This document shows positions 1-64,000 of a DNA stretch of 64,000 nucleotides, piece by piece. How positions within the stretch are numbered: position 1 is the stretch's first letter; each line of letters starts with the position of its first letter. The stretch is from Fidelibacterota bacterium (lineage in GTDB: Bacteria > Fidelibacterota > UBA8477 > JABMPR01). Under the pieces are notes generated by a model. It saw only the letters and a program-made list of their open reading frames with translations, was not told the origin of the DNA and ran no database searches. The DNA is taken from positions 124,001 to 188,000 of the forward strand of contig JAIPJM010000001.1 of NCBI GenBank assembly GCA_021734255.1. Reading direction: 5' to 3'. Both the position numbers and the translations under genes were made by a program.

Positions 1-11
1 TCCTGTTTGCC

Positions 12-1262
12 ATGGCCGTATCTGGTCTCATGGTCTTATTGGGCTCTATTGGATGGCTGGTATGGGAAGGAACCGGTATCTGGGGTCTCAACAACCCGGT
101 TGGCTGGGGCTGGGCCATTGTAAACTTCGTGTTCTGGGTCGGTATCGGTCACGCAGGCACCCTGATCTCTGCTATTCTTTTTCTACTTCGCCAACAATGG
201 CGAACTGCCATTAACCGATTCGCCGAAGCCATGACGATCTTTGCCGTGATCTGTGCCCTAATGTTTCCGGGTATTCACGTCGGGCGTGTCTGGTTGGCCT
301 ATTATATGTTTCCTATACCAAACCAGATGCTGATCTGGCCAAACTTCAGAAGCCCGCTATTGTGGGACATTTTCGCTGTTGTAACCTATTTCACAGTATC
401 CACTCTCTTCTGGTACGTGGGTTTGATCCCCGACCTGGCAACCCTGAGAGATCGGGCCAAAAACCTGCGCAAAAAGGTCCTGGGTCTCTTTGCTTTAGGC
501 TGGAGGGGCGGCAACCGCCAATGGCAGCATTATGAGAAGGCTTATCTCATGCTGGCTGGCCTGGCAACGCCTCTGGTGCTGTCGGTGCACTCGGTTGTTG
601 CGACAGACTTTGCCACAAGTCTCATCCCGGGCTGGCACACGACGATCTTTCCCCCGTATTTCGTAGCCGGGGCGGTGTTCTCTGGTTTTGGAATGGTCAT
701 GACCCTGGCCTTGATCGCTCGCAAGATCTACGGCCTCCAAGATATTATTACCCTGAACCATTTGGAAAAGATGAACAAGATTATCCTGGTAACAGGCTCG
801 ATGGTGGGTTATTCCTACATCATGGAGTTCTTTATCGCCTGGTATTCAGGAAATGAATTTGAGTATTTTGCATTTATCAACAGGGCTCTAGGCCCTTATG
901 CCTGGGCCTATTGGATCATGTTCCTGTGTAACGTGATCACACCCCAGATCTTCTGGTTCAAAAAACTGCGGAGAAGCATCCCGGTCATGTTCGTTGCCAG
1001 TATTTTTGTGAATATTGGCATGTGGTTCGAACGGTTTGTGATCACAGTGACATCATTATCGCGTGATTTCCTGCCTTCTTCATGGGACTACTACACGCCT
1101 TCGATCTGGGATATGCTGACCTTCATAGGAAGCTTTGGGCTTTTCTTCACCTTTTTCCTGCTGTTCCTGCGCTTTCTTCCTATGGTGGCATTGGCTGAGG
1201 TCAAAGGGACCTTGCCGGAGGCAGACCCCCATAATTATCACAAGGAAGGAGGTGACAAATGA
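12..1262 (+). CDS. actC: Alternative complex III membrane subunit ActC (NrfD/PsrC family), probably 5'-truncated by the window edge
   Basis: Multi-TM NrfD-like protein ([48 protein letters not shown]) followed in order by ActD-, ActE- and ActF-like ORFs. Confidence 0.9.
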
Positions 1263-1792
1263 GCAAACCGCTTGGCGTACTCGCGCGCTTCTCAAATCCG
1301 GCTGAATTGATCGATGCAGCCAAGAAGGTTCGTGATGCCGGTTATCAGAAATTTGATTGTCACTCTCCCTTCCCTATTCACGGGATGGATGATGCCATGG
1401 GGATGAAGCGCTCACCCCTGGGTTTCATTGTTGGCGCTATGACCCTGACAGGGGCTGCTGTTGGCATGGGTCTCCAGTATTGGACATCCACTATCGAATA
1501 CCCCTTGGTGATCTCGGGCAAGCCCTTCTTCAGCTGGCAAGCCTTTATCATCGTCACCTTTGCTCTCTTTGTGCTGTTCGGTGCTTTTGGGGCCGTCTTT
1601 GGCATGTTCCATTTGAATCGGCTACCCCGACTACATCACCCGCTGTTCTACTCGAAGCAGTTCGAAAGCGTGACCGATGATGCCTTTTTTGTGAGTATAG
1701 AAGCGGAAGACGAGAAATTTGACGCAACACAAACCCAGGCATTTCTGAGTTCCATTGGGGGATCAAATGTCGAAGTCATTACAGGCGAATAG
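1259..1792 (+). CDS. actD: Alternative complex III subunit ActD (DUF3341)
   Basis: Two TM segments, overlaps actC by 4 nt, conserved operon order. Confidence 0.88.
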
Positions 1793-1799
1793 GAGGTAG

Positions 1800-2369
1800 A
1801 TGATGAGACAGATACGATTATTACCTCTTGTTGCCCTGATGGTCACCCTGATGTTTGTTGTGTCCTGTGGTCGTGGTGGTTATTCAGAAAAACCACCGAT
1901 CCACCCCAACCCGAACATGGACTCTCAGGATAAACTCAAAGCACAATCCGAACACACCTTTTTCCCTGACGGTGCCTCCATGCGCACTCCTGTTGAAGGA
2001 ACCGTCGCCAGAGGTGAATTGAGAGAAGACGATGCCTATTACCGTGGCAAAGACGCTGCAGGTAACTTTCTGAACAAGGCTCCCATTGAGTTCACAGAAG
2101 AGATCTTGGCCCGAGGGAAAGCACGATATGATATTTATTGCAGTGCCTGCCATGGCGTCAATGCAGACGGAAAAGGAAAGATCCTGGATTACAACTATCC
2201 GGTTCCTCCAGCTAATTTTCATGAGGAGCGTATCATGAAGCTGAGTGATGGCCACATGTTCAATGCAGTCACGAACGGGCGGTTGAACATGCCATCCCTG
2301 AAAGCCCAGGTGTCTGTTGAGGACAGATGGGCGATCATCGGCTATATCCGCTCCATTCAAAAGAAATAA
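1800..2369 (+). CDS. actE: Alternative complex III cytochrome c subunit ActE (lipoprotein)
   Basis: Lipobox VVSCG; single CSACH haem c motif; operon context. Confidence 0.88.
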   Translation: MMRQIRLLPLVALMVTLMFVVSCGRGGYSEKPPIHPNPNMDSQDKLKAQSEHTFFPDGASMRTPVEGTVARGELREDDAYYRGKDAAGNFLNKAPIEFTEEILARGKARYDIYCSACHGVNADGKGKILDYNYPVPPANFHEERIMKLSDGHMFNAVTNGRLNMPSLKAQVSVEDRWAIIGYIRSIQKK

Positions 2370-2384
2370 GGCTTTGAGAGCATT

Positions 2385-3563
2385 ATGAAATTCGATAAAC
2401 ACACACACATGCTGTTGGAAACAGGGGCTATTGCCAGCAGGGCTCTGATCGTCGGAGCGCTCGGCCTGGCACTCACCCTTCTCGGGGTGTTTATGGACCG
2501 CGCCCAGTTCTTTCAAGCCTATCTCACAAGCTTTACATTTTTAACAACCATATCACTGGGTGGGCTTTTCTTTGTCCTGATCCACCATGTGACCGGCGCC
2601 TACTGGGGTATTGTTCTCCGCCGGGTAGCAGAAAACCTGGCCGACACACTGCCCCTGATGGCCCTCTTTATGATTCCCTTGTTCTTTGGGATGCATGACC
2701 TGTTCCACTGGACACACGAGGAAGCCGTTGCACATGATCAGATCCTGCAGTGGAAGCAACCTTATCTGAACGTGGGTTTCTTTGTTGTCAGGAATGTCCT
2801 GTACTTTGCCGTTTGGATCTGGCTGGTCCGCGGTCTGAAGACCCTGTCTCTCAAACAAGATAAAGGTGATTCAGGGAACCTGGTAAAGATGCGGCGTCGT
2901 GCAGCCGGTGGTGTTGTCCTTTTTGCGTTCACGGTTACCGGTTTCGGGTTTGACTGGCTGATGAGCCTGGATCCACACTGGTATTCAACCATCTTTGGTG
3001 TTTATGTGTTCTCAGGCGGCTTCTGGGCAGCCCTTGCGCTGCTCTCTCTGTTCACCAACATGTTGAGAAAGAGCGGAGCAGATGAACTGATCACCATGGA
3101 ACACACCCATGACCTGGGTAAGTTCATGTTCGCGTTTACCGCCTGGTGGGCCTATATCGGTGGCGCCCAGTATTTCCTCATCTGGTATGGTAATATTCCA
3201 GAAGAGACCATTTGGTTTATTCACAGATGGGAGCACGGCTGGAAAGCAGTGAGTCTCTTTTTGATCCTGTTTCATTTCATAATTCCGTTTGTAATTCTGG
3301 CATTCAGGGCAGCTAAGCGTGTGCCGGCACTCATCGTCTCGTTGGCAGTGCTGTTCCTGGTCATGCATTACACGGATCATTTCTGGATGATCAATCCGGT
3401 ATTCAATGATCATCACCTCCACGTATCCTGGATGCATCTCACAGCCTTACTTGGAATGGGAGGCGTCTATCTCTGGTGGTTCTTCTTTAATTCAAGCAAA
3501 CACCCGATTGTCGTTATGAATGATCCAAAACTGGAAAAATCCATCAAACACATTGTGCACTAA
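2385..3563 (+). CDS. actF: Alternative complex III membrane subunit ActF
   Basis: Multi-TM protein with ActF-like features; last gene of the act cluster. Confidence 0.87.
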   Translation: MKFDKHTHMLLETGAIASRALIVGALGLALTLLGVFMDRAQFFQAYLTSFTFLTTISLGGLFFVLIHHVTGAYWGIVLRRVAENLADTLPLMALFMIPLFFGMHDLFHWTHEEAVAHDQILQWKQPYLNVGFFVVRNVLYFAVWIWLVRGLKTLSLKQDKGDSGNLVKMRRRAAGGVVLFAFTVTGFGFDWLMSLDPHWYSTIFGVYVFSGGFWAALALLSLFTNMLRKSGADELITMEHTHDLGKFMFAFTAWWAYIGGAQYFLIWYGNIPEETIWFIHRWEHGWKAVSLFLILFHFIIPFVILAFRAAKRVPALIVSLAVLFLVMHYTDHFWMINPVFNDHHLHVSWMHLTALLGMGGVYLWWFFFNSSKHPIVVMNDPKLEKSIKHIVH

Positions 3564-3591
3564 ACCGTAGAAACGCGGATCAAAGAATAGT

Positions 3592-3626
3592 AAAAGGCGG
3601 GACTCTGGGGTTTCGCCTTTTGTTTT
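3592..3626 (+). terminator. Rho-independent terminator after actF
   Basis: AAAAGGCG...CGCCTTTT inverted repeat followed by a T-rich tract. Confidence 0.75.
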
Positions 3627-3713
3627 AGGTGCGGTTCAGGGAACGGTTGCAAAGACTCCTCATTATCAATAGTTTTGTTTGATTAAGAATTTAACGATCG
3701 TGAAAGGATTATC

Positions 3714-4790
3714 ATGTTAAGAAATAAACAATTATGGCTGGTCGTCACTGCCCTACTCCTGGCCTGGGCTTGTGCCGAAAAAGAGCCGGCCTTTCCTTGG
3801 GTGAAAGACATCAACGCTGAAGTTGACACCCAAGGGAAAATGGTGGGATATGAATTTTGGGCCAAGTGGTGAGGTTCCTGTATGCGGCTGGAAGCCGAAA
3901 CGTGGACCGACCCTGACCTTATCGCCTACGCGAAAGAACACTTTATTGCTTATCACCTCAACGTGGACTCTACTGAGAGCAATGAACTAAAAAAAAGATT
4001 TAATATTAGGGGAATTCCTTCTTTTGTTTTTGTAGACGAAGAAGGGAATGAAGTAGACCGGATCATTGGTTTTATGCCCCCGGAGGAATACCTGGCTGAA
4101 ATGAAACGCATCCGGGAAGGGATAAACACAATCCCCGATCTAATGAGCCGCCTTGATGAAGATCCAGAGAATGTTGACCTGATAAAGACCCTGGCTGAAA
4201 AAGTCGAAGCTATGGGTGGATTGAAAGCCTCCGTAAGTTACTGGGAGATGATCTTCGAAATGGACGAGGTTGACGAGACCTCCCGTGCCCTGGCAAGCTT
4301 AAAGATGGCTCTTTTCCTCTCACAGGAAAAAGAAGACCCAGAGATGCTGATCTCTTTTATTGGCAGCGCCACCAACACGGAAGTCTTGCCCGAAGCCCAT
4401 CGTGCCCTGAAGGATTTTTACCGCAAACAGGGAAACAAAAAGGCTGAAGCAGAAGCATATCGTCGCTATGTAGATTTTATGTCAGGGCTGAAGAAAGAAA
4501 CACCAAGCCTTCTGAATGGATATGCCTGGAGAATGACACAACTTGGTATGAACCTTGAGAATGCACTTCAGCGTATCGACCAGGCCATCGGCATGTTCGA
4601 TGAAGATTATGATAACCGTGCCAGAGCCCAGATCATGGACACCAAAGGCGAGGTCCTCTGGAAGCTGGATCGTATTGACGAAGCCGTTGCCGTTATGGAT
4701 GCGTGTATCGCACTTCAACCGGATGACAACTACTATAAGGAACAGAAAGGCAAGTTCCTGGGAAAGGACGCTGAGACCCCCGAAGCGTAA
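3714..4790 (+). CDS. Thioredoxin-fold lipoprotein with TPR-like C-terminus; candidate selenoprotein (UGSC motif, in-frame TGA at 3870-3872)
   Basis: ATG at 3714 is in the same frame as the listed ORF 3882-4790. Readthrough gives MLRNKQLWLVVTALLLAWACAEKE...GYEFWAKW-U-GSCMRLEAETWTDPDLIAYAKEHFIAYHLNVDS...IRGIPSFVFVDEEG, a continuous thioredoxin fold. Confidence 0.8.
3885..3897 (+). promoter_or_regulatory. Candidate bacterial SECIS apical hairpin
   Basis: CGGCT-GGA-AGCCG: perfect 5-bp stem, G at the first loop positions, loop starts 17 nt after the TGA. Confidence 0.55.
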
Positions 4791-4814
4791 GCTCTTCTTT
4801 CTCGATGATTCATT

Positions 4815-4860
4815 AAGCCCTGTCCCGACAAGCATGTCGGGTTGGGGCTTTTTTGTTTTT
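4815..4860 (+). terminator. Rho-independent terminator
   Basis: AAGCCC..CCCGACAagcaTGTCGGG..GGGGCTT followed by TTTTTGTTTTT. Confidence 0.8.
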
Positions 4861-5170
4861 AACAGATCGCCCTACCCGCTGACCCACAGTTTATTGTCAG
4901 ACTGACCCCTGAGCTGTCTCACTGCCTGCCAAGCCGTAACTCGAACCCCGCCACGGCGGGGAATGAGTGTAGGCTGGAGTCTGCCCGCCAAGTCGAAGCT
5001 GAAAAGGGAGGCTGGTCGAAGTGCGAAGGGGAAATATCCTGATCCAGGGTTAAGAATTGTTCACAGTGGCTCAAGATTCTCCGTTCCACCGACGGTTACA
5101 CTCAGCATGACAGGCTACGGCGTCCGAGGGGGGCGCCCCACAAAGGCAAAACGGTGAAGCTTAGACATAA

Positions 5171-5203
5171 AAAAAAGGCCCGGCAATATGCCAGGCCTTT
5201 TGA
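5171..5203. terminator. Bidirectional terminator
   Basis: AAAAGGCC..GGCaatatGCC..GGCCTTTT. Confidence 0.75.
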
Positions 5204-5223
5204 TTATTACCAGCTTGCTTGAG

Positions 5224-7593
5224 CTAGAATGAGAATCCAGTCTCGATGACCGTGGAGCTGATCACCTCATCTGACCCTGCGTCTCTATCGATCTCACCGT
5301 CGCCATCCAGGTCACGGAAAGTCGTACGCATGTCCCAGGTCAGGGTGGCACCGCCACCAAGTTCGAACACAACCTTATAACCCATTAGGGTTCCTTCGCT
5401 ATAGATATCGAAGGGGTCATCCACATTCATGCGATTCAGGTAGGCCGATGCCCCAGCCAGTTTTGGCACCAGGTCTTTAGCCAGATCAATGGACCCATAG
5501 ATACCCTTGACAGGATCAGCGCCATCCTGGATCATGTGCTGATAGGCGCCATTCACCGTGACCAGACTGAAAATATCCACGCTCAACATACCAAAGACAC
5601 CCTGCATGGGTGTTGTGTTCAGCATTCTGGCATCACGGGTCAGTGGCTTCATGATCTCACCATTGTTGAAATACTGCATGGCAACACGATCCAGATCATA
5701 GTTCTGGTCCATCAAACCGAAGACAAAATTCTCTCCGGTCATGCGGTATTCGAGACCCAAATGGATGAAACTAAACAATGAGGCACGGATACCAGGAATG
5801 GTGACCCCCCAACCATGCTTGACCTCTGTTGAGTCCAAGCCGTTTGCGACGTTGAAGGTATATTCATGGTGATCACCCATATACATACCGGCCTCAGTAA
5901 AGACAAGTATATCCAGGATCTTATTGCTGAAGACCGGATAGCCCACATCAACACTGACACCCAGCAGGGTGGAGCGTTTATCCTTTAGATTAAAGGGGTT
6001 AGGCTTCACATCAGCACTATCGGGATCTTCCCAGAGCACACCAGGAAATCCATCAACTTCACCATCGTTGTTGAGGTCGAGACCTAGCTCGAGGATGTTA
6101 TCATTATCCCGGTCATAATCACTCTTATCTTCAATTCCATCACCATCGGAATCCAACCAGGCTGTATCATCATCAGGGAAATCATCCACGATGTTCGGAC
6201 GGCCATCATCGTCATCATCTTTGAATCCATTGTACTGGTTGATATCGACAGCTGCCGTTACACCAAACTGGAGTTTGCCCAGGCTGTAAGTTGTTCTTAA
6301 ACTTGCAAGTCCAAGCTCTTTGACATTGGCCCACATGGCTTCGAAACCCAGGCTACCCCGGGTAAAGCCCACATGGGTACCGATCTTGCGAACAGAAGGA
6401 TATTCCATCATGTTGTTATAGTTGTTGACGAACATACCATACCCGATGACCACCTTTTCAAGTGTACCCACTCGGATGTATAGTGGATCCTCTGGCTGTC
6501 CCCAACGGACATACATGACCTTATCCGCAATATTCTCTGCTCCTTGCCATTTTTCCCAGACGACATCCCCGTCCTGGTTCATATAAAAGACCAGGTCAAG
6601 TCCGATACCCAGTTTTCCGATGGAAATATCGGGTCGCAAGGCGATCTGGTTATAGAGCACACCATCGATCGTTACAGCGCCAAGAGCACCGTTCATGGCC
6701 AGCGCATCACCAAACAAACCACCACCCTCACTTTCAGGCTCGGTATCTTCTTCAGGTTCCGCTTTCGGAGCAGGCGCTGCTGGCGGGGGTGTCGTTGTTA
6801 CAACAGGCGTCTCCTCGTCAACGGCGGTATCATCAACAACGGGCTCATCTACTGTTTCTTCTTCAGTCGCAACAGAGTCAGAGGCGGCTTCTTCATCCTC
6901 CCCTTGCTCTACCTCGCCAATCCCCTCTTCAGGATCTTCAGGGATACTGCCCTCTTCAGTAGGGTCGGTCTGAATGTAGCCGTCTGTGGTTGAGTTGACG
7001 GTTTCGCCGGCGCCGGCAGTACTGATCATGCCAGTCAGGTTGTTCATCACATCAACAACTCCCTCAAGGACGATGACATTATCACCCTCTTCCGGGTCAG
7101 AGATGGTCCAGAACTCAGTCCCCTTGATAGAGGCAACGGAGGTCGGTGTGTGCAGTTGAAATTCAAAGTCTGCACCTTTCGTATATTTTGTAAGCGCCTG
7201 ACCATAGTCGAGCCTGACGTGATAGGCTGAACCGCTAAGGTCTTCAACCATTGTGATCGCTACTTCCGTGTTCTCACGAAGTTTGACCTGGCTCTTATCG
7301 TCCAGGAGCAGCATGACGGCAAATCCGTCATTGACCTTGATCTGGTCGTTGGTTTCCAGGATCGTACCCATGACAACAGCCTGATCATAGTCCATTGCTT
7401 CTGCTTTTTGTAGCAGAACATCCCCCTGAACCCTTGAAATGACAGCTACTTTGTCAGCAAAAGCAGTAAAGGCGATCAGGGTTGACAGTAAAAAAGTAAC
7501 ATTTTTTCTCATCGGCGAAGTCCTCATATTATGGTCCTTGATCAAATCAATCTGATTCAGTACGGAATTTAATGGCTTGAAATGGTGCGCCAA
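5224..7593 (-). CDS. FecR-domain protein fused to a putative outer-membrane beta-barrel with Asp-rich Ca-binding (TSP3-like) insertions
   Basis: Signal peptide RKNVTFLLSTLIAFTAFA; FecR-like region (LHTPTSVASIKGTEFW); acidic/Pro linker; DSDGDGIEDKSDYDRDND repeats; C-terminal ...ETGFSF. Likely start is the internal Met-Arg-Lys near 7512. Confidence 0.75.
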   Translation of the reverse strand: MAHHFKPLNSVLNQIDLIKDHNMRTSPMRKNVTFLLSTLIAFTAFADKVAVISRVQGDVLLQKAEAMDYDQAVVMGTILETNDQIKVNDGFAVMLLLDDKSQVKLRENTEVAITMVEDLSGSAYHVRLDYGQALTKYTKGADFEFQLHTPTSVASIKGTEFWTISDPEEGDNVIVLEGVVDVMNNLTGMISTAGAGETVNSTTDGYIQTDPTEEGSIPEDPEEGIGEVEQGEDEEAASDSVATEEETVDEPVVDDTAVDEETPVVTTTPPPAAPAPKAEPEEDTEPESEGGGLFGDALAMNGALGAVTIDGVLYNQIALRPDISIGKLGIGLDLVFYMNQDGDVVWEKWQGAENIADKVMYVRWGQPEDPLYIRVGTLEKVVIGYGMFVNNYNNMMEYPSVRKIGTHVGFTRGSLGFEAMWANVKELGLASLRTTYSLGKLQFGVTAAVDINQYNGFKDDDDDGRPNIVDDFPDDDTAWLDSDGDGIEDKSDYDRDNDNILELGLDLNNDGEVDGFPGVLWEDPDSADVKPNPFNLKDKRSTLLGVSVDVGYPVFSNKILDILVFTEAGMYMGDHHEYTFNVANGLDSTEVKHGWGVTIPGIRASLFSFIHLGLEYRMTGENFVFGLMDQNYDLDRVAMQYFNNGEIMKPLTRDARMLNTTPMQGVFGMLSVDIFSLVTVNGAYQHMIQDGADPVKGIYGSIDLAKDLVPKLAGASAYLNRMNVDDPFDIYSEGTLMGYKVVFELGGGATLTWDMRTTFRDLDGDGEIDRDAGSDEVISSTVIETGFSF

Positions 7594-7654
7594 GCCTTTT
7601 CCCGAGCCAGGGCACGCGATTACTTACCAGTCATAAAACCTAAAAACACTGCGC

Positions 7655-8434
7655 TTATAGCAGTGCAGCGACAAGAAGAACCATCATAAGTCCCAGGATC
7701 AAGCCCCGGTTACGTTTTGTGCTTTCTTCATCCTGCGGCTCTACTGGCTCAGCTTGACCGCTTGCATCATCCGGAGCATCAGGTGTTGGAGTTATAGCCC
7801 CGAACGAATCATCCGGATCTGGATCTTCAGGAATAGAACCTGCTTCTGTGGGGGCAGACTGCACGTTTCCATCCGGTGTTGAGCGAATACTCTGACCGGC
7901 GGTAGCTGTGCTGGTCGTACCGGTAAGGCTATTCATTACGCTCACTTCACCCTCCAGCACGATCACGTTATCGCCAGCATCGGGGTCGGAGACTGTCCAA
8001 AAGGATGTTCCCTTAACAGAAACAACAGATGTAGGCGTATGGATATTGAAACTGGTGCCAGGGACGGGAGTAAAGTTTGTCAAGGCTTGACCGTAATCCA
8101 GGCGTAGGTGGTAACTTGTGCCACTCAGGTCCTTGACCATAGTGAAGGCGACTTCTGTGTTTTCGCGAAGTTTAAATTGACTTTGATCATCCAGCAGGAG
8201 CGCGACTGCAAACCCTTCATTGACCCTGACTCGGTCATTGATTTCCAGGATCGTTCCTTTGACAGCAGGCTGGTTAAAGGTTTGTGCATCCGCATTGCGC
8301 AGCAGCACCTCCCCGTTTGCTTTCGATACAATAGCCACTTTTTCGGCAAAAACACCCGTGGCCAGGAGGGTTGACAGTAGCAATGCAGCAAGCTTTTTCA
8401 TTGGCGATATCTCCGGATCGGCTATTTTGATCAA
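7655..8434 (-). CDS. FecR-domain protein with C-terminal TM (paralog of the preceding gene)
   Basis: Closely parallel N-terminus (FAEKVAIVSKANGEVLLR...HTPTSVVSVKGTSFW); likely start MKKLAALLLSTLLATGVFA at about 8401. Confidence 0.78.
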   Translation of the reverse strand: MIKIADPEISPMKKLAALLLSTLLATGVFAEKVAIVSKANGEVLLRNADAQTFNQPAVKGTILEINDRVRVNEGFAVALLLDDQSQFKLRENTEVAFTMVKDLSGTSYHLRLDYGQALTNFTPVPGTSFNIHTPTSVVSVKGTSFWTVSDPDAGDNVIVLEGEVSVMNSLTGTTSTATAGQSIRSTPDGNVQSAPTEAGSIPEDPDPDDSFGAITPTPDAPDDASGQAEPVEPQDEESTKRNRGLILGLMMVLLVAALL

Positions 8435-8542
8435 TTATAGTCTGATTCAGTAAGGAATTTAATGGCTTGTATTAGCGCACCAAGCCTTTTCCCTGAACGT
8501 GATATATGAGTAGAAGAGAGGTGAAGACCTCTCAGGATAGTG

Positions 8543-9877
8543 CTATTTGATATAGGTAATTCGGGAAACCCGGGATGCTGTAGCTGTATGAAGTCTGACC
8601 AGGTAGATACCGGCAGCCAGACCCTCAGCATTCCAGCGAAGCTGATGAATTCCAGCAGGGGAAACACCATCAACCAGGCTTGCCACTTTGCGGCCACTCA
8701 AATCGTATATCCCCAGATCGATCACTTGCTCGGTATCTACGCGATAGCGGACCACAGTGGAGGAGTTAAACGGGTTTGGAAAGACAGGGTCTAGATGTAC
8801 GGATCCTGGAATCATGACATCGGCCTCAGTCGACAAGAGAAGCGTGTCATCATGAAAAAAGGTATAACCCACGCCGCCCTTGTCAAACCAGGATTCTGAC
8901 AGAGCTGATTTGGAGTATTTATATGAATATCCGTTCTGTCTGGCCGGATCATGGACAATGGGGGTTCCTTCTGAATCAAACCCGGCCAGCATCATGAGGT
9001 GTCCAGAATACAGGGGAAGACCGACAGACATAATCACCCGGCCCCCAGCAGCCAGTGTGTCATAAGCCTGGCTCCAGGTGCGATAGCGGGTCACAGCCCC
9101 GTCCAGGCCAAAACGTGCCGCATTCTGTACGGCCCGGGGCCATATTCCAAATATTCCCCAATACGTGTCCTTGTTGTCTACGGCAAAATCATACGCATCT
9201 ACATCGATACCGTAGCTGCGAATAGCCAGCACGGTTGATGTGGGAGAACAAATACTACCACCAATATAGGGGTCTACATTGTACTGACAGACAAAGCTTG
9301 TGGGGATAAAGATCTCTGGAGGGTTGTCTGCCAGGATAGCAGTATGGTTCACATTAGCTGTTGTGCGGGAATCACTGGCAAAGAAGCTCAGTTTGTGAAC
9401 GCGAGGAGAAGGGTCGGATGCTGAATGACGTTTCATCTGAACCTGCCATTGAAAAACACGACCATAACTATAGAGTTTGGTATAATCGTAATCAATATAT
9501 CCACCAGAATACTGAGTGGCTCCATATGAAGACCAGATATAGTCTTTCCAGTATCCCACGGTGAGCCAGGGCGACCAGGTTGTCCCCTGCTTATACCGCA
9601 TAAGTACTTTAAAGCCACTGTTATCAGCATACACACGACCATTCCAGGATGGCAGACCGCGATTGAATGAAGCAGAAAGGGTGTCTGCCCTTAGAATGAA
9701 ACTACCAGAGGTGGCGCCATCCTTGAGCTGAAGCGACAAATCATCGGAGCTCAGGACGATATTGGTATTGCTGACCACCCTGTCCCACATATCTGTGGCA
9801 ATAATAGCGCGGTGTTGATCGGGATAATCCGCATATAAAAGTGACGCGTAAGCGAGAAGAACCAGTAGTTCTTTCAT
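8543..9877 (-). CDS. C39-like cysteine peptidase domain protein with T9SS type A C-terminal sorting domain
   Basis: PTSFVCQYNVDPYIGGSICSPTSTVLAIRSYG...GHLMMLAGFDSEGTPIVHDPA; C-terminal PNPFNSSTVVRYRV...GRKVASL...AAGIYLVRL. Confidence 0.82.
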   Translation of the reverse strand: MKELLVLLAYASLLYADYPDQHRAIIATDMWDRVVSNTNIVLSSDDLSLQLKDGATSGSFILRADTLSASFNRGLPSWNGRVYADNSGFKVLMRYKQGTTWSPWLTVGYWKDYIWSSYGATQYSGGYIDYDYTKLYSYGRVFQWQVQMKRHSASDPSPRVHKLSFFASDSRTTANVNHTAILADNPPEIFIPTSFVCQYNVDPYIGGSICSPTSTVLAIRSYGIDVDAYDFAVDNKDTYWGIFGIWPRAVQNAARFGLDGAVTRYRTWSQAYDTLAAGGRVIMSVGLPLYSGHLMMLAGFDSEGTPIVHDPARQNGYSYKYSKSALSESWFDKGGVGYTFFHDDTLLLSTEADVMIPGSVHLDPVFPNPFNSSTVVRYRVDTEQVIDLGIYDLSGRKVASLVDGVSPAGIHQLRWNAEGLAAGIYLVRLHTATASRVSRITYIK

Positions 9878-10500
9878 TATGAATAGGAGATCCTTATGTG
9901 AAAGTAGGTTTCATTCTCGATCTGTTTGCGCTCAATGATCTCCAGCTGAAGGGGAACCCCCAGATCCTGACTGCCAAGTAAGCCTGGTGCGTCTGCCTGT
10001 CCAATGAATTGGGGAATGAGCGTCAAATAGAGCTCCTGAATTGCTCTGGCCGCTATCAGTTGGCCAAGGACCTGTCCACCACCTTCCACCATGAGCGCGT
10101 CATACCCCCTGGCACGGATATGGTCCAGAATAGTTGACATGGGTGCGTCCTCAGGCGTTTGAAACAGCGCTACATGTGGAGGAAATTCTCGCTCTCCAGG
10201 ATCAGAGGAGGTAATGATGGTCACAGGAACAGACGGGTCCTGAAATAGTTCAGATCCAGGGTCCAGATCCAGACTGCGGCTCATGATAAAGTGGTGAAGC
10301 GTTTGATCCGGGTTGGTCCCCTGGTGGATCTTTGGCCAGGCCCGGAAAGTGCTGGCGCCAAAAAGAACGGCATCGGCCTGATCTCGCAATGCGACCAGAT
10401 GGTCCAGATCATGTTGTGACCCCAGGGCAACAAAGTGGTCTGTATTCGCTGGTCCGATCTTGCCATCAAGTGTGCTGGCCATGCAGGCAAAGATCCTCAT
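9877..10500 (-). CDS. RibD C-terminal / dihydrofolate reductase-like family reductase
   Basis: ACMASTLDGKIG...LVALRDQADAVLFGASTFR...ALMVEGGGQVLGQLI. Confidence 0.85.
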   Translation of the reverse strand: MRIFACMASTLDGKIGPANTDHFVALGSQHDLDHLVALRDQADAVLFGASTFRAWPKIHQGTNPDQTLHHFIMSRSLDLDPGSELFQDPSVPVTIITSSDPGEREFPPHVALFQTPEDAPMSTILDHIRARGYDALMVEGGGQVLGQLIAARAIQELYLTLIPQFIGQADAPGLLGSQDLGVPLQLEIIERKQIENETYFHIRISYS

Positions 10501-10608
10501 GTGGTCTCTTCCATCATGCTGAAAAAATAGGGATTTGATTGAGGGGATGAAGAAAAATATTGAACATGGGATTTGATTTTGGAGCTGTGGGGTGTAGTTT
10601 TCTCATTC

Positions 10609-11199
10609 ATGAAGCATTTGGCGCCCATTCTTGCTGTTTTGATCCTCCTTGGTGGATGTGAGCTGTTTGCTCCAAGAGAAGCAGAACCACCTCTGGATAC
10701 AACGGATCCTTATGCCTGGATACCACCAACCGCCCCAGAGATCGTTCTGGACAATCTGAAAAATTCATTTCCCGCTGGAAAAACGAACTATTTTCTGGAT
10801 GTGCTAAAACATGACCAGGGTCTCACCCCGGATTTTGTTTTTGTTCCCGACGCCGGCATTGCCAGTTCTCAGCCAGGCGTCTTTAATTCATGGGGCTATG
10901 TGGAAGAAGAAACTTTCATCACCAAACTCTTTGAGAGTCTACAAACTGGCGGATTTCAACGATTAATCTGGGATGTGGAACAGATCTCGCCCCTTGGAGA
11001 CACCTATGAGATCATTGCAGACTATCATCTTGTGTTGAGTTACAGCGATGGGGCTACGCAATTACCGGCTCAACTGGGAGGGCAGGCCACCCTAACGATC
11101 ATTCAGAATAACGACCTCCTGTACGAAATCTCCCGCTGGGAAGACCTGAACGCTGATACACTATCCTGCTGGACAGAACTCAAGGCCCAGGTCCAGTGA
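10609..11199 (+). CDS. Lipoprotein of unknown function
   Basis: ATG at about 10609, signal peptide MKHLAPILAVLILLGGC; part of ORF 10573-11199. Confidence 0.6.
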   Translation: MKHLAPILAVLILLGGCELFAPREAEPPLDTTDPYAWIPPTAPEIVLDNLKNSFPAGKTNYFLDVLKHDQGLTPDFVFVPDAGIASSQPGVFNSWGYVEEETFITKLFESLQTGGFQRLIWDVEQISPLGDTYEIIADYHLVLSYSDGATQLPAQLGGQATLTIIQNNDLLYEISRWEDLNADTLSCWTELKAQVQ

Positions 11200-11720
11200 T
11201 CGTCAAGTCCGGAGTGAGGCACTATGTGACGGGCATAATACTGCTTCTGTTTATCACCGGCTGCTGGAATCCATTTGCACCAACTCAAGGTGAGTTGGAA
11301 ACAGGCACCCTCCTTACCCTGACCGAACAACGATCTCCTGACGAGGTCCTCCAGAATTTCCGATATGCCTATATCTATAGAGACAGTATTGTCTACAGTG
11401 AGCTGTTTGACACCAGTTTTGTCTTTATTTACTACGATCCAGATGTCGGAGGCTCCGGCGGGTATAATTACTGGGGTCGAGATACGGAGTTAAGGACCAC
11501 CGGACGCTTATTCCGGGCGTTCGATCATTTCACACTGGTCTGGAACGCAACGATCAGTCAGGATACATCCCAAAACGGTATTATCAGCCAGACCAAGACC
11601 TTCGATCTATCCATTGGTGGGGATATCTTTCTGTCTGGCAACGCCATCTTTGAATTCAAAAAAGATTCTACGGCGAGTATCTGGCGCATCATCCGCTGGC
11701 AGGACGAATCCTTCTTTTAG
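11196..11720 (+). CDS. Lipoprotein of unknown function, probable paralog of the upstream gene
   Basis: Lipobox LLFITGC; 4-nt overlap with the upstream ORF; similar NPFAP/LFAPRE start and NF/LKN region. Confidence 0.6.
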   Translation: MIVKSGVRHYVTGIILLLFITGCWNPFAPTQGELETGTLLTLTEQRSPDEVLQNFRYAYIYRDSIVYSELFDTSFVFIYYDPDVGGSGGYNYWGRDTELRTTGRLFRAFDHFTLVWNATISQDTSQNGIISQTKTFDLSIGGDIFLSGNAIFEFKKDSTASIWRIIRWQDESFF

Positions 11721-11798
11721 GTTTTGCCGCGTCAGGTGTATTGCGTTTGACATCCATATGACCCACAATAAATTCGCAGACAATAAGCGAGGACCACA

Positions 11799-12209
11799 AT
11801 GATCATTCTGAATAAAGTCTTTTACTTCAATGCTGCACACCAATATGGGAACTCTTCCATGTCTGAGGCTGAGAACCTGGCCGCTTTTGGAAAAGATGTG
11901 CGCGTCCATGGACACAATTACGAGCTGACGGTGTCTGTTACCGGCGAGGTAAACCCGGAGACAGGGTTTATTGCTGACCTGGGTCACCTAAAAGATGTGG
12001 TAAACACCCGGGTTGTTGACATCGTTGATCATAGCCTGATTGAAAAAGACATCCCCTGGTTCGAAGGGAAGCAGCCGTCAACCGAAAATATGGTGGTATG
12101 GATCTGGGATTCGATCGAAAAACACCTGGAAACATGCACCCTGCACCGCATCCGGCTACAGGAAACCCCAACGATCTATACGGATTATTACGGTCCAAAC
12201 GCCAAATAG
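11799..12209 (+). CDS. 6-pyruvoyl-tetrahydropterin synthase / QueD family protein (catalytic Cys position is Asp)
   Basis: FNAAHQYG, VHGHNYELTV, DLGHLKDVV, DHSLI, PSTENMVVWIW, RLQETPT motifs. Confidence 0.88.
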   Translation: MIILNKVFYFNAAHQYGNSSMSEAENLAAFGKDVRVHGHNYELTVSVTGEVNPETGFIADLGHLKDVVNTRVVDIVDHSLIEKDIPWFEGKQPSTENMVVWIWDSIEKHLETCTLHRIRLQETPTIYTDYYGPNAK

Positions 12210-12257
12210 TCAACGGGTCCAACAATGAGCGTGTGAAATCACCACAGGGATGGATAT

Positions 12258-13064
12258 ATGAAATTTAATGACGATCCAGGTCCAGAGCTGATCAAACGTC
12301 GAGAACGGGTATTTCTGATCCTGGCCGGTCTGTTCCTGGGAACGCTGGCCATGTTGAATATCCTGGGGATCAGCCGATTCATCAAATTGTTCACGATGAA
12401 TTTTGATGGCTACGGAGAGGTTGTCTTCGCCGTGGCTGTCGGTGTGCTGCCCTACCCCCTGACCTTCCTGGCCACAGACCTGATCAGCGAACTTTATGGA
12501 AGAACCCGGGCCAATTTTGTGGTTTTTGTAGGCCTTATTTTGAATCTCTGGGTCATCTTCATCCTCTGGCTGGGTGGGATCATGCCAGGCTTTGAAGAGA
12601 TAAGTGCCTCCGGGGAGTTGGTTCGGGATGCTGCTGGACGCCTACCGGTCTTTTTTGAGGTTCGAGCGCTTACATTTGGAGCGGTCGCCGCCTCCATGAT
12701 CGCTTACCTGGCGGCCCAGTTTGTTGATGTGTATATGTTCCACTTCTGGAAGAATCTGACCAAAGGAAAGCACCTGTGGCTCAGGAATAATGGCTCGACC
12801 CTGGTCAGTCAGTTAGTGGATACCACAGCTGTTATTCTGATCACGCACTATTACGCCCATGCCCTGCCGATTCATGACAATAAACCCATATTCGATCAAC
12901 TCATGATTTTCATACTGTCGGGTTACACGTTTAAATTGTTGGCTGCTCTGGTGGATACTGGACCCTTTTATCTCAGTGTACATTATCTTTCCCGATATTT
13001 GCAGATCGATCCACAGGCAGATCACGAAGGCGATAAATTATCCAAGCATCGGAGTCATGAATGA
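12258..13064 (+). CDS. yhhQ: Queuosine precursor transporter, YhhQ/VUT family
   Basis: Multi-TM protein with [18 protein letters not shown] and [21 protein letters not shown] motifs. Confidence 0.85.
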
Positions 13065-13630
13065 AAGACATAACAAAAATGGAAAACCTGACACGCGAGC
13101 TCTTGCTGGAGATCGGTGAAGACCCTGACCGGGAAGGATTATTAAAAACACCACACCGGGTAGCCAAGGCCTGGCGATTTATTGCCAAAGGCTATGAGCA
13201 GGAGCTAAGCGATGTACTGAATGACGCCATCTTTGAAGACAAGTGCTCAGAAATGGTCGTTGTCAGGGATATCGAGTTCTTCAGCATGTGTGAACACCAC
13301 ATGCTGCCCTTTTTTGGAAAAGCTCATGTCGCCTATATCCCAAGAGGCAAAGTGATCGGTCTTTCCAAGATCCCCCGAATATTGGAGATGTATTCAAGAC
13401 GGCTGCAGATCCAGGAGCGGATTACCCACCAGGTGGCTGAAGCACTGGAAAGCCTGTTGGATCCAGCCGGCGTGGCCGTTGTTCTGGAGGGGCGTCATCT
13501 CTGTATGCAGATGCGGGGAGTTGAAAAACAGAATTCTTTTGCCACCACATCAGCCATGCTGGGTGAATTTCATGATGCAGCTGAAACCAGAGCGGAGTTC
13601 TTGAGTATAATCGGTCTAAGGAACTTGTAA
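13061..13630 (+). CDS. folE: GTP cyclohydrolase I
   Basis: [51 protein letters not shown]. Confidence 0.95.
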
Positions 13631-13674
13631 AACGGCCCTGGCCGCTGATATCAAAGCGCACACAGAGAGAAAAT

Positions 13675-15096
13675 ATGTCTGACAATCTAAAAAAACTATT
13701 CAGTGATCATTTTGATGAGCAGGTCACATCATTCGAACCGCTGGCTGCTCACGGGTCTAACCGACAGTATTCCAGAATTAAAAGCGACAAGCGGTCCGTG
13801 ATTGGTGTGACCAACGCTGACAGGCTTGAGAATGAGGCCTTCATCGATTTTTCCAGACATTTCAGAAAGAAAGGGCTGGCGGTTCCAGAGATCTATGCTG
13901 AGGACCTGGACGATAACGTCTATCTGGAAGAAGATCTGGGTGATGAGACGCTTTTTGATTATCTGCAGACAGTCAGGGGGGGTAAAAAAGAGTTTCCAGA
14001 TGAGTTGCTGGCTGTTTATGAGCAGGTCGTAGATCGTCTCCCCGAGTTCCAGATAAAAGGGGGTGAAGGACTGGATTACAGTAAATCCTATCCCCACCAC
14101 AGTTTTGATCGACAGTCCATGATGTGGGACCTGAATTATTTCAAATACTATTTTTTGAAGCTGGCTCATGTCCAGTTCAACGAGCAGAAGCTGGAGGCTG
14201 ATTTTAAGACCTTCATCGACTTTTTGCTCTCAGCCGATAGTGATCATTTTCTCTATCGTGATTTCCAGTCTCGTAATGTCATGCTTAAAGATGGAAAACC
14301 CTGGTTCATTGACTACCAGGGGGGTCGCAGAGGCGCGCTCCAGTACGATATTGCCTCTCTTTTATTTGACGCCAAAGCAGATCTTCCTTTTGAGGTGAGA
14401 GAAAAGCTTTTGGACAGGTATCTGTCGGCAGCTGAAAAACTTATCCCCATTGACCGGGAGGCCTTTACCAAGCATTATTATGCCTTCGTTTACATCCGGA
14501 TCATGCAAGCCATGGGTGCCTATGGTTATCGCGGTTTTTATGAGAGGAAAACCCATTTTCTTCAGAGTATTCCCTATGCGATCCAGAACCTGGAATACCT
14601 GGTTCAGAAGGTGGATCTCCCTGTTGAGCTGCCTGCTATGATGGATGTATTTCAGCAGCTGATCCGCTCATCGGCTCTCCGTGAATTCGGGAAGGCGAAC
14701 CTGCGTCTCAAAGTCCGGATCGTCAGTTTCTCCTACAAGCATGGTGTTCCGGTAGACAATAGGGGCCATGGTGGTGGTTTTGTCTTTGATTGCCGTTTTC
14801 TCCCCAATCCGGGCCGAGATATTGTCTATAAACAGTTGACGGGCAATGATCCAGAGGTCATTGAGTGGTTTGCAGACAAACCAGATATGGACCGCTGGTT
14901 AAAGCGGGTGTATAATATGGTAGATGCAGCCGTGAACAGCTACCAGGAGCAGAATTTTACCGACCTGATGGTGTCATTTGGATGCACGGGTGGTCAGCAC
15001 CGTTCCGTACATTCTGCAAATCGACTGGCGGCACACCTGCAGGAGACCCATGATGTTGATGTGGTCCTGAGTCATAGAGAGCTCGATGAAGCTTAA
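13675..15096 (+). CDS. AmgK-like sugar kinase (APH fold) fused to a RapZ C-terminal-like domain
   Basis: N-terminal APH-like HFLYRDFQSRNVMLKDGKPWFIDYQGG; C-terminal RapZ-like SFSYKHGVP...FVFDCRFLPNPG...FGCTGGQHRSVHSANRLAAHL. Confidence 0.85.
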   Translation: MSDNLKKLFSDHFDEQVTSFEPLAAHGSNRQYSRIKSDKRSVIGVTNADRLENEAFIDFSRHFRKKGLAVPEIYAEDLDDNVYLEEDLGDETLFDYLQTVRGGKKEFPDELLAVYEQVVDRLPEFQIKGGEGLDYSKSYPHHSFDRQSMMWDLNYFKYYFLKLAHVQFNEQKLEADFKTFIDFLLSADSDHFLYRDFQSRNVMLKDGKPWFIDYQGGRRGALQYDIASLLFDAKADLPFEVREKLLDRYLSAAEKLIPIDREAFTKHYYAFVYIRIMQAMGAYGYRGFYERKTHFLQSIPYAIQNLEYLVQKVDLPVELPAMMDVFQQLIRSSALREFGKANLRLKVRIVSFSYKHGVPVDNRGHGGGFVFDCRFLPNPGRDIVYKQLTGNDPEVIEWFADKPDMDRWLKRVYNMVDAAVNSYQEQNFTDLMVSFGCTGGQHRSVHSANRLAAHLQETHDVDVVLSHRELDEA

Positions 15097-15120
15097 GGTT
15101 TTGCAGGGCACCGGCAAACG

Positions 15121-15843
15121 ATGAAAGCCATGCTTTTTGCCGCAGGCAGGGGAACAAGGCTGCAGCCTTTGACGAACAACACACCGAAATGCCTGGTAAA
15201 GGCCGGGGATCGCACCCTTCTTGAACATAACATCCAGTATCTGAAAAACGCAGGTGTTGACACCGTTGTTGTGAATGTTCACCACTTGGCGGACCAGGTC
15301 ATCGCGTATGTTGAAAGCCAAAGCTTTGGAGTAGAGATCCACACCTCCCATGAAAGAGACCTTTTGGAGACGGGAGGCGGCCTGCTGAAAGCGCGGCATC
15401 ATTTTGAGGATGAGGATGATTTTGTGGTCTGTAACAGTGATATCTATACAGATTTTGATTTAAGGGTTCTGCTGGGCACACACAGGGCGGAAAACAACTT
15501 AGCCACCCTGGTGGTTGCCCAGCGGGAAACAAGCCGTTATCTTCGATTTGACGATCATTCCTTGCTGTGCGGCTGGGAGAATAGGATATCTGGAGAGAGC
15601 ATTTCCTGGTCCAGCGTTCACTATACCACCAAAGCTTTTAATGGTCTGCAGGTTATGTCGCCCGGTATTTTTGATTATATGGACGGAAGAGAGCAGGCGT
15701 TCTCGACCATACCGGTTTATCTGGATGCCGCGGAACAGGGGGAAAGGATTCAAGCCTTTCCTATGGGTGATGCCTTCTGGATGGATATAGGTACGCCTGA
15801 AAAGCTTGACGCCCTGAACGAACACCTGTATCACAATAAATAA
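15121..15843 (+). CDS. Sugar-phosphate nucleotidyltransferase (MurU-like)
   Basis: MKAMLFAAGRGTRLQPLTNNTPKCLVKAGDRTLLEHNI; follows the AmgK-like gene. Confidence 0.85.
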   Translation: MKAMLFAAGRGTRLQPLTNNTPKCLVKAGDRTLLEHNIQYLKNAGVDTVVVNVHHLADQVIAYVESQSFGVEIHTSHERDLLETGGGLLKARHHFEDEDDFVVCNSDIYTDFDLRVLLGTHRAENNLATLVVAQRETSRYLRFDDHSLLCGWENRISGESISWSSVHYTTKAFNGLQVMSPGIFDYMDGREQAFSTIPVYLDAAEQGERIQAFPMGDAFWMDIGTPEKLDALNEHLYHNK

Positions 15844-15860
15844 ACGGCAAAGGAAAACCC

Positions 15861-17246
15861 ATGTCTACTGATCAGTATGATGTTGCAATTATTGGTGGTG
15901 GCCCCGGCGGATATGTTGCCGCCATCCGGTCTGCCCAGCTTGGGCACAGAACGGTCATTATCGAAAAATCGGCACTTGGTGGTGTTTGTTTGAACTGGGG
16001 CTGTATTCCAACCAAAGCCCTTCTGAAAAGCGCTGAGGTATTCCGTTCTATCCAAAAGGCTAAAAAGTATGGCGTGACGGCGCCAGAGGTCAGCGTGGAC
16101 TTCCCTGCCGTGATCAAGCGCTCCCGCCAGGCGGCTGAATCACTCTCGAAAGGCGTTTCATTTCTAATGAAGAAGAATGGTGTTGATGTTGTGGATGGGA
16201 AGGCGACCCTGCTTGGCGATGGTAAAATACTGGTAAATGATGAAGAAATGATGGCTACTAACATCATTCTGGCCACAGGAGCAAGAGCCCGGCCACTGCC
16301 CCACACCCCTTTTGATGGCAAGACTGTCATCTCAGCCAAAGAAGCGATGATCCTGGAAGCGGCTCCCGAAGAACTGGTCATCGTAGGTGCCGGAGCCATA
16401 GGTGTTGAGTTTGCTGACTTTTATGCAGCCATGGGGTCAAAGGTAACGCTCGTAGAAATGTTGCCCCACATACTTCCAGTTGAGGACGAAGAGGTGTCTA
16501 ATGAGCTGGAAAAACTATTCAAGCGCAGGCGCATCAAAAGCTTGACCTCGAGCACAGTTGAAAAGATCGAGGTAAACAAAGGGCGGGCAGTCGTCCATGT
16601 TAAAGGGGCTGACGATGCAATGCAGGAGCTCTCAGCTGACAAAGTGCTGGTAGCCATTGGTGTCCAGGGAAATGTTGAGGACCTGGGTCTGGACACCGCC
16701 TCCGTTGAACTGGAGAAAGGCTGGATCAATACAAATGAATACATGCAGACCAGTGCCGCTGGTGTCTATGCCATTGGTGATGTTGCTGGCCCACCGTGGT
16801 TGGCTCATGTTGCCTCCCACGAAGGCATTACTGCTGTTGAGCATCTGTCAGGCCTGGATGTGAACCCCATGCATTATGACAATGTACCGGGATGCACCTA
16901 CTGTTCCCCCCAGGTCGCTTCTATCGGGTTGACGGAAAAAGCAGCCCGGGAAGCTGGCCATGAGATCAAGGTTGGAAAGTTCCCCTACAAAGCGTCAGGA
17001 AAAGCCATGGCATCTGGCGAAACGGATGGATTCACCAAGCTTATTTTTGATGCAAAGTATGGTGAACTGCTCGGCGCACATATCATCGGGGCTGAGGCAA
17101 CAGAGTTGATCGCAGAGGTCGGTCTTGCCCGCTCACTCGAAGCAACACACGAGTCAATATTTGATACGATTCATGCCCACCCCACACTCTCTGAAATGAT
17201 CATGGAGGCAGCAGCTCTTGCTCTGGATAAGGGAATTCATGTCTAG
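15861..17246 (+). CDS. lpdA: Dihydrolipoyl dehydrogenase
   Basis: GGGPGGYVAAIRSAQLG, GGVCLNWGCIPTKALL, AHPTLSEMIMEA. Confidence 0.93.
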   Translation: MSTDQYDVAIIGGGPGGYVAAIRSAQLGHRTVIIEKSALGGVCLNWGCIPTKALLKSAEVFRSIQKAKKYGVTAPEVSVDFPAVIKRSRQAAESLSKGVSFLMKKNGVDVVDGKATLLGDGKILVNDEEMMATNIILATGARARPLPHTPFDGKTVISAKEAMILEAAPEELVIVGAGAIGVEFADFYAAMGSKVTLVEMLPHILPVEDEEVSNELEKLFKRRRIKSLTSSTVEKIEVNKGRAVVHVKGADDAMQELSADKVLVAIGVQGNVEDLGLDTASVELEKGWINTNEYMQTSAAGVYAIGDVAGPPWLAHVASHEGITAVEHLSGLDVNPMHYDNVPGCTYCSPQVASIGLTEKAAREAGHEIKVGKFPYKASGKAMASGETDGFTKLIFDAKYGELLGAHIIGAEATELIAEVGLARSLEATHESIFDTIHAHPTLSEMIMEAAALALDKGIHV

Positions 17247-17297
17247 AGTTTTTCCAGAAAAGCGCTTCCCAAAATACCGGGATAAAGCAAAATAATT

Positions 17298-17453
17298 ATG
17301 GCTAAAAAAGCGGAAAGCCCTTTAAGTAAAGACTTTTGTTATTCCCAAAATATTGGGATACATGCAGATTTCAATTATCCTTGCCCGATAAAAAGTGGAT
17401 CGGTGCACACGGAGATCGGCGGGTGTGTCGTCAGGGTGTGTACCCGCAGATGA
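17298..17453 (+). CDS. Putative 51-aa small ORF overlapping the lipB start (ATGA)
   Basis: ATG 17298 to TGA 17451-17453; stop overlaps the likely lipB ATG at 17450; no clear SD. Confidence 0.25.
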   Translation: MAKKAESPLSKDFCYSQNIGIHADFNYPCPIKSGSVHTEIGGCVVRVCTRR

Positions 17454-18091
17454 AAAATTTAACAGTCATTCGGATGGGGTTGGTGCCTTATGAAGAGGCC
17501 TGGAATTTCCAGCGCGATATGCACGCAAAAAGGTTAGCGGGTGAAATTAATGACACCCTCATTCTGTTAGAACACCCCCCTGTTTATACCCTGGGAAAAA
17601 ATGCTGGTGATGAAAATTTAATTGATCCCGGCGACGCTGAAGTGATACAAAGCGACCGGGGTGGCGATATCACCTGGCATGGTCCTGGACAGCTCGTGGG
17701 GTATCCCATTTTTAACCTGGAAGACCATCAGAAAAGTGTGAGTTGGTATATGCGAAGTCTGGAGGATACGATCATCAAAACCCTGCAGAAATTCGCTATC
17801 GACAGCGAGCGGATCAGAGGCTTGACCGGTGTATGGGTGGGAGATAAAAAAGTGTGTGCCATGGGGGTGCGATTGTCTCGCTGGGTTACCATGCATGGAT
17901 TTGCCTTGAATGTGAGACCGAAGATGTCATATTTCAATGGCATGATACCCTGCGGAATCCAGGGAAAAGGGGTGACAAGCCTGAAGGAATTACTGAACAA
18001 AGATATTGAGATATCAGCAGTGACACCCTTTTTGATAGACGCATTTAGCAGCATATTCGGGTTTGACCAGATCGAAGAGAGAGCGGATTGA
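17450..18091 (+). CDS. lipB: Octanoyltransferase LipB
   Basis: GGDITWHGPGQLVGYPIFNL, GVWVGDKKVCAMGVRLSRWVTMHGFALNV, GIQGKGVTSL; ORF open from 17336. Confidence 0.92.
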   Translation: MKNLTVIRMGLVPYEEAWNFQRDMHAKRLAGEINDTLILLEHPPVYTLGKNAGDENLIDPGDAEVIQSDRGGDITWHGPGQLVGYPIFNLEDHQKSVSWYMRSLEDTIIKTLQKFAIDSERIRGLTGVWVGDKKVCAMGVRLSRWVTMHGFALNVRPKMSYFNGMIPCGIQGKGVTSLKELLNKDIEISAVTPFLIDAFSSIFGFDQIEERAD

Positions 18092-20100
18092 GTAAAAATT
18101 ACAAGGGCTATAGCAAAAAACACCTGATGAAGATCTTTAGGCTCATGGCCACGTCCAGAAGAATGGATGAAAAGATGCTGACTTTGCTCCGGCAGGGTAA
18201 ATCCTTCTTTCATATTGGCGCAGCTGGCCACGAGGGGGCCCAACTGGCCTGTGCCTTGAACATCAAACCGGGTTATGACTGGGCCTATCCCTATTACCGT
18301 GACCAGGCCATGGTGCTGGGTCTGGGAGCCAGTATAGACGACCTTTTCCTGGGGTTTCTGGCGAAACAGGATGATCCCAGTTCAGGTGGACGCCAAATGC
18401 CCCAGCATTTCGGTCACAAAGAACTGAATATTGTCTCTCAATCCAGCCCCACAGGTACCCAATATCTTCAAGCGGTAGGAACAGCCATGGCCCTCAAAAG
18501 AGAGGGAAAAGATGCGCTTGTTTATGTCTCCTCCGGTGAAGGGACAACCAGCCAGGGTGAGTTTCACGAAGCTTTGAACTGGGCTAGCCGTGAACAACTA
18601 CCGGTCCTGTTCCATATCGAGGATAATGGCTATGCCATATCAGTACCCAAGGCAGAGCAGATGGCCATGGGATCCGTTTTTGACATGGTTGGCGGTTATC
18701 ACAACTTGAACAGGCTTGAGACAGACGGTACCAACCTGTTTTCTTCCCAGAGAACCTTCCGTAAGGCTGTAACAAGTATTCGCCGAGGTGATGGACCGGC
18801 GCTGGTGGTATCCAATGTGGTTCGTCTCATGCCCCACTCCTCTTCAGATGATCACAGAAAGTATCGAGATACCGCTGATCTGGCCAATGACCTGAAAAGA
18901 GACCCCATCGAAAATTTCAGAAAGATCTGTGAAGATGATGGGATCATTACCGCAGAAGAGTTCCAGGCCGTCTGGGATGAGGTCGTTCAAGAGGTGGATG
19001 ATTCAGCCGATAGAACCCAGAAAGCAGCTTACCCTTCGAAAGCTGATGCCATTACCCATGTGGTAAACGAAGACACCTCACATGTGAAAGCAGGACCCAT
19101 TGAGCCCCTTGGTGAAGCGATCGTTATTGTCGATGCGATCAATCATGCCCTGTATGAAGAAATGGAGCATAACGAAAAGATGCTCATTTATGGCCAGGAT
19201 GTGGCTGATGGGAAAGGTGGGGTCTTCACCGCAACCAAAGGATTATCAACGGCGTTTACTGGCAGGGTCTTCAGTTCACCCCTGGCAGAGGCTTCCATCA
19301 TTGGTACAGCTGTTGGTGCTGCTGTCGCTGGTCTGAAGCCGGTCGTGGAGATTCAATTTGGAGACTATATCTGGACAGGCATGATGCAGATCCGAAATGA
19401 GGTTGCTACCATGCGCTACCGCAGCAATAATGCATTTTCTGCCGGTATTGTCATGCGCGTGCCGGTGGGCGGATATATTCACGGAGGGCTCTGCCACAGC
19501 CAGAGCATTGAAGGTTTTTTCATGCACCTGCCGGGGATTCACATTGCTTATCCTTCCAACGCAGCAGATGCCAAGGGTTTGTTGAAATATGCGTGTAGAA
19601 TCGATGATCCCGTTCTCTTTTTGGAGCACAAAGGGATGTATCGCCAGGGGTTCGCAAAAAGACCGGAGCCCAGTTCCGATTACCTGCTCCCCTTCGGCCA
19701 GGCAGCCGTGGTCCGGGAAGGTCAGGACCTGAGTATCATCACCTATGGGATGATGGTGTACAAAGCCATTGAAGCGGCAAAGAAATTGGAAAAAACACAC
19801 GGCGCGTCCGTTGAGGTGGTGGATCTACGGACTCTGTCTCCCCTGGACAAGAAAACCGTAGGGGCATCCATTCAAAAATGTAACAAAGCCATGGTGGTTT
19901 ATGAGGACACCTTGACAGCCGGCCCGGGAGCTGAGGTGGCGGCTATCATATCAGAAGAATTCTTTGAATACTTGGATGGTCCAGTATTGAGGGTGGCTGC
20001 CAAGGATAGTCCGATTCCTTTCAACTGGGATCTTGAGGATGAAGTGCTGCCCCAAACAGAAGATATTTACGATAAAGCCACACGCTTGTTGGGCTTTTGA
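18088..20100 (+). CDS. 2-oxoacid dehydrogenase E1 component, fused alpha/beta subunits
   Basis: Alpha half (GEGTTSQGEFHEALNWASREQLPVLFHIEDNGYAIS) and beta half (ALYEEMEHNEKMLIYGQDVADGKGGVFTATKGL) in one ORF; overlaps lipB. Confidence 0.92.
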   Translation: MSKNYKGYSKKHLMKIFRLMATSRRMDEKMLTLLRQGKSFFHIGAAGHEGAQLACALNIKPGYDWAYPYYRDQAMVLGLGASIDDLFLGFLAKQDDPSSGGRQMPQHFGHKELNIVSQSSPTGTQYLQAVGTAMALKREGKDALVYVSSGEGTTSQGEFHEALNWASREQLPVLFHIEDNGYAISVPKAEQMAMGSVFDMVGGYHNLNRLETDGTNLFSSQRTFRKAVTSIRRGDGPALVVSNVVRLMPHSSSDDHRKYRDTADLANDLKRDPIENFRKICEDDGIITAEEFQAVWDEVVQEVDDSADRTQKAAYPSKADAITHVVNEDTSHVKAGPIEPLGEAIVIVDAINHALYEEMEHNEKMLIYGQDVADGKGGVFTATKGLSTAFTGRVFSSPLAEASIIGTAVGAAVAGLKPVVEIQFGDYIWTGMMQIRNEVATMRYRSNNAFSAGIVMRVPVGGYIHGGLCHSQSIEGFFMHLPGIHIAYPSNAADAKGLLKYACRIDDPVLFLEHKGMYRQGFAKRPEPSSDYLLPFGQAAVVREGQDLSIITYGMMVYKAIEAAKKLEKTHGASVEVVDLRTLSPLDKKTVGASIQKCNKAMVVYEDTLTAGPGAEVAAIISEEFFEYLDGPVLRVAAKDSPIPFNWDLEDEVLPQTEDIYDKATRLLGF

Positions 20101-20193
20101 AATTGAACCGGACACTGAGGCTCTCGAAGTGCAGGTTTTGATACCGCCGGAATTTCGAGTCTTACGATCTCCGGCAAACGAAATGGTGATCTT

Positions 20194-21486
20194 ATGATTT
20201 TCGATATTGTCATGCCAAAGATGGGTGAATCTCTGACCGAAGGTACGGTCCTTGAGTGGAAAAAGAAGGTTGGGGATACCATCGAAAAGGACGAGATTCT
20301 GCTTGAGATCGCCACCGATAAGGTGGACTCTGAGATACCCTCGCCTGTTTCAGGTTCGTTGGTAGAGATCATTGGCGAGGTCAATCAAACCTATGATGTG
20401 GATACGGTGATCGCCCGGGTTGAGACAAGCGACGACGTGGAACAGAAACGTCCCTCGCCTTCCCCGGTAGCGGACCAGGCTGACAGTTCAAAAAAGACAG
20501 CACCAAGCAGGGAGCAAGCATCACCACCCGTAAAAATTAACATACCCCAGAGTTCAGGTGTGGGGAGCCATCGTTATTACTCTCCCCTGGTGCGTGCCAT
20601 TGCGGCCCAGGAAGGTATCAGTCCAGACGAGTTATCCAGGATACCAGGCACCGGGTTTCGGGGGCGCTTGAGCAAGCGGGACATTCTTTTTTATGTAGAG
20701 ACGAAGAAAAAGAGTGATTCAGGGACCAAAACGACTGGCCTGGAGCCGACTGGCCTGGCCGATAATGTCAGCGAAGATGAGACTGAGATCATTGACATGG
20801 ATACCATGCGCAAGAGCATCGCCAAGCATATGCGTCAGAGTGTGGACACCTCTGCCCATGTTTATTCTGTCAGCGAAGCTGATATGACGGGGATCATGGA
20901 CTTCATTGCAGAGAACAACGCTGCCTTCAAGAAAAAGCATGGTCACTCTCTCACGGTGACTCATTTCATCACTCACGCGGTAAAAGATGCCCTGTTGGAG
21001 TTTCCGCTGGTGAATGCATCACTGGATGGCGCGAAGATCGTACGCCATAAGCACCTGAATGTGGGAATTGCTGTTGCGGTTGGTAATGGTCTGGTGGTTC
21101 CCCCGGTACGGAATGCGGAGGAGAAATCACTCCTGGACATCTCTCATGATGTCGCCGGGATCGTTTCCCGGGCCAGAGACAAAAAACTGACACTGGATGA
21201 CCTGGAAGGGACCACCTTCTCTATCACCAATTTTGGCGTGTTCGGTAACCTGGCCGGCTACCCCATCATCAATCAGCCCAACGTGGCTATTCTTGGGGTG
21301 GGCGCCATTAAGAAACGCCCTGTTGTTGTCGAGGTGAAGGGTCGGGACGAGATCGTTATCCGTCAGATCTGCGTATTTACTCTGGGGTTTGACCATCGCC
21401 TCATCGATGGTGCTATGGGGGGGCAATTCATTGAAGCGGTTGTGAAGAATCTGGAAAACCCTGAAGAAGTTCTAAAAACTTTATAG
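20194..21486 (+). CDS. Dihydrolipoamide acyltransferase (E2)
   Basis: Lipoyl domain EIATDKVDSEIPSP, PSBD, catalytic DHRLIDGAMGGQF. Confidence 0.93.
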   Translation: MIFDIVMPKMGESLTEGTVLEWKKKVGDTIEKDEILLEIATDKVDSEIPSPVSGSLVEIIGEVNQTYDVDTVIARVETSDDVEQKRPSPSPVADQADSSKKTAPSREQASPPVKINIPQSSGVGSHRYYSPLVRAIAAQEGISPDELSRIPGTGFRGRLSKRDILFYVETKKKSDSGTKTTGLEPTGLADNVSEDETEIIDMDTMRKSIAKHMRQSVDTSAHVYSVSEADMTGIMDFIAENNAAFKKKHGHSLTVTHFITHAVKDALLEFPLVNASLDGAKIVRHKHLNVGIAVAVGNGLVVPPVRNAEEKSLLDISHDVAGIVSRARDKKLTLDDLEGTTFSITNFGVFGNLAGYPIINQPNVAILGVGAIKKRPVVVEVKGRDEIVIRQICVFTLGFDHRLIDGAMGGQFIEAVVKNLENPEEVLKTL

Positions 21487-21490
21487 TTAT

Positions 21491-21592
21491 GTCATCCGGA
21501 CCCCGAGCTTGTCGAGGGGGAAGGATCTTGATCCCGAATATCGAAACAATGGATCAAGATCCTTCGCTGCGATTCTCTACGCTCAGAATGAC
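21491..21592. repeat. MITE-like palindromic repeat (GTCATCC...AGAATGAC family), full-length copy
   Basis: GTCATCC...AAGGATCTTGATCC...GGATCAAGATCCTT...CAGAATGAC. Confidence 0.8.
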
Positions 21593-21598
21593 AATTGG

Positions 21599-22393
21599 TT
21601 ATTTAGGCTTACGAGCAAAGAGCGTAATACTCAGTAGCCCAGTCTCTCCCGATTTCCAGACCCGATAAGCTTCATCTGAGAGGTGTTTACGGACCACGTG
21701 TTCTGGAAGGTCTATACTTCGCTCCTGACGAACGTCTATGTCGGTAAAGCCTGAATCCTTAACCAGTCCGATGTACTCATCTTTGGGTAGGGCTCCCGCC
21801 ACACAACCGGCATAGAGTTCGGCCGACGTCTTCAATTCAGCTGGTATCTGTCCTTTTGAGACAATATCAGAGACACAGAAATGGGCGCCTGGCTTAAGGA
21901 CGCGATATATTTCTTTGAAAGCCTTTTCCTTGTCTGGGACCAGATTGAGGACGCAATTGCTGATGACCACATCGATGCTATCATTATCAACCGGCATATC
22001 CTCGATGTCGCCATAGCGGAAGTCGATATTCGTCAGACCGAGCTTGTTCTTGTTCTCAACGGCTTTCGTCACCATCTCCATGGTGAAGTCCACCCCGATC
22101 ACCTGGCCGGTATCTCCTACAATGCGCTGAACGATAAAAGCATCGTTGCCTGCTCCTGAGCCCAGATCGAGTACCGTATCACCCTCGGATATCTCTGCGT
22201 GGTTTGTCGGTAAACCACAGCCCAGGTTGTAATCGGCTGCCTTCACATAGCCATCCATACCGGTGTAATCTTCCTTCATGACATAGGTGTCATCCGGATC
22301 TGAGCAGCCCGAGCCACAGCAACAGCTGTTCTCGGTAACGACGGAGGCATATTTATTCTTTACGATGGTTTTGAGTTCAATGTTTTGAGTCAT
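21599..22393 (-). CDS. arsM: Arsenite methyltransferase
   Basis: NSCCCGSGCSDPD N-terminus; SAM motif DLGSGAGNDAFIV; CVLNLVPDKEKAFKEIYRVLKPG. Confidence 0.88.
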   Translation of the reverse strand: MTQNIELKTIVKNKYASVVTENSCCCGSGCSDPDDTYVMKEDYTGMDGYVKAADYNLGCGLPTNHAEISEGDTVLDLGSGAGNDAFIVQRIVGDTGQVIGVDFTMEMVTKAVENKNKLGLTNIDFRYGDIEDMPVDNDSIDVVISNCVLNLVPDKEKAFKEIYRVLKPGAHFCVSDIVSKGQIPAELKTSAELYAGCVAGALPKDEYIGLVKDSGFTDIDVRQERSIDLPEHVVRKHLSDEAYRVWKSGETGLLSITLFARKPK

Positions 22394-22505
22394 TAGAATG
22401 ATCCTTGTCTATTCTTTTTGTTAGCCACAGGTCTACACAGAGTGGCATTTATGCTCACCAGCACTTTTATCTGTGTTTCATCTGTGGCATAAAGGTTTTC
22501 AACAA

Positions 22506-22823
22506 CTAGCAGCATTTCATGGATGAAAAGAGGGAGGTAAAGGCTGTTTTCGCCTTTTCCATCACCCGCTCGTTAAGGCAATAGCAGGTTCTGGGTCCGT
22601 CGATCTCACCCCTGATGAGGCCCACGCGCTTGAGTTCTTTCAGGTGTTGTGACACCGTGGACTGAGACAGGGGCAGTAAATCCACCAGGTCGCCAACAAT
22701 GCATTGGTCCTTGTCATTAAGGACCCGCAAAATTTGCACCCGAGCGGGGTGGGCCATGGCTTTGGCTATATCAGCCAATTCCTGGTCTGTGGTGTGAAAG
22801 ATATCGATCTTTGCTATCGCCAT
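22506..22823 (-). CDS. arsR: ArsR-family transcriptional regulator
   Basis: Winged [17 protein letters not shown]...[19 protein letters not shown]; adjacent to arsM. Confidence 0.85.
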
Positions 22824-22914
22824 GCTCGCCTCCTAGCGTATATCGCAAATATACGATTAAAAAACTTAAAGCAAACATTTTTGATTCTCTGCATCTTTGG
22901 ATCTTAACTCCCAG

Positions 22915-23037
22915 TTATTTCTTCTGGAGCAGTTCCTTCAGTTCCTCATGTCTTCTTCTCTGGTCCTTCGATTGGGTAAGCAGCTGTGAAAGGATCACCA
23001 CGGATATGATGATCAGGAATGTGATACCGATATTCAT
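22915..23037 (-). CDS. Small (40 aa) single-TM protein
   Basis: MNIGITFLIIISVVILSQLLTQSKDQRRRHEELKELLQKK*; AGGGGG purine-rich RBS just upstream; TM followed by a charged tail. Confidence 0.5.
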   Translation of the reverse strand: MNIGITFLIIISVVILSQLLTQSKDQRRRHEELKELLQKK

Positions 23038-23155
23038 GTCAACCCCCTATATATTTATGACAAGATACATGACCAGCATCACCAGCTGACCGAATATCGC
23101 CAAGAGGTTGAAATTCTGCCAGCAAAGGGGGAATCCAACGATAAATGGGTGTGAT

Positions 23156-23776
23156 TTACTTCTCCAGGCTCATCATGAGGAAGCCGGTGAAAGCCGCATT
23201 ATTAGGCGACAGGGATCTGTCGACTGACGCTCTCATTTTGAGGATGGCCTTGCGGTAGGCGATGTAAAATTCCCAACTGGGCCGCGGCTTGTATTCCAGG
23301 CCCTCCAGTTCGAAGTACTGGATGACGCCCTTGGCTGTGGTTGGTTTTACAAAGACCTCTTTTTGGGGGCGATGGTAAACTGGGAGCAGGGAGATAAGCG
23401 ACCACTTGGCCAGCTTACCCTCGATCAGGATATCCAACATCATGTTAAAACCAGTTTCGTGATTGCTGTGCAGCGCCTCCTTCAGACCATTGGCTAGGAT
23501 CGCTTCCTGCTGGGGTCCCAGACTGTTGACATAGTCGCGAAACTTTGGTTTTTCAAAAAGACTGACCAGGCTTGCCCGGCTAACGATCTTGCCCATGGAC
23601 TGGACGACCGACTTAGGGTCGTCAAACTGATCCTCAGCAAATGTCTCCTGCACCAGAGCGGTCATTTTCCCCACGCCATGCTTTTTTGCCAGCGCCAGCA
23701 TTTCAGGATTTTCAAAGCCACCGGGGTACATGCTCAGGAACTGTTCTTCGGCCTGTTTTAATTTATCTGTGTTCAC
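23156..23776 (-). CDS. Conserved hypothetical protein
   Basis: 206-aa ORF without a recognised motif. Confidence 0.55.
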   Translation of the reverse strand: MNTDKLKQAEEQFLSMYPGGFENPEMLALAKKHGVGKMTALVQETFAEDQFDDPKSVVQSMGKIVSRASLVSLFEKPKFRDYVNSLGPQQEAILANGLKEALHSNHETGFNMMLDILIEGKLAKWSLISLLPVYHRPQKEVFVKPTTAKGVIQYFELEGLEYKPRPSWEFYIAYRKAILKMRASVDRSLSPNNAAFTGFLMMSLEK

Positions 23777-23829
23777 TGTACTTCTCCTAAGTCAGTACGG
23801 GCGAAATCGTCTTTGGCTCCCAATTCAGG

Positions 23830-24381
23830 TTATTTTCTACGATACTTACCCATCAACTGTCCCTCTGACAGAACATGCCCCTCCATTGCAGCCAGCAAGT
23901 CGGCTTTTGATGCACCCGCCTCAAGATCCAGCATCTTCGACAGGGCATATATCTTGAAATAATAGCGATGCTTACCACCAGGAGGACAGGGCCCGCCATA
24001 TCCGAGCTTTCCAAAATCATTGGTGCCGTGCCTGGCACCATTTGCCAGTTCGGGCATGGGTGGCAGGTTGCGGGGAATCTCTGTGACTTCGGCAGGAATG
24101 TTGAAAAGGACCCAGTGGACCCAGGTTCCCATGGGGGCATCCGGGTCATCGCAAATGAGCGCGAAAGACTTGGTGCCTTCGGGTGTGTTTGACCAGCTCA
24201 AGGGAGGTGAAATATCAGTACTGTCGCAGGTGTATCTCTCAGGGATCATACCCCCCTTTTCAAAAGCAGGGCTGGCCACTTGAATGTCTCCATCACCGCC
24301 GGTTTGACACGACCAGAGCAAAATAAAAAGGCTCAATAGAAGACCAGATACATGCCTGGAATTAAAGCTTGAATGCTTCAT
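23830..24381 (-). CDS. YbhB/YbcL family (PEBP/Raf kinase inhibitor-like) lipoprotein
   Basis: ERYTCDSTDISPPLSWSNTPEGTKSFALICDDPDAPMGTWVHWVLFNIP; GPCPPGGKHRYYFKIYAL. Confidence 0.9.
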   Translation of the reverse strand: MKHSSFNSRHVSGLLLSLFILLWSCQTGGDGDIQVASPAFEKGGMIPERYTCDSTDISPPLSWSNTPEGTKSFALICDDPDAPMGTWVHWVLFNIPAEVTEIPRNLPPMPELANGARHGTNDFGKLGYGGPCPPGGKHRYYFKIYALSKMLDLEAGASKADLLAAMEGHVLSEGQLMGKYRRK

Positions 24382-24559
24382 GATATATTCTCCTTATACA
24401 GGTTTGAGCTGTCCAAACCCAGATGATCATTGAATGAGACTTGAATCTATGGCTTGTTGGCCGTGAATCAAGAGTTGCTTCGATTTCACCCGGTAGGCAA
24501 AAGCTGTAAAAATCAAGCATCGATTATTTCCAAAGCCCCTGCTCGGTCTATATTGTCGA

Positions 24560-25444
24560 GTGATGAAGAAAGCAACAAAGCCTGCCTGGCTGAAGACCAA
24601 GCTCCGCTCAGGGCCAAACTTTCAGGAACTGAAGGATATCGTTAATGACCATCAGGTCCATACGGTCTGTCAGGAGGCAAAATGTCCCAATATCTCAGAA
24701 TGCTGGGAACGCCGGGCTGCCACGATCATGATCCTGGGTGACACCTGTACCCGCTCCTGCGGCTTTTGTGCCGTCAAGACCGGAAAACCGTCAGCTGTGG
24801 ATCTGGATGAACCACGGCGAACCGCAGAAGCGGTTAAAAAAATGGGGCTGCACCACTGCGTGATCACATCGGTGGATCGTGATGAACTGGATGATTTTGG
24901 CGCAGAGATCTGGGCTGAGACCATCCGCCAGGTCCATGAAAAAGTTCCAGGCTGCTCTGTAGAGGTGCTTACACCGGATTTTCAGGGTGCAGCAGAACAC
25001 ATTCAGACCGTCCTGGATGCCAAGCCAGAGATCATGAGTCATAATCTGGAAACCGTAGAAAGACTCCATCGAAAGATCCGCCCGCAAGCCCAATATCAAC
25101 GCTCACTGGATGTGCTCAGACAATCTGTCAAAGCAGGTCTGCAGACAAAGAGTTCTATCATGGTGGGTATCGGTGAAGAAAAGGCAGAGGTTTTTGCTCT
25201 TATGGACGATATTCGCGACACGGGCTGTCAGATCTTCTCTGTGGGGCAGTATTTACAACCAACCCATGAGCATGAACCGGTCCATCGCTATGTCCACCCC
25301 GACGAGTTTGAGGAATACCGGATCTATGGACTTAAGCTCGGATTTTCCTATGTGGAATCGGGTCCCCTGGTTCGATCATCTTATCATGCAGACGAACAGG
25401 TCCTGCAGAATGAAATACTCTATCCACAGCAAGCGCCAGCTTAG
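24560..25444 (+). CDS. lipA: Lipoyl synthase
   Basis: CQEAKCPNISECW and CTRSCGFCAVKTG Cys motifs. Confidence 0.95.
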   Translation: MMKKATKPAWLKTKLRSGPNFQELKDIVNDHQVHTVCQEAKCPNISECWERRAATIMILGDTCTRSCGFCAVKTGKPSAVDLDEPRRTAEAVKKMGLHHCVITSVDRDELDDFGAEIWAETIRQVHEKVPGCSVEVLTPDFQGAAEHIQTVLDAKPEIMSHNLETVERLHRKIRPQAQYQRSLDVLRQSVKAGLQTKSSIMVGIGEEKAEVFALMDDIRDTGCQIFSVGQYLQPTHEHEPVHRYVHPDEFEEYRIYGLKLGFSYVESGPLVRSSYHADEQVLQNEILYPQQAPA

Positions 25445-25453
25445 CTGGCTCCT

Positions 25454-25843
25454 CTAGCGATTCAATAGATAGAACAAAATAGCAACCAGCAAGCCAATAC
25501 TCAGGATGGAAGCTGTAAAAACGAGTTGTTGCTTTTTGAGGGTCTTTTCCTCTTCTGTCGGGGGTCTGATCTCATCTTTATGCCTGGCCTCTTTGGATGC
25601 ACCAAAGGCAACCCCTAGCGCAACGCCGACACCGACACCAACAGGGATGTTCTCAAGGGCAACACCGATGCCAGCTCCAATAGCAATGCCGAGACCCATT
25701 CCCTGGTTTTGAAAATACCCTTTTGGATACCCCGGTGTTATTTCAAGCAGTACTTTTTGCTTTTTGGCCATCTTGAAGGCAAACCAGCCGATCACCAGGA
25801 CCATAATGCCAACCAGAACCAGCATAAACATCCAATTATTCAT
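25454..25843 (-). CDS. Membrane protein with Gly-rich central segment
   Basis: N- and C-terminal TM plus MGLGIAIGAGIGVALENIPVGVGVGVALGVAFG. Confidence 0.5.
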   Translation of the reverse strand: MNNWMFMLVLVGIMVLVIGWFAFKMAKKQKVLLEITPGYPKGYFQNQGMGLGIAIGAGIGVALENIPVGVGVGVALGVAFGASKEARHKDEIRPPTEEEKTLKKQQLVFTASILSIGLLVAILFYLLNR

Positions 25844-25870
25844 TAAGCATCTCCGATCCGTTCATTAACC

Positions 25871-26599
25871 TTATTGTCGAACCCCCAGAGCCTGTAAAAC
25901 GAGATCAGCCAGAAACTGGTTCCCCCTGACGTTCAAATGAACCCCGTCGACAGTAAGCACATCCTGATACAGGTTGTCCGGATTGTTGTCTGCCAGGTAA
26001 GCGACAAATGCCTGTCGCAGATCAAGCAGCTGGACCCCCGCTGAACGAGCCACCTTGCGAATGATGTCAGCATATTCATCTAACATTTTATCCAGTTTAT
26101 TCGCGCCGCCGGTTTGTTCACCGATGACGGTAGGCGTGCACAGGATGACACGAACGTCATTATCCTGCAGCTGGGTAATGATATCAAGCAGTCCGGATTC
26201 AAAATCTTCCTGTGTGGTGCCGCTGAGATAGTCTCGAGTTTTGGCCAGCTCCCAGTGCCAGACATCATTGATACCGATATAGATAAGGACGATGCTCGGG
26301 TCCTTTGAGAGCACATCCCGCTCCAGGCGTGCCTGCAGGTCTGGAACCTTGTGGCCGCTGATCCCGGCACCGATCACCTGAATGTTCTGACCAGGGTAAG
26401 TCGTTGCGATGGACTCTTTAACCTGGGTGACATAGCCATTGGGTCTCACACCCAGCTGGGTAATGGAGTCACCAAAAAAGACGATGACATCACCATCTTG
26501 TAGCCCCTGTTGTGGTGAGCAGGTGAGAAGTAACAGGCTGAATAACATTGAGCCGCACTTCTGTCGAAAACGAACGGGAATCAATTTTTTCTCTCTCAT
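25871..26599 (-). CDS. SGNH/GDSL hydrolase lipoprotein
   Basis: VIVFFGDSITQLG, GAGISGHKVPDL, IGINDVW, DGVHLN blocks; likely start MREKKLIPV. Confidence 0.88.
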   Translation of the reverse strand: MREKKLIPVRFRQKCGSMLFSLLLLTCSPQQGLQDGDVIVFFGDSITQLGVRPNGYVTQVKESIATTYPGQNIQVIGAGISGHKVPDLQARLERDVLSKDPSIVLIYIGINDVWHWELAKTRDYLSGTTQEDFESGLLDIITQLQDNDVRVILCTPTVIGEQTGGANKLDKMLDEYADIIRKVARSAGVQLLDLRQAFVAYLADNNPDNLYQDVLTVDGVHLNVRGNQFLADLVLQALGVRQ

Positions 26600-26642
26600 C
26601 ATATACCCTAAATTATGATTTGGATTTGAGGATTCAAAACGA

Positions 26643-27038
26643 TTAGGAGGGAGATCCATGCCTGAGCTCAAATCCGCGAGTGATAACATAAGCGATCAAG
26701 GCAAATATAAAGAATACGAGTAACAGCCAGGCCGTACTTTGAAGTGTCCCAATGATCGTACGATAGACTTCCAGGACCCAGCGCTCTGAATTCAGGACGA
26801 TGACCTCCAGGTCCTTGCTCTGCCGGGTGATGTATTTCTCAAGATCCCAGACTCGAACCCCTCCAGAAACGCCAACCACGACAATGGCAAAGGAGATATA
26901 ACGATTCCAGGCACCGCTTATGTCGGTTGAAACGATCCTCCCAAGAATACGATCGATGGGGTTTTGAAACAAACGAACCACGATGAAGCTGCAGGCCAGT
27001 GCGATGAAAAACGTGATGAGCAATAATGTAACAAACAT
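26643..27038 (-). CDS. Membrane protein of unknown function
   Basis: TM segments at the N-terminus, middle and C-terminus. Confidence 0.5.
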   Translation of the reverse strand: MFVTLLLITFFIALACSFIVVRLFQNPIDRILGRIVSTDISGAWNRYISFAIVVVGVSGGVRVWDLEKYITRQSKDLEVIVLNSERWVLEVYRTIIGTLQSTAWLLLVFFIFALIAYVITRGFELRHGSPS

Positions 27039-27190
27039 AGCTCCTCCTTGTGTTGAATGTTGGTGAATCTAAGCCATCCCGACACTGATTCAAAGGTCAG
27101 GCATCCTCTTTCCCGTTGTAAATATTGTTTCTGACAAGTAACATGGATGCCAGGATAACCTTTTTTAACACATTTGAACACAACAGGTAG

Positions 27191-28612
27191 GTGAACATGA
27201 ACTTCCCCTGGGCTTTATTTCTGGATCTTGGTGTCATTTCAATCGCGCTTATCATTGCAACTGCCATCAGAGCCAATTTTACATTCTTCCAAAAATTTCT
27301 GATTCCCAACTCACTCACAGCCGGTTTTCTGCTCCTCCTTTTCTACAACTATCTGGCGCCGTACGTCGGTATGTCTGATGTGGGACTGGGTGCCATCGTG
27401 TACCACCTGCTGAGCATCTCGTTTGTGGCCATGAGCCTGAGGAAGTCCACCTTTAAAAAGAAAAAAGGCAGCCGAGGCGTGTTTGGAACCTCGATCACTA
27501 TTATTTCACAGTATTCTCTGCAGTCTCTGGTGGGACTACTGCTGACCTTCTTTTTCATCAGCACCTTTATCAAGGATCTTTTTCCGGCGTTTGGCTTTTT
27601 TATGCCCCTGGGCTTTGCCCTGGGACCAGGTCAAGCCTATGCAATTGGAGAAGGCTGGGTAGCCATGGGGTTTGAAGGCGCTCCGGATGTCGGGCTTACT
27701 TTCGCAGCTATCGGATATATGTTCGCTGCGTTTGCCGGGGTTTACCTGATCAATCTGGGCGTCAGAAAAGGCTGGATAGACAAATCTCAGGTCGAGGAAG
27801 TGAAATCCAGGCAACTGCGAACGGGAGTTATGGGTCGCGAAGAAGCTTTAAGATGCGGCTCTAAGCTGACCACTGAATCTGAAGCCATTGATGCTGCCAG
27901 TTACAACATGGCAGTTGTGCTCAGTGTTTATTTCCTGGCTTTTCTGCTCTTGAAGGGTCTTGGATATCTGCTTGGCTTCGCTGGAAACCTTGGCAATGAC
28001 CTGGCCGTGAATCTCTGGGGCATCAGTTTCGTTTTTGCCGCCATGGTCGCCCTGTTGGTGAAAACCGTCATGACCAAGATGGGTGTGGAACATGCACTGG
28101 ATAACGGAGCCCTGACCCGGGTCGCCGGAAACAGTGTCGACATTATGGTCGCAGCTGCAGTGGGCGCCATTTCTCTGACCGTCGTTGCCCAATACTGGCT
28201 TCCCATTCTTATTGTTGCCGTCATTGGCGGATCGATCACCTTTATTACCGTTCTCTGGCTCTCCTCACGGATCTTTGATGATTTCAAGTTTCACCGGGCA
28301 CTGATCATTTTTGGGGCCTGTACGGGTACCATGCCAACAGGGTTAGCCTTATTAAGGGTTATTGATCCTGATTTCGAAACACCAGTGGCCACGGACTACA
28401 TGTACTCTTCGGCTATAACCTTTTTTCTGGTGATCCCCTTCATCCTTTCCATCAATCTGCCAGCATACAGTATTACCAAGAATAACCCCATGTTATTCTG
28501 GGCCGCTATCGGTGTAGCCCTGGCTTATGGTTTGTTTGTTTTGATCTCACACCGCATCATTGGAAAGAAGCAAGCCTTCGCAAAATTTACGCAGCTATGG
28601 TATGAGGATTAA
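27191..28612 (+). CDS. GltS-like sodium:glutamate symporter family membrane protein
   Basis: Multi-TM; FLIPNSLTAGFLLL and GPGQAYAIGEGW motifs. Confidence 0.75.
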   Translation: MNMNFPWALFLDLGVISIALIIATAIRANFTFFQKFLIPNSLTAGFLLLLFYNYLAPYVGMSDVGLGAIVYHLLSISFVAMSLRKSTFKKKKGSRGVFGTSITIISQYSLQSLVGLLLTFFFISTFIKDLFPAFGFFMPLGFALGPGQAYAIGEGWVAMGFEGAPDVGLTFAAIGYMFAAFAGVYLINLGVRKGWIDKSQVEEVKSRQLRTGVMGREEALRCGSKLTTESEAIDAASYNMAVVLSVYFLAFLLLKGLGYLLGFAGNLGNDLAVNLWGISFVFAAMVALLVKTVMTKMGVEHALDNGALTRVAGNSVDIMVAAAVGAISLTVVAQYWLPILIVAVIGGSITFITVLWLSSRIFDDFKFHRALIIFGACTGTMPTGLALLRVIDPDFETPVATDYMYSSAITFFLVIPFILSINLPAYSITKNNPMLFWAAIGVALAYGLFVLISHRIIGKKQAFAKFTQLWYED

Positions 28613-28690
28613 TACCAGACTGAATCAATAGAACGAGCTTATTGAGTCTAAGCATTCGGGTAGCAATCATGCTGTCCGATCTGTCTATTA

Positions 28691-29309
28691 ATGGATAACA
28701 CATTCCGATTGAACCGGGTTCTTCTTCTGCTGACACTCCTTGCTGTGGGTGGTAATGCACAAAACCTGGACTTTATCACCCGCCATGTTCCCGGTCCAAA
28801 CCAGGGCTTGGGTGGTGCAGGAATTGGCTCAGCCCAAGGAATCTCTGCTCTCGATATCAATCCGGCAGGTCTTGCGGTTATTAAGGGTACTTCAGTGAGT
28901 GCATCCATGTCTGGCCACCTTCATACCTATTCTCTTATCAATGAAAGAAAGGAAGAGGCGCTTACCCGTATCTTCAAGTGGAATAAGCTCAGCCAGACAG
29001 TGAACCGGGTAGCACTTAGACCCGATGCCCGTTCGGATGGGCTACACGTTCACCCCGCAAGCTTATAGCTCTCTCGTTACACACCAGCCTGTTGGAGAAA
29101 CGGCCATGTGGGCGTTTAAGAAACAAATTATCAAACATGTATTGAGTGTTGGCACCGGGGGGCAGTTACGCCTGGGCCAGTTGAATATCAGTGCTCACTA
29201 TTCATGGCTGCGCTGGCACCATGATCTGTATACCTATATTACGGTGGGGGAATCCTATGTGGAGCGGGAGATCTCGATCAGATTGAACTGGATCTATTCC
29301 CCGACCTGA
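28691..29309 (+). pseudogene. Decayed outer-membrane protein gene (internally deleted/frameshifted)
   Basis: N-terminal ORF 28691-29068 (NQGLGGAGIGSAQGISALDINPAGLAV) overlaps in another frame a beta-strand-rich C-terminal ORF 29025-29309. Confidence 0.6.
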
Positions 29310-29448
29310 TCCTTGTCCTCTGCTTCATCAATCTTTTTGTTCTTGCGGAGACCAATGCCGACTCCAATGACCAGACCAAGTCAGATATAATTCATTGGAC
29401 GTGCTTTTTTTGTTCAGATGGTTCCATCATGACATCCTTTCCTTGAGC

Positions 29449-31560
29449 TCAAGCGGTGTTACACATTTTCTCAATGTTCTTTTCTTCACCAAAGATCAGG
29501 AGTTGATCATTCGCAGTCAACGCCATGTCAGGCGTTGGAATGATGTTCTTCGACTCTTTGTTGTGACGGCGACGGACGAGCAGCACGTCTACCCCGTAAG
29601 CATTGCGGGCATTCACCGCTCTTAGCGTTTGGTTGATGAACATGGACGGTACATTGATCCTGGCAAGGTAGAACCCGGGAAGAACTTCCGTCTTTTCGTG
29701 GAAATGTTTCTGGATGTATTTCATGGATGCCGCAATAGCGCTGGCTGAATCTGCCTGGATCAGCAGGTCCTGATATTGGTTGACAATAGAATTTCGGTCC
29801 AGCTCACCGGTCAACAACTGGTTCTCGTCAACCACAGGTAAAGCCTCCAGATCCATTTCGGTCATTCGTCTTAAGGCTTCATGAATGGGCGTTGCATCAG
29901 TGATGACTTCAACAGAGGCATTCATGATATCTTCTGCCACAACGTCTTTAGGCACATCTTCATAATGATTTAAATAGCGCCGCACGGAGGATTGTGTGAT
30001 AATTCCCTTCAGAGCGCCTGACTCAGTTTTCACATAAATATTAGGAGCGGTAACCTTGGCCATTTTTTCCAGTAGTTCCTCCAGCGGCATGTCTCCTCTG
30101 ACAGTATCTACGATACGGCGCTTCAAGGTGCTGATCTTGATCTTATCCAGCACATTCAGGTCTGCACCCCCGTGTATGTTGATGCCACGACGCTCAAGTT
30201 TGAGGGTGTAAATACTGGAGCCTTTTAACAGGCGGGAGGCCAGTACCATGGCGATAATGCTGGAGATCATCAGGGGCAGAATGACCGAATACTCGGTGGT
30301 CAACTCAAAGATGATCAAAACTGCTGTAACGGGTGCATGGGTGGTTGCAGCCACCATTGCTGCCATACCAACCAATGCATAGGCACCGCTTGGTGCCGTA
30401 ATTTCGGGGAAGAAACTATGAAAGATGATGCCAACAGCACCCCCCAGCATGGACCCAATGAACAGAGAGGGTGCAAAAACGCCGCCTGAAGCACCAAAGC
30501 CCATGGAAAGACTGGTTGCAATGATCTTGGCAAAGACCAACAAAAGGGCCATTCCAAAGAGCATATTCCCTCCCAGGACAGCTTCCATGGTCTCATAACC
30601 AACGCCCAGTACATGGGGTAAATAGATGGCAATGGAACCAAGTAATGCACCGCCCAGCAAGCCCTTCAAAAGAACGGGAGCCTTCCAGGCATCGAAAATG
30701 TCCTCACTTTTGTAAAGGGTGCGCACAAAGATCCAGGCAACCACACCGGTCAGTAATCCAAGCACGATATAAAAAATGATCTCCACAGGTGATTGGAGTA
30801 AATAGGTCGGCGGCTCAAAAGCGGGGAAGTCGCCATAAATTGCCCGACTGATCACGGTACCAAAAACTGAAGCAATAATAATAGGGCCAATGGCAGCAGC
30901 ACTGAAATCGCCAAGAATGACCTCGGAAGCGAAGATGGCCCCAGCAATTGGTGCATTGAAAGTGGCGGCAATACCGGCAGCGGCACCACAGCCCAGAAAC
31001 GTTTTCATGCGTCGGGCGGAGACCTGAAATATTTGTCCGATAGTTGATCCAAAAGCTGATCCCACCTGGACAATAGGGCCCTCACGTCCCACAGAGGCAC
31101 CTGAAGCGATGGACAGGGCTGAAGCAACGGCCTTGACCACGACAATGCGCATGCGGATAAAACCATTCTGGGTGGCGACCGAATTCATGACCTCCGGAAC
31201 ACCGTGTCCTTTTGCTTCCGGAGCGAATCGATGAACGAACCAGGCAACCAGAGCCCCACCAACTGCGGGCGCTCCGATCTGAAGGTAAACCGGGGCTGCG
31301 ATCACAAGATCGATCAGCGGCCCTTTACCCCAAAACGCCAGTCGAAAGAGGTCGATGAGCATGCGAAACAGGGACGCCAGTCCACCAGCAGCAACTCCAA
31401 TGAGCATGGCCATGATGATGACAAACATCTGATCGAAGGATTTGATCTTGAACAGGGCATTCTGAAACCAGACGTAGCGTGAGCGTCTACGCTTCAACCG
31501 CCGTCGGAGGCGACCGATCTTTTCGGTTTTCAGGGATATATCGTGATTATCCAAAAGCAC
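29449..31560 (-). CDS. ClC-family chloride channel/antiporter with CBS pair and TrkA-C-like tail
   Basis: GREGPIVQVGSAFGSTIG, GFGASGGVFAPSLFIGSMLGG, CBS-like repeats. Confidence 0.9.
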   Translation of the reverse strand: MLLDNHDISLKTEKIGRLRRRLKRRRSRYVWFQNALFKIKSFDQMFVIIMAMLIGVAAGGLASLFRMLIDLFRLAFWGKGPLIDLVIAAPVYLQIGAPAVGGALVAWFVHRFAPEAKGHGVPEVMNSVATQNGFIRMRIVVVKAVASALSIASGASVGREGPIVQVGSAFGSTIGQIFQVSARRMKTFLGCGAAAGIAATFNAPIAGAIFASEVILGDFSAAAIGPIIIASVFGTVISRAIYGDFPAFEPPTYLLQSPVEIIFYIVLGLLTGVVAWIFVRTLYKSEDIFDAWKAPVLLKGLLGGALLGSIAIYLPHVLGVGYETMEAVLGGNMLFGMALLLVFAKIIATSLSMGFGASGGVFAPSLFIGSMLGGAVGIIFHSFFPEITAPSGAYALVGMAAMVAATTHAPVTAVLIIFELTTEYSVILPLMISSIIAMVLASRLLKGSSIYTLKLERRGINIHGGADLNVLDKIKISTLKRRIVDTVRGDMPLEELLEKMAKVTAPNIYVKTESGALKGIITQSSVRRYLNHYEDVPKDVVAEDIMNASVEVITDATPIHEALRRMTEMDLEALPVVDENQLLTGELDRNSIVNQYQDLLIQADSASAIAASMKYIQKHFHEKTEVLPGFYLARINVPSMFINQTLRAVNARNAYGVDVLLVRRRHNKESKNIIPTPDMALTANDQLLIFGEEKNIEKMCNTA

Positions 31561-31633
31561 TCTTCCTGCAGGTCAGAGACCCGTTAATGTCGTGCTAAAA
31601 TACCTGATGGATATGCGGATGCAATGACTGCCT

Positions 31634-32050
31634 TCACTCATTGAGTGAATTCGGATCAATATTAGAACGGGTTCGCTTAACGCTGGAACGAAGGGACTTT
31701 TTTTTGAGCCGCCTTTCCTTGGAAGCGCGGGTGGGTCGAGTCGGCCGTCGCTTCTTCTGGGGGGTAGATGCCTTTTCAATGATTCGCTCCAGGCGCTTGA
31801 TCGCATCCAGCCGGTTTGCCTCCTGGTTCCTGAATCGTTTGGATGTGATGACAATGACCCCGGCGCTATTGATCCGTCGGTCACTCAGCGTGAGGATCTT
31901 TTCCTTGATCAGCTCAGGTAAACTGGAGTTCTGGCTGTCAAAGCGGAGTTGGATAGCGGTTGATGCTTTATTTACATGTTGTCCACCAGGTCCGCTGGCG
32001 CGAATGGCTTTAAATTCAAGTTCACCCTCTGGTATCTGGACGCCTGGCAT
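31634..32050 (-). CDS. arfB: Peptidyl-tRNA hydrolase ArfB (ribosome rescue)
   Basis: IRASGPGGQHVNKASTAIQLRF GGQ motif; basic C-terminal tail. Confidence 0.92.
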   Translation of the reverse strand: MPGVQIPEGELEFKAIRASGPGGQHVNKASTAIQLRFDSQNSSLPELIKEKILTLSDRRINSAGVIVITSKRFRNQEANRLDAIKRLERIIEKASTPQKKRRPTRPTRASKERRLKKKSLRSSVKRTRSNIDPNSLNE

Positions 32051-32058
32051 TGGGTAAC

Positions 32059-32910
32059 CTAGTTGATGCTGGTACTGAGCGCCCCAAGCGCCTGTAACTC
32101 CAGCTCGATAGTATCGCCGGATTTATATGCTGATGCTTTTTCAGCATTGATCGGTGAACCTGAGCAAAGTACATCTCCCGCCTGAACGCCGGTCTCTGAT
32201 GCGATCTGAAGCATATCGGCGAACCCATGGGACATTTTATTGAATCGTCCCTCCTGCTGGACCTGACCATTCAGCCGCAGTTGCATATCCAGACTCAAGC
32301 CCGTCCCCAGTTTATGGCTCTCCACTTCATCAGCGGTGACCATCCAGGGCCCCAGACCGGTGACTTTTCCAATCGCCAGGCCCCCTGTCTGGCTCACATC
32401 CTGCCAGTTGTTGACTGTGCAGTATCCGGCGATGGATGCCGGACCATTCTGCTTGTCCCTGGCGATGATGGCGGCCACTTCTCCCTGGGGTGCCAGACCA
32501 TTAACGGTTAAGGCTTGCCTGTGTCCCAGGAGTGTTTGCGTATTGCCAAAAGCGAAGTGAGAGATCGGGTTTTCCCCGAAAGCATTGAAGTGTCGTAAAG
32601 ACGGCGGATCGGGGATGGGGGCAAAGAAGACCACTTCTGTCTCAGGCAGGGAAATGGGCCGCTTATACACGGACAAGCCCTCAAGTTCGACAGAGAGGAA
32701 AGCTTCCTCCAGCTCTTTCAGAAGACGATATGACCGGCCCCAGTCTTCCAGGGCCAGCCTCATGGATGAGGCCAGATTCAGAAAGTCCTGAGCGCCTCGA
32801 TCCTCTTTCATCCACAGGGATGCCCGCATCACATCCACAACATGACCCCTGAGAAAAAAAGCCAACCGCGGCTCCATTCGCTGATCTAATCCATAAGAAA
32901 GTATCTTCAT
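32059..32910 (-). CDS. Fumarylacetoacetate hydrolase family protein
   Basis: GYCTVNNWQDVSQ, GLGPWMVTADEV, GDVLCSGSPI motifs. Confidence 0.82.
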   Translation of the reverse strand: MKILSYGLDQRMEPRLAFFLRGHVVDVMRASLWMKEDRGAQDFLNLASSMRLALEDWGRSYRLLKELEEAFLSVELEGLSVYKRPISLPETEVVFFAPIPDPPSLRHFNAFGENPISHFAFGNTQTLLGHRQALTVNGLAPQGEVAAIIARDKQNGPASIAGYCTVNNWQDVSQTGGLAIGKVTGLGPWMVTADEVESHKLGTGLSLDMQLRLNGQVQQEGRFNKMSHGFADMLQIASETGVQAGDVLCSGSPINAEKASAYKSGDTIELELQALGALSTSIN

Positions 32911-33083
32911 AAACGCGTCCTATCTCCAATAATGAACACAAAGATAAGCAGCTTTAGTAAAAAAAGAGCATGGAAATAGCGGATCGAATCCCCGTGGATG
33001 TGCGTTATAGGTCACAGTATTCAACAGATACAGGCCTATATTCTAGGGAACATCGTGCCCAGGGCCGTGTTTGGATGTATCAG

Positions 33084-33689
33084 ATGAAACGAACGAAAAA
33101 CATAATGAGCGCCCTTTTACTCCTGCTTATCTCAGTCGGACTAAATGGACAATCTCAGGTCTTGAGAGTCGACACTGAGAACAGTATCATCGAATGGATG
33201 GGCAGTAAGGTAACCGGTCGACATACAGGTGTCATTGACCTCCAGGAAGGCCTTGTCGAATTTGAAAATGACCGGATAACCGGTGGTCGCTTCACTTTTG
33301 ACATGAGAAGCATTGAGAATACGGATATGCCCCCGGGTGAGCGGAGACAGAAACTGGAGACACATTTAAAAGCAGCTGACTTCTTTGATGTCGCCAAGTA
33401 TCCCACCGCTGTATTTCGAGTGATCTCAGCCACGCCATCCAGACTTGGGCTTCCCGGCGAAACGATCTATCAGATCAGTGGTGATCTTACCATAAAAGGG
33501 ATCACCCACGTGGTCAACTTTGAAGCTATTGTCAACCTCACTGACAAAATGGCAACGGCCAAAGGGGATATCGTTGTCGATAGAACCCGCTACAATATGA
33601 AGTATCGCTCCGGGAGTGTTTTCGATGGCCTGGGGGACCGAATGATCCATGATGATTTCAAGGTGAGTTTCAATCTGACCACGAAGTAA
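33084..33689 (+). CDS. YceI family protein
   Basis: Signal peptide then VDTENSIIEWMGSKVTGRHTGVIDLQEG...LTIKGITHVVNFEA. Confidence 0.9.
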   Translation: MKRTKNIMSALLLLLISVGLNGQSQVLRVDTENSIIEWMGSKVTGRHTGVIDLQEGLVEFENDRITGGRFTFDMRSIENTDMPPGERRQKLETHLKAADFFDVAKYPTAVFRVISATPSRLGLPGETIYQISGDLTIKGITHVVNFEAIVNLTDKMATAKGDIVVDRTRYNMKYRSGSVFDGLGDRMIHDDFKVSFNLTTK

Positions 33690-33727
33690 GCCCTTCTATC
33701 AAAACCATTTAGTAAGTTCTGGTTGGT

Positions 33728-33751
33728 AGTGGCGTTGCATGCAACGCCACT
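33728..33751. terminator. Perfect palindrome AGTGGCGTTGCATGCAACGCCACT after yceI
   Basis: 24-nt perfect inverted repeat; lacks a strong T tract. Confidence 0.5.
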
Positions 33752-33831
33752 GTCTATGTGCCACCCCCGCCATCTATTGATTGAGACGCCTGGTCTTGCA
33801 TTCAAATTGACCAGCATTAAATTGATTTTAC

Positions 33832-35910
33832 ATGAAGCTGAATGCGGATATCCTCTCCCTGAAATACATGGGCTCAAAAAAAGCAGAGGTGCTTAACGAA
33901 ACAGGCATCTTTACGATCGCAGACCTGCTCGAGCACTATCCCCGCCGCTACCTGGATCGATCCACCATCAGCTATACCACCGATCTGCAAAAAGACATGC
34001 AGGCCACCGTTGTGGGCAAGGTGACCGGTACGCAGATGCGCCGTGGCCGGAGACGGGCTTATTTCGAGATGGTGGTGGCCGATGAACGCGGCTTTTTGAA
34101 ATGCCGTTGGTTCAATGGCGCCAAATGGATACAGAAACGCTTCAAGAAAGGCGATCTGGTTGCCGTCAGCGGCAAGGTCGATTTTTTCGGCGGTTTCCAG
34201 ATGGTGCATCCAGACTTTGATCTGCTTTCAGAGGATGGCAGTAATCCCATCAACACTGGCATCGTTGTTCCCCTCTACCCCTCTGGACAAAAATTACAAT
34301 CAGCCGGCTTAGACAGCCGCGGTTTTCGCAGGCTTATGAAGCCTCTGATCGAGTCCTTGAACGGGAAGATCCAGGAATTTTTGCCACAAGCCATTCTGGA
34401 GGGACAAAAACTTATCGGGCTGGAACAGGCCTTTAGGAACATTCACTTTCCGGAAAACCTGGATGAACTGAAACAAGCCCGACGCCGGATGAAGTTCAAC
34501 GAACTCTTCTTTATGCAGCTCCTGCTGGCAATTCGCCGTCAGGGCAAGGAAGAGACGGTAAAGGCAAATCGTTACACCGGTTATGGCGACTACCTCACCT
34601 CCCAGTATGGAAAACTACCTTTTGAGCTCACCGATGCCCAGAAACGCGTCATGGGTGAGATCTGGGATGACCTCAGGTCAAGCCACCCCATGAACCGACT
34701 CCTCCAGGGAGACGTGGGGTCTGGAAAGACGGTCATCAGCCTGCTGTCCGCCGCCATCGCGGCCGGAAACGGCTATCAGTCCGCCATCATGGCGCCCACA
34801 GAGATCCTGGCAGAACAGCACTTTAAAAATGCAGTAAGATTCTTTGAGGGAACGCCTCTCAGGGTGACCCTGCTGACCGGGTCACAGACGGCGGCTCAAA
34901 AGCGTGAGCTTTACAAGGCGATCCGGGAAGGCTATTACCATGTGATCATCGGAACCCACGCCTTGATCCAGGGAAAAGTGAAATTTGAAAAACTCCAGCT
35001 GGTGGTCATTGATGAGCAGCATCGCTTTGGTGTCCTGCAGCGGGGTGAACTCCTGGAGAAAGCGGGAGAAGCAGATGTTCTGGTGATGACAGCCACGCCC
35101 ATTCCGCGGACATTATCCATGACCATCTACGGCGATCTGGCCGTATCCATTATTGATGAATTACCGGCTGGCAGGCAGAAGATCCTGACGCGCAAGGTAG
35201 ATGTCCACACCCTGCCTAAGGTCTACGATTTTATCAGGGATGAGCTGAAAGTTGGTCGTCAAGCTTTTGTGGTCTATCCCCTCATCGAGGAATCAGAAAA
35301 GATCGACCTGGAGGCCGCCACCCAGGGATTTGAAAAACTGGCGGTCCATTTCAAGGGATATAAGACCGCGCTGCTCCATGGCCGTATGAAATCAGAGGAA
35401 AAAGATGGGATCATGCAGGCCTTCTCCCGGAATGAGATCCAGGTACTGGTCAGCACCACCGTCATCGAGGTCGGTATCGATATCCCCAACGCCACCATCA
35501 TGCTCATCGAGAACGCGGAGCGCTTTGGACTGGCACAACTCCATCAATTGAGAGGCCGGATCGGTCGTGGTGAGCATCGAGGGGTCTGTGTGCTGGTGCA
35601 CCGTAAACCAAACGAAGATTCTCTGGACCGGTTGAATATTATGGTGGAAACGCGAGATGGTTTTAAAATAGCAGAGGAAGATCTGAGGATCCGAGGAGCA
35701 GGCGACATCTTTGGCACGCGCCAATCCGGGCTCCCGGCCTTGAAGATCGCCAATATTCTTTATGACGGTGATATATTGAAACAGGCCAGACAGACAGCAT
35801 TTGACTTAGCCAAGGCTGACCCCCATCTTAGGAAGAGCGATCACAAAAATATTCGTGCGGTCATTCTGGATAAATATGCTGAGCTTTCCACGCTGGCCGG
35901 TATTGGATAA
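33832..35910 (+). CDS. recG: ATP-dependent DNA helicase RecG
   Basis: RLLQGDVGSGKTVI, DEQHRFGVLQR, MTATPIPRTL, TTVIEVGIDIPNA, QLRGRIGRG. Confidence 0.96.
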   Translation: MKLNADILSLKYMGSKKAEVLNETGIFTIADLLEHYPRRYLDRSTISYTTDLQKDMQATVVGKVTGTQMRRGRRRAYFEMVVADERGFLKCRWFNGAKWIQKRFKKGDLVAVSGKVDFFGGFQMVHPDFDLLSEDGSNPINTGIVVPLYPSGQKLQSAGLDSRGFRRLMKPLIESLNGKIQEFLPQAILEGQKLIGLEQAFRNIHFPENLDELKQARRRMKFNELFFMQLLLAIRRQGKEETVKANRYTGYGDYLTSQYGKLPFELTDAQKRVMGEIWDDLRSSHPMNRLLQGDVGSGKTVISLLSAAIAAGNGYQSAIMAPTEILAEQHFKNAVRFFEGTPLRVTLLTGSQTAAQKRELYKAIREGYYHVIIGTHALIQGKVKFEKLQLVVIDEQHRFGVLQRGELLEKAGEADVLVMTATPIPRTLSMTIYGDLAVSIIDELPAGRQKILTRKVDVHTLPKVYDFIRDELKVGRQAFVVYPLIEESEKIDLEAATQGFEKLAVHFKGYKTALLHGRMKSEEKDGIMQAFSRNEIQVLVSTTVIEVGIDIPNATIMLIENAERFGLAQLHQLRGRIGRGEHRGVCVLVHRKPNEDSLDRLNIMVETRDGFKIAEEDLRIRGAGDIFGTRQSGLPALKIANILYDGDILKQARQTAFDLAKADPHLRKSDHKNIRAVILDKYAELSTLAGIG

Positions 35911-35919
35911 GGGGTTAGG

Positions 35920-36311
35920 ATGAGCAGGTTTGAATGGACAGAAGCGCTGGAGATCGACAAGGGGCAGATCGATGCGGACCACAAAAAACTGATCGAGATC
36001 GCTAATGAGATGGCCTGTCTTGACGATCTGGAAAATCAGGGTGAAGAATTGCGTCGCTCGATCCGCAAGCTCTACGAATATGTGAAAAACCATTTCACCA
36101 GGGAAGAAGCCTTCATGCTGGCTTTGGACTATCCAGGTAAGCAGAGCACAAGGATAAACATGCGGAGATCGTTAGGGGAATGAATGAGACCCTGAACAGT
36201 TCACACCACCTCATGGAGATACGCAACAAATTTTGCGAGTTAATGGATCACTGGGTCCTGGTTCATATCAGTCAGGAAGATAAGCGGATCCAGCGCTTCC
36301 TTTATCACTAG
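35920..36311 (+). pseudogene. Bacteriohemerythrin interrupted by a single-nucleotide frameshift near 36133
   Basis: Frame 1 ends ...LALDYPGKQ; the -1 frame continues EHKDKHAEIVRGMNETLN...FCELMDHWVLVHISQEDKRIQRFLYH*, completing the hemerythrin ligand set. Confidence 0.75.
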
Positions 36312-36332
36312 CCCATCAGAGGATTTACACCC

Positions 36333-37118
36333 ATGCACCAATTAGAGCTTGGATCAGCTCTGGAAACCGAGCTGAAGACATTGAATTGCCATGTCATCAC
36401 AGCCGAGGATACAGACAATTTTGTGGATAAGGCTGACACGGTCAGTATTCCTTCCTGGCCCGAGTTCATGATGCATGATACGGTGGCTAATAAATACTGG
36501 AGCCGCATGCATCAGAAGCACCCGCAGTTTCAGTTTGCCCTGGTGGAGAATGATTCTGGTCGCTGGAGAGCTGTTGGTAACAGCATTCCGGTCTCCTGGC
36601 AGGGTAGCCTGGATGAGCTACCTGATGAGGGTTGGGACTGGGCCATGACCTCCGGTATGATGGACAGCAACTGGAATATGCTTTCAGCTATCGCCATTCA
36701 GATCCACCCGGACTTCAGGGGAAAACGGCTCAGCTCGCTGATGATCAGGATCATGAAGGCTATCGGAAAGGAAGCCGGTTTTTCCGATCTCATCGCGCCA
36801 GTGCGGCCTAACCTGAAACACGAGAACCCGGCCATGAATATGGAGCTTTATGTCGATTGGCGGGACGAGGGGATATTGCATGACCCCTGGTTGCGTGTGC
36901 ATGAAAAAATGGGAGCGAGACTCATCAAGGTCTGCCACCAGGCCATGCACATTGTTGGGACAGTCAAGGAGTGGAAAGAATGGACAGGAATGACCTTTCC
37001 TGCTACAGGGCCCTATATTATCAAAGGCGCCCTGGTACCGGTAAATATTGATATCGAAAAGGATTCTGGCGTTTATGTTGAACCTAACGTCTGGATGGCA
37101 CACAAAATTAACGAATAG
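36333..37118 (+). CDS. GNAT-like acetyltransferase family protein
   Basis: AIAIQIHPDFRGKRLSSLMIRIMKAIGKEAGF acetyl-CoA-binding-like segment. Confidence 0.65.
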   Translation: MHQLELGSALETELKTLNCHVITAEDTDNFVDKADTVSIPSWPEFMMHDTVANKYWSRMHQKHPQFQFALVENDSGRWRAVGNSIPVSWQGSLDELPDEGWDWAMTSGMMDSNWNMLSAIAIQIHPDFRGKRLSSLMIRIMKAIGKEAGFSDLIAPVRPNLKHENPAMNMELYVDWRDEGILHDPWLRVHEKMGARLIKVCHQAMHIVGTVKEWKEWTGMTFPATGPYIIKGALVPVNIDIEKDSGVYVEPNVWMAHKINE

Positions 37119-37132
37119 CGCTGGATGACTTC

Positions 37133-37876
37133 ATGATAAAACTGAATGCTCTGACCAAGGAGTTCGAAACCACGGTCGCCGTCAAAAACCTGTCCCTGGA
37201 GATCGAAAAAGGAGAGCTGTTTTCCTTTCTGGGTCCCAACGGCGCCGGCAAGACCACGACCATCAAAATGATGGTGGGACTTATGACCCCTACAGCCGGA
37301 TCGTTGGAAATGGGTGGTTTCAACATGGACACCGATCCGCAGAAAGCCAAGGAACTCATCGGTTATGTGCCGGATGCAGCATTTTTGTATCAGCACCTGA
37401 CCGGAATTGAACTGCTGATGATGGTTGGTCAACTGTACTCCATGGATAATGCAGCCATTCAGACAGAGTTGGAGATCCTCTCCGAGCACTTGTTTATGAC
37501 AGAATGGATCGAAGAACGTATCTCGGGTTACTCCCGGGGGATGAAACAACGCCTGGCTTTCTCTGCCGCCTTCCTGCACCATCCTGAGATCCTGGTCATC
37601 GATGAACCCATGGTCGGCCTGGACCCGAAAACTGGCAGGATAATCAAGGACATGCTGAAGGAAAAACGAGACGCTGGTATCACCATTTTCGTTTCCACCC
37701 ACAACCTGAATGTGGCCGAAGAACTGTCAGATCGCATTGCCATTATTAACCGGGGTAAACTTCTGGGGGTAGGTACTGTGGATTCCTTCCAGTCTGTTTC
37801 AGGAAAAGCAGAAAACCTGGAAGAACGCTTCCTGCGTATTGTGGAGGAAGAAGAAAACACCGGGTCTGACCACTAA
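37133..37876 (+). CDS. ABC transporter ATP-binding protein
   Basis: LGPNGAGKTTTIKMM, YSRGMKQRLAFSAAFLHHPEILVIDEPMVGLDP. Confidence 0.94.
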   Translation: MIKLNALTKEFETTVAVKNLSLEIEKGELFSFLGPNGAGKTTTIKMMVGLMTPTAGSLEMGGFNMDTDPQKAKELIGYVPDAAFLYQHLTGIELLMMVGQLYSMDNAAIQTELEILSEHLFMTEWIEERISGYSRGMKQRLAFSAAFLHHPEILVIDEPMVGLDPKTGRIIKDMLKEKRDAGITIFVSTHNLNVAEELSDRIAIINRGKLLGVGTVDSFQSVSGKAENLEERFLRIVEEEENTGSDH

Positions 37877-37905
37877 TGCGCCTCACTCTTAACAAACAAC
37901 CCTTT

Positions 37906-37985
37906 GTCATCCTGAGCCAGAGGCGAAGGATCTTGAACCATATTTCGAAACAGGGATCAAGATTCTTCACTACGTTCAGAATGAC
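37906..37985. repeat. MITE-like palindromic repeat (GTCATCCTGAG...TTCAGAATGAC), full-length copy between ABC ATPase and permease
   Basis: Shares GTCATCC..GAAGGATCTTGA..ATTTCGAAACA..GGATCAAGATxCTTC..CAGAATGAC with 21491-21592. Confidence 0.8.
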
Positions 37986-38019
37986 AAACACTTGTTAAAA
38001 TTAGCAGGGAGAGTCCACC

Positions 38020-39696
38020 ATCGTTTCTCAGCAAGCACAGTTATTATTTCGCGTCAAGCGCCAGAACCTGAGAGGGTTTCTTTCCGACGTCTTTAAAAAG
38101 AAGCGCCTGGAGATCCTGGTCTCCACCCTCATCGTGACCGGACTCATTCTGGGTGGCTATCGCCTGCTGATCTCCGGCGGCGAGTTTCTGCTGCGGCAGG
38201 GAGAACTGGGTGAGGTCTTTCTGGATCGGATGTTTTATCTGGGCTGGTCCATTATTTTCTATCTGCTGGTCCTCTCCAACCTGATTACCGGTTTTTCTAC
38301 TTTTTACCGCTCACCTGAAGTGGCTTTTCTTTTCACTCTGCCGGTGGAAACTGCGCAGATATTCAAAGTGAAATTCACAGAGAATCTGGTCTATAGTTCC
38401 TGGGCCATCCTCATTCTGGGGATTCCCATGACCCTGGCCTATGGGGAATTACAGGGCCTGTCCGCTCTGGCGTACATCACCGTCTTTATTACCGGTATTC
38501 TGCCCTTCCTTTTTATTGCCACCGTGACGGCATCCCTGCTGTTGGTCCTGCTGGTCAACCTGTCCCGCTTCTTCAAGATGCGCACCCTGTTTATCAGTCT
38601 TGGGTTGATCTTCACTGGCGCCTTCTACCTCTACTTCACCGTCAGTCAGCAAGACACAGTGGTGGGCGGTCAACTGGGTAACTTCAGGGCCCTGGGCCGC
38701 TATATGGCCAATTTGTCCAGCACACCCTTCCCCTTTATTCCCAGCTACTGGCTGAGCAAACTATTTCTGGATTCTGAAACGCTCCAGTGGCTGGAACGGC
38801 TTTACTTTTCAGCCCTCTTCATCACCACGGCCCTGGTGGGCTGGGAGGTATCCCTGGGGGTTGCCAGGATGCACTATTTCACCTCTTATCAGATCATGGA
38901 GCGAACCGGTGGCGGCGCTATTAAAAAGGGTATGAATCGCATCTTTACACTTCCCCTGATGGGCTTGCAGCGGCCGATGCAGGGGTTGCTTGCCAAGGAT
39001 TTTGTTCAGTTTCTAAGAACGCCGCAGCAATGGGTGCAGTTTCTGCTCATGGGTTTTTTCATTAGCATCTATCTGATCAACCTGTCCAGGGGGCGCGTCC
39101 ATTTTCATGACCTGTTGCCTATATGGCAGAACGCCATCTACGTGTTCAACTTTGGCTTCACCGGGTTCATCATGGCTGCTCTGACGGCCCGCTTCGTTTA
39201 TCCCATGGTCAGTATGGAGGGCCGCAGTCTATGGATCCTGCGAGCTGCACCCTTTTCCATGCGTCAGGTCTTCCAGGAGAAATTCTGGTTTGCATTTTTC
39301 AGCCTGTTCACCCTGGCCGAGATCGTGGTCATGGTTTCCAATTATTTTCTGGGACTTCAAGCGGAGATCGCCGTGATCGCCAGCGGGTTCATGCTTATGA
39401 CAAGCTTGTCGCTGATCAGTTTATCTCTGGGACTGGGGGCGGTCTATGCGCAATTCGACGAACCCAACCCCATGAAGGTGAGCAGCGGTTATGGTGGAAT
39501 CATTGCCATCGTACTCAGTCTTATTTATGTTTCATTTTCCGTCCTGTCGCTGGTGTTTGTGATTCGCCTGTACCAGGGAGATGGAAGTGGCTGGCTTATC
39601 GGCGTCACGGTTGCCTTTGTGGTGATCTTGACCTTCCTGTATACCTGGTTGCCCCTGCGCTGGGGTTTGCGATCGCTTGCCACTTACGAACCGTAA
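38020..39696 (+). CDS. ABC transporter permease; apparent non-canonical ATC start at 38020
   Basis: Reading frame is open from 38005 (after TAG at 38002) and encodes VSQQAQLLFRVKRQNLRGFLSDVFKKKRLEILVSTLIVTG; first ATG/GTG/TTG is GTG 38134 inside the first TM. Confidence 0.8.
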   Translation: MVSQQAQLLFRVKRQNLRGFLSDVFKKKRLEILVSTLIVTGLILGGYRLLISGGEFLLRQGELGEVFLDRMFYLGWSIIFYLLVLSNLITGFSTFYRSPEVAFLFTLPVETAQIFKVKFTENLVYSSWAILILGIPMTLAYGELQGLSALAYITVFITGILPFLFIATVTASLLLVLLVNLSRFFKMRTLFISLGLIFTGAFYLYFTVSQQDTVVGGQLGNFRALGRYMANLSSTPFPFIPSYWLSKLFLDSETLQWLERLYFSALFITTALVGWEVSLGVARMHYFTSYQIMERTGGGAIKKGMNRIFTLPLMGLQRPMQGLLAKDFVQFLRTPQQWVQFLLMGFFISIYLINLSRGRVHFHDLLPIWQNAIYVFNFGFTGFIMAALTARFVYPMVSMEGRSLWILRAAPFSMRQVFQEKFWFAFFSLFTLAEIVVMVSNYFLGLQAEIAVIASGFMLMTSLSLISLSLGLGAVYAQFDEPNPMKVSSGYGGIIAIVLSLIYVSFSVLSLVFVIRLYQGDGSGWLIGVTVAFVVILTFLYTWLPLRWGLRSLATYEP

Positions 39697-39732
39697 TCGG
39701 AGTAAAAAGTTAAAAATGAAAAAGTCGAGATT

Positions 39733-39760
39733 GTCATCCTGAGCCTGTCGAAGGATCTTT
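39733..39760. repeat. Half copy of the GTCATCCTGAG...GAAGGATCT repeat
   Basis: GTCATCCTGAGCCTGTCGAAGGATCTTT. Confidence 0.7.
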
Positions 39761-39845
39761 ATCCAAGCCTGAAAGAAGCAGGCTGAGCTGAGGGGCTGTT
39801 TTATGAAAGCGGGAAAGAAAATTGAGCAAGTAAAAAGGATATAAA

Positions 39846-40337
39846 ATGGAAAAACTAGACACGATGTACCAGCAACTTGATGAACAGATCACGTCTTTCA
39901 TGAGGAGCTATGGGATCACGTTTTTACGGATCAGCCTGGGCATCATCTTTTTCTGGTTTGGCTTTTTGAAATTCTTCCCGGGCTTGAGTCCGGCTGATCA
40001 GATCGCCACCCAAACCATCACCACGCTGACCTTTGGTCTCATTCAGCCCGATGTGTCCATCATCATTCTGGCTGCCTGGGAAACCTTGATCGGCCTGGGC
40101 TTGATCCTGGGCAAGTACCTGAGAGTTATCCTGTTCCTCTTGTTTGCCCAAATGCTGGGGACCATGACCCCTTTGATCCTGTTTCCAGCAGAGACCTTTA
40201 CCCGCTTTCCTTATGCACCCACGCTGGAAGGTCAGTACATCATCAAGAACCTGATCTTGATCAGTGCTGGACTGGTAGTCGGTGCCACAGTCAGAGGCGG
40301 CCGCATTACTGAATCCAGGACTGCAGTCGAAGAATAA
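39846..40337 (+). CDS. DoxX-like / YkgB-like membrane protein
   Basis: TM protein with LRISLGIIFFWFGFLKFFPGLSPA. Confidence 0.65.
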   Translation: MEKLDTMYQQLDEQITSFMRSYGITFLRISLGIIFFWFGFLKFFPGLSPADQIATQTITTLTFGLIQPDVSIIILAAWETLIGLGLILGKYLRVILFLLFAQMLGTMTPLILFPAETFTRFPYAPTLEGQYIIKNLILISAGLVVGATVRGGRITESRTAVEE

Positions 40338-40609
40338 CGCGTAGCTGAAACCCCTCGCAAAGCCCCGGAGACGCAGAGAGAGAAGCAAGAAGAGGCAGCG
40401 CCGTCTTTCTGAGGAGTCCGAGCCAGAATGGCGGGACGAGCGAAGAATCTCGGACAGTAGCCTGTTGGTAAAATCCTGAAACATTAAAGCTATATGTCAA
40501 TGAATGATAATCAGAGATCGCGTTACTTCGACGTCGCTCGGCACAGGCTTCATTGCATTCCTCGCCCGTCTGCTCCACCCGCCGCCGTTGGCCACCGTCA
40601 CATGCGGGG

Positions 40610-40649
40610 TTCCGGGGTTCAGCTTCGCCGGGCAGGCAAAGACGGTAAC
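40610..40649. repeat. Dispersed GC-rich repeat (reverse orientation)
   Basis: TTCCGGGGTTCAGCTTCGCCGGGCAGGCAAAGACGGTAAC is the near reverse complement of the 49535-49574 copy. Confidence 0.7.
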
Positions 40650-40751
40650 GGATTTCTGCTCATTATGGCTTCGTATCCAGGGTCGATAATGCTAGTTTAT
40701 CAGGCGTTTAACTACCCGGAAAGAAAAGTTTTAGACTGAAAGGAATAAAAA

Positions 40752-42839
40752 ATGAAACAGAGTTTAATGCTGGTAAGCGTTCTATTGTTGATTGGATGTC
40801 TACCCCTGCAACAGGCCATGGACACAGCGCCAGCTGGCGAAATGACGGACAACCCCTTTATCCACGGATTCAATGAGATCATTCCCTTCGCAGAGGTCAG
40901 GGCTGAGGATATTCCTGAAGCAACCGATCTCACCCTGGAAAAAGCCCAGGGCATGCTGGATGATATTATTGCCATCAAGGATGGTGATCACACCTTTGCG
41001 AACACCATCGTCGCCATTGACGACATTAGCTATGAACTGGCCAAGGTCTGGTACCCGGTCTACCTCATGGGCTCTGTTCACCCGGAAGAAGCGGTCAGGA
41101 ATAATGCAGATTCTGCTGTCCTGAAGTTCTCGGCCTGGGAAACCGACTTTAGTCTAAATGAAGACCTGTTCAACGCCGTCGAGACATTTGCCACAACCGA
41201 AGCAGCAAAAGTACTCACCGGCGAAGACAAGGTCCTTTTTGATGACACCTATGAAGGGTTCCTGCGTCAGGGTTTTGGTCTCCCCAAAGAGAAGCGGGAC
41301 GAGATCAAAAAGGTCCGCAACGAACTGAGCAAGATCGGTCAGGATTTCAGTAACAATATTTCCAACTACACGGATACCCTGGTGGTTACCGAAGCTCAGA
41401 TGGACGGGACACCGCAGTGGTATAAAGACGCCTATCGTCATGGAGACGTATACAAGATCGACATCTCTTACCCGGCGCGACGGACCTTCATGCAGCTGTC
41501 CACCGATGCAGACGCCCGCAAGGCACTGAGTGAAAAGTTTCTGAACCGCGCTGCTGACTCCAATGTGGAGCTTATTCCCACGATGGTAGAAACCCGCCAC
41601 AAACTGGCCCGTATCTTGGGCTATGATTCTTATGCTGATTATCTGCTGGAGGAAAGGATGCCCAAGAATCCAGAGACGGTCTGGACATTCGAAAAAGAAT
41701 TGAACGCGGCCCTGAAAGAGAAACTCATGGCAGAGAAACAGGAATTGCTGGAGCTAAAGTCAAGATTATCAGGTAAAAAAGAAAAAGAGGTCAATTACTG
41801 GGAACTCCACTTCCTGGAGAACATCGTCGGTGAGGAAAAGTATAGCCTGAACGAAGAAGAAATTGCCGAGTATTTCGAATTGACAGCTGTCCGTGATGGC
41901 TTTTTCGCCATTACCCAGAAGGTGTTTGGTTTGAACTTTAAACAGATCGAGAACCCCAGTGTCTGGCACGAGGATGTCACCATGTATGAGGTCTTCGATT
42001 CAGCATCAGGTAAACGCCTGGGATATTTCTACCTGGATCTTTTTCCACGGGAGAATAAATACAACCACGCCGCCCATTTTGGCATCAATAAAGGCAAGCA
42101 GACCAAAGATGGTTACCAGTATCCCGTTGCCAGTCTGGTCTGTAATTTCACCAAACCAGAGGGTGATAAACCATCTCTGTTAAAGCACAAATCAGAAGTT
42201 GCCACTTTCTTCCATGAGTTCGGTCACCTGATCCATGGCATGGTCACTACGGCTAAATATTTTGCCCACTCCGGCACCAGTGTGGACCGCGATTTCGTGG
42301 AAGCGCCATCACAGATCTTTGAGAACTGGGTCTGGGACAAGGAATCCCTGCAGATCTTCGCCAAACATTATGAGACCGGCGAGGCGATCCCGGACGCGCT
42401 CCTGGAAAGTATGTTGGCAGCCAAGAATATGACCAGTGGTGGTGATATGGCTTTCCAGGTATTTCTGGGAACCCAGGATCTGACCCTGTATGACACCTGG
42501 GGTAAAGAGGATACTGGCGAGAGCCTGCTGGAAATGTCACGCCGGGTTCATAAGGACATTCTGTACTGGAATGAAACCCCGAATACGGCCCGGATTGCAT
42601 CGTTCGGTCACCTGAATGGTTACGCTGCCAGTTACTATGGTTATGCCTGGGCGGAGGTCTTTGCCCAGGATATGTTCTCCGTCTTTGAACGGGATGGTGT
42701 GCTGAATCCAGAGGTCGGTATGCGTTTCCGGAACGACGTGCTGGCTCCTGGCGGCAGTAAAGAAGCCCTGGACCTGGTGGAAGGCTTCCTGGGTAGGAAA
42801 TCCAATAACGAGGCGTTTAAGAGAAGTCTGGGCTTGTAA
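40752..42839 (+). CDS. M3 family metallopeptidase, lipoprotein
   Basis: Lipobox LLLIGC; zinc motif ATFFHEFGHLIHGM. Confidence 0.92.
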   Translation: MKQSLMLVSVLLLIGCLPLQQAMDTAPAGEMTDNPFIHGFNEIIPFAEVRAEDIPEATDLTLEKAQGMLDDIIAIKDGDHTFANTIVAIDDISYELAKVWYPVYLMGSVHPEEAVRNNADSAVLKFSAWETDFSLNEDLFNAVETFATTEAAKVLTGEDKVLFDDTYEGFLRQGFGLPKEKRDEIKKVRNELSKIGQDFSNNISNYTDTLVVTEAQMDGTPQWYKDAYRHGDVYKIDISYPARRTFMQLSTDADARKALSEKFLNRAADSNVELIPTMVETRHKLARILGYDSYADYLLEERMPKNPETVWTFEKELNAALKEKLMAEKQELLELKSRLSGKKEKEVNYWELHFLENIVGEEKYSLNEEEIAEYFELTAVRDGFFAITQKVFGLNFKQIENPSVWHEDVTMYEVFDSASGKRLGYFYLDLFPRENKYNHAAHFGINKGKQTKDGYQYPVASLVCNFTKPEGDKPSLLKHKSEVATFFHEFGHLIHGMVTTAKYFAHSGTSVDRDFVEAPSQIFENWVWDKESLQIFAKHYETGEAIPDALLESMLAAKNMTSGGDMAFQVFLGTQDLTLYDTWGKEDTGESLLEMSRRVHKDILYWNETPNTARIASFGHLNGYAASYYGYAWAEVFAQDMFSVFERDGVLNPEVGMRFRNDVLAPGGSKEALDLVEGFLGRKSNNEAFKRSLGL

Positions 42840-42862
42840 CCACATACGCCAAACCCAGTTTT

Positions 42863-42901
42863 GTCATCCCGAGCGGAGTCGAGGGATCTGGACCGCTAGC
42901 C
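42863..42901. repeat. GTCATCCCGAGCGGAGTCGAGGGATCT repeat
   Basis: Matches 50888-50926 over 39 nt with few differences. Confidence 0.75.
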
Positions 42902-43090
42902 ATGATATTGTCGTATGAGTTACCGAGTTTTTGAGTTTAACGGTGGGTTTTGTCGTACGACAGTAGAGGATTTAGACACACCAGTGTTTGAGGGTGAAGC
43001 CACCCCCTCTGTCCTTCGGACATCTCCCCCAAGGGAGAACTACTCCAAAAGAAGGGTCGTTGCCAGACGTACATTAATGGACAAGAAAAC

Positions 43091-43507
43091 ATGAATACTA
43101 AATCATTAGAAAAATATGAAAAAGAGTATGTCGTTCAGGCCTCTGATATCGATATGCTCGGACATGTAAATAACGTTGTGTATGTACAATGGGTTCAGGA
43201 TATCGCGACTGAAGCATGGAATGCCACAGCCACACCTGAGCAAAGGGAAAAGCTGTTCTGGGTGGTTGCCAAACATGAGATCGAATACCGCAGACCTGCC
43301 TTTGAGAATGAGGTATTAGTGATTCGTACCTGGGTAGGACGAGCAGGGGAAAAACTGTTCACACGGTTTACCGATGTGGTCCGGAAAAAAGATGGTAAGC
43401 TGATCGTAAAGGCACTGACCCACTGGGCGCCTATCGACGCCCAGACCCTGCGCCCCATCAAACCCGGTGATGATGTCTATGAGTTGTTTTCTGCACTGAT
43501 GGAGTAA
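43091..43507 (+). CDS. Acyl-CoA thioesterase (hotdog fold)
   Basis: DIDMLGHVNNVVYVQWVQD...EIEYRRPAFENEVLVIRTWV. Confidence 0.88.
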   Translation: MNTKSLEKYEKEYVVQASDIDMLGHVNNVVYVQWVQDIATEAWNATATPEQREKLFWVVAKHEIEYRRPAFENEVLVIRTWVGRAGEKLFTRFTDVVRKKDGKLIVKALTHWAPIDAQTLRPIKPGDDVYELFSALME

Positions 43508-43568
43508 AATTAGCGGTTATCGCGTTTTGAGTTGCCAGTTGTTGAGTTTTATGGTGAACGATCAAGGC

Positions 43569-43631
43569 CACAGATGAAACACAGATAAGCCTGGTGGTAG
43601 CCTTTAATAACATCTGTGTGTATCTGTGGCA
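43569..43631. repeat. CCACAGATGAAACACAGAT...ATCTGTGTGTATCTGTGGC inverted-repeat element
   Basis: Imperfect palindrome; related inverted copy at 22424-22490. Confidence 0.65.
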
Positions 43632-43684
43632 AAGAGAAAAAACGAACGACTCATGCATGTTCTTCTAGAAGAGGACAATCATCA

Positions 43685-44044
43685 ATGACACCAAAAGAAC
43701 TGATCGAAAAGTGGGTGGACGCATTCAACCGCGGCGATGCAGATGACGTCGCTGCTTTTTATGCTGAGAACGCCATCAATCATCAGGTGGCGGAGACGCC
43801 AGTGGAAGGAAAGACCGCCATCCGCAACATGTTCGCCCACGAGTTTGCCCAGGCTGATATGATCTGCATCATTGAAAACCTTTTTGAAGATGGCGAGTGG
43901 GTCATTCTGGAGTGGAAGGACCCTCTGGGTCTCAGGGGCTGTGGCTTTTTCAAGATACAGAACGAACAGATTGTTTTTCAGCGTGGTTACTGGGACAAGC
44001 TATCCTTTTTGCGTATGCATAAGCTTCCGATCCCAGGCAATTAA
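43685..44044 (+). CDS. SnoaL/NTF2-like protein
   Basis: WVDAFNRGDADDVAAFYAENAINHQVAETPVEGKTAIRNMF. Confidence 0.85.
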   Translation: MTPKELIEKWVDAFNRGDADDVAAFYAENAINHQVAETPVEGKTAIRNMFAHEFAQADMICIIENLFEDGEWVILEWKDPLGLRGCGFFKIQNEQIVFQRGYWDKLSFLRMHKLPIPGN

Positions 44045-44056
44045 AGGGGTTACACC

Positions 44057-44494
44057 ATGGTGAATATGGAGTCCGTCTTTATCGCACAGAAACCGGATGT
44101 GATCTGGGAATTCCTGGAGGATGTCAGAAACGATGTCGTCTGGAGGCAGGGCATTACAAAAGCTGAGTGGACATCCAAACCTCCTTACGGGGCAGGATCC
44201 ACAGGCGAACACACCCACAAACAGGTGGGACGCTTGAAATGGGTCATCACCCAATATGAGCCGGGCAACAGTTTTGAGTTCAAACATATAGAGGGAGCCC
44301 TGGCAGGCTCGACGGCCTTCTTTCGGGTACAGCCGGAGAATGGCGGTAGCCGCGTTGATTTTCAGGCAACCTTCACTGGGCCGCTCAAGTTTCGTTTTAT
44401 GCTGATCTTCATGGGGGGAATGATGCGCAAGAGCATGAAGACGGATCTTCAAACCCTCAAGAACCACCTGGAAAAGGAGTCACACCATGAATAA
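44057..44494 (+). CDS. SRPBCC family protein
   Basis: START-like length and pattern (IAQKPDVIWEFLEDVRND...). Confidence 0.7.
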   Translation: MVNMESVFIAQKPDVIWEFLEDVRNDVVWRQGITKAEWTSKPPYGAGSTGEHTHKQVGRLKWVITQYEPGNSFEFKHIEGALAGSTAFFRVQPENGGSRVDFQATFTGPLKFRFMLIFMGGMMRKSMKTDLQTLKNHLEKESHHE

Positions 44495-44834
44495 ACATAA
44501 ACTGTTCCTGCTCAACCCTGGTTTCCATGATGGCAATGAGGGTCCTTATTTTTGCCCACACAATGCCGCCATGGAAGGCTTGCTGAAATATGTCCCTGAA
44601 TTGAAAGACCAACTGGAGATTGTGTATGTGGATTTTGTGCGCCCCAGACCACCGATCGTTGAAACCCTGGGTGAAGAGAATCAGGACTCGCCGGTCCTGG
44701 TTCTGGATGAGGGTACCACACCACCAGACAACGCCAGACTGAGCGACGAGACTGGTCGGGCTTTCTTTCTGGGAGAGGATGAGATATTCGATTTTCTCCA
44801 TCAGCACTTTGGAATAATGAAGCCGCACGAGTAG
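44487..44834 (+). CDS. DUF3088 family protein
   Basis: KLFLLNPGFHDGNEGPYFCPHNAAMEGLLKY. Confidence 0.7.
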   Translation: MNKHKLFLLNPGFHDGNEGPYFCPHNAAMEGLLKYVPELKDQLEIVYVDFVRPRPPIVETLGEENQDSPVLVLDEGTTPPDNARLSDETGRAFFLGEDEIFDFLHQHFGIMKPHE

Positions 44835-44892
44835 TTAAAAAGGCAAAATTAAAAGTTACGGTCTTTGCGTGGGGTATAATCAAGGAGAAAAA

Positions 44893-45723
44893 ATGATCAA
44901 TAAAATAACGGATAAAACACACTTGAATAATGGGGTAGACATGCCCTGGCTGGGATTTGGTGTTTTTCAGATAAAGGATGGCCAGCCGGTAGAGCAGGCC
45001 GTGAAGACCGCCCTGGGTGTGGGATATCGGAGTATTGACACAGCGGCCGTATACAAAAACGAACGCGGCGTTGGCAAGGCTATCCGGGAGAGTGGCGTTT
45101 CCCGAGATGAAATATTCCTCACCACCAAGCTATGGAATGAGGACCAGCGCCAGCATCGGGTACAGGCAGCCTTTGACGAAAGCCTAAAGCGACTGGGGGT
45201 AGATTATGTGGACCTCTATCTGGTGCACTGGCCAGTGAAAGACCATTACCAGAACACCTGGCCTGAGATGGAGCAGATCTATAACAGTGGGCGAGCAAAG
45301 GCTATCGGCGTGAGTAATTTCATGGTCCATCACCTGGATGATATTCTACCTGGCTGTGACGTTGTGCCGGCTACCAACCAGATCGAGTTTCACCCTCACC
45401 TTGTCCAACCGGAGCTGCTAGAACATTGTGAAAAGTACGATATTCGCGTGGAAGCCTGGAGCCCTTTGATGAAGGGTGAGGTTGTTAATATCTCGGTTAT
45501 CCAGGGCCTGGCTGAGAAGTATGGTAAAACGCCGGCTCAGATCACCCTGCGCTGGGATGTACAGCATGGGGTTGTCACCATTCCCAAATCAGAACTTGCG
45601 GAGCGCATTGCAGAGAATGCCGGGATCTTTGACTTTGAACTAGACCAGGAAGACATGGGTCTGCTAGACAGACTGGATCAGGGTAAGCGGATCGGTCCCG
45701 ACCCGGACAACTTTAACTTTTGA
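44893..45723 (+). CDS. Aldo/keto reductase (2,5-DKG reductase type)
   Basis: GFGVFQIKDG, SIDTAAVYKNERGVG, DLYLVHWPVKD, IGVSNF. Confidence 0.92.
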   Translation: MINKITDKTHLNNGVDMPWLGFGVFQIKDGQPVEQAVKTALGVGYRSIDTAAVYKNERGVGKAIRESGVSRDEIFLTTKLWNEDQRQHRVQAAFDESLKRLGVDYVDLYLVHWPVKDHYQNTWPEMEQIYNSGRAKAIGVSNFMVHHLDDILPGCDVVPATNQIEFHPHLVQPELLEHCEKYDIRVEAWSPLMKGEVVNISVIQGLAEKYGKTPAQITLRWDVQHGVVTIPKSELAERIAENAGIFDFELDQEDMGLLDRLDQGKRIGPDPDNFNF

Positions 45724-45759
45724 TCTTTTATAAACAGACACAGACAGAGGAATTATAAA

Positions 45760-46722
45760 ATGAAGCAGCACAAACTTGGACACAGCGACATAGAGATATC
45801 CAGCGTGGGTTTGGGCTGTATGGGACTCTCTGAGTTTTATGGCGAACCGGCAGAAGAATCTGAAGCCATACGACTCCTCCACCAGGCTCTGGACCGAGGG
45901 GTCACCCATTTTGACACGGCAGAAATGTATGGGGTGGGTCGCAACGAATCATTGTTGGGCAAAGCCTTTGCCGGACACAGGGATGAGATCACCCTGGCCA
46001 CCAAGTTCGGCCCCCAGCGCAACTGGGACACCGGTGCTTTCCTGGGGGTGGATGGATCGCCGGAAAATGTGCAGAAGTCCTGCGAGGGTAGCTTAAAGCG
46101 GCTGGGTGCAGAGACCATCGATCTGTATTATCTCCATCGCGTGGACCCCAAGGTTCCCATTGAAGACACGGTTGGGGCTATGTCTCAACTGGTAGAGGCC
46201 GGCAAGGTTCGTTATCTGGGCTTATCTGAAGCAGAGCCGGATATCATTCGTCGCGCCATGGAGGTTCATCCAATTTCTGCCCTACAGACCGAATATTCAT
46301 TGTGGAGTCGTGAACCGGAGAAAGAGATCCTGGGAACCTGTCAGGAATTGGGTATCACCTTTGTGGCTTACAGTCCCCTGGGGCGTGGTTTTCTCACAGG
46401 ACAATTCAAGACCTTCGACGACCTGGCTGAGGATGACTGGCGCCGGAACAACCCGCGCTTTCAGGGTGAGAATTTTGAGAAGAACCTGAAGCTGGTGGAG
46501 GGGATCACTGCCATTGCACAGGACAAGGGTGTGACGCCGGCCCAATTAGCCCTGGCCTGGGTCCTGGCCCAGGGTGAGGATATTGTAGCCATCCCAGGCA
46601 CCAAGCGGCTGAAATATCTGGAACAGAATGTAGGCGCACTGGATGTTGCTTTCACAGAAGATGATCTGTCCAGGATCGATGCTGCTTTTCCAATGGACGC
46701 AGCAGCCGGAACGCGCTATTGA
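45760..46722 (+). CDS. Aldo/keto reductase
   Basis: [54 protein letters not shown]. Confidence 0.93.
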
Positions 46723-46772
46723 CGTAGCCCGTCATTAGGCGTCACGCTGTTAAATGAGACCCTAATAAAGGA

Positions 46773-47483
46773 GTGAATATGATACCCAATACGAAACCCG
46801 CAATGATTCCCGAAATCTCATTGCGCAGCGCTGCACTTATCACAGGGTTTTCCCTGTTGTTAATGGCCATTCTGGCACCTATTGCCAATTTTGCCATACT
46901 GGAAAGTCTTATTATCCCAGGTGATGCGCTTACCACAGTTAGCAACATCGAAGGCGCACAGGGCCAATTTCGTATGGCGATCTTCCTTTTTCTCCTGGTT
47001 GCCATTCTCGATATCATTGTCGCCTGGGCCTTGTTCGTTTTGCTCAAGCCGGTGAATCGTGAGTGGTCGCTTCTGGCTGCCTGGTTCCGTTTGATCTATT
47101 CAGGTGTTCTTGTGATCAGCCTGGGTAATCACATGAATGTATTATCACTCCTGGGTGATGATTCTGCCATGGGTCAGATCATGCTTTTTCTGGCAGCCTT
47201 CAATAATGAGTGGGCGCTGGGCCTGATCATTTTCGGGTTTCATCTTCTTCTGGTCGGCTACCTGGCGTTCAGGTCAGGATATATCAATCGCTGGTTGGGT
47301 ATCCTGGTGTTTATTGCTGGCCTGGGTTATGTCATCGATGGCCTGGGGGCTGTTCTTTTCGCCAACTACGATCTGAATCTGGCCATGTTCACTTTTGTCG
47401 GTGAAGTGCTCCTGATCTTCTGGTGTCTATGGAAAGGGTTTAAGGGTCTGGAGCTTAAGGAAAAAGTGGCGAGCAATCTTTGA
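46773..47483 (+). CDS. DUF4386 family membrane protein
   Basis: Multi-TM ORF with DUF4386-like architecture. Confidence 0.75.
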   Translation: MNMIPNTKPAMIPEISLRSAALITGFSLLLMAILAPIANFAILESLIIPGDALTTVSNIEGAQGQFRMAIFLFLLVAILDIIVAWALFVLLKPVNREWSLLAAWFRLIYSGVLVISLGNHMNVLSLLGDDSAMGQIMLFLAAFNNEWALGLIIFGFHLLLVGYLAFRSGYINRWLGILVFIAGLGYVIDGLGAVLFANYDLNLAMFTFVGEVLLIFWCLWKGFKGLELKEKVASNL

Positions 47484-47504
47484 GTACCAGGGCCAGAGAG
47501 TGGG

Positions 47505-47858
47505 GTGACCATGGCTAAACACCGCATATTCAGTACACCCTTCGCCGCGGTCTATCCCCATTATGTGACCAAAGCGGAGAAAAAGGAGCGGACCAAGGCA
47601 GAAGTGGACGAGATCATCTGCTGGCTGACTGGCTATGATCAGGCAGGGTTGGAACGAGTACTTAGCGACAAGATCGATTTCGAGACCTTTTTCGCAGATG
47701 CACCCAAAATGCACCCCAACACCTCGCTGATAACCGGCGTGGTCTGCGGGGTGCGGGTAGAGGAGGTTGAAGACCCCCTGATGCAGAAGATCCGCTTCCT
47801 GGACAAGCTCATCGATGAACTGGCCCGGGGCAAGGCCATGGAGAAGATCCTCCGATGA
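47505..47858 (+). CDS. DUF2200 family protein
   Basis: [37 protein letters not shown]. Confidence 0.85.
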
Positions 47859-47883
47859 GTGCAGCAAGTATGAGGGAGTGAAC

Positions 47884-48783
47884 ATGCAAAGTTGGCAATC
47901 CAGAGTCATCGAAACCTACTTTAGAATCCGCCGTCTCATGAAGAGCAGACCGGACCATTTGGATGTAGCAATATCTCGGGCCGATAATGAAGCCCTGTCT
48001 TCCTATTTCAAATCAAAGATCCCATTTGAAAGTGAACCGGTCATGATTGACGAGACTCCAGCTGAGTGGATCATTCCAGCCGGGGTTTCGACAGAAGCCA
48101 CCATCCTCTTTTTCCATGGTGGTGCCTACAACAGTGGATCCATCCACACCCATCGTTCGTTGGTGGTCAACATTGCCCATGCTTCTAATGCCCGCGGGCT
48201 GAACGTCGATTACCGCTTGGCTCCGGAGTATCCTTTTCCAGCCGCCCTGGAAGATGCTCGAGCGGCTTATGACTGGCTGTTGGAGCAGGGGCTTGAGCCT
48301 GGAAAGATCGCCATCGCTGGTGATTCGGCTGGTGGTGGGTTGACCATGGCTCTGCTTTTGGACCTGCGGGATTCTGGAAAACCATTACCCGCGGCGGCCG
48401 TCTGTTTATCTCCCTGGCTGGACCTGACCTGCTCCGGGGATACCTGGACCAGCAATGCCGGAAAAGACCTTTTGTTGGACCCAGGATCCATCCGTGACTC
48501 AGCCCGTGTATATCTGGGAGACATTGATCCGCGGACTCCTCTGGCATCACCCCTCTTCGGCGAGCTGGCGGGTCTTCCGCCCCTCCTGATCCAGGTCGGT
48601 TCCAGTGAATACTTGCTGTCCGACTCGGTCAGTCTGGCTGAAAAAGCACGGGACTCAGGACTGGATGTGACCCTGGAGGTCTATGAAGGCATGCAGCATG
48701 AATGGCATTTCGCGGCCAACATCATGCCGGAAGGCAGAGCGGCTATTGATGCCATCGGAGAATTTATCCAGGCTCAGCTTTAA
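47884..48783 (+). CDS. Alpha/beta hydrolase (HSL-like esterase)
   Basis: FFHGGAYNSGS, DYRLAPEYPFPAALEDA, IAGDSAGGGLTMAL; ORF open from 47815. Confidence 0.92.
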   Translation: MQSWQSRVIETYFRIRRLMKSRPDHLDVAISRADNEALSSYFKSKIPFESEPVMIDETPAEWIIPAGVSTEATILFFHGGAYNSGSIHTHRSLVVNIAHASNARGLNVDYRLAPEYPFPAALEDARAAYDWLLEQGLEPGKIAIAGDSAGGGLTMALLLDLRDSGKPLPAAAVCLSPWLDLTCSGDTWTSNAGKDLLLDPGSIRDSARVYLGDIDPRTPLASPLFGELAGLPPLLIQVGSSEYLLSDSVSLAEKARDSGLDVTLEVYEGMQHEWHFAANIMPEGRAAIDAIGEFIQAQL

Positions 48784-48829
48784 GTCTGTTGGCAGTTTCC
48801 TCTCGCAGAGACGCAACGGTTTGAATTCA

Positions 48830-48880
48830 AAATGCAAAATTAAAAGTGACTGTCTTTGCCTGCCCGGCGAAGCTGCCGGC
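48830..48880. repeat. Dispersed repeat ATGCAAAATTAAAAGTGACTGTCTTTGCCTGCCCGGCGAAGC
   Basis: Near-identical to 49513-49562; partial at 44850 and 40610-40649 (inverted). Confidence 0.75.
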
Positions 48881-48977
48881 GCAGACGCAAGGCTTTTAAA
48901 GGTCGGCCATTTCAAGAGACTTAGCGCCTTGGCGAGAACAAAATTTACATTAATTTAGGTAAACATCTGGAGGAAAA

Positions 48978-49436
48978 TTGATAATCATCAAGGCCGGGAA
49001 GTCCCATACCACGGAGGTTATTCGTTTGGTTTCCAGGCTCCTGTCAGAGTTAAATGGTGAACCATGCGAAGTTGACCCAAAGAAGGCGACCACCTTCATC
49101 GAGCAGGCTTCAGACAGCCACAGATATGCTGTCTTTCTGGCTCTGGATGATCAGGATCAGGCAGTTGGGATAATAAACACGGGGGAAGCCGGGGCCGTAT
49201 ATACAGAAGGCAGTTTTGGGGTGATCCTCGAATTCTACGTTGAACCCGCATACCGTTCGCATGGTCTGGGTCGACAGCTACTGGAGCGGGTAAAACGCAG
49301 GGCCCTGGAAATGGGTTGGACAAGATTAGAGGTTGGCGCCCCCTCCTATCCGGAATGGTCGAGAACAAAAGCATTTTATCAGCGGGAAGGGTTTACGGAA
49401 GTCGGTCCGAAATTGAAATGGCACGCAGAGGATTAA
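48978..49436 (+). CDS. GNAT family N-acetyltransferase
   Basis: FYVEPAYRSHGLGRQLLERVKRRALEMGWTRLEV. Confidence 0.9.
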   Translation: MIIIKAGKSHTTEVIRLVSRLLSELNGEPCEVDPKKATTFIEQASDSHRYAVFLALDDQDQAVGIINTGEAGAVYTEGSFGVILEFYVEPAYRSHGLGRQLLERVKRRALEMGWTRLEVGAPSYPEWSRTKAFYQREGFTEVGPKLKWHAED

Positions 49437-49512
49437 AGATAATCACTATACAAAATCGTATTTCAGAACAGGTAAGTTCCTTTCGTGACGAGAACGCCTA
49501 GCAATATGTGAA

Positions 49513-49660
49513 AATGCAAAATAAAAAATTAAAAGTGACTGTCTTTGCCTGCCCGGCGAAGCGGAACCCCGGAACGGCAGGGTATGAGCGCAGCGTGGAG
49601 CCGGCCTGCCGAGCCGAAGCCTGTCTTCCTGAGCCCGTCGAAGGATAAGACGCAGGCGGG
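49513..49660. repeat. Composite of dispersed intergenic repeats
   Basis: AAAATTAAAAGTGACTGTCTTTGCCTGCCCGGCGAAGC plus GTCTTCCTGAGCCCGTCGAAGGATAAGAC. Confidence 0.7.
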
Positions 49661-49833
49661 CAATCTCGGATCCACGTCAATTGGCAGATTCCCCACGCAA
49701 GGACGCCCGCCTGCGTATAACTCCGTGCGGGCAGGCAGAGGCGCAACGGTTTGAAGGGCAACCAAAACTCTGCGGCTTGGCGCCTTTGCGAGGGAAAAGC
49801 TTATATTAATAGAGGTATACACTGGGGGTAATA

Positions 49834-50865
49834 ATGACCAACAAACAACACCGTATCACAGAACCGGGACCACTGCACGCCGCTGATGGCAGTTTACGTG
49901 AGCCAGGTTGGGCCACAAAACTCCTGCTGGAATACGACCGGGCCCGCATCAAAGCATCGAAATTTCTCATCAAGGAGTGGGACTACTACGCCATCCTCAC
50001 CGACGAATACGGGATCGCCATAACGGTTGCCGATAACGCTTACCTGGGCTTTGTGGCCGTCACTGTTTTCGATTTTGTGAACCCCGAGGAAACCACAGAA
50101 TCTGTCATGACCATCCTGCCCCTGGGCTCATTCAAGATGCCCCCCACCTCCGCGTCAGGCGATGTGCACTTCAAGCAGAAGGGCTTTAATATCCAGATGC
50201 ACCGCGAAGCACAGGAGCGGATCATCATGGTGGATGTACCGGACTTCGCTGGCGGGAAGGGTTTGTTTGGTAGTGTCCATCTGTCCCAGCCGGATGACAT
50301 GGATTCCATGGTCATTGCGACACCCTTTAAAAAGAAAGCGCAGGCATTTTACTACAATCAGAAGGTCAACTGTATGCCCGCCAGTGGCAGTATCCAGTTT
50401 GGTAACCGGGAGCTCATGTTCGACCCCCAGCACGCCCACGCGGTGCTGGACTGGGGGCGCGGGGTCTGGACCTATGCCAATACCTGGTACTGGGGATCAG
50501 CGTCAGGGGTGTTGAATGGAGAATCTTTCGGATTCAATATTGGTTATGGTTTTGGTGATACCTCTGCCGCCACGGAGAACATGCTGTTCTATCAGGGGAA
50601 AGCGCACAAGCTGGATCAGGTGACCTTCAATATTCCCGAACCGGAATTCCTGAAACCCTGGACCTTCACCAGCAACGATGGTCGCTTTGAAATGGATTTT
50701 GTACCCATCCTGGACCGCTTTTCTGACACCAACGTCCTGCTGATCCGTTCCTGGCAGCACCAGGTCTTTGGCCGCTTCACCGGAACCTGCACCCTGGATG
50801 ATGGGACTGTTCTGGAGGTTAAAGATTTCCTGGGCTTCGCTGAAAAAGTGGCCAACCGCTGGTGA
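49834..50865 (+). CDS. DUF2804 family protein
   Basis: GPLHAADGSLREPGWA...IKEWDYYAILTD...HAVLDWGRGVWTYANTWYWGSASG. Confidence 0.85.
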   Translation: MTNKQHRITEPGPLHAADGSLREPGWATKLLLEYDRARIKASKFLIKEWDYYAILTDEYGIAITVADNAYLGFVAVTVFDFVNPEETTESVMTILPLGSFKMPPTSASGDVHFKQKGFNIQMHREAQERIIMVDVPDFAGGKGLFGSVHLSQPDDMDSMVIATPFKKKAQAFYYNQKVNCMPASGSIQFGNRELMFDPQHAHAVLDWGRGVWTYANTWYWGSASGVLNGESFGFNIGYGFGDTSAATENMLFYQGKAHKLDQVTFNIPEPEFLKPWTFTSNDGRFEMDFVPILDRFSDTNVLLIRSWQHQVFGRFTGTCTLDDGTVLEVKDFLGFAEKVANRW

Positions 50866-50887
50866 TCATCTAATCCACACACATAAC

Positions 50888-50926
50888 GTCATCCCGAGCG
50901 GAGTCGAGGAATCTTGACCGCTAACC
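50888..50926. repeat. GTCATCCCGAGCGGAGTCGAGGAATCT repeat
   Basis: See 42863-42901. Confidence 0.75.
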
Positions 50927-51114
50927 GTTATTTTGCGTTAGGTGTTAGGCGTTTCCATTTGCGTGATAGACACTGCAAGCCAGAATCTATCACGCTATAG
51001 CTAAACGCGAAAGCGGACGCACATTCACCAACAAACCCTCGTTATTCTAGTGATTAACATTAATTTAAGTGCACAAGTTGTAGAAATTTAGGACAGAACG
51101 TTGTCGATGCATCA

Positions 51115-51987
51115 TTGAGGGGATACATGCACGTACAAGTCAAAGACCAGACCGTCCGTCTCGGGCTCACCATCTTGATCCTGTTGCTCATGTCGCAGGA
51201 GCTTAGCGCCCAGGATCGGATCATCACCACATCCAACGACACGATCAATTGCCGCATATCCAGGGTAGACTCTAGCAATTATTATTTCACCATCATGCAT
51301 GGGAATGACATCAGGAACTCACTGATCCCGGTTACGGAGGTGAGCGAGGTAGAAAGAGGCACGGTCGCGATGGGGCCGACCATTCAGAGTCAGGTCTTGG
51401 AACCGGGTTATCATAAACTGCTGCTGCAGACATCAGGGGGGCCAGGCTATCGTACGGCCGAGATCGCCGACGACCTAACATCTGATCTCAGGGAGTATAT
51501 TGAAGAACTCATGCGGGGCTACACCTGGAGTAGTAGTGCCCATTATTACATCTCCAAAGATCTGGGCCTGGGGGTTTCCCATGCCGTCTTCTTTGCTGAG
51601 AATCAGATCCAGTCCATTGGTGTGTCCGATAAGATAAACATTCAATTTATAGGACCTTCAGTCCAGTCCAGAATGGATAATTTCGGGGGCAGATTCGTGG
51701 TGACCAGCTCCATGAGTCTGGGATATTTAAGTTATACCGACAAAGCCCGGGTAGGCGAATCCATGCTGATTGAAGGTGAAACATTGGGGGCTCTTTTCAA
51801 TCTGGATCTCATGGTCCCGCTGTCTGGAGTTATGGGCGTATTGTTGGGGGTCAGCTATCTGCAGGGGACGCTGTCAGAAATAACGCTAACCACAGATGGA
51901 CATCCCGAAACCATTGATCTGGGAAAAGAAAATGGGGAGGGCCTGGGGCGATTTGACCTCAGGGTCGGCGTCCACTGGTCCAATTAA
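51115..51987 (+). CDS. Secreted/outer-membrane-associated hypothetical protein
   Basis: Signal peptide-like N-terminus (LTILILLLMSQELSAQD); likely ATG at 51115 or 51127. Confidence 0.6.
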   Translation: MRGYMHVQVKDQTVRLGLTILILLLMSQELSAQDRIITTSNDTINCRISRVDSSNYYFTIMHGNDIRNSLIPVTEVSEVERGTVAMGPTIQSQVLEPGYHKLLLQTSGGPGYRTAEIADDLTSDLREYIEELMRGYTWSSSAHYYISKDLGLGVSHAVFFAENQIQSIGVSDKINIQFIGPSVQSRMDNFGGRFVVTSSMSLGYLSYTDKARVGESMLIEGETLGALFNLDLMVPLSGVMGVLLGVSYLQGTLSEITLTTDGHPETIDLGKENGEGLGRFDLRVGVHWSN

Positions 51988-52002
51988 CAGGGGGATTTCA
52001 CC

Positions 52003-53048
52003 GTGAATAACCATAGGACAATTCGTCTACTGATAAGCATGCTGACCCTCATCGGTCTGATGGGGTGTGCCATGCCCACCAAGGTCCGGATGCATCCTGA
52101 TCTTGTCAATGAACCGGGAAAGATCAAAACGATCACCCTGCTCCCCATCGATGCGCAGGTGAAAAAGCTGGAGCTATCCAGTACAGGTGAGCGAGATCAG
52201 GAGAAAGAGTTGGAGATCATCGAACAAAGCTCCCTGGTCATCCCCAATATCCTGAGCAGTCAGGGCTACCAGGTCACACCATATATGATTCCCTATGACG
52301 CTGTAGAATCAGAATTATTTCACCAGAACTATGACGAACTGCGGGCTGCTTATTTCAGTGAAATGCCCCGCTTGTATGACGGCCAGAAAGTGAGCTGAAA
52401 AAGGTAGCGGATCGTGCGGTGCAGATCAACCCCATCCACCTTTCCTTCCTGTCAGATGATGCTTCAGATGCGCTCCTGTATGTCAGATACGAAGGGTTCA
52501 AGCGCTCCGGTGGTTCAACAGCCGCAGGTGCGGTTGGCGGGGTCGCTCTGGGATTGCTGACCGGCGTTGTAGTTGTTCCTGTACCAGAAGGGGGCGGCTT
52601 TCAGGCGGCTCTGATCGAGAAGGGTACGGGAAAGATCCTGTGGAATAATATTGCCAACGAAGGCAGTTATTCCATGGAGAACAGGCTGGAATCTCTGCTG
52701 GACAAATTTCCCCTTCAGGGCGCAGACCTTTCGCTCAGCATTGGCCGGGGCAAAGCGGTTGAAAATTCATTCCGGGTTGAAGATCATGGTTTTGATAATA
52801 AACCCCTTCCCGTTCCAGGCGAAGACCGGGTGCTCCTGGATGATGGGCAGGAGTATCTGGGTGAGGTCATCGATGTTTCCAAGCAGAACTACATGATCAA
52901 GCAAGGCCGGGTCCTGTATATCATTGCTAAGGACCGGGTGGTCCAGTGTTCAATTGCAGGTAACGCGCTTAGTTTTGAGGAGGCCCGCGCGATCGATTTC
53001 CCCAGAGTGAACTACAATTCTTTTGCTGATCGGATAACGATCTACTAA
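52003..53048 (+). pseudogene. Lipoprotein gene split by a -1 frameshift near 52385-52395
   Basis: ORF1 (LMGCAMPTKVRM...LYDGQKVS*) and ORF2, whose frame extends upstream as SELKKVADRAVQINPIHLSFL, join into one protein with a 1-nt correction. Confidence 0.7.
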
Positions 53049-53129
53049 AGGCACATCATTAAGGATGCCAGCAAGCATTATTGATCAAATGGGCCGTCAG
53101 GTGCCAGCGGAGTAAGAGCTACGGACTCG

Positions 53130-53174
53130 TTAGGGGTTAGACGTTCGGTGTTAGACGGAACCCCTAACCCCTAA
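53130..53174. repeat. TTAGGGGTTAG...CTAACCCCTAA inverted repeat
   Basis: Perfect 11-bp arms with internal GTTAGAC copies. Confidence 0.75.
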
Positions 53175-53413
53175 CACCTATCGCCTATCCCGAATAAGGG
53201 CTCGTATAATTGTCCATTGTTATTACTTTATCGCATCAATTATGAACAGCTCGAGAGGAATATGGCGCAAGGTCGAGGCATGCTGTGGTGATATGCTATC
53301 CAGACCTCTGCGAGAAAATTTTTACTGCGAATTCATACGGGAGTTATACATAAAAAACTATAGAGCACGTAGTTAGCCAGTCAAAAATGGATTGTACTGT
53401 TAAAGGGAGGACA

Positions 53414-54589
53414 ACGATGAAGTTTGGAGTCAAATTCTATTCTGATGACGAGGAAAAGAAATTACAAAAAACAGGATTGCATAGCCGTTTCAAACACCTT
53501 GTTGATAATGGGTTCGAATGTGGTGAGAATGATTTATTGTCATATGGTATGTTCAGAGAACATAAGGATGCTCCAGGATACAGGAATTACAGCGAATTGT
53601 CAAAAAAAGCCGATTCTAGACGCGAAATCATACAGGATTATTTTGAACTAAATTCTGGTCATCTCCGATCAATATTTAACCGTGGTGAAGATAGTGACCC
53701 TTGGGTGACGGAAATGATGGGTGTGGGCGCGGGTCTTGCATTGTGCAGTGAAGCCTACGGACTTACTGAGGCCGATTGGCAAAAAATTCCCATTAGTGGT
53801 GAAAAAGACCTCGACTTCGAGATAGCAGCCACCGGAAGTGATTTTGTTAAAATGGAAGCGAAAGGAACAATATATAAAAATTCAAATGACCGAAAATCTC
53901 TAGCTGGTCACGCGTCCCGTGTTCGAAAAAAGAAGGAACAACAAAATGTAAAGCATCCTAGCTCAAGTTTGATTGGGGTTATTACGGCATTTCCAGAGGA
54001 GCAAGAAGATCCCTGCTGCTACCTGATGGATCCACCTGCTCCAAACATTGAATGGGATCCAGCCTTCTATCGCATTGTAGCTAGACTCTATTACTACTAC
54101 AAAAACATTCATAGTGTACTAAAATCACACATGCTTATTGCTCTTATAAATCGAATCCATGATATGATTAGCATAGGTAGCTACAAAGAATTTGAGGGTA
54201 AACCACTTCTGAATGTAAATGGGAATCCCTTTAAGGTGCCCAATTCCGCCTATAATTTACGAACGAATATTTTAGGGGAATCCTTCTGCGAAGTTTTTCC
54301 AATCTCGAATCGTGAGGGTGAGGCTTTTATATGGGGTATGGACTACAGCATCCTATCGCTTTTGGTAGAACAGAACTTCGAAGGAATCCTTGAATATTCA
54401 AGCAAGCTATCAAAAAGTTATTCAGGAACAACTATCGCTAGAGTGACTCTCCAGAACGCAAAAAGACTCGGGATAAAACCTAATTCTGAGAATAGTATTG
54501 GGCGAAATCGAATTGCCGTTCCATGTAAAATAAAAGTAATTCGAAACACAGCGGGCAAGGTGTTTGGTCTCATACAAGTTGCTGGCTAA
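53414..54589 (+). CDS. Cassette 1: PD-(D/E)xK nuclease-like protein of unknown function
   Basis: GEKDLDFEIAATGSDFVKMEAKG resembles the D-x(n)-ExK core; ORF open from 53387; stop lies inside attC R''. Confidence 0.55.
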   Translation, partial: TMKFGVKFYSDDEEKKLQKTGLHSRFKHLVDNGFECGENDLLSYGMFREHKDAPGYRNYSELSKKADSRREIIQDYFELNSGHLRSIFNRGEDSDPWVTEMMGVGAGLALCSEAYGLTEADWQKIPISGEKDLDFEIAATGSDFVKMEAKGTIYKNSNDRKSLAGHASRVRKKKEQQNVKHPSSSLIGVITAFPEEQEDPCCYLMDPPAPNIEWDPAFYRIVARLYYYYKNIHSVLKSHMLIALINRIHDMISIGSYKEFEGKPLLNVNGNPFKVPNSAYNLRTNILGESFCEVFPISNREGEAFIWGMDYSILSLLVEQNFEGILEYSSKLSKSYSGTTIARVTLQNAKRLGIKPNSENSIGRNRIAVPCKIKVIRNTAGKVFGLIQVAG

Positions 54590-54710
54590 CAAAGGATTAG
54601 AGCGGACACACAAATCGATCGGGGGCACGATAATTGAACAACAAGTATAAACGGTTATCAACATGGACTAGTTGCTCCACCAAAAGCAACTAAAGCATAA
54701 AGCGTTAGCT
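54582..54710 (+). other. attC site of cassette 1
   Basis: R'' CTGGCTAAC (54582-54590); R' GCGTTAGCT (54702-54710); internal GTTGCT..AGCAAC hairpin. Confidence 0.75.
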
Positions 54711-54733
54711 AGACAAACCAAAAGGGGCAGGCG

Positions 54734-56548
54734 ATGAGATTACGTTCAAGAATTATTTTATTCTCAATTGAGCTTTTTGTCATTCTTGTTGGATCTTGGT
54801 TAATCACGGGATCATGGATATCGGTTGAGTCATGGTTTGGCGCTCTTGTAGCATTAGCAATTAACTTTTTCTTACTTGAACCATGGTTTTCAAGACCGGT
54901 TGATACTTTAGCAAATTCTATTGTCTCTCTGATATTGGTAGCTGTTGCGGACAAATCCTATTCTGCCTATGGATGGAATATTTTTACGGTATTTCTAATT
55001 GTCGGGGTAGTTATTTCTCTACTGGCAATATTATTAAATCAATATCCAAATGCTAAACTTCATGGAACAAGTCAGTTGTTCTCAAAGCTGTGCAGAATAT
55101 TTACTGCGGGAAAATATTACACAGGAATATACTTTTTAGCTCTAATAGGTCTTCATCAGCCAATTGAGATAGAATTTTGGTATCTAACTTCTCTGTGGCT
55201 TATAGTTGTCACAATCCCTCTCTTGCCGTTTCAAGATTTTTTAAAAACTCATGGTGTTGACAAATACGATTTAGCCATTGAAAATTCTGTAAGCCCCAAT
55301 AAGATTCTTCTTAATGCTCAAACTCTTCCTGCACTGGGTAGGGTAATCTCGTTAACCGCAAATGGAGTTGAGTGGGACGGAGTGATAACTGGTCGAATAG
55401 TTAGGCCCAAAAACATATGGGGTGAAATTTCTTTATTTAATGCAGAGGATCTTGAGAAAGCAACTCAGTCAAGTCCCATAATCATTGATAAAAATGAAGA
55501 AATTCACCAAAATATTCTTGGTTCAGTAGATGTAGGCTCAACTCAAGATGTTATTGTCTTCTCTCCACTAATGCCGATCAGAATTGGTGATGTAGTTTTT
55601 GTAAATACTCCCGATGGTGAAGTTTTCTACCAAGTTGCAAGAGGTGAAATTGCAGATAAAAAAGTGCAAGGGGGGGGCAGAATATTTGAGAAGGCAGTCG
55701 CAGTACAGCTAGGAATATTTAACTCAGAAAACCAGAGAATCTCGATACGAGGCTGGACACCCCCACCAGGAGAATTTGTTCGAAAACCGAATGTTGATGT
55801 GCCTAATATTTCTGATGATAATTGGGTAAATAAAAGAAAGCTGGGCGCTATTATTGGAACAAATATACCCGTGTATTTAATAAAGCGGAACCTGCTTGAG
55901 GGGCATCTCGCAATGTTGGGGATGACAAGGATGGGAAAAACTACATTGACTCGAAAAATAGCTAATTTCTACAGTACAATGGCAAGTGTAATCATTTTTG
56001 ACCAAACAGGTGAATATATTTCAAAATTTGGGCTAACACCTTATGATCCAGCTGTACATATATCTAAACCAGGAGTGAGCGTATTTGAACCGGCACCAGC
56101 AACAGTAGTTCCTGATGAGGGACTAAACCAATTTAAAGATATACTAAATACAGCGTTGCTAGAGTACCGTGCTGGGAAGCAATTTAGACGCGTGATCATT
56201 ATTGATGAAGCTCACCAATTTGTACCAGAACCTACAATGTTAGGTTTCAATATGCCAGGGCGTGAGAGCTCCATCACATTTGGTATGTATATGATGCAAG
56301 TTCGTAAATATGGAATTAGTGTTGTTCTAATTAGTCAAAGAACTGCTGTTGTAGCAAAAAGTGCACTTTCTCAGTGTGAAAACATCATTGCCTTTAAAAG
56401 TGTCGACAAGACTGGACTTGATTATCTCAATTCCATTTTGGGTCCTGAGTCAGCTTCAGTACTCCCGATACTTGCACAGGGTCAAGCACTAGTTTCTGGT
56501 CCTGCATTTTCTTCTGATCATGCAGTTGCTGTTGATGTGATTGAATAG
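54734..56548 (+). CDS. Cassette 2: membrane-anchored HerA/DUF87-like ATPase
   Basis: N-terminal TM helices; Walker A GMTRMGKTTLTRK; Walker B RRVIIIDEAHQFVPE; SVVLISQRTA. Confidence 0.85.
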   Translation: MRLRSRIILFSIELFVILVGSWLITGSWISVESWFGALVALAINFFLLEPWFSRPVDTLANSIVSLILVAVADKSYSAYGWNIFTVFLIVGVVISLLAILLNQYPNAKLHGTSQLFSKLCRIFTAGKYYTGIYFLALIGLHQPIEIEFWYLTSLWLIVVTIPLLPFQDFLKTHGVDKYDLAIENSVSPNKILLNAQTLPALGRVISLTANGVEWDGVITGRIVRPKNIWGEISLFNAEDLEKATQSSPIIIDKNEEIHQNILGSVDVGSTQDVIVFSPLMPIRIGDVVFVNTPDGEVFYQVARGEIADKKVQGGGRIFEKAVAVQLGIFNSENQRISIRGWTPPPGEFVRKPNVDVPNISDDNWVNKRKLGAIIGTNIPVYLIKRNLLEGHLAMLGMTRMGKTTLTRKIANFYSTMASVIIFDQTGEYISKFGLTPYDPAVHISKPGVSVFEPAPATVVPDEGLNQFKDILNTALLEYRAGKQFRRVIIIDEAHQFVPEPTMLGFNMPGRESSITFGMYMMQVRKYGISVVLISQRTAVVAKSALSQCENIIAFKSVDKTGLDYLNSILGPESASVLPILAQGQALVSGPAFSSDHAVAVDVIE

Positions 56549-56674
56549 CTAGCTAACAAAAGTTTAGAGCTGACTCACCAACGTGAAGTGGTGTAGGAAT
56601 AAGATAAAACAGAACAATCAATTTGTGATTATCGATGCAGTTTTGGGAAGCAGCTCAAACTCAGAGCGTTAGGC
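56549..56674 (+). other. attC site of cassette 2
   Basis: R'' CTAGCTAAC; L'' AGTTTAGAGCTG pairs with L' CAGCTCAAACTC leaving one extrahelical A; R' GCGTTAGGC; CACCA..TGGTG terminal hairpin. Confidence 0.85.
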
Positions 56675-56680
56675 TTAACT

Positions 56681-57457
56681 ATGAATGATCGAAACATATT
56701 TTACAGTGGCTTTACAAAGAAGCATACTCCGGATTGGAAATGTCCGACTTGTGGCAAGGGTAAACTAACTCTTCAGGCTGAGACTCTACGCTTTGATGAA
56801 ACAAGAGAATCCAAGGATACAAGATGGCCCAAACCTGAAAGTGAAGTACATCCTACAGATATAAAATATGTATATGCATGTTTGTTTAAGTGTTCGAGGA
56901 CGAATTGTGGGGAGATTGTTTCAAGTTCTGGACGCGGAACCAATATTGGTGAGCCAACTTGGGATGAGAAGGGAGAGGACTATGAGGAAGTATTTTTTGA
57001 GTACTTCGAACCTAAAATATTCATTCCTCCTCTAATACTATTTGAAATGCCTAAGCAAATACCAGAGAAGGTCAGGCATGAACTGCTTTTCTCTTTTGGT
57101 TTCTTCTTTGTCGATCCGAAGGCTGCAGCTAATCATGCAAGGATGGCTCTTGAATTGTTGCTTGATGATCTAAAGGTCAATAGGTTTGAGGTTAAGAACA
57201 GAAAAAGGCGGATGCTTTCCCTTCATAAGAGAATCGAGTTACTTTCCCCAAAATATGAAGCAATTCGAGAGCTCTGTTTTGCAATTAAATGGTCTGGTAA
57301 TGCTGGCAGTCACAGCAGAGAAACCTTGAGTAAAGAAAATATTCTGGATATATACGATATAATGTCGAGCATATTTACAACCTTGTACGATCAGGAGCAG
57401 AAAAGAATAAATAAGCTCGCAAAGTCCATACATAAAAACAGGGGGCCGAAAAGGTAA
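56681..57457 (+). CDS. Cassette 3: N-terminal Zn-ribbon plus DUF4145-like domain protein
   Basis: CPTCGKGKL...CSRTNCGEI; NHARMALELLLDDLKV...RKRRMLSLHKRIELL...IKWSGNAGSHS. Confidence 0.75.
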   Translation: MNDRNIFYSGFTKKHTPDWKCPTCGKGKLTLQAETLRFDETRESKDTRWPKPESEVHPTDIKYVYACLFKCSRTNCGEIVSSSGRGTNIGEPTWDEKGEDYEEVFFEYFEPKIFIPPLILFEMPKQIPEKVRHELLFSFGFFFVDPKAAANHARMALELLLDDLKVNRFEVKNRKRRMLSLHKRIELLSPKYEAIRELCFAIKWSGNAGSHSRETLSKENILDIYDIMSSIFTTLYDQEQKRINKLAKSIHKNRGPKR

Positions 57458-57473
57458 GCCTAAGGCGTTAGGT
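57455..57473 (+). other. Collapsed attC-like junction (cassette 3/4)
   Basis: TAAGCCTAA-GGC-GTTAGGT: R'' and R' separated by about 3 nt. Confidence 0.6.
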
Positions 57474-57483
57474 GTGTTTAAGC

Positions 57484-58119
57484 ATGCAGAAGTTTAAAAT
57501 TAAGATTCAAGATGATAGTGACACTGAGCCAAGAGAAATTGCTATAATGCTGGACTCCAAAAACATTAGTATCTTAAATAATTACCTTGAATATTCTGAA
57601 CACTTGTTTGCATCAGAATTCCTAAAGGTCGCGAATGACACTTCCCTGAAATTTGGGTGGAACAAAGACGAGGGCTATACGACAACCTATACTCTTCCTC
57701 CCAATGAAATGATTGAAGCATTCCTTCATCGCTTACGTCCATTTGTGCTCAAAAAGGAAGACACCCACTTCATGAAAGTATACGGTATAATCTCAAAGAA
57801 CATAAACGATCAGTCTATTCGAGCCATTCTAAAAGACACTCGCCAATACTGGGAGGGAGAGAAAATCCAACAGCTTTTTAAAATATCCGACAATGACGGT
57901 ATTTTAAACTCGCATGACTCATTAATGAAATTCCTAAACGCCTATGAGTATCACCGAGACAAGGAGAAAGCAAAAAGATTTGCTAGTATTCAAGAGATGT
58001 TCGGTGGCAAGGACGGCCTAAAGTCTTTTTATCTCTTTATGCTGACTGATATCGCTCAAGCCATCGGGAAGCTTGCTGGCATAGTTGAAGTAATTTTAAA
58101 AAAGCGCGATAAATATTGA
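57484..58119 (+). CDS. Cassette 4: hypothetical protein
   Basis: 211-aa ORF from ATG 57484, bounded by cassette boxes. Confidence 0.65.
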   Translation: MQKFKIKIQDDSDTEPREIAIMLDSKNISILNNYLEYSEHLFASEFLKVANDTSLKFGWNKDEGYTTTYTLPPNEMIEAFLHRLRPFVLKKEDTHFMKVYGIISKNINDQSIRAILKDTRQYWEGEKIQQLFKISDNDGILNSHDSLMKFLNAYEYHRDKEKAKRFASIQEMFGGKDGLKSFYLFMLTDIAQAIGKLAGIVEVILKKRDKY

Positions 58120-58134
58120 GTTCAGTACAACAGG

Positions 58135-58158
58135 AAACACACCTAACAGCTTATAGGT
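58135..58158 (+). other. Collapsed attC-like junction (cassette 4/5)
   Basis: AAACACACCTAAC-AGC-TTATAGGT; R'' is the 13-nt reverse complement of the cassette 4 start. Confidence 0.65.
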
Positions 58159-58164
58159 ATATTA

Positions 58165-58758
58165 GTGAATTTCTTTAAACAATCCATTTTGATCACCATA
58201 CAGGGACTAATATTTCCTGTGCTGGTGACGATGATAAGTGCTGTCGGAGAAGGAAAGTCTGGTGAGGAGAACAGCTTTATAAAATCATTTGCATCAAATG
58301 TACTAAACTTTATTACCAACCACTGGCTACTACTTGTTATTATCTTTTTTTTGTCATTAGTAGCACTTCTAATTCGACTAAGAATAAGAAGTATCAGGAG
58401 ATTCCGCGATAATTCAATCATTCCAATTGCTATCTCACGGGGGGGAAGATACATAAAAGCTGGATACTTTGAGCATTCGAGTGTGTTGTGGCTTGTTACC
58501 TATCCCACACCCTGGGATCCTACGGATTTAAAAAACCCAAATCCCGATGAGTACGAAATAGACTTAATTCCATTTTGCCCACATTGTGAAGTTGAATTAG
58601 AAGAGGAAAAGAGATTTCTGTCTGGCTATAAGTGGTCTTGTATAAATTGTTCTTTTAAAAAAATAAGCGATTTCGACAGATCAATCATGAGCGATCGGGT
58701 TGAAAAGATTTTCAGGTCCTTAGCTAGAAAGAATAAAGCGAAGGTTAGGAAAATATAA
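58165..58758 (+). CDS. Cassette 5: two-TM protein with Zn-ribbon
   Basis: TM segments near residues 8-25 and 53-70; CPHCEVELEEEKRFLSGYKWSCINC; GTG start. Confidence 0.65.
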   Translation: MNFFKQSILITIQGLIFPVLVTMISAVGEGKSGEENSFIKSFASNVLNFITNHWLLLVIIFFLSLVALLIRLRIRSIRRFRDNSIIPIAISRGGRYIKAGYFEHSSVLWLVTYPTPWDPTDLKNPNPDEYEIDLIPFCPHCEVELEEEKRFLSGYKWSCINCSFKKISDFDRSIMSDRVEKIFRSLARKNKAKVRKI

Positions 58759-58913
58759 CTAAACACCTACCAAGCGTGTGCTGCAGACTCAGAAGGGGAG
58801 ATTACTTAATGATTATTATATACAACTATACAGAAAAGAAAGAAATGGGGTTGTGCTGCAAAAGCGCGGACCGTCGTGTGTATTATCAGGCAAGAATTTA
58901 CCAAAGAAACGGA

Positions 58914-59311
58914 TGATTCCTAAAACCGCTACAATGAGAATCGCCCGACCCACCGACAATCTGCCAGCGATCACCAAAATGTATATGGATGGTTTGGGAT
59001 TCACGTTGCTGGGCAGTTTTGAGGACCACGCTGGCTTTGATGGCTCCATTCTGGGTCACGAGGAGCATCCCTACCATTTAGAATTTACCCACCACAAAGG
59101 CACCACAGTGGGCCAGGCACCGACACAGGACAACCTGCTGGTCTTCTATATTCCTGACACAGACACCTGGGAAAGCAGCTGTGAGCAGATGCTCAAGGCT
59201 GGTTTTAATCCTGTCGTGTCCTATAATCCCTATTGGGGTGAGCGTGGTAAAACCTTTGAAGACGTGGACGGCTACCGGGTGGTGTTACAAAACAGTGAGC
59301 GGTTAGAATAA
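58914..59311 (+). CDS. VOC/glyoxalase family protein
   Basis: RIARPTDNLPAITKMYMDGLGFTLLGSF...YNPYWGERGKTFEDVDGYRVVL; likely start near 58914 within ORF 58778-59311. Confidence 0.85.
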
Positions 59312-59367
59312 GCTCACAAGTCAAGGTTTAAGCGCCAACAGCGCCACACAGCAGAAAGGCAGAGAAA

Positions 59368-59634
59368 ATGAAAAGTAAATTGATGCAGTTCCTGTTTCCC
59401 ATCGAAAGCGATCCGGTAAGTTGGGCGGAGTGGATCGTCGGCTCGTGGACCAAGTTTTTGATCTGGGGAACTTTGTATTCTTACATTGCTTACAGTGTCG
59501 TGATGCGAGTAGCCAGTGGCGAGTCGGATCGTCCCGTCTATGCTGCCATGCTGTTGATCATTTTCTATCTAACCCTCCTGTATGGTCTCAGACATTTATA
59601 CATGGCCGTGAAGCGCAAAGAAAAATTGGATTGA
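59368..59634 (+). CDS. Small membrane protein
   Basis: 88-aa ORF with two TM segments. Confidence 0.55.
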   Translation: MKSKLMQFLFPIESDPVSWAEWIVGSWTKFLIWGTLYSYIAYSVVMRVASGESDRPVYAAMLLIIFYLTLLYGLRHLYMAVKRKEKLD

Positions 59635-59745
59635 TCGCTTTCTGATAATACTCTTGCTGATATTGATCAACGGGGGTTGGTGAGGATTGTAGCAAAAGTG
59701 ATAGACCATGCTTTGCCATAGATCCGCTAGAAAGAGAGGAATATC

Positions 59746-60183
59746 ATGGACATCAATGAAAATGCCGCGCTGAAAACCAGCCAAGAAATCGAAATTGAGG
59801 CGTCGGTGGGGACCGTCTGGAACATACAGACCAACATCGAATCGTGGCCAGACTGGCAGCCTGAGATCACGGATGCGAAGATGATGGGCTCCCTTGAACT
59901 GGGGTCGACCTTTACGTGGAAATCAGGCGGATTTAAACTTACCTCCACCATCAATAAGCTTACAGAAAACAGCTTCATCGGATGGAGCGGCAAGGGCTTT
60001 GGTGCAAGCGCCATTCATACCTGGGAATTTATCGCCCTGGAGAATGGAAACACGCTGCTGCGCACAAATGAATCCATGGACGGTTGGCTGGTGAAACTAC
60101 TGAAAGGTATGATGAAAAAGAAGCTCCATGAGTCGCTTGATGTTTGGCTAAAGGCTTTGAAGGTAGCGTCAGAGTCTCGGTAA
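59746..60183 (+). CDS. SRPBCC family protein
   Basis: IEIEASVGTVWNIQTNIESWPDWQPEITDAKM. Confidence 0.85.
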   Translation: MDINENAALKTSQEIEIEASVGTVWNIQTNIESWPDWQPEITDAKMMGSLELGSTFTWKSGGFKLTSTINKLTENSFIGWSGKGFGASAIHTWEFIALENGNTLLRTNESMDGWLVKLLKGMMKKKLHESLDVWLKALKVASESR

Positions 60184-60326
60184 GCGCTTGCTGAAAAAGA
60201 CACTTTTTCAGCTTTGTCCACCTACGCTCTTCCGTCTAGGCTTTTAGCTACGCCGGGACAAGTCAAGTGACGGCGCGACTAATCGAGCAAACAAAACGTC
60301 TAGCTAAATCAAGTTCCGATGGCTGG

Positions 60327-61877
60327 CTAGCGAACCGAAATGTAGGTCTTGCTACTTTCGTTCCCCAGCCGATCCAGCGCTGTAACCGCCACCCTGTCCA
60401 GGGTTTCTGGCATCTCCATCTCCTCCTCTGATTCTGAGCGTAAGGTCAAAGGCACGCTCAGGGTGAGGTGCTCAGATGTGAGGATCTCATAGTACCAGTT
60501 ATCCCCTCGCTGCATGTAGACGATCCAGGCATGGACATCAGATTTGTCCTCATGGAGCCAGTGGATGTTGGCGTTGCCGTCAGACAGGTCCAGCTCCACC
60601 AGGGGGGCTGCCGGGGCTTCGTTATCCAACCAGGGTGAGGGCGGTACCAGGGCCCGCTGCTTATAGGGACCCGCCAACAGGATGTCAGCGAACCCGCCGT
60701 AATTCTTCTGTAAAGCCTTCATTGAGAAATGGACCACACCGGGACCGTCCGGCACCATGCCGCGGGTGATCATGATCTGGGAGAAGCGTTCGTTGGCACC
60801 CGCTTCATCTTTGATCCGGCTGGTGAAAATGCCGGGCCAGAGATTGCGGTCATGGGTGTTCTGACCCTTCCACCAACCCAGGAGCACAGGAAAACTCTGG
60901 GGGATCTGGCGTGTGGGCCAATACAGCTGCGGTGTCCAGTAATCCACCCAGCCTTCATTTAGCCACAGCTTGGCATCTGCATATAATTTGGCGTACTGGT
61001 CATAGCCCATAATGGAGGGCGGGTTGCCGGGACGCCAGATCCCAAAGGGACTGATCCCGAACTTGACCCAGGGCTTCTCAGCCTTGATGCCTTTATAGAC
61101 CCGCTCCACGAAAACGTTCACATGATGGCGACGCCAGTCCTCGCGACTCATGGTACCGCCGGCATTCTGGTAGCCTTCCCAGGATCGGTCATCAGGGAAT
61201 TCTCCTGAACCGTAGGGAAAGAAATAGTCATCGAAATGAACCCCGTCAATGTCGTAGCGCTTGACCACATCCATGATCACATCAAAGGAATGATTCTGGG
61301 TGCCCGCCATGGTGGGGTCCATCCAGAGGTAGCCATTGTCCACTTCCCGGACCAGTTCCGGTCGGGTGGCGGCGATAGAGGTTTCATTCCGTTCGCCCTT
61401 GGGATGATGGGCCCGATAAGGGTTGAACCAGGCGTGGAGTTCGATGCCGCGTTTATGGGACTCTTCCACCCAGAACTCCAGGGGATCATAAAAAGGGACC
61501 GGCGGCATACCCTGGGCTCCGGTGAGATAATAGGACCAGGGTTCCAGCTCGCTCTCATACAGGGCGTCGCACTGGGGGCGGACCTGAAAAATAATGGCAT
61601 TCAGGTTCAGGATGGCGGCGCTGTCCAGAATCAGCAGCGCTTCCGCTTTTTGCTCCTCGGTGGTCAGGCCCGGTTTGCTGGGCCAATCGATATTGGCAAC
61701 GGTGGCCACCCAGGCGGCGCGGAATTCCCGGGGGACCTCAAATTCTCCTGTAGCAGGTGCAGGAGGCGCGATAGGAGGGCTTGGAGCTGGTGATGGTTTG
61801 GGTGTAGAGCAGGCCAGAATGGCAGTGATTACGATCAGGGTTAGCGTGGTGCGGACAAGCCAGATAGATTTTTTCAT
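60327..61877 (-). CDS. Family-10-like glycosyl hydrolase lipoprotein (DUF187/GHL10 type)
   Basis: EFRAAWVATVANIDWPSKPGL, NAIIFQVRPQCDALY, HAWFNPYRAHH, DGVHFDDYFFPYG; lipobox ILAC. Confidence 0.9.
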   Translation of the reverse strand: MKKSIWLVRTTLTLIVITAILACSTPKPSPAPSPPIAPPAPATGEFEVPREFRAAWVATVANIDWPSKPGLTTEEQKAEALLILDSAAILNLNAIIFQVRPQCDALYESELEPWSYYLTGAQGMPPVPFYDPLEFWVEESHKRGIELHAWFNPYRAHHPKGERNETSIAATRPELVREVDNGYLWMDPTMAGTQNHSFDVIMDVVKRYDIDGVHFDDYFFPYGSGEFPDDRSWEGYQNAGGTMSREDWRRHHVNVFVERVYKGIKAEKPWVKFGISPFGIWRPGNPPSIMGYDQYAKLYADAKLWLNEGWVDYWTPQLYWPTRQIPQSFPVLLGWWKGQNTHDRNLWPGIFTSRIKDEAGANERFSQIMITRGMVPDGPGVVHFSMKALQKNYGGFADILLAGPYKQRALVPPSPWLDNEAPAAPLVELDLSDGNANIHWLHEDKSDVHAWIVYMQRGDNWYYEILTSEHLTLSVPLTLRSESEEEMEMPETLDRVAVTALDRLGNESSKTYISVR

Positions 61878-62048
61878 AGGAGGTGTTCCCGGTTGTTTTT
61901 GATAACTACGATTGCCTGTGAATATAAGCGAGGAGGGAAGAATTCAGAAGTCAGTAGTTGGGCTTTGGACCAGCTCTTTTGGGAGTTTGGCAGCCCAAAA
62001 ACCCCAGGGATCAAGCTGGAGGTATAGTTTTGTCTACACATAAATACG

Positions 62049-62247
62049 TACCATTATATTAGTTATATTTTATCAAAACAAACAAAATGCCATCGAATTA
62101 GTATAAATATACCATTATAGTGGTGTTTAGAAGACATTTTTATGGAATTGGTGTAAATATGACGATAGTGTACCGGTTTAATGATATATTCTTGACATTA
62201 AATGGTGAAATGATTATATTTGATTGAATATTTACAATAAAATGGTA
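62049..62247. promoter_or_regulatory. Putative HipB operator cluster
   Basis: TACCATTATA at 62049-62058 and 62110-62119; inverted TAAAATGGTA at 62238-62247. Confidence 0.45.
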
Positions 62248-62253
62248 CAAAGT

Positions 62254-62466
62254 ATGAATGCTAAAGAACTGGGGAAGCGGATCAAACAGCGCAGAAAAAC
62301 GTTGGGGCTCACCATCAGAGAGCTGGCTGATCTCACAGGATTATCCAAGACCACCATCTCGCAGGTGGAGCAAGGGAGTGGGAATCCGACGCTTGAGGTG
62401 CTGTTTGAGATCTTTGAATACCTCAACCTGGAAATGCGAGTCGAAGTGAAGGATCTGGAGGTCTGA
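62254..62466 (+). CDS. hipB: HipB-like XRE-family antitoxin/repressor
   Basis: HTH LGKRIKQRRKTLGLTIRELADLTGLSKTTISQVEQGSGNPTLEVL. Confidence 0.88.
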   Translation: MNAKELGKRIKQRRKTLGLTIRELADLTGLSKTTISQVEQGSGNPTLEVLFEIFEYLNLEMRVEVKDLEV

Positions 62467-62468
62467 CT

Positions 62469-62813
62469 GTGGAGTCGGTGAAAAGACTTGAGGTCATCTA
62501 TAAGGGCAAAGTGAAAGCTGGAGAACTCTGGGTAGATGATGATGGTTTTCATTTTGAATATGACGATGCCTTCAGGGAGGATGTTAGCACGCGACCTATT
62601 TCGGTCAATATGCCCAAAAAGCGAAAGTCGTATCAGTCCAACACTCTGTTCCCTTATTTTAGGTCCATCCTCAGCGAGGGTGAAAATCGAAAGCAGATCT
62701 GTAAGGCCTTAGGAATTGATCCCAGCGATGAGTGGAGCCTGCTGGCTATGACCTGTCAATATGATACCATTGGGGCAATAACAGTGAGAAGCAAAGATCA
62801 TGGCACAGTGTAA
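62469..62813 (+). CDS. hipS: HipS-like (HipA N-terminal subdomain) protein
   Basis: VIYKGKVKAGELWVDDDGFHFEYDDAF...NTLFPYFRSILSEGENR; overlaps hipT. Confidence 0.8.
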   Translation: MESVKRLEVIYKGKVKAGELWVDDDGFHFEYDDAFREDVSTRPISVNMPKKRKSYQSNTLFPYFRSILSEGENRKQICKALGIDPSDEWSLLAMTCQYDTIGAITVRSKDHGTV

Positions 62814-63741
62814 TGGCTGTCTGAAGGACAATATCGACGGGTTCTGCAGTGCCTGCGAAACCGCCCTCTTTGACCGGTCAAAGGTCTCTCCTCAACTCAC
62901 ATTCAATTGGGAGGATATTTCAAAAAGAATCGATGGCCAGCCCATGGGCTTCAGTGTTTCCGGTATTCAACGGAAAGGATTTGTAGGTAAGCCGAGAGGA
63001 CTTGAACTGGTGCCCAAGTTGGATGTGAATGCACCATCTCAATACATCATTAAGCCCATGCTATCTCAATTTGATCAAGCCCTTGAATCGCCAGCAAACG
63101 AACACGTGACCATGCAGATGGCCAAACAGCTTTTCGGGATCAGAACGGCTGCGTGTGCCTTTATGAGCTTTGCCAATGGCGCGCCAGCATATCTCACGCG
63201 ACGCTTTGACTATAATCAGGATGGCGAAAAACTGAACCAGGAAGATTTCGCTTCCGTCTTGCAGGCCGACGATAAATACAAATCAAAAACCTATGGGGAT
63301 GTTGGTGAAAGCTTGAGTCCGCTGGACAAAATAAATTTTCTTAGAATCCTTATATTCAATTTCCTTACGGGTAACGGAGACGTTCACCTTAAAAATATTT
63401 CCCTGCTGGAAACGGCAGATGGCGACATGATGCTCTCCCCCGCTTATGATCTGATGAACACAAAACTCCATCTCAGAGATAACCTGATGGCACTGAACCT
63501 GTTCAAAGAGCTGGAGCAGACCAGCTTGCCGCTAGGTGAAAAGTACCAGTACTCCCTGAAAGACTTTGTCGAATTTGGCAGGCGGTTGAACATAAAGAAA
63601 GCCAACATCATCAGAACGATCGGACAGTTCAATAACAAAGAGCATGAGATGTCGGCCATGATAGACCGATCGTTTTTATCTGAAGCAGCGAAAAAACTGT
63701 ATACGGATAATGTTCTGGACAATTATCGAAGATTGGGCTAA
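62800..63741 (+). CDS. hipT: HipT-like Ser/Thr kinase toxin
   Basis: SVSGIQRKG Gly-rich loop, YLTRRFDY, NFLTGNGDVHLKNISLL catalytic loop, LSPAYDLMNT. Confidence 0.88.
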   Translation: MAQCNGCLKDNIDGFCSACETALFDRSKVSPQLTFNWEDISKRIDGQPMGFSVSGIQRKGFVGKPRGLELVPKLDVNAPSQYIIKPMLSQFDQALESPANEHVTMQMAKQLFGIRTAACAFMSFANGAPAYLTRRFDYNQDGEKLNQEDFASVLQADDKYKSKTYGDVGESLSPLDKINFLRILIFNFLTGNGDVHLKNISLLETADGDMMLSPAYDLMNTKLHLRDNLMALNLFKELEQTSLPLGEKYQYSLKDFVEFGRRLNIKKANIIRTIGQFNNKEHEMSAMIDRSFLSEAAKKLYTDNVLDNYRRLG

Positions 63742-63808
63742 AAACCATCAATGGACCCCCTGGTATTGATTCCATATCCATTGCTTGCCGCGAATACAAT
63801 GTGATAGG

Positions 63809-63929
63809 TGTGGGAGGGCTAATGGTCTCTTGACATGTGCCGAAGGATACTGGAATAATATCTAACAAGATGTGGTGGCAAGCAGAGGAGGCCGTTTCGC
63901 GAAACGGCCCATCTGAGTGCCCTCCCACA
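63809..63929. repeat. Nested inverted-repeat element downstream of hipT
   Basis: Outer arms TGTGGGAGGGC/GCCCTCCCACA; inner perfect palindrome GGCCGTTTCGCGAAACGGCC (63890-63909). Confidence 0.65.
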
Positions 63930-64000
63930 ATATCAGGGTCAGCAGATCAATAATTTCTTGTAAACCGGAAACAATAATCTATCATTGGAATTATAAGATT

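Follow-up and report, generated by a model that had tools for sequence, protein, structure and literature searches.

A block of AT-rich genes in the chromosome of an uncultured marine bacterium, a member of Candidatus Neomarinimicrobiota, is close to certainly an integron cassette array, and probably represents what is left of a chromosomal integron beside its own attI, from which intI was deleted and in which the array subsequently decayed. The genome analysed consists of 2.87 Mb in 59 contigs and is 91.3% complete; the window, the whole stretch of 64,000 nucleotides under analysis, is positions 124001-188000 of the 230-kb contig C14 (G000:C14:124001-188000). A preliminary description had proposed a CALIN-like cassette array without an integrase in a chromosome of the FCB group, and this proposal is supported by attC homology, covariation and genus specificity. 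The low GC content that it had reported was also observed, the value being about 50% across the window and falling to 38-42% over 53-59 kb. The features of the region are as follows.

53323-53375, plus strand: attI-like site with the first junction, G53372^TT, at its end, identified by similarity to the attI of G016:C140
53373-54704, plus strand: cassette 1, ORF 53387/53417-54589, with GTTAGCCAG at 53372 and CTGGCTAAC at 54582
54582-54712, plus strand: attC1, with R'', L'' and R' kept and the L' box degenerate; model R1 89.4 bits, alignment A1
54705-56668, plus strand: cassette 2, ORF 54734-56548, predicted HerA/DUF87-type ATPase
56549-56677, plus strand: attC2, well-formed R''-L''-L'-R' with extrahelical base; R/L scan, model R1 106.4 bits
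56669-57467, plus strand: cassette 3, ORF 56681-57457, DUF4145 protein
57455-57470, plus strand: attC3 remnant, R'' fused to L'-R' with the middle missing; TAAGCCTAAGGCGTTA against R'' TAAGCCTAAC and genus L'-R' AAGCCTAAGGCGTTA
57468-58160 (3' end approximate), plus strand: cassette 4, ORF 57472/57484-58119, with GTTAGGTGTGTTT at 57467 and AAACACACCTAAC at 58135 matching exactly over 13 nt
58135-58147, plus strand: attC4 remnant, R'' only, no R' following
58165-58758, plus strand: fifth AT-rich ORF of low GC, a candidate cassette at most

Four cassette junctions were located at G53372, G54704, G56668 and G57467. Cassette 1 runs from G53372^TTAGCCAG to CTGGCTAAC (R'' box 54582-54590), cassette 2 from G54704^TTAGCTAG to CTAGCTAAC (56549-56557), cassette 3 from G56668^TTAGGCTTA to TAAGCCTAA (57455-57463, the final C missing), and cassette 4 from G57467^TTAGGTGTGTTT to AAACACACCTAAC (58135-58147). 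The boxes lie where the preliminary description had placed them. It had taken such self-matching between the start and the R'' box of the same cassette as diagnostic of cassettes and unlikely by chance four times in a row. Three exact self-matching 9-mer pairs were observed in the region against 0.39 per shuffle, with a maximum of 3 in 200 shuffles, so the rule alone is suggestive and falls short of proof. The same rule is also true, cassette by cassette, in most of the arrays of relatives, and together with the attC homology described below it makes the evidence for cassettes decisive. Among the five genes originally assigned to the array, four are in cassettes but the fifth has no cassette boundary, neither an R''/R' pair nor a cassette start being detected for the ORF at 58165-58758; this ORF may be a cassette fused through a deletion.

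A strict scan for RYYYAAC/GTTRRRY gave no site, and a relaxed R/L scan recovered attC2, with 11-bp L arms and one extrahelical base, together with six consecutive attC sites of 124-126 bp adjoining intI on contig C140 of the genus mate G016 (L051). In alignment A1 both attC1 and attC2 are of the same type as the G016 sites, and on this comparison they are homologous to attC sites beside an intI. Only attC1 and attC2 are intact in outline. The pairing of R''-L''-L'-R' with an extrahelical base is found in attC2; the L' box of attC1 is degenerate, and attC3 and attC4 lack this organization. When the bottom strand was folded, attC2 formed the expected stems and attC1 retained the R stem and lost the L stem. 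A covariance model, R1, trained on nine attC sites, gave the hits at attC1 and attC2 that the preliminary description had called for (54581-54713 and 56548-56677), both sites being among the nine. Likewise, a 24-base pattern for the attC start, TAACAAARGNTTAGAGCKGACWCA, had been designed on these two sites together and hits them by construction, and therefore the window hits of neither the model nor the pattern are independent. Outside the window, model R1 detected sites in 16 of the 24 genomes searched, 14 of the genus (this genome included) and two of the same order. Most members of the genus have similar sites. In 85,462 species genomes the pattern matched 14 stretches; 13 of them bear the label Neomarinimicrobiota/Marinimicrobia, and the other belongs to a 'Bacteroidetes' bin. 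Viral contigs gave no match to it. L095 (JAERTD010000069.1), a Bacteroidetes bacterium by its record title, contains three attC sites of the Neomarinimicrobiota type, either as a misbinned contig or through transfer. Among 56 distinct attC sites the stems covary, with 34 double-changed cells against 5.7 after shuffling (0 of 500), and 93% of the cells are paired in register versus 20-42% when slid. An Rfam scan yielded no match.

Two of the attC sites are remnants. Although an R'' box does lie behind each of the four genes, as had been described, attC3 is not whole and attC4 is without its distal half. At 57455 the R'' to be expected there, TAAGCCTAAC, runs via the common AAGCCTAA directly into the L'-R' end of the genus, AAGCCTAAGGCGTTAG, giving TAAGCCTAAGGCGTTAG; attC3 apparently collapsed by deletion between these 8-nt repeats. 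A terminal attC without the distal half was observed at all three cassette loci of this genome, on contigs C14, C22 and C43.

The product of cassette 1 showed no significant match in Pfam, PADLOC, NCBIfam, PHROGs, plasmids, phages or 244 other genomes of the phylum, and its predicted structure, with a mean pLDDT of 33.9, is too poor to be of use; a D...ExK-like motif, noticed by eye, is an unproven candidate. The product of cassette 2 is, as judged from its matches to Pfam DUF87 (4e-11), PADLOC HerA (3.4e-20) and HerA structures in PDB, a HerA/DUF87 ATPase. Its nearest HerA relative, on a Bradyrhizobium plasmid, has no annotated nuclease as neighbour on either side. Cassette 3 matched Pfam DUF4145 (4e-15) and PHROG 1305 (2.3e-22) and has relatives on plasmids, and the cassette 4 protein has one plasmid relative at 31%. 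Integron cassettes are known to carry defence-type genes. Some of the contents found here appear defence-like, namely the HerA ATPase in the window and, on contig C22, an OLD-like nuclease together with a restriction-modification protein of the Bpu10I type.

The sequence in front of the first cassette carries evidence on the origin of the array. The site at 53323-53375 is 80% identical over 53 bases to the attI of G016:C140 (E 5.5e-5), the sequence directly before G53372 being ACATAAAAAACTATAGAGCACGTA and that before the first G016 junction ATATAAAAAACCGTAAAGCACGTA. In fixed register, 23 of 27 positions agree with the G016 attI at G53372, and the next best of the 753 GTTR anchors in the window reached 13 of 27. 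The approximately 50 bases before G53372 are attI-like and a putative docking site, so that, by similarity, an attI stands next to the first cassette; rather than a random off-target cluster, the array is then probably a vestige of an integron sitting at its own attI. When a 79-base query from G016 was compared with 243 genomes of the phylum, the best four matches after itself were G005:C359, G012:C69 and contigs C14 and C43 of this genome; among all these attI-like sites, a detected intI adjoins only that of G016:C140. The attI copies share a short frame, MELYIKNxxARS, the first codons of which differ by synonymous changes; the window copy has CGG instead of ATG, and the copy on C43 is broken by an insert. 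This putative mini-frame crosses attI into the first cassette (window 53323-53375; L051, L163, L165 and L166), and is possibly comparable with ORF-11 of attI1. Just 5' of attI, at 53130-53190, there is an inverted repeat of CCCCTAAC-like units, of which no further copies were detected in the window.

No integrase gene accompanies this attI. None had been seen in the window, and the same is true of the entire contig C14 and of the rest of the genome, the best match to TIGR02249 being 128 bits against a cut-off of 265; since the assembly is 91.3% complete and divided into 59 contigs, an IntI may lie outside it. IntI above the cut-off was detected in 11 of 18 genus mates, and two kinds could be distinguished, a group of 61-99% mutual identity and the IntI of G016:C140, which is 43-49% identical to that group. 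On G016:C140, intI is divergent from the array, and intI, attI and the six attC sites lie on one piece; the window attI matches this kind of integron. Within the first group the array is visible in G007, G012 and G013, where it follows intI at the 3' end and has the same orientation ('inverted' type). Contig ends are often close to intI in the genus mates that were examined, and in several mates besides these three the 3' end of the gene faces a nearby contig end. The resident intI neighbourhood is common to G009 and G007 alone.

Two further cassette loci without intI were detected in the same genome. On C22 (L164, 7032-11180) there are two cassettes, one for an OLD-like ATPase-TOPRIM protein, the other for a methyltransferase-Bpu10I fusion. 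One attC is whole (113.5 bits, outside the training set) and the last is truncated; no attI-like sequence was seen, and off-target insertion is possible. On C43 (L163, reverse strand, 5900-8200) an attI-like site bearing a short insert is accompanied by a trypsin-like cassette, one attC and, as the last site, a truncated attC. The start of its first cassette mismatches its own attC, suggesting fused cassettes. Some of the C43 sequence further upstream of attI also occurs between intI and attI in G016.

The window locus was found in no genus mate. The orthologues of 38230-39696 and 60327-61877 are direct neighbours in G003 and G008, indicating that the segment of 39.7-60.3 kb is absent or elsewhere in these genomes. 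For the upstream neighbour at 52419-53048, a search of 59 other genomes gave no relative, so that synteny offered no readable empty site. At 62224-63741 an AT-rich gene order HipB - HipS-like - HipT (PF07804 HipA_C) was noted, resembling a HipBST toxin-antitoxin module.

Based on these observations, the following course of events may be proposed. Cassettes would have entered attI one by one, through an IntI that cut at G^TT and brought attI together with the bottom strand of each cassette's attC in its folded form. A later deletion would have taken intI and most of the intI-attI interval, leaving about 50 bases of attI (53323-53375). Decay would then have followed, with loss of the L' pairing in attC1, collapse of attC3 between the 8-nt repeats and loss of the distal half of attC4. 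We infer past insertion, the loss of intI by deletion and, barring an IntI that acts in trans, present immobility; no remnant of intI was detected beside the window attI, and for this reason a former intI at that position can only be inferred. The manner of integrase loss is the uncertain part, the identity of the array is not.

Loading in trans, by an IntI from a complete integron missing from the assembly, would make the attI site a satellite that never carried intI. The occurrence of attI-like sites without a detected intI at several loci (C14 and C43 of this genome, G012:C69 and G005:C359), the C22 cassettes without attI-like sequence, which fit off-target insertion, and the incompleteness of the genome all agree with this explanation, which we nevertheless consider rather unlikely. 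The sequence shared between C43 and the G016 intI-attI interval is as expected from intI loss, G005:C359 sits at a contig end, and we know of no mechanism that spreads attI alone. A distributed integron, in which attI sites of the genus are dispersed on the chromosome as docks without intI and are loaded in trans by one or more present or past IntI, is given little weight. It is also improbable that a rearrangement split intI from the array and left it on another, unassembled piece. The variability of the 39.7-60.3 kb segment, as seen from the adjacency of the flanking orthologues in G003 and G008, and the frequent position of intI close to contig ends in the genus mates examined are in agreement with such a split, but there is no direct trace of a breakpoint, and the 230-kb C14 is intact here without IntI. 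An ordinary AT-rich island with repeats matching by chance and no integron was rejected as extremely improbable, since the self-match rule, which alone is just modestly above chance, is joined by the attI, the attC homology, the genus specificity of TAACAAARGNTTAGAGCKGACWCA, the stem covariation and the self-matching R boxes in the arrays of relatives.

The array belongs to a known kind of element. A CALIN is a cluster of attC sites lacking integron-integrase (IntegronFinder 2.0, PMC9024848), the criterion being two or more attC sites with less than 4 kb between them (PMC9668308); the window has attC sites at 54582 and 56549, about 2 kb apart, and no IntI on contig C14. Unlike the usual CALIN, this array has an attI-like site, which is evidence on its origin; IntegronFinder seeks attI in class 1 alone (PMC9024848). 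The intI of a complete integron is absent from this assembly. The integron of G016:C140 (MAG BH29) has the same attC type and attI as the window, but it retains a divergent intI and six intact attC sites. The integrons of G007, G012 and G013 also have this attC type near intI, and differ in the inverted-type array, in the sequence before the first cassette and in an IntI 43-49% identical to that of G016:C140. Off-target cassette insertion sites are termed attG (PMC12901181, PMC11023631); such insertion resembles the window in lying at G^TT outside a complete integron, and could fit C22, but the left flank in the window resembles attI, in contrast to the unrelated flank of an attG. The additions to the known kind are the retained attI, the intact relative and an apparent absence of earlier accounts for the phylum: no report of integrons in Neomarinimicrobiota was found in the open-access literature searched, itself incomplete, and the phylum list of PMC8618304 does not include it.

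Off-target insertion, intI loss and rearrangement stand as open alternatives for the origin of CALINs (PMC8618304). With attI kept, intI gone and an intact relative in the genus, the present array speaks concretely for a loss or separation of intI, and attI at arrays without intI offers a way to sort other CALINs. The array also points to integrons in a phylum seemingly undescribed for them.

Follow-up and report, generated by a model that had tools for sequence, protein, structure and literature searches.

Collapsed attC sites in a small cassette array of a Neomarinimicrobiota genome: a probable case of cassette fusion by deletion

Fused cassettes and the array under study

Fused cassettes with a truncated attC are already documented, and the array described here is a further example. 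One described class comprises attC sites truncated by deletion, in which R'' alone is recognisable (Partridge 2009, as cited in PMC12901181). As presented in these sources, the members of this class and the class 1 integron fusion blaGES-1/aacA4 (PMC4670013) share with our array the deletion of the attC body, the persistence of R''/R' remnants only and the joining of the ORFs. With an attC of which 6 bp remained, no circle carrying just one of the two genes was obtained (PMC4670013); the paper also cites another truncated site that was still recognised. Unlike these class 1 cases, the array described here is found in an uncultured phylum, has two such junctions in a row and retains a legible direct-repeat breakpoint at one of them; it is known from sequence.

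The window, i.e. the whole 64-kb stretch of DNA that was analysed (G000:C14:124001-188000), belongs to a Neomarinimicrobiota assembly of 2.87 Mb that is 91% complete. A five-cassette array occupies approximately 53.37-58.88 kb of the window, with five ORFs that are all on the + strand. Its GC content (about 53.2 to 58.9 kb) is 38-42%, versus ~50% in the flanks. Its features are as follows, with bit scores from the covariance model CM R1.

53372..54590, + strand: cassette 1, start GTTAGCCAG; ORF 53387-54589, 400 aa; R'' CTGGCTAAC, 9/9 pairing with its own start
54582..54710, + strand: attC1, full length; 75.7 bits
54704..56557, + strand: cassette 2, start GTTAGCTAG; ORF 54734-56548, 604 aa, HerA-type ATPase
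56549..56674, + strand: attC2, full length, typical of the genus; 101.8 bits
56668..57466, + strand: cassette 3, start GTTAGGCTTAAC; ORF 56681-57457, 258 aa, DUF4145; attC body lost
57455..57472, + strand: collapsed attC3 (mini3), TAAGCCTAA-GGC-GTTAGG; 57456-57470 matches a genus attC 3' end exactly (AAGCCTAAGGCGTTA)
57467..58150, + strand: cassette 4, start GTTAGGTGTGTTT; ORF 57472/57484-58119, 211-215 aa, no family; R'' AAACACACCTAAC at 58135-58147; attC body lost
58135..58157, + strand: collapsed attC4 (mini4), AAACACACCTAAC-AGC-TTATAGG
58151..58771, + strand: cassette 5, start TTATAGGTATATTAG; ORF 58165-58758, 197 aa; R'' CTAAACACCTACC at 58759-58771
58763..58879, + strand: attC5, degenerate, near full length; 24 bits, E = 8e-4; last attC recognised in the array

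Integron integrases scoring over the family cut-off are present in 42 of the 244 genomes of the phylum and in 11 of the 18 other genomes of the genus. None was found in G000, where the whole assembly has no TIGR02249 match over cut-off, an absence that is not certain because the assembly is 91% complete. With at least two attC sites (attC1, attC2 and attC5) and no integrase nearby in this 91% complete assembly, the array resembles a CALIN, from which it differs in that the absence of intI is uncertain and that intI is present in genomes of the same genus. Elsewhere in G000, three more attC sites are found at C22:132821, C43:36228 and C4:96893 (loci L112, L113 and L114), and no integrase was found there. 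The Rfam scan of the array region gave no match, and our literature search found no paper on integrons in Marinimicrobia. An empty insertion site, sought via the flanking genes, was not found; good homologues of the flanks are missing in the genus.

As for the first two cassettes (53387-56548), they code for a 400-aa protein without family and a membrane-anchored HerA-type ATPase with a weak match to anti-phage HerA models. A possible nuclease motif was noted by eye in the former, and judging from the sequences the two could be a nuclease-HerA defence pair.

Two junctions without an attC body

The initial annotation had pointed out two boundaries at which R'' and R' abut, and both are borne out. 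At the 3/4 junction, TAAGCCTAA (57455-57463) is followed by GGC (57464-57466) and by GTTAGGTGTGTTT from 57467, and at the 4/5 junction AAACACACCTAAC (58135-58147) is followed by AGC (58148-58150) and by TTATAGG from 58151, with no L''/L' body in between in either case. The R'' and R' core boxes are thus separated by 3-4 nt, versus mostly 96-115 nt in the attC sites of the genus, the shortest non-collapsed spacing being 73. The second stem, namely the L''/L' boxes, the extrahelical bases and the central spacer, is absent from both junctions. The covariance model gives 10 bits for mini3 and no match for mini4. On the bottom strand, the collapsed junctions fold as weak 5-bp hairpins of -2.5 and -1.8 kcal/mol, unlike the stable hairpins expected of attC sites (-13.6 for attC2, -10.8 for attC1 and -28.3 kcal/mol for the attC of L147).

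In both cases R'' pairs with the start of its own cassette, over 9 nt for cassette 3 and 13/13 nt for cassette 4. This cognate pairing is real, but it is not longer than typical, as had been proposed, because the ends of the genus cassettes commonly pair over 8-12 nt; 9 nt is normal and 13 nt slightly long. Pairing length alone is unremarkable, as the 64-kb window has three other 12-nt inverted repeats with a spacing of 300-1500 nt. What makes the terminal pairing of cassettes 3 and 4 noteworthy is its location exactly at the cassette junctions.

A 6-nt deletion in the R'' of cassette 5 had also been suggested, wrongly so, as a degenerate, near-full-length attC is found at 58763-58879 (24 bits, E = 8e-4). 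The sequence AATATAAC, proposed earlier as that R'', overlaps the ORF's stop codon, and the R'' of attC5 is another sequence. The presence of an attC after cassette 5 therefore means that two junctions are collapsed, not three. If gaps are allowed, the R'' side of attC5 (CTAAACACCTACC, 58759-58771) is similar to the reverse complement of the cassette 5 start (CTAATATACCTATAAC). It also resembles the start of cassette 4, which was the basis for reading cassettes 4 and 5 as a single cassette ending at attC5; we dropped this reading, as a perfect R'' of cassette 4 itself is present at 58135.

Probable deletion remnants and alternative origins

A consensus was built from 14 aligned attC sites of the genus and turned into a covariance model, which found attC sites in 17 of the 25 genomes searched and gave 121 matches in 41 loci; these 121 sites served for the consensus as well. 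In the 14-site alignment the 3' end reads ...CAGCTCAAGCCTAA(A/G)GC-GTTA. The 15-mer AAGCCTAA(A/G)GCGTTA forms the 3' end of 16 of the 119 attC sites from the genus. Across the searched loci, which amount to 882 kb when both strands are counted, its sole other occurrence is at mini3, which therefore holds a true attC 3' end. The same-genus integrons (G229, G233, G235 and others) have the same attC type and cognate cassette ends of ~9 nt or more; unlike ours, the arrays sampled are downstream of intI, and with few exceptions their sites are full length. In L056, L045, L047 and L052 the array is downstream of intI in the same direction, unlike in class 1 integrons. In alignment A1, many copies of the genus attC agree even in the loop that normally varies (ATGATGTGGATGGATACAATTATCGAACAAAGCGA), which suggests a recent spread from one source. 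Two attC scans demanding long R''/R' pairing within one linear site gave nothing useful, because the long pairing joins the start of a cassette to its own end.

A third collapsed site, GCGCATAACAAAAGCGTAGAGCGTTATACC, was found with the covariance model as a 29-nt match at G233:C40:91832-91860, in the same genus and in a long array that also contains intact sites. It fits a deletion between partial direct repeats, the L''-type AAGCTTAGAGC and the 3' end AAGC.TAGAGC. As G233 has intI, collapse is not confined to intI-less genomes. The purine-GC directly before (G)TT is kept in all three remnants, as in most intact sites. Array-wide scans for further collapsed junctions gave little above chance beyond those of the window itself (2 observed versus 0.2 expected at a score of at least 14, both at the edges of attC matches by eye). 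In total, three collapsed junctions were seen versus ~120 full or partial sites.

Both junctions of the window are very probably remnants of ordinary attC sites of the genus type whose bodies were lost by short deletions. The part lost would comprise L'', the variable terminal structure and L', with one breakpoint on the R'' side and the other on the R' side. This is one of the two options offered by the initial annotation, that of internally deleted sites, and it is supported by the match of mini3 to the exact genus 3' end and by the relatives of cassette 4 in cassettes with full attC sites. Junction 3/4 is a remnant of an attC, and its parent would have carried AAGCCTAA twice in direct orientation, once in the R'' of cassette 3 and once in the L'-proximal tail before R', because cassette 3 starts with GTTAGGCTTAAC, for which the cognate R'' would be AAGCCTAAC. 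Slippage of the strands across the hairpin of the folded site might then have left one copy of AAGCCTAA and GGC-GTTAGG, which gives the observed sequence exactly. A similar deletion is likely at junction 4/5, where an extra C and an absent G before TTATAGG are not accounted for by one slip between perfect repeats and leave at least two possible breakpoints, even when the 5'-arm and 3'-arm variants of the genus are taken into account. Direct repeats of at least 6 nt between the two arms are found in 20 of 64 intact sites versus ~6 in shuffles, a modest enrichment. For a mechanism, two neighbouring collapses in a single small array make a small data set. It is rather unlikely that the genus attC design, with its R''-like tail repeated beside R', entails an appreciable collapse rate, so that arrays would become fixed, operon-like blocks by built-in slippage.

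The other option of the initial annotation was an unusual minimal type of recombination site, in which the ~25-nt junctions would be functional for the integron integrase or another tyrosine recombinase. The exact cognate pairing between R'' and cassette start over 9 and 13 nt, the two adjacent examples and the third one in G233 speak for it. Nevertheless, any past attC cassette bequeaths cognate pairing, the 3' remnant belongs to a full attC, and such junctions number three versus ~120 full or partial sites. In addition, the junctions are without an L box, extrahelical bases and a central spacer, all of which have been shown to matter for recombination at attC (PMC2727003); the attC of which 6 bp remained was no substrate (PMC4670013), and G000 has no integrase over the cut-off. 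With hairpins of -1.8 to -2.5 kcal/mol and cassettes that were not seen elsewhere in the genus, we consider this idea extremely improbable and do not retain it.

It is also conceivable, albeit very unlikely, that the integron integrase itself excised the attC bodies by aberrant R''-R' recombination within one site, rather than replication slippage. Both breakpoints are near the boxes, and cleavage within R'' is known from mutant sites (PMC2727003). However, junction 3/4 and the site in G233 are consistent with slippage between direct repeats, all the junctions retain between the boxes 3-13 nt that should be lost in a clean exchange from box to box, and the missing G at 4/5 is not predicted. 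As for an assembly artefact, the attC sites of the genus are near-repeats that a metagenome assembler might have collapsed, and contig ends interrupt many of the arrays. Nevertheless, the contig is 230 kb long with attC1 and attC2 intact, G233 provides a second case that is independent of it, and repeat misassembly would more likely drop whole cassettes than the body of one site; the probability of such an artefact appears minimal.

Relatives of the cassettes and consequences of the probable fusion

The initial annotation had named homologous cassettes with full attC sites as a sign of simple deletion, and these were found at the family level for cassette 4; a search for the parental attC beside a close homologue gave none for cassette 3, 4 or 5. 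The parent sites are therefore deduced from the genus consensus. There is no sign of cassettes 3-5 in other genomes of the genus, and no homologous block was found among the other Neomarinimicrobiota genomes. When genomes were scanned with cassette 4 by itself, no relatives were found; a scan with a three-sequence alignment found 20 in many phyla, one of them with a clear cassette. The same-phylum genome G184 carries a relative of cassette 4. Another one, found among plasmids on pHRM2a of Desulforapulum autotrophicum (31% identity), adjoins lnu(F); behind it lies a full attC-like site, from R'' GGCCGAAC at ~6982 to R' at ~7102 of L011. In that plasmid (L011 ~4000-7500), a long near-identical intergenic repeat lies between cassettes, twice in tandem at ~7100-7500. 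In Gemmatimonadaceae, a relative has the cassette start GTTATGCGA, a matching R'' at its end and then a full attC (-28.3 kcal/mol on the bottom strand), and the same contig has the C-terminus of an integron integrase. As the pHRM2a and Gemmatimonadaceae relatives are distant, they support the deletion reading at the family level only.

Since cassettes 3 and 4 have each lost nearly their whole attC, three genes are now joined as a block, and the most fitting reading of cassettes 3-5 is that of a single fused cassette resembling an operon. The remnant of a once-complete attC, the 15-nt 3' end at mini3, lies between intact ORFs, that of cassette 3 being full length relative to its DUF4145 homologues and that of cassette 4 aligning end to end with its homologues. 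By analogy with published fused cassettes, the block between attC2 and the degenerate attC5 would be excised, if at all, only as a unit, and it would be read through without intervening hairpins. The collapsed junctions, which lack the L boxes, extrahelical bases and central spacer (PMC2727003), are likely inactive as attC sites; this is not certain because of the truncated site still recognised, as cited in PMC4670013.

Model-based attC finders will undercount cassettes at such collapsed junctions. The array illustrates how mobile cassettes can turn into fixed, operon-like blocks by loss of their recombination sites, here outside resistance integrons and with a breakpoint that is legible once.
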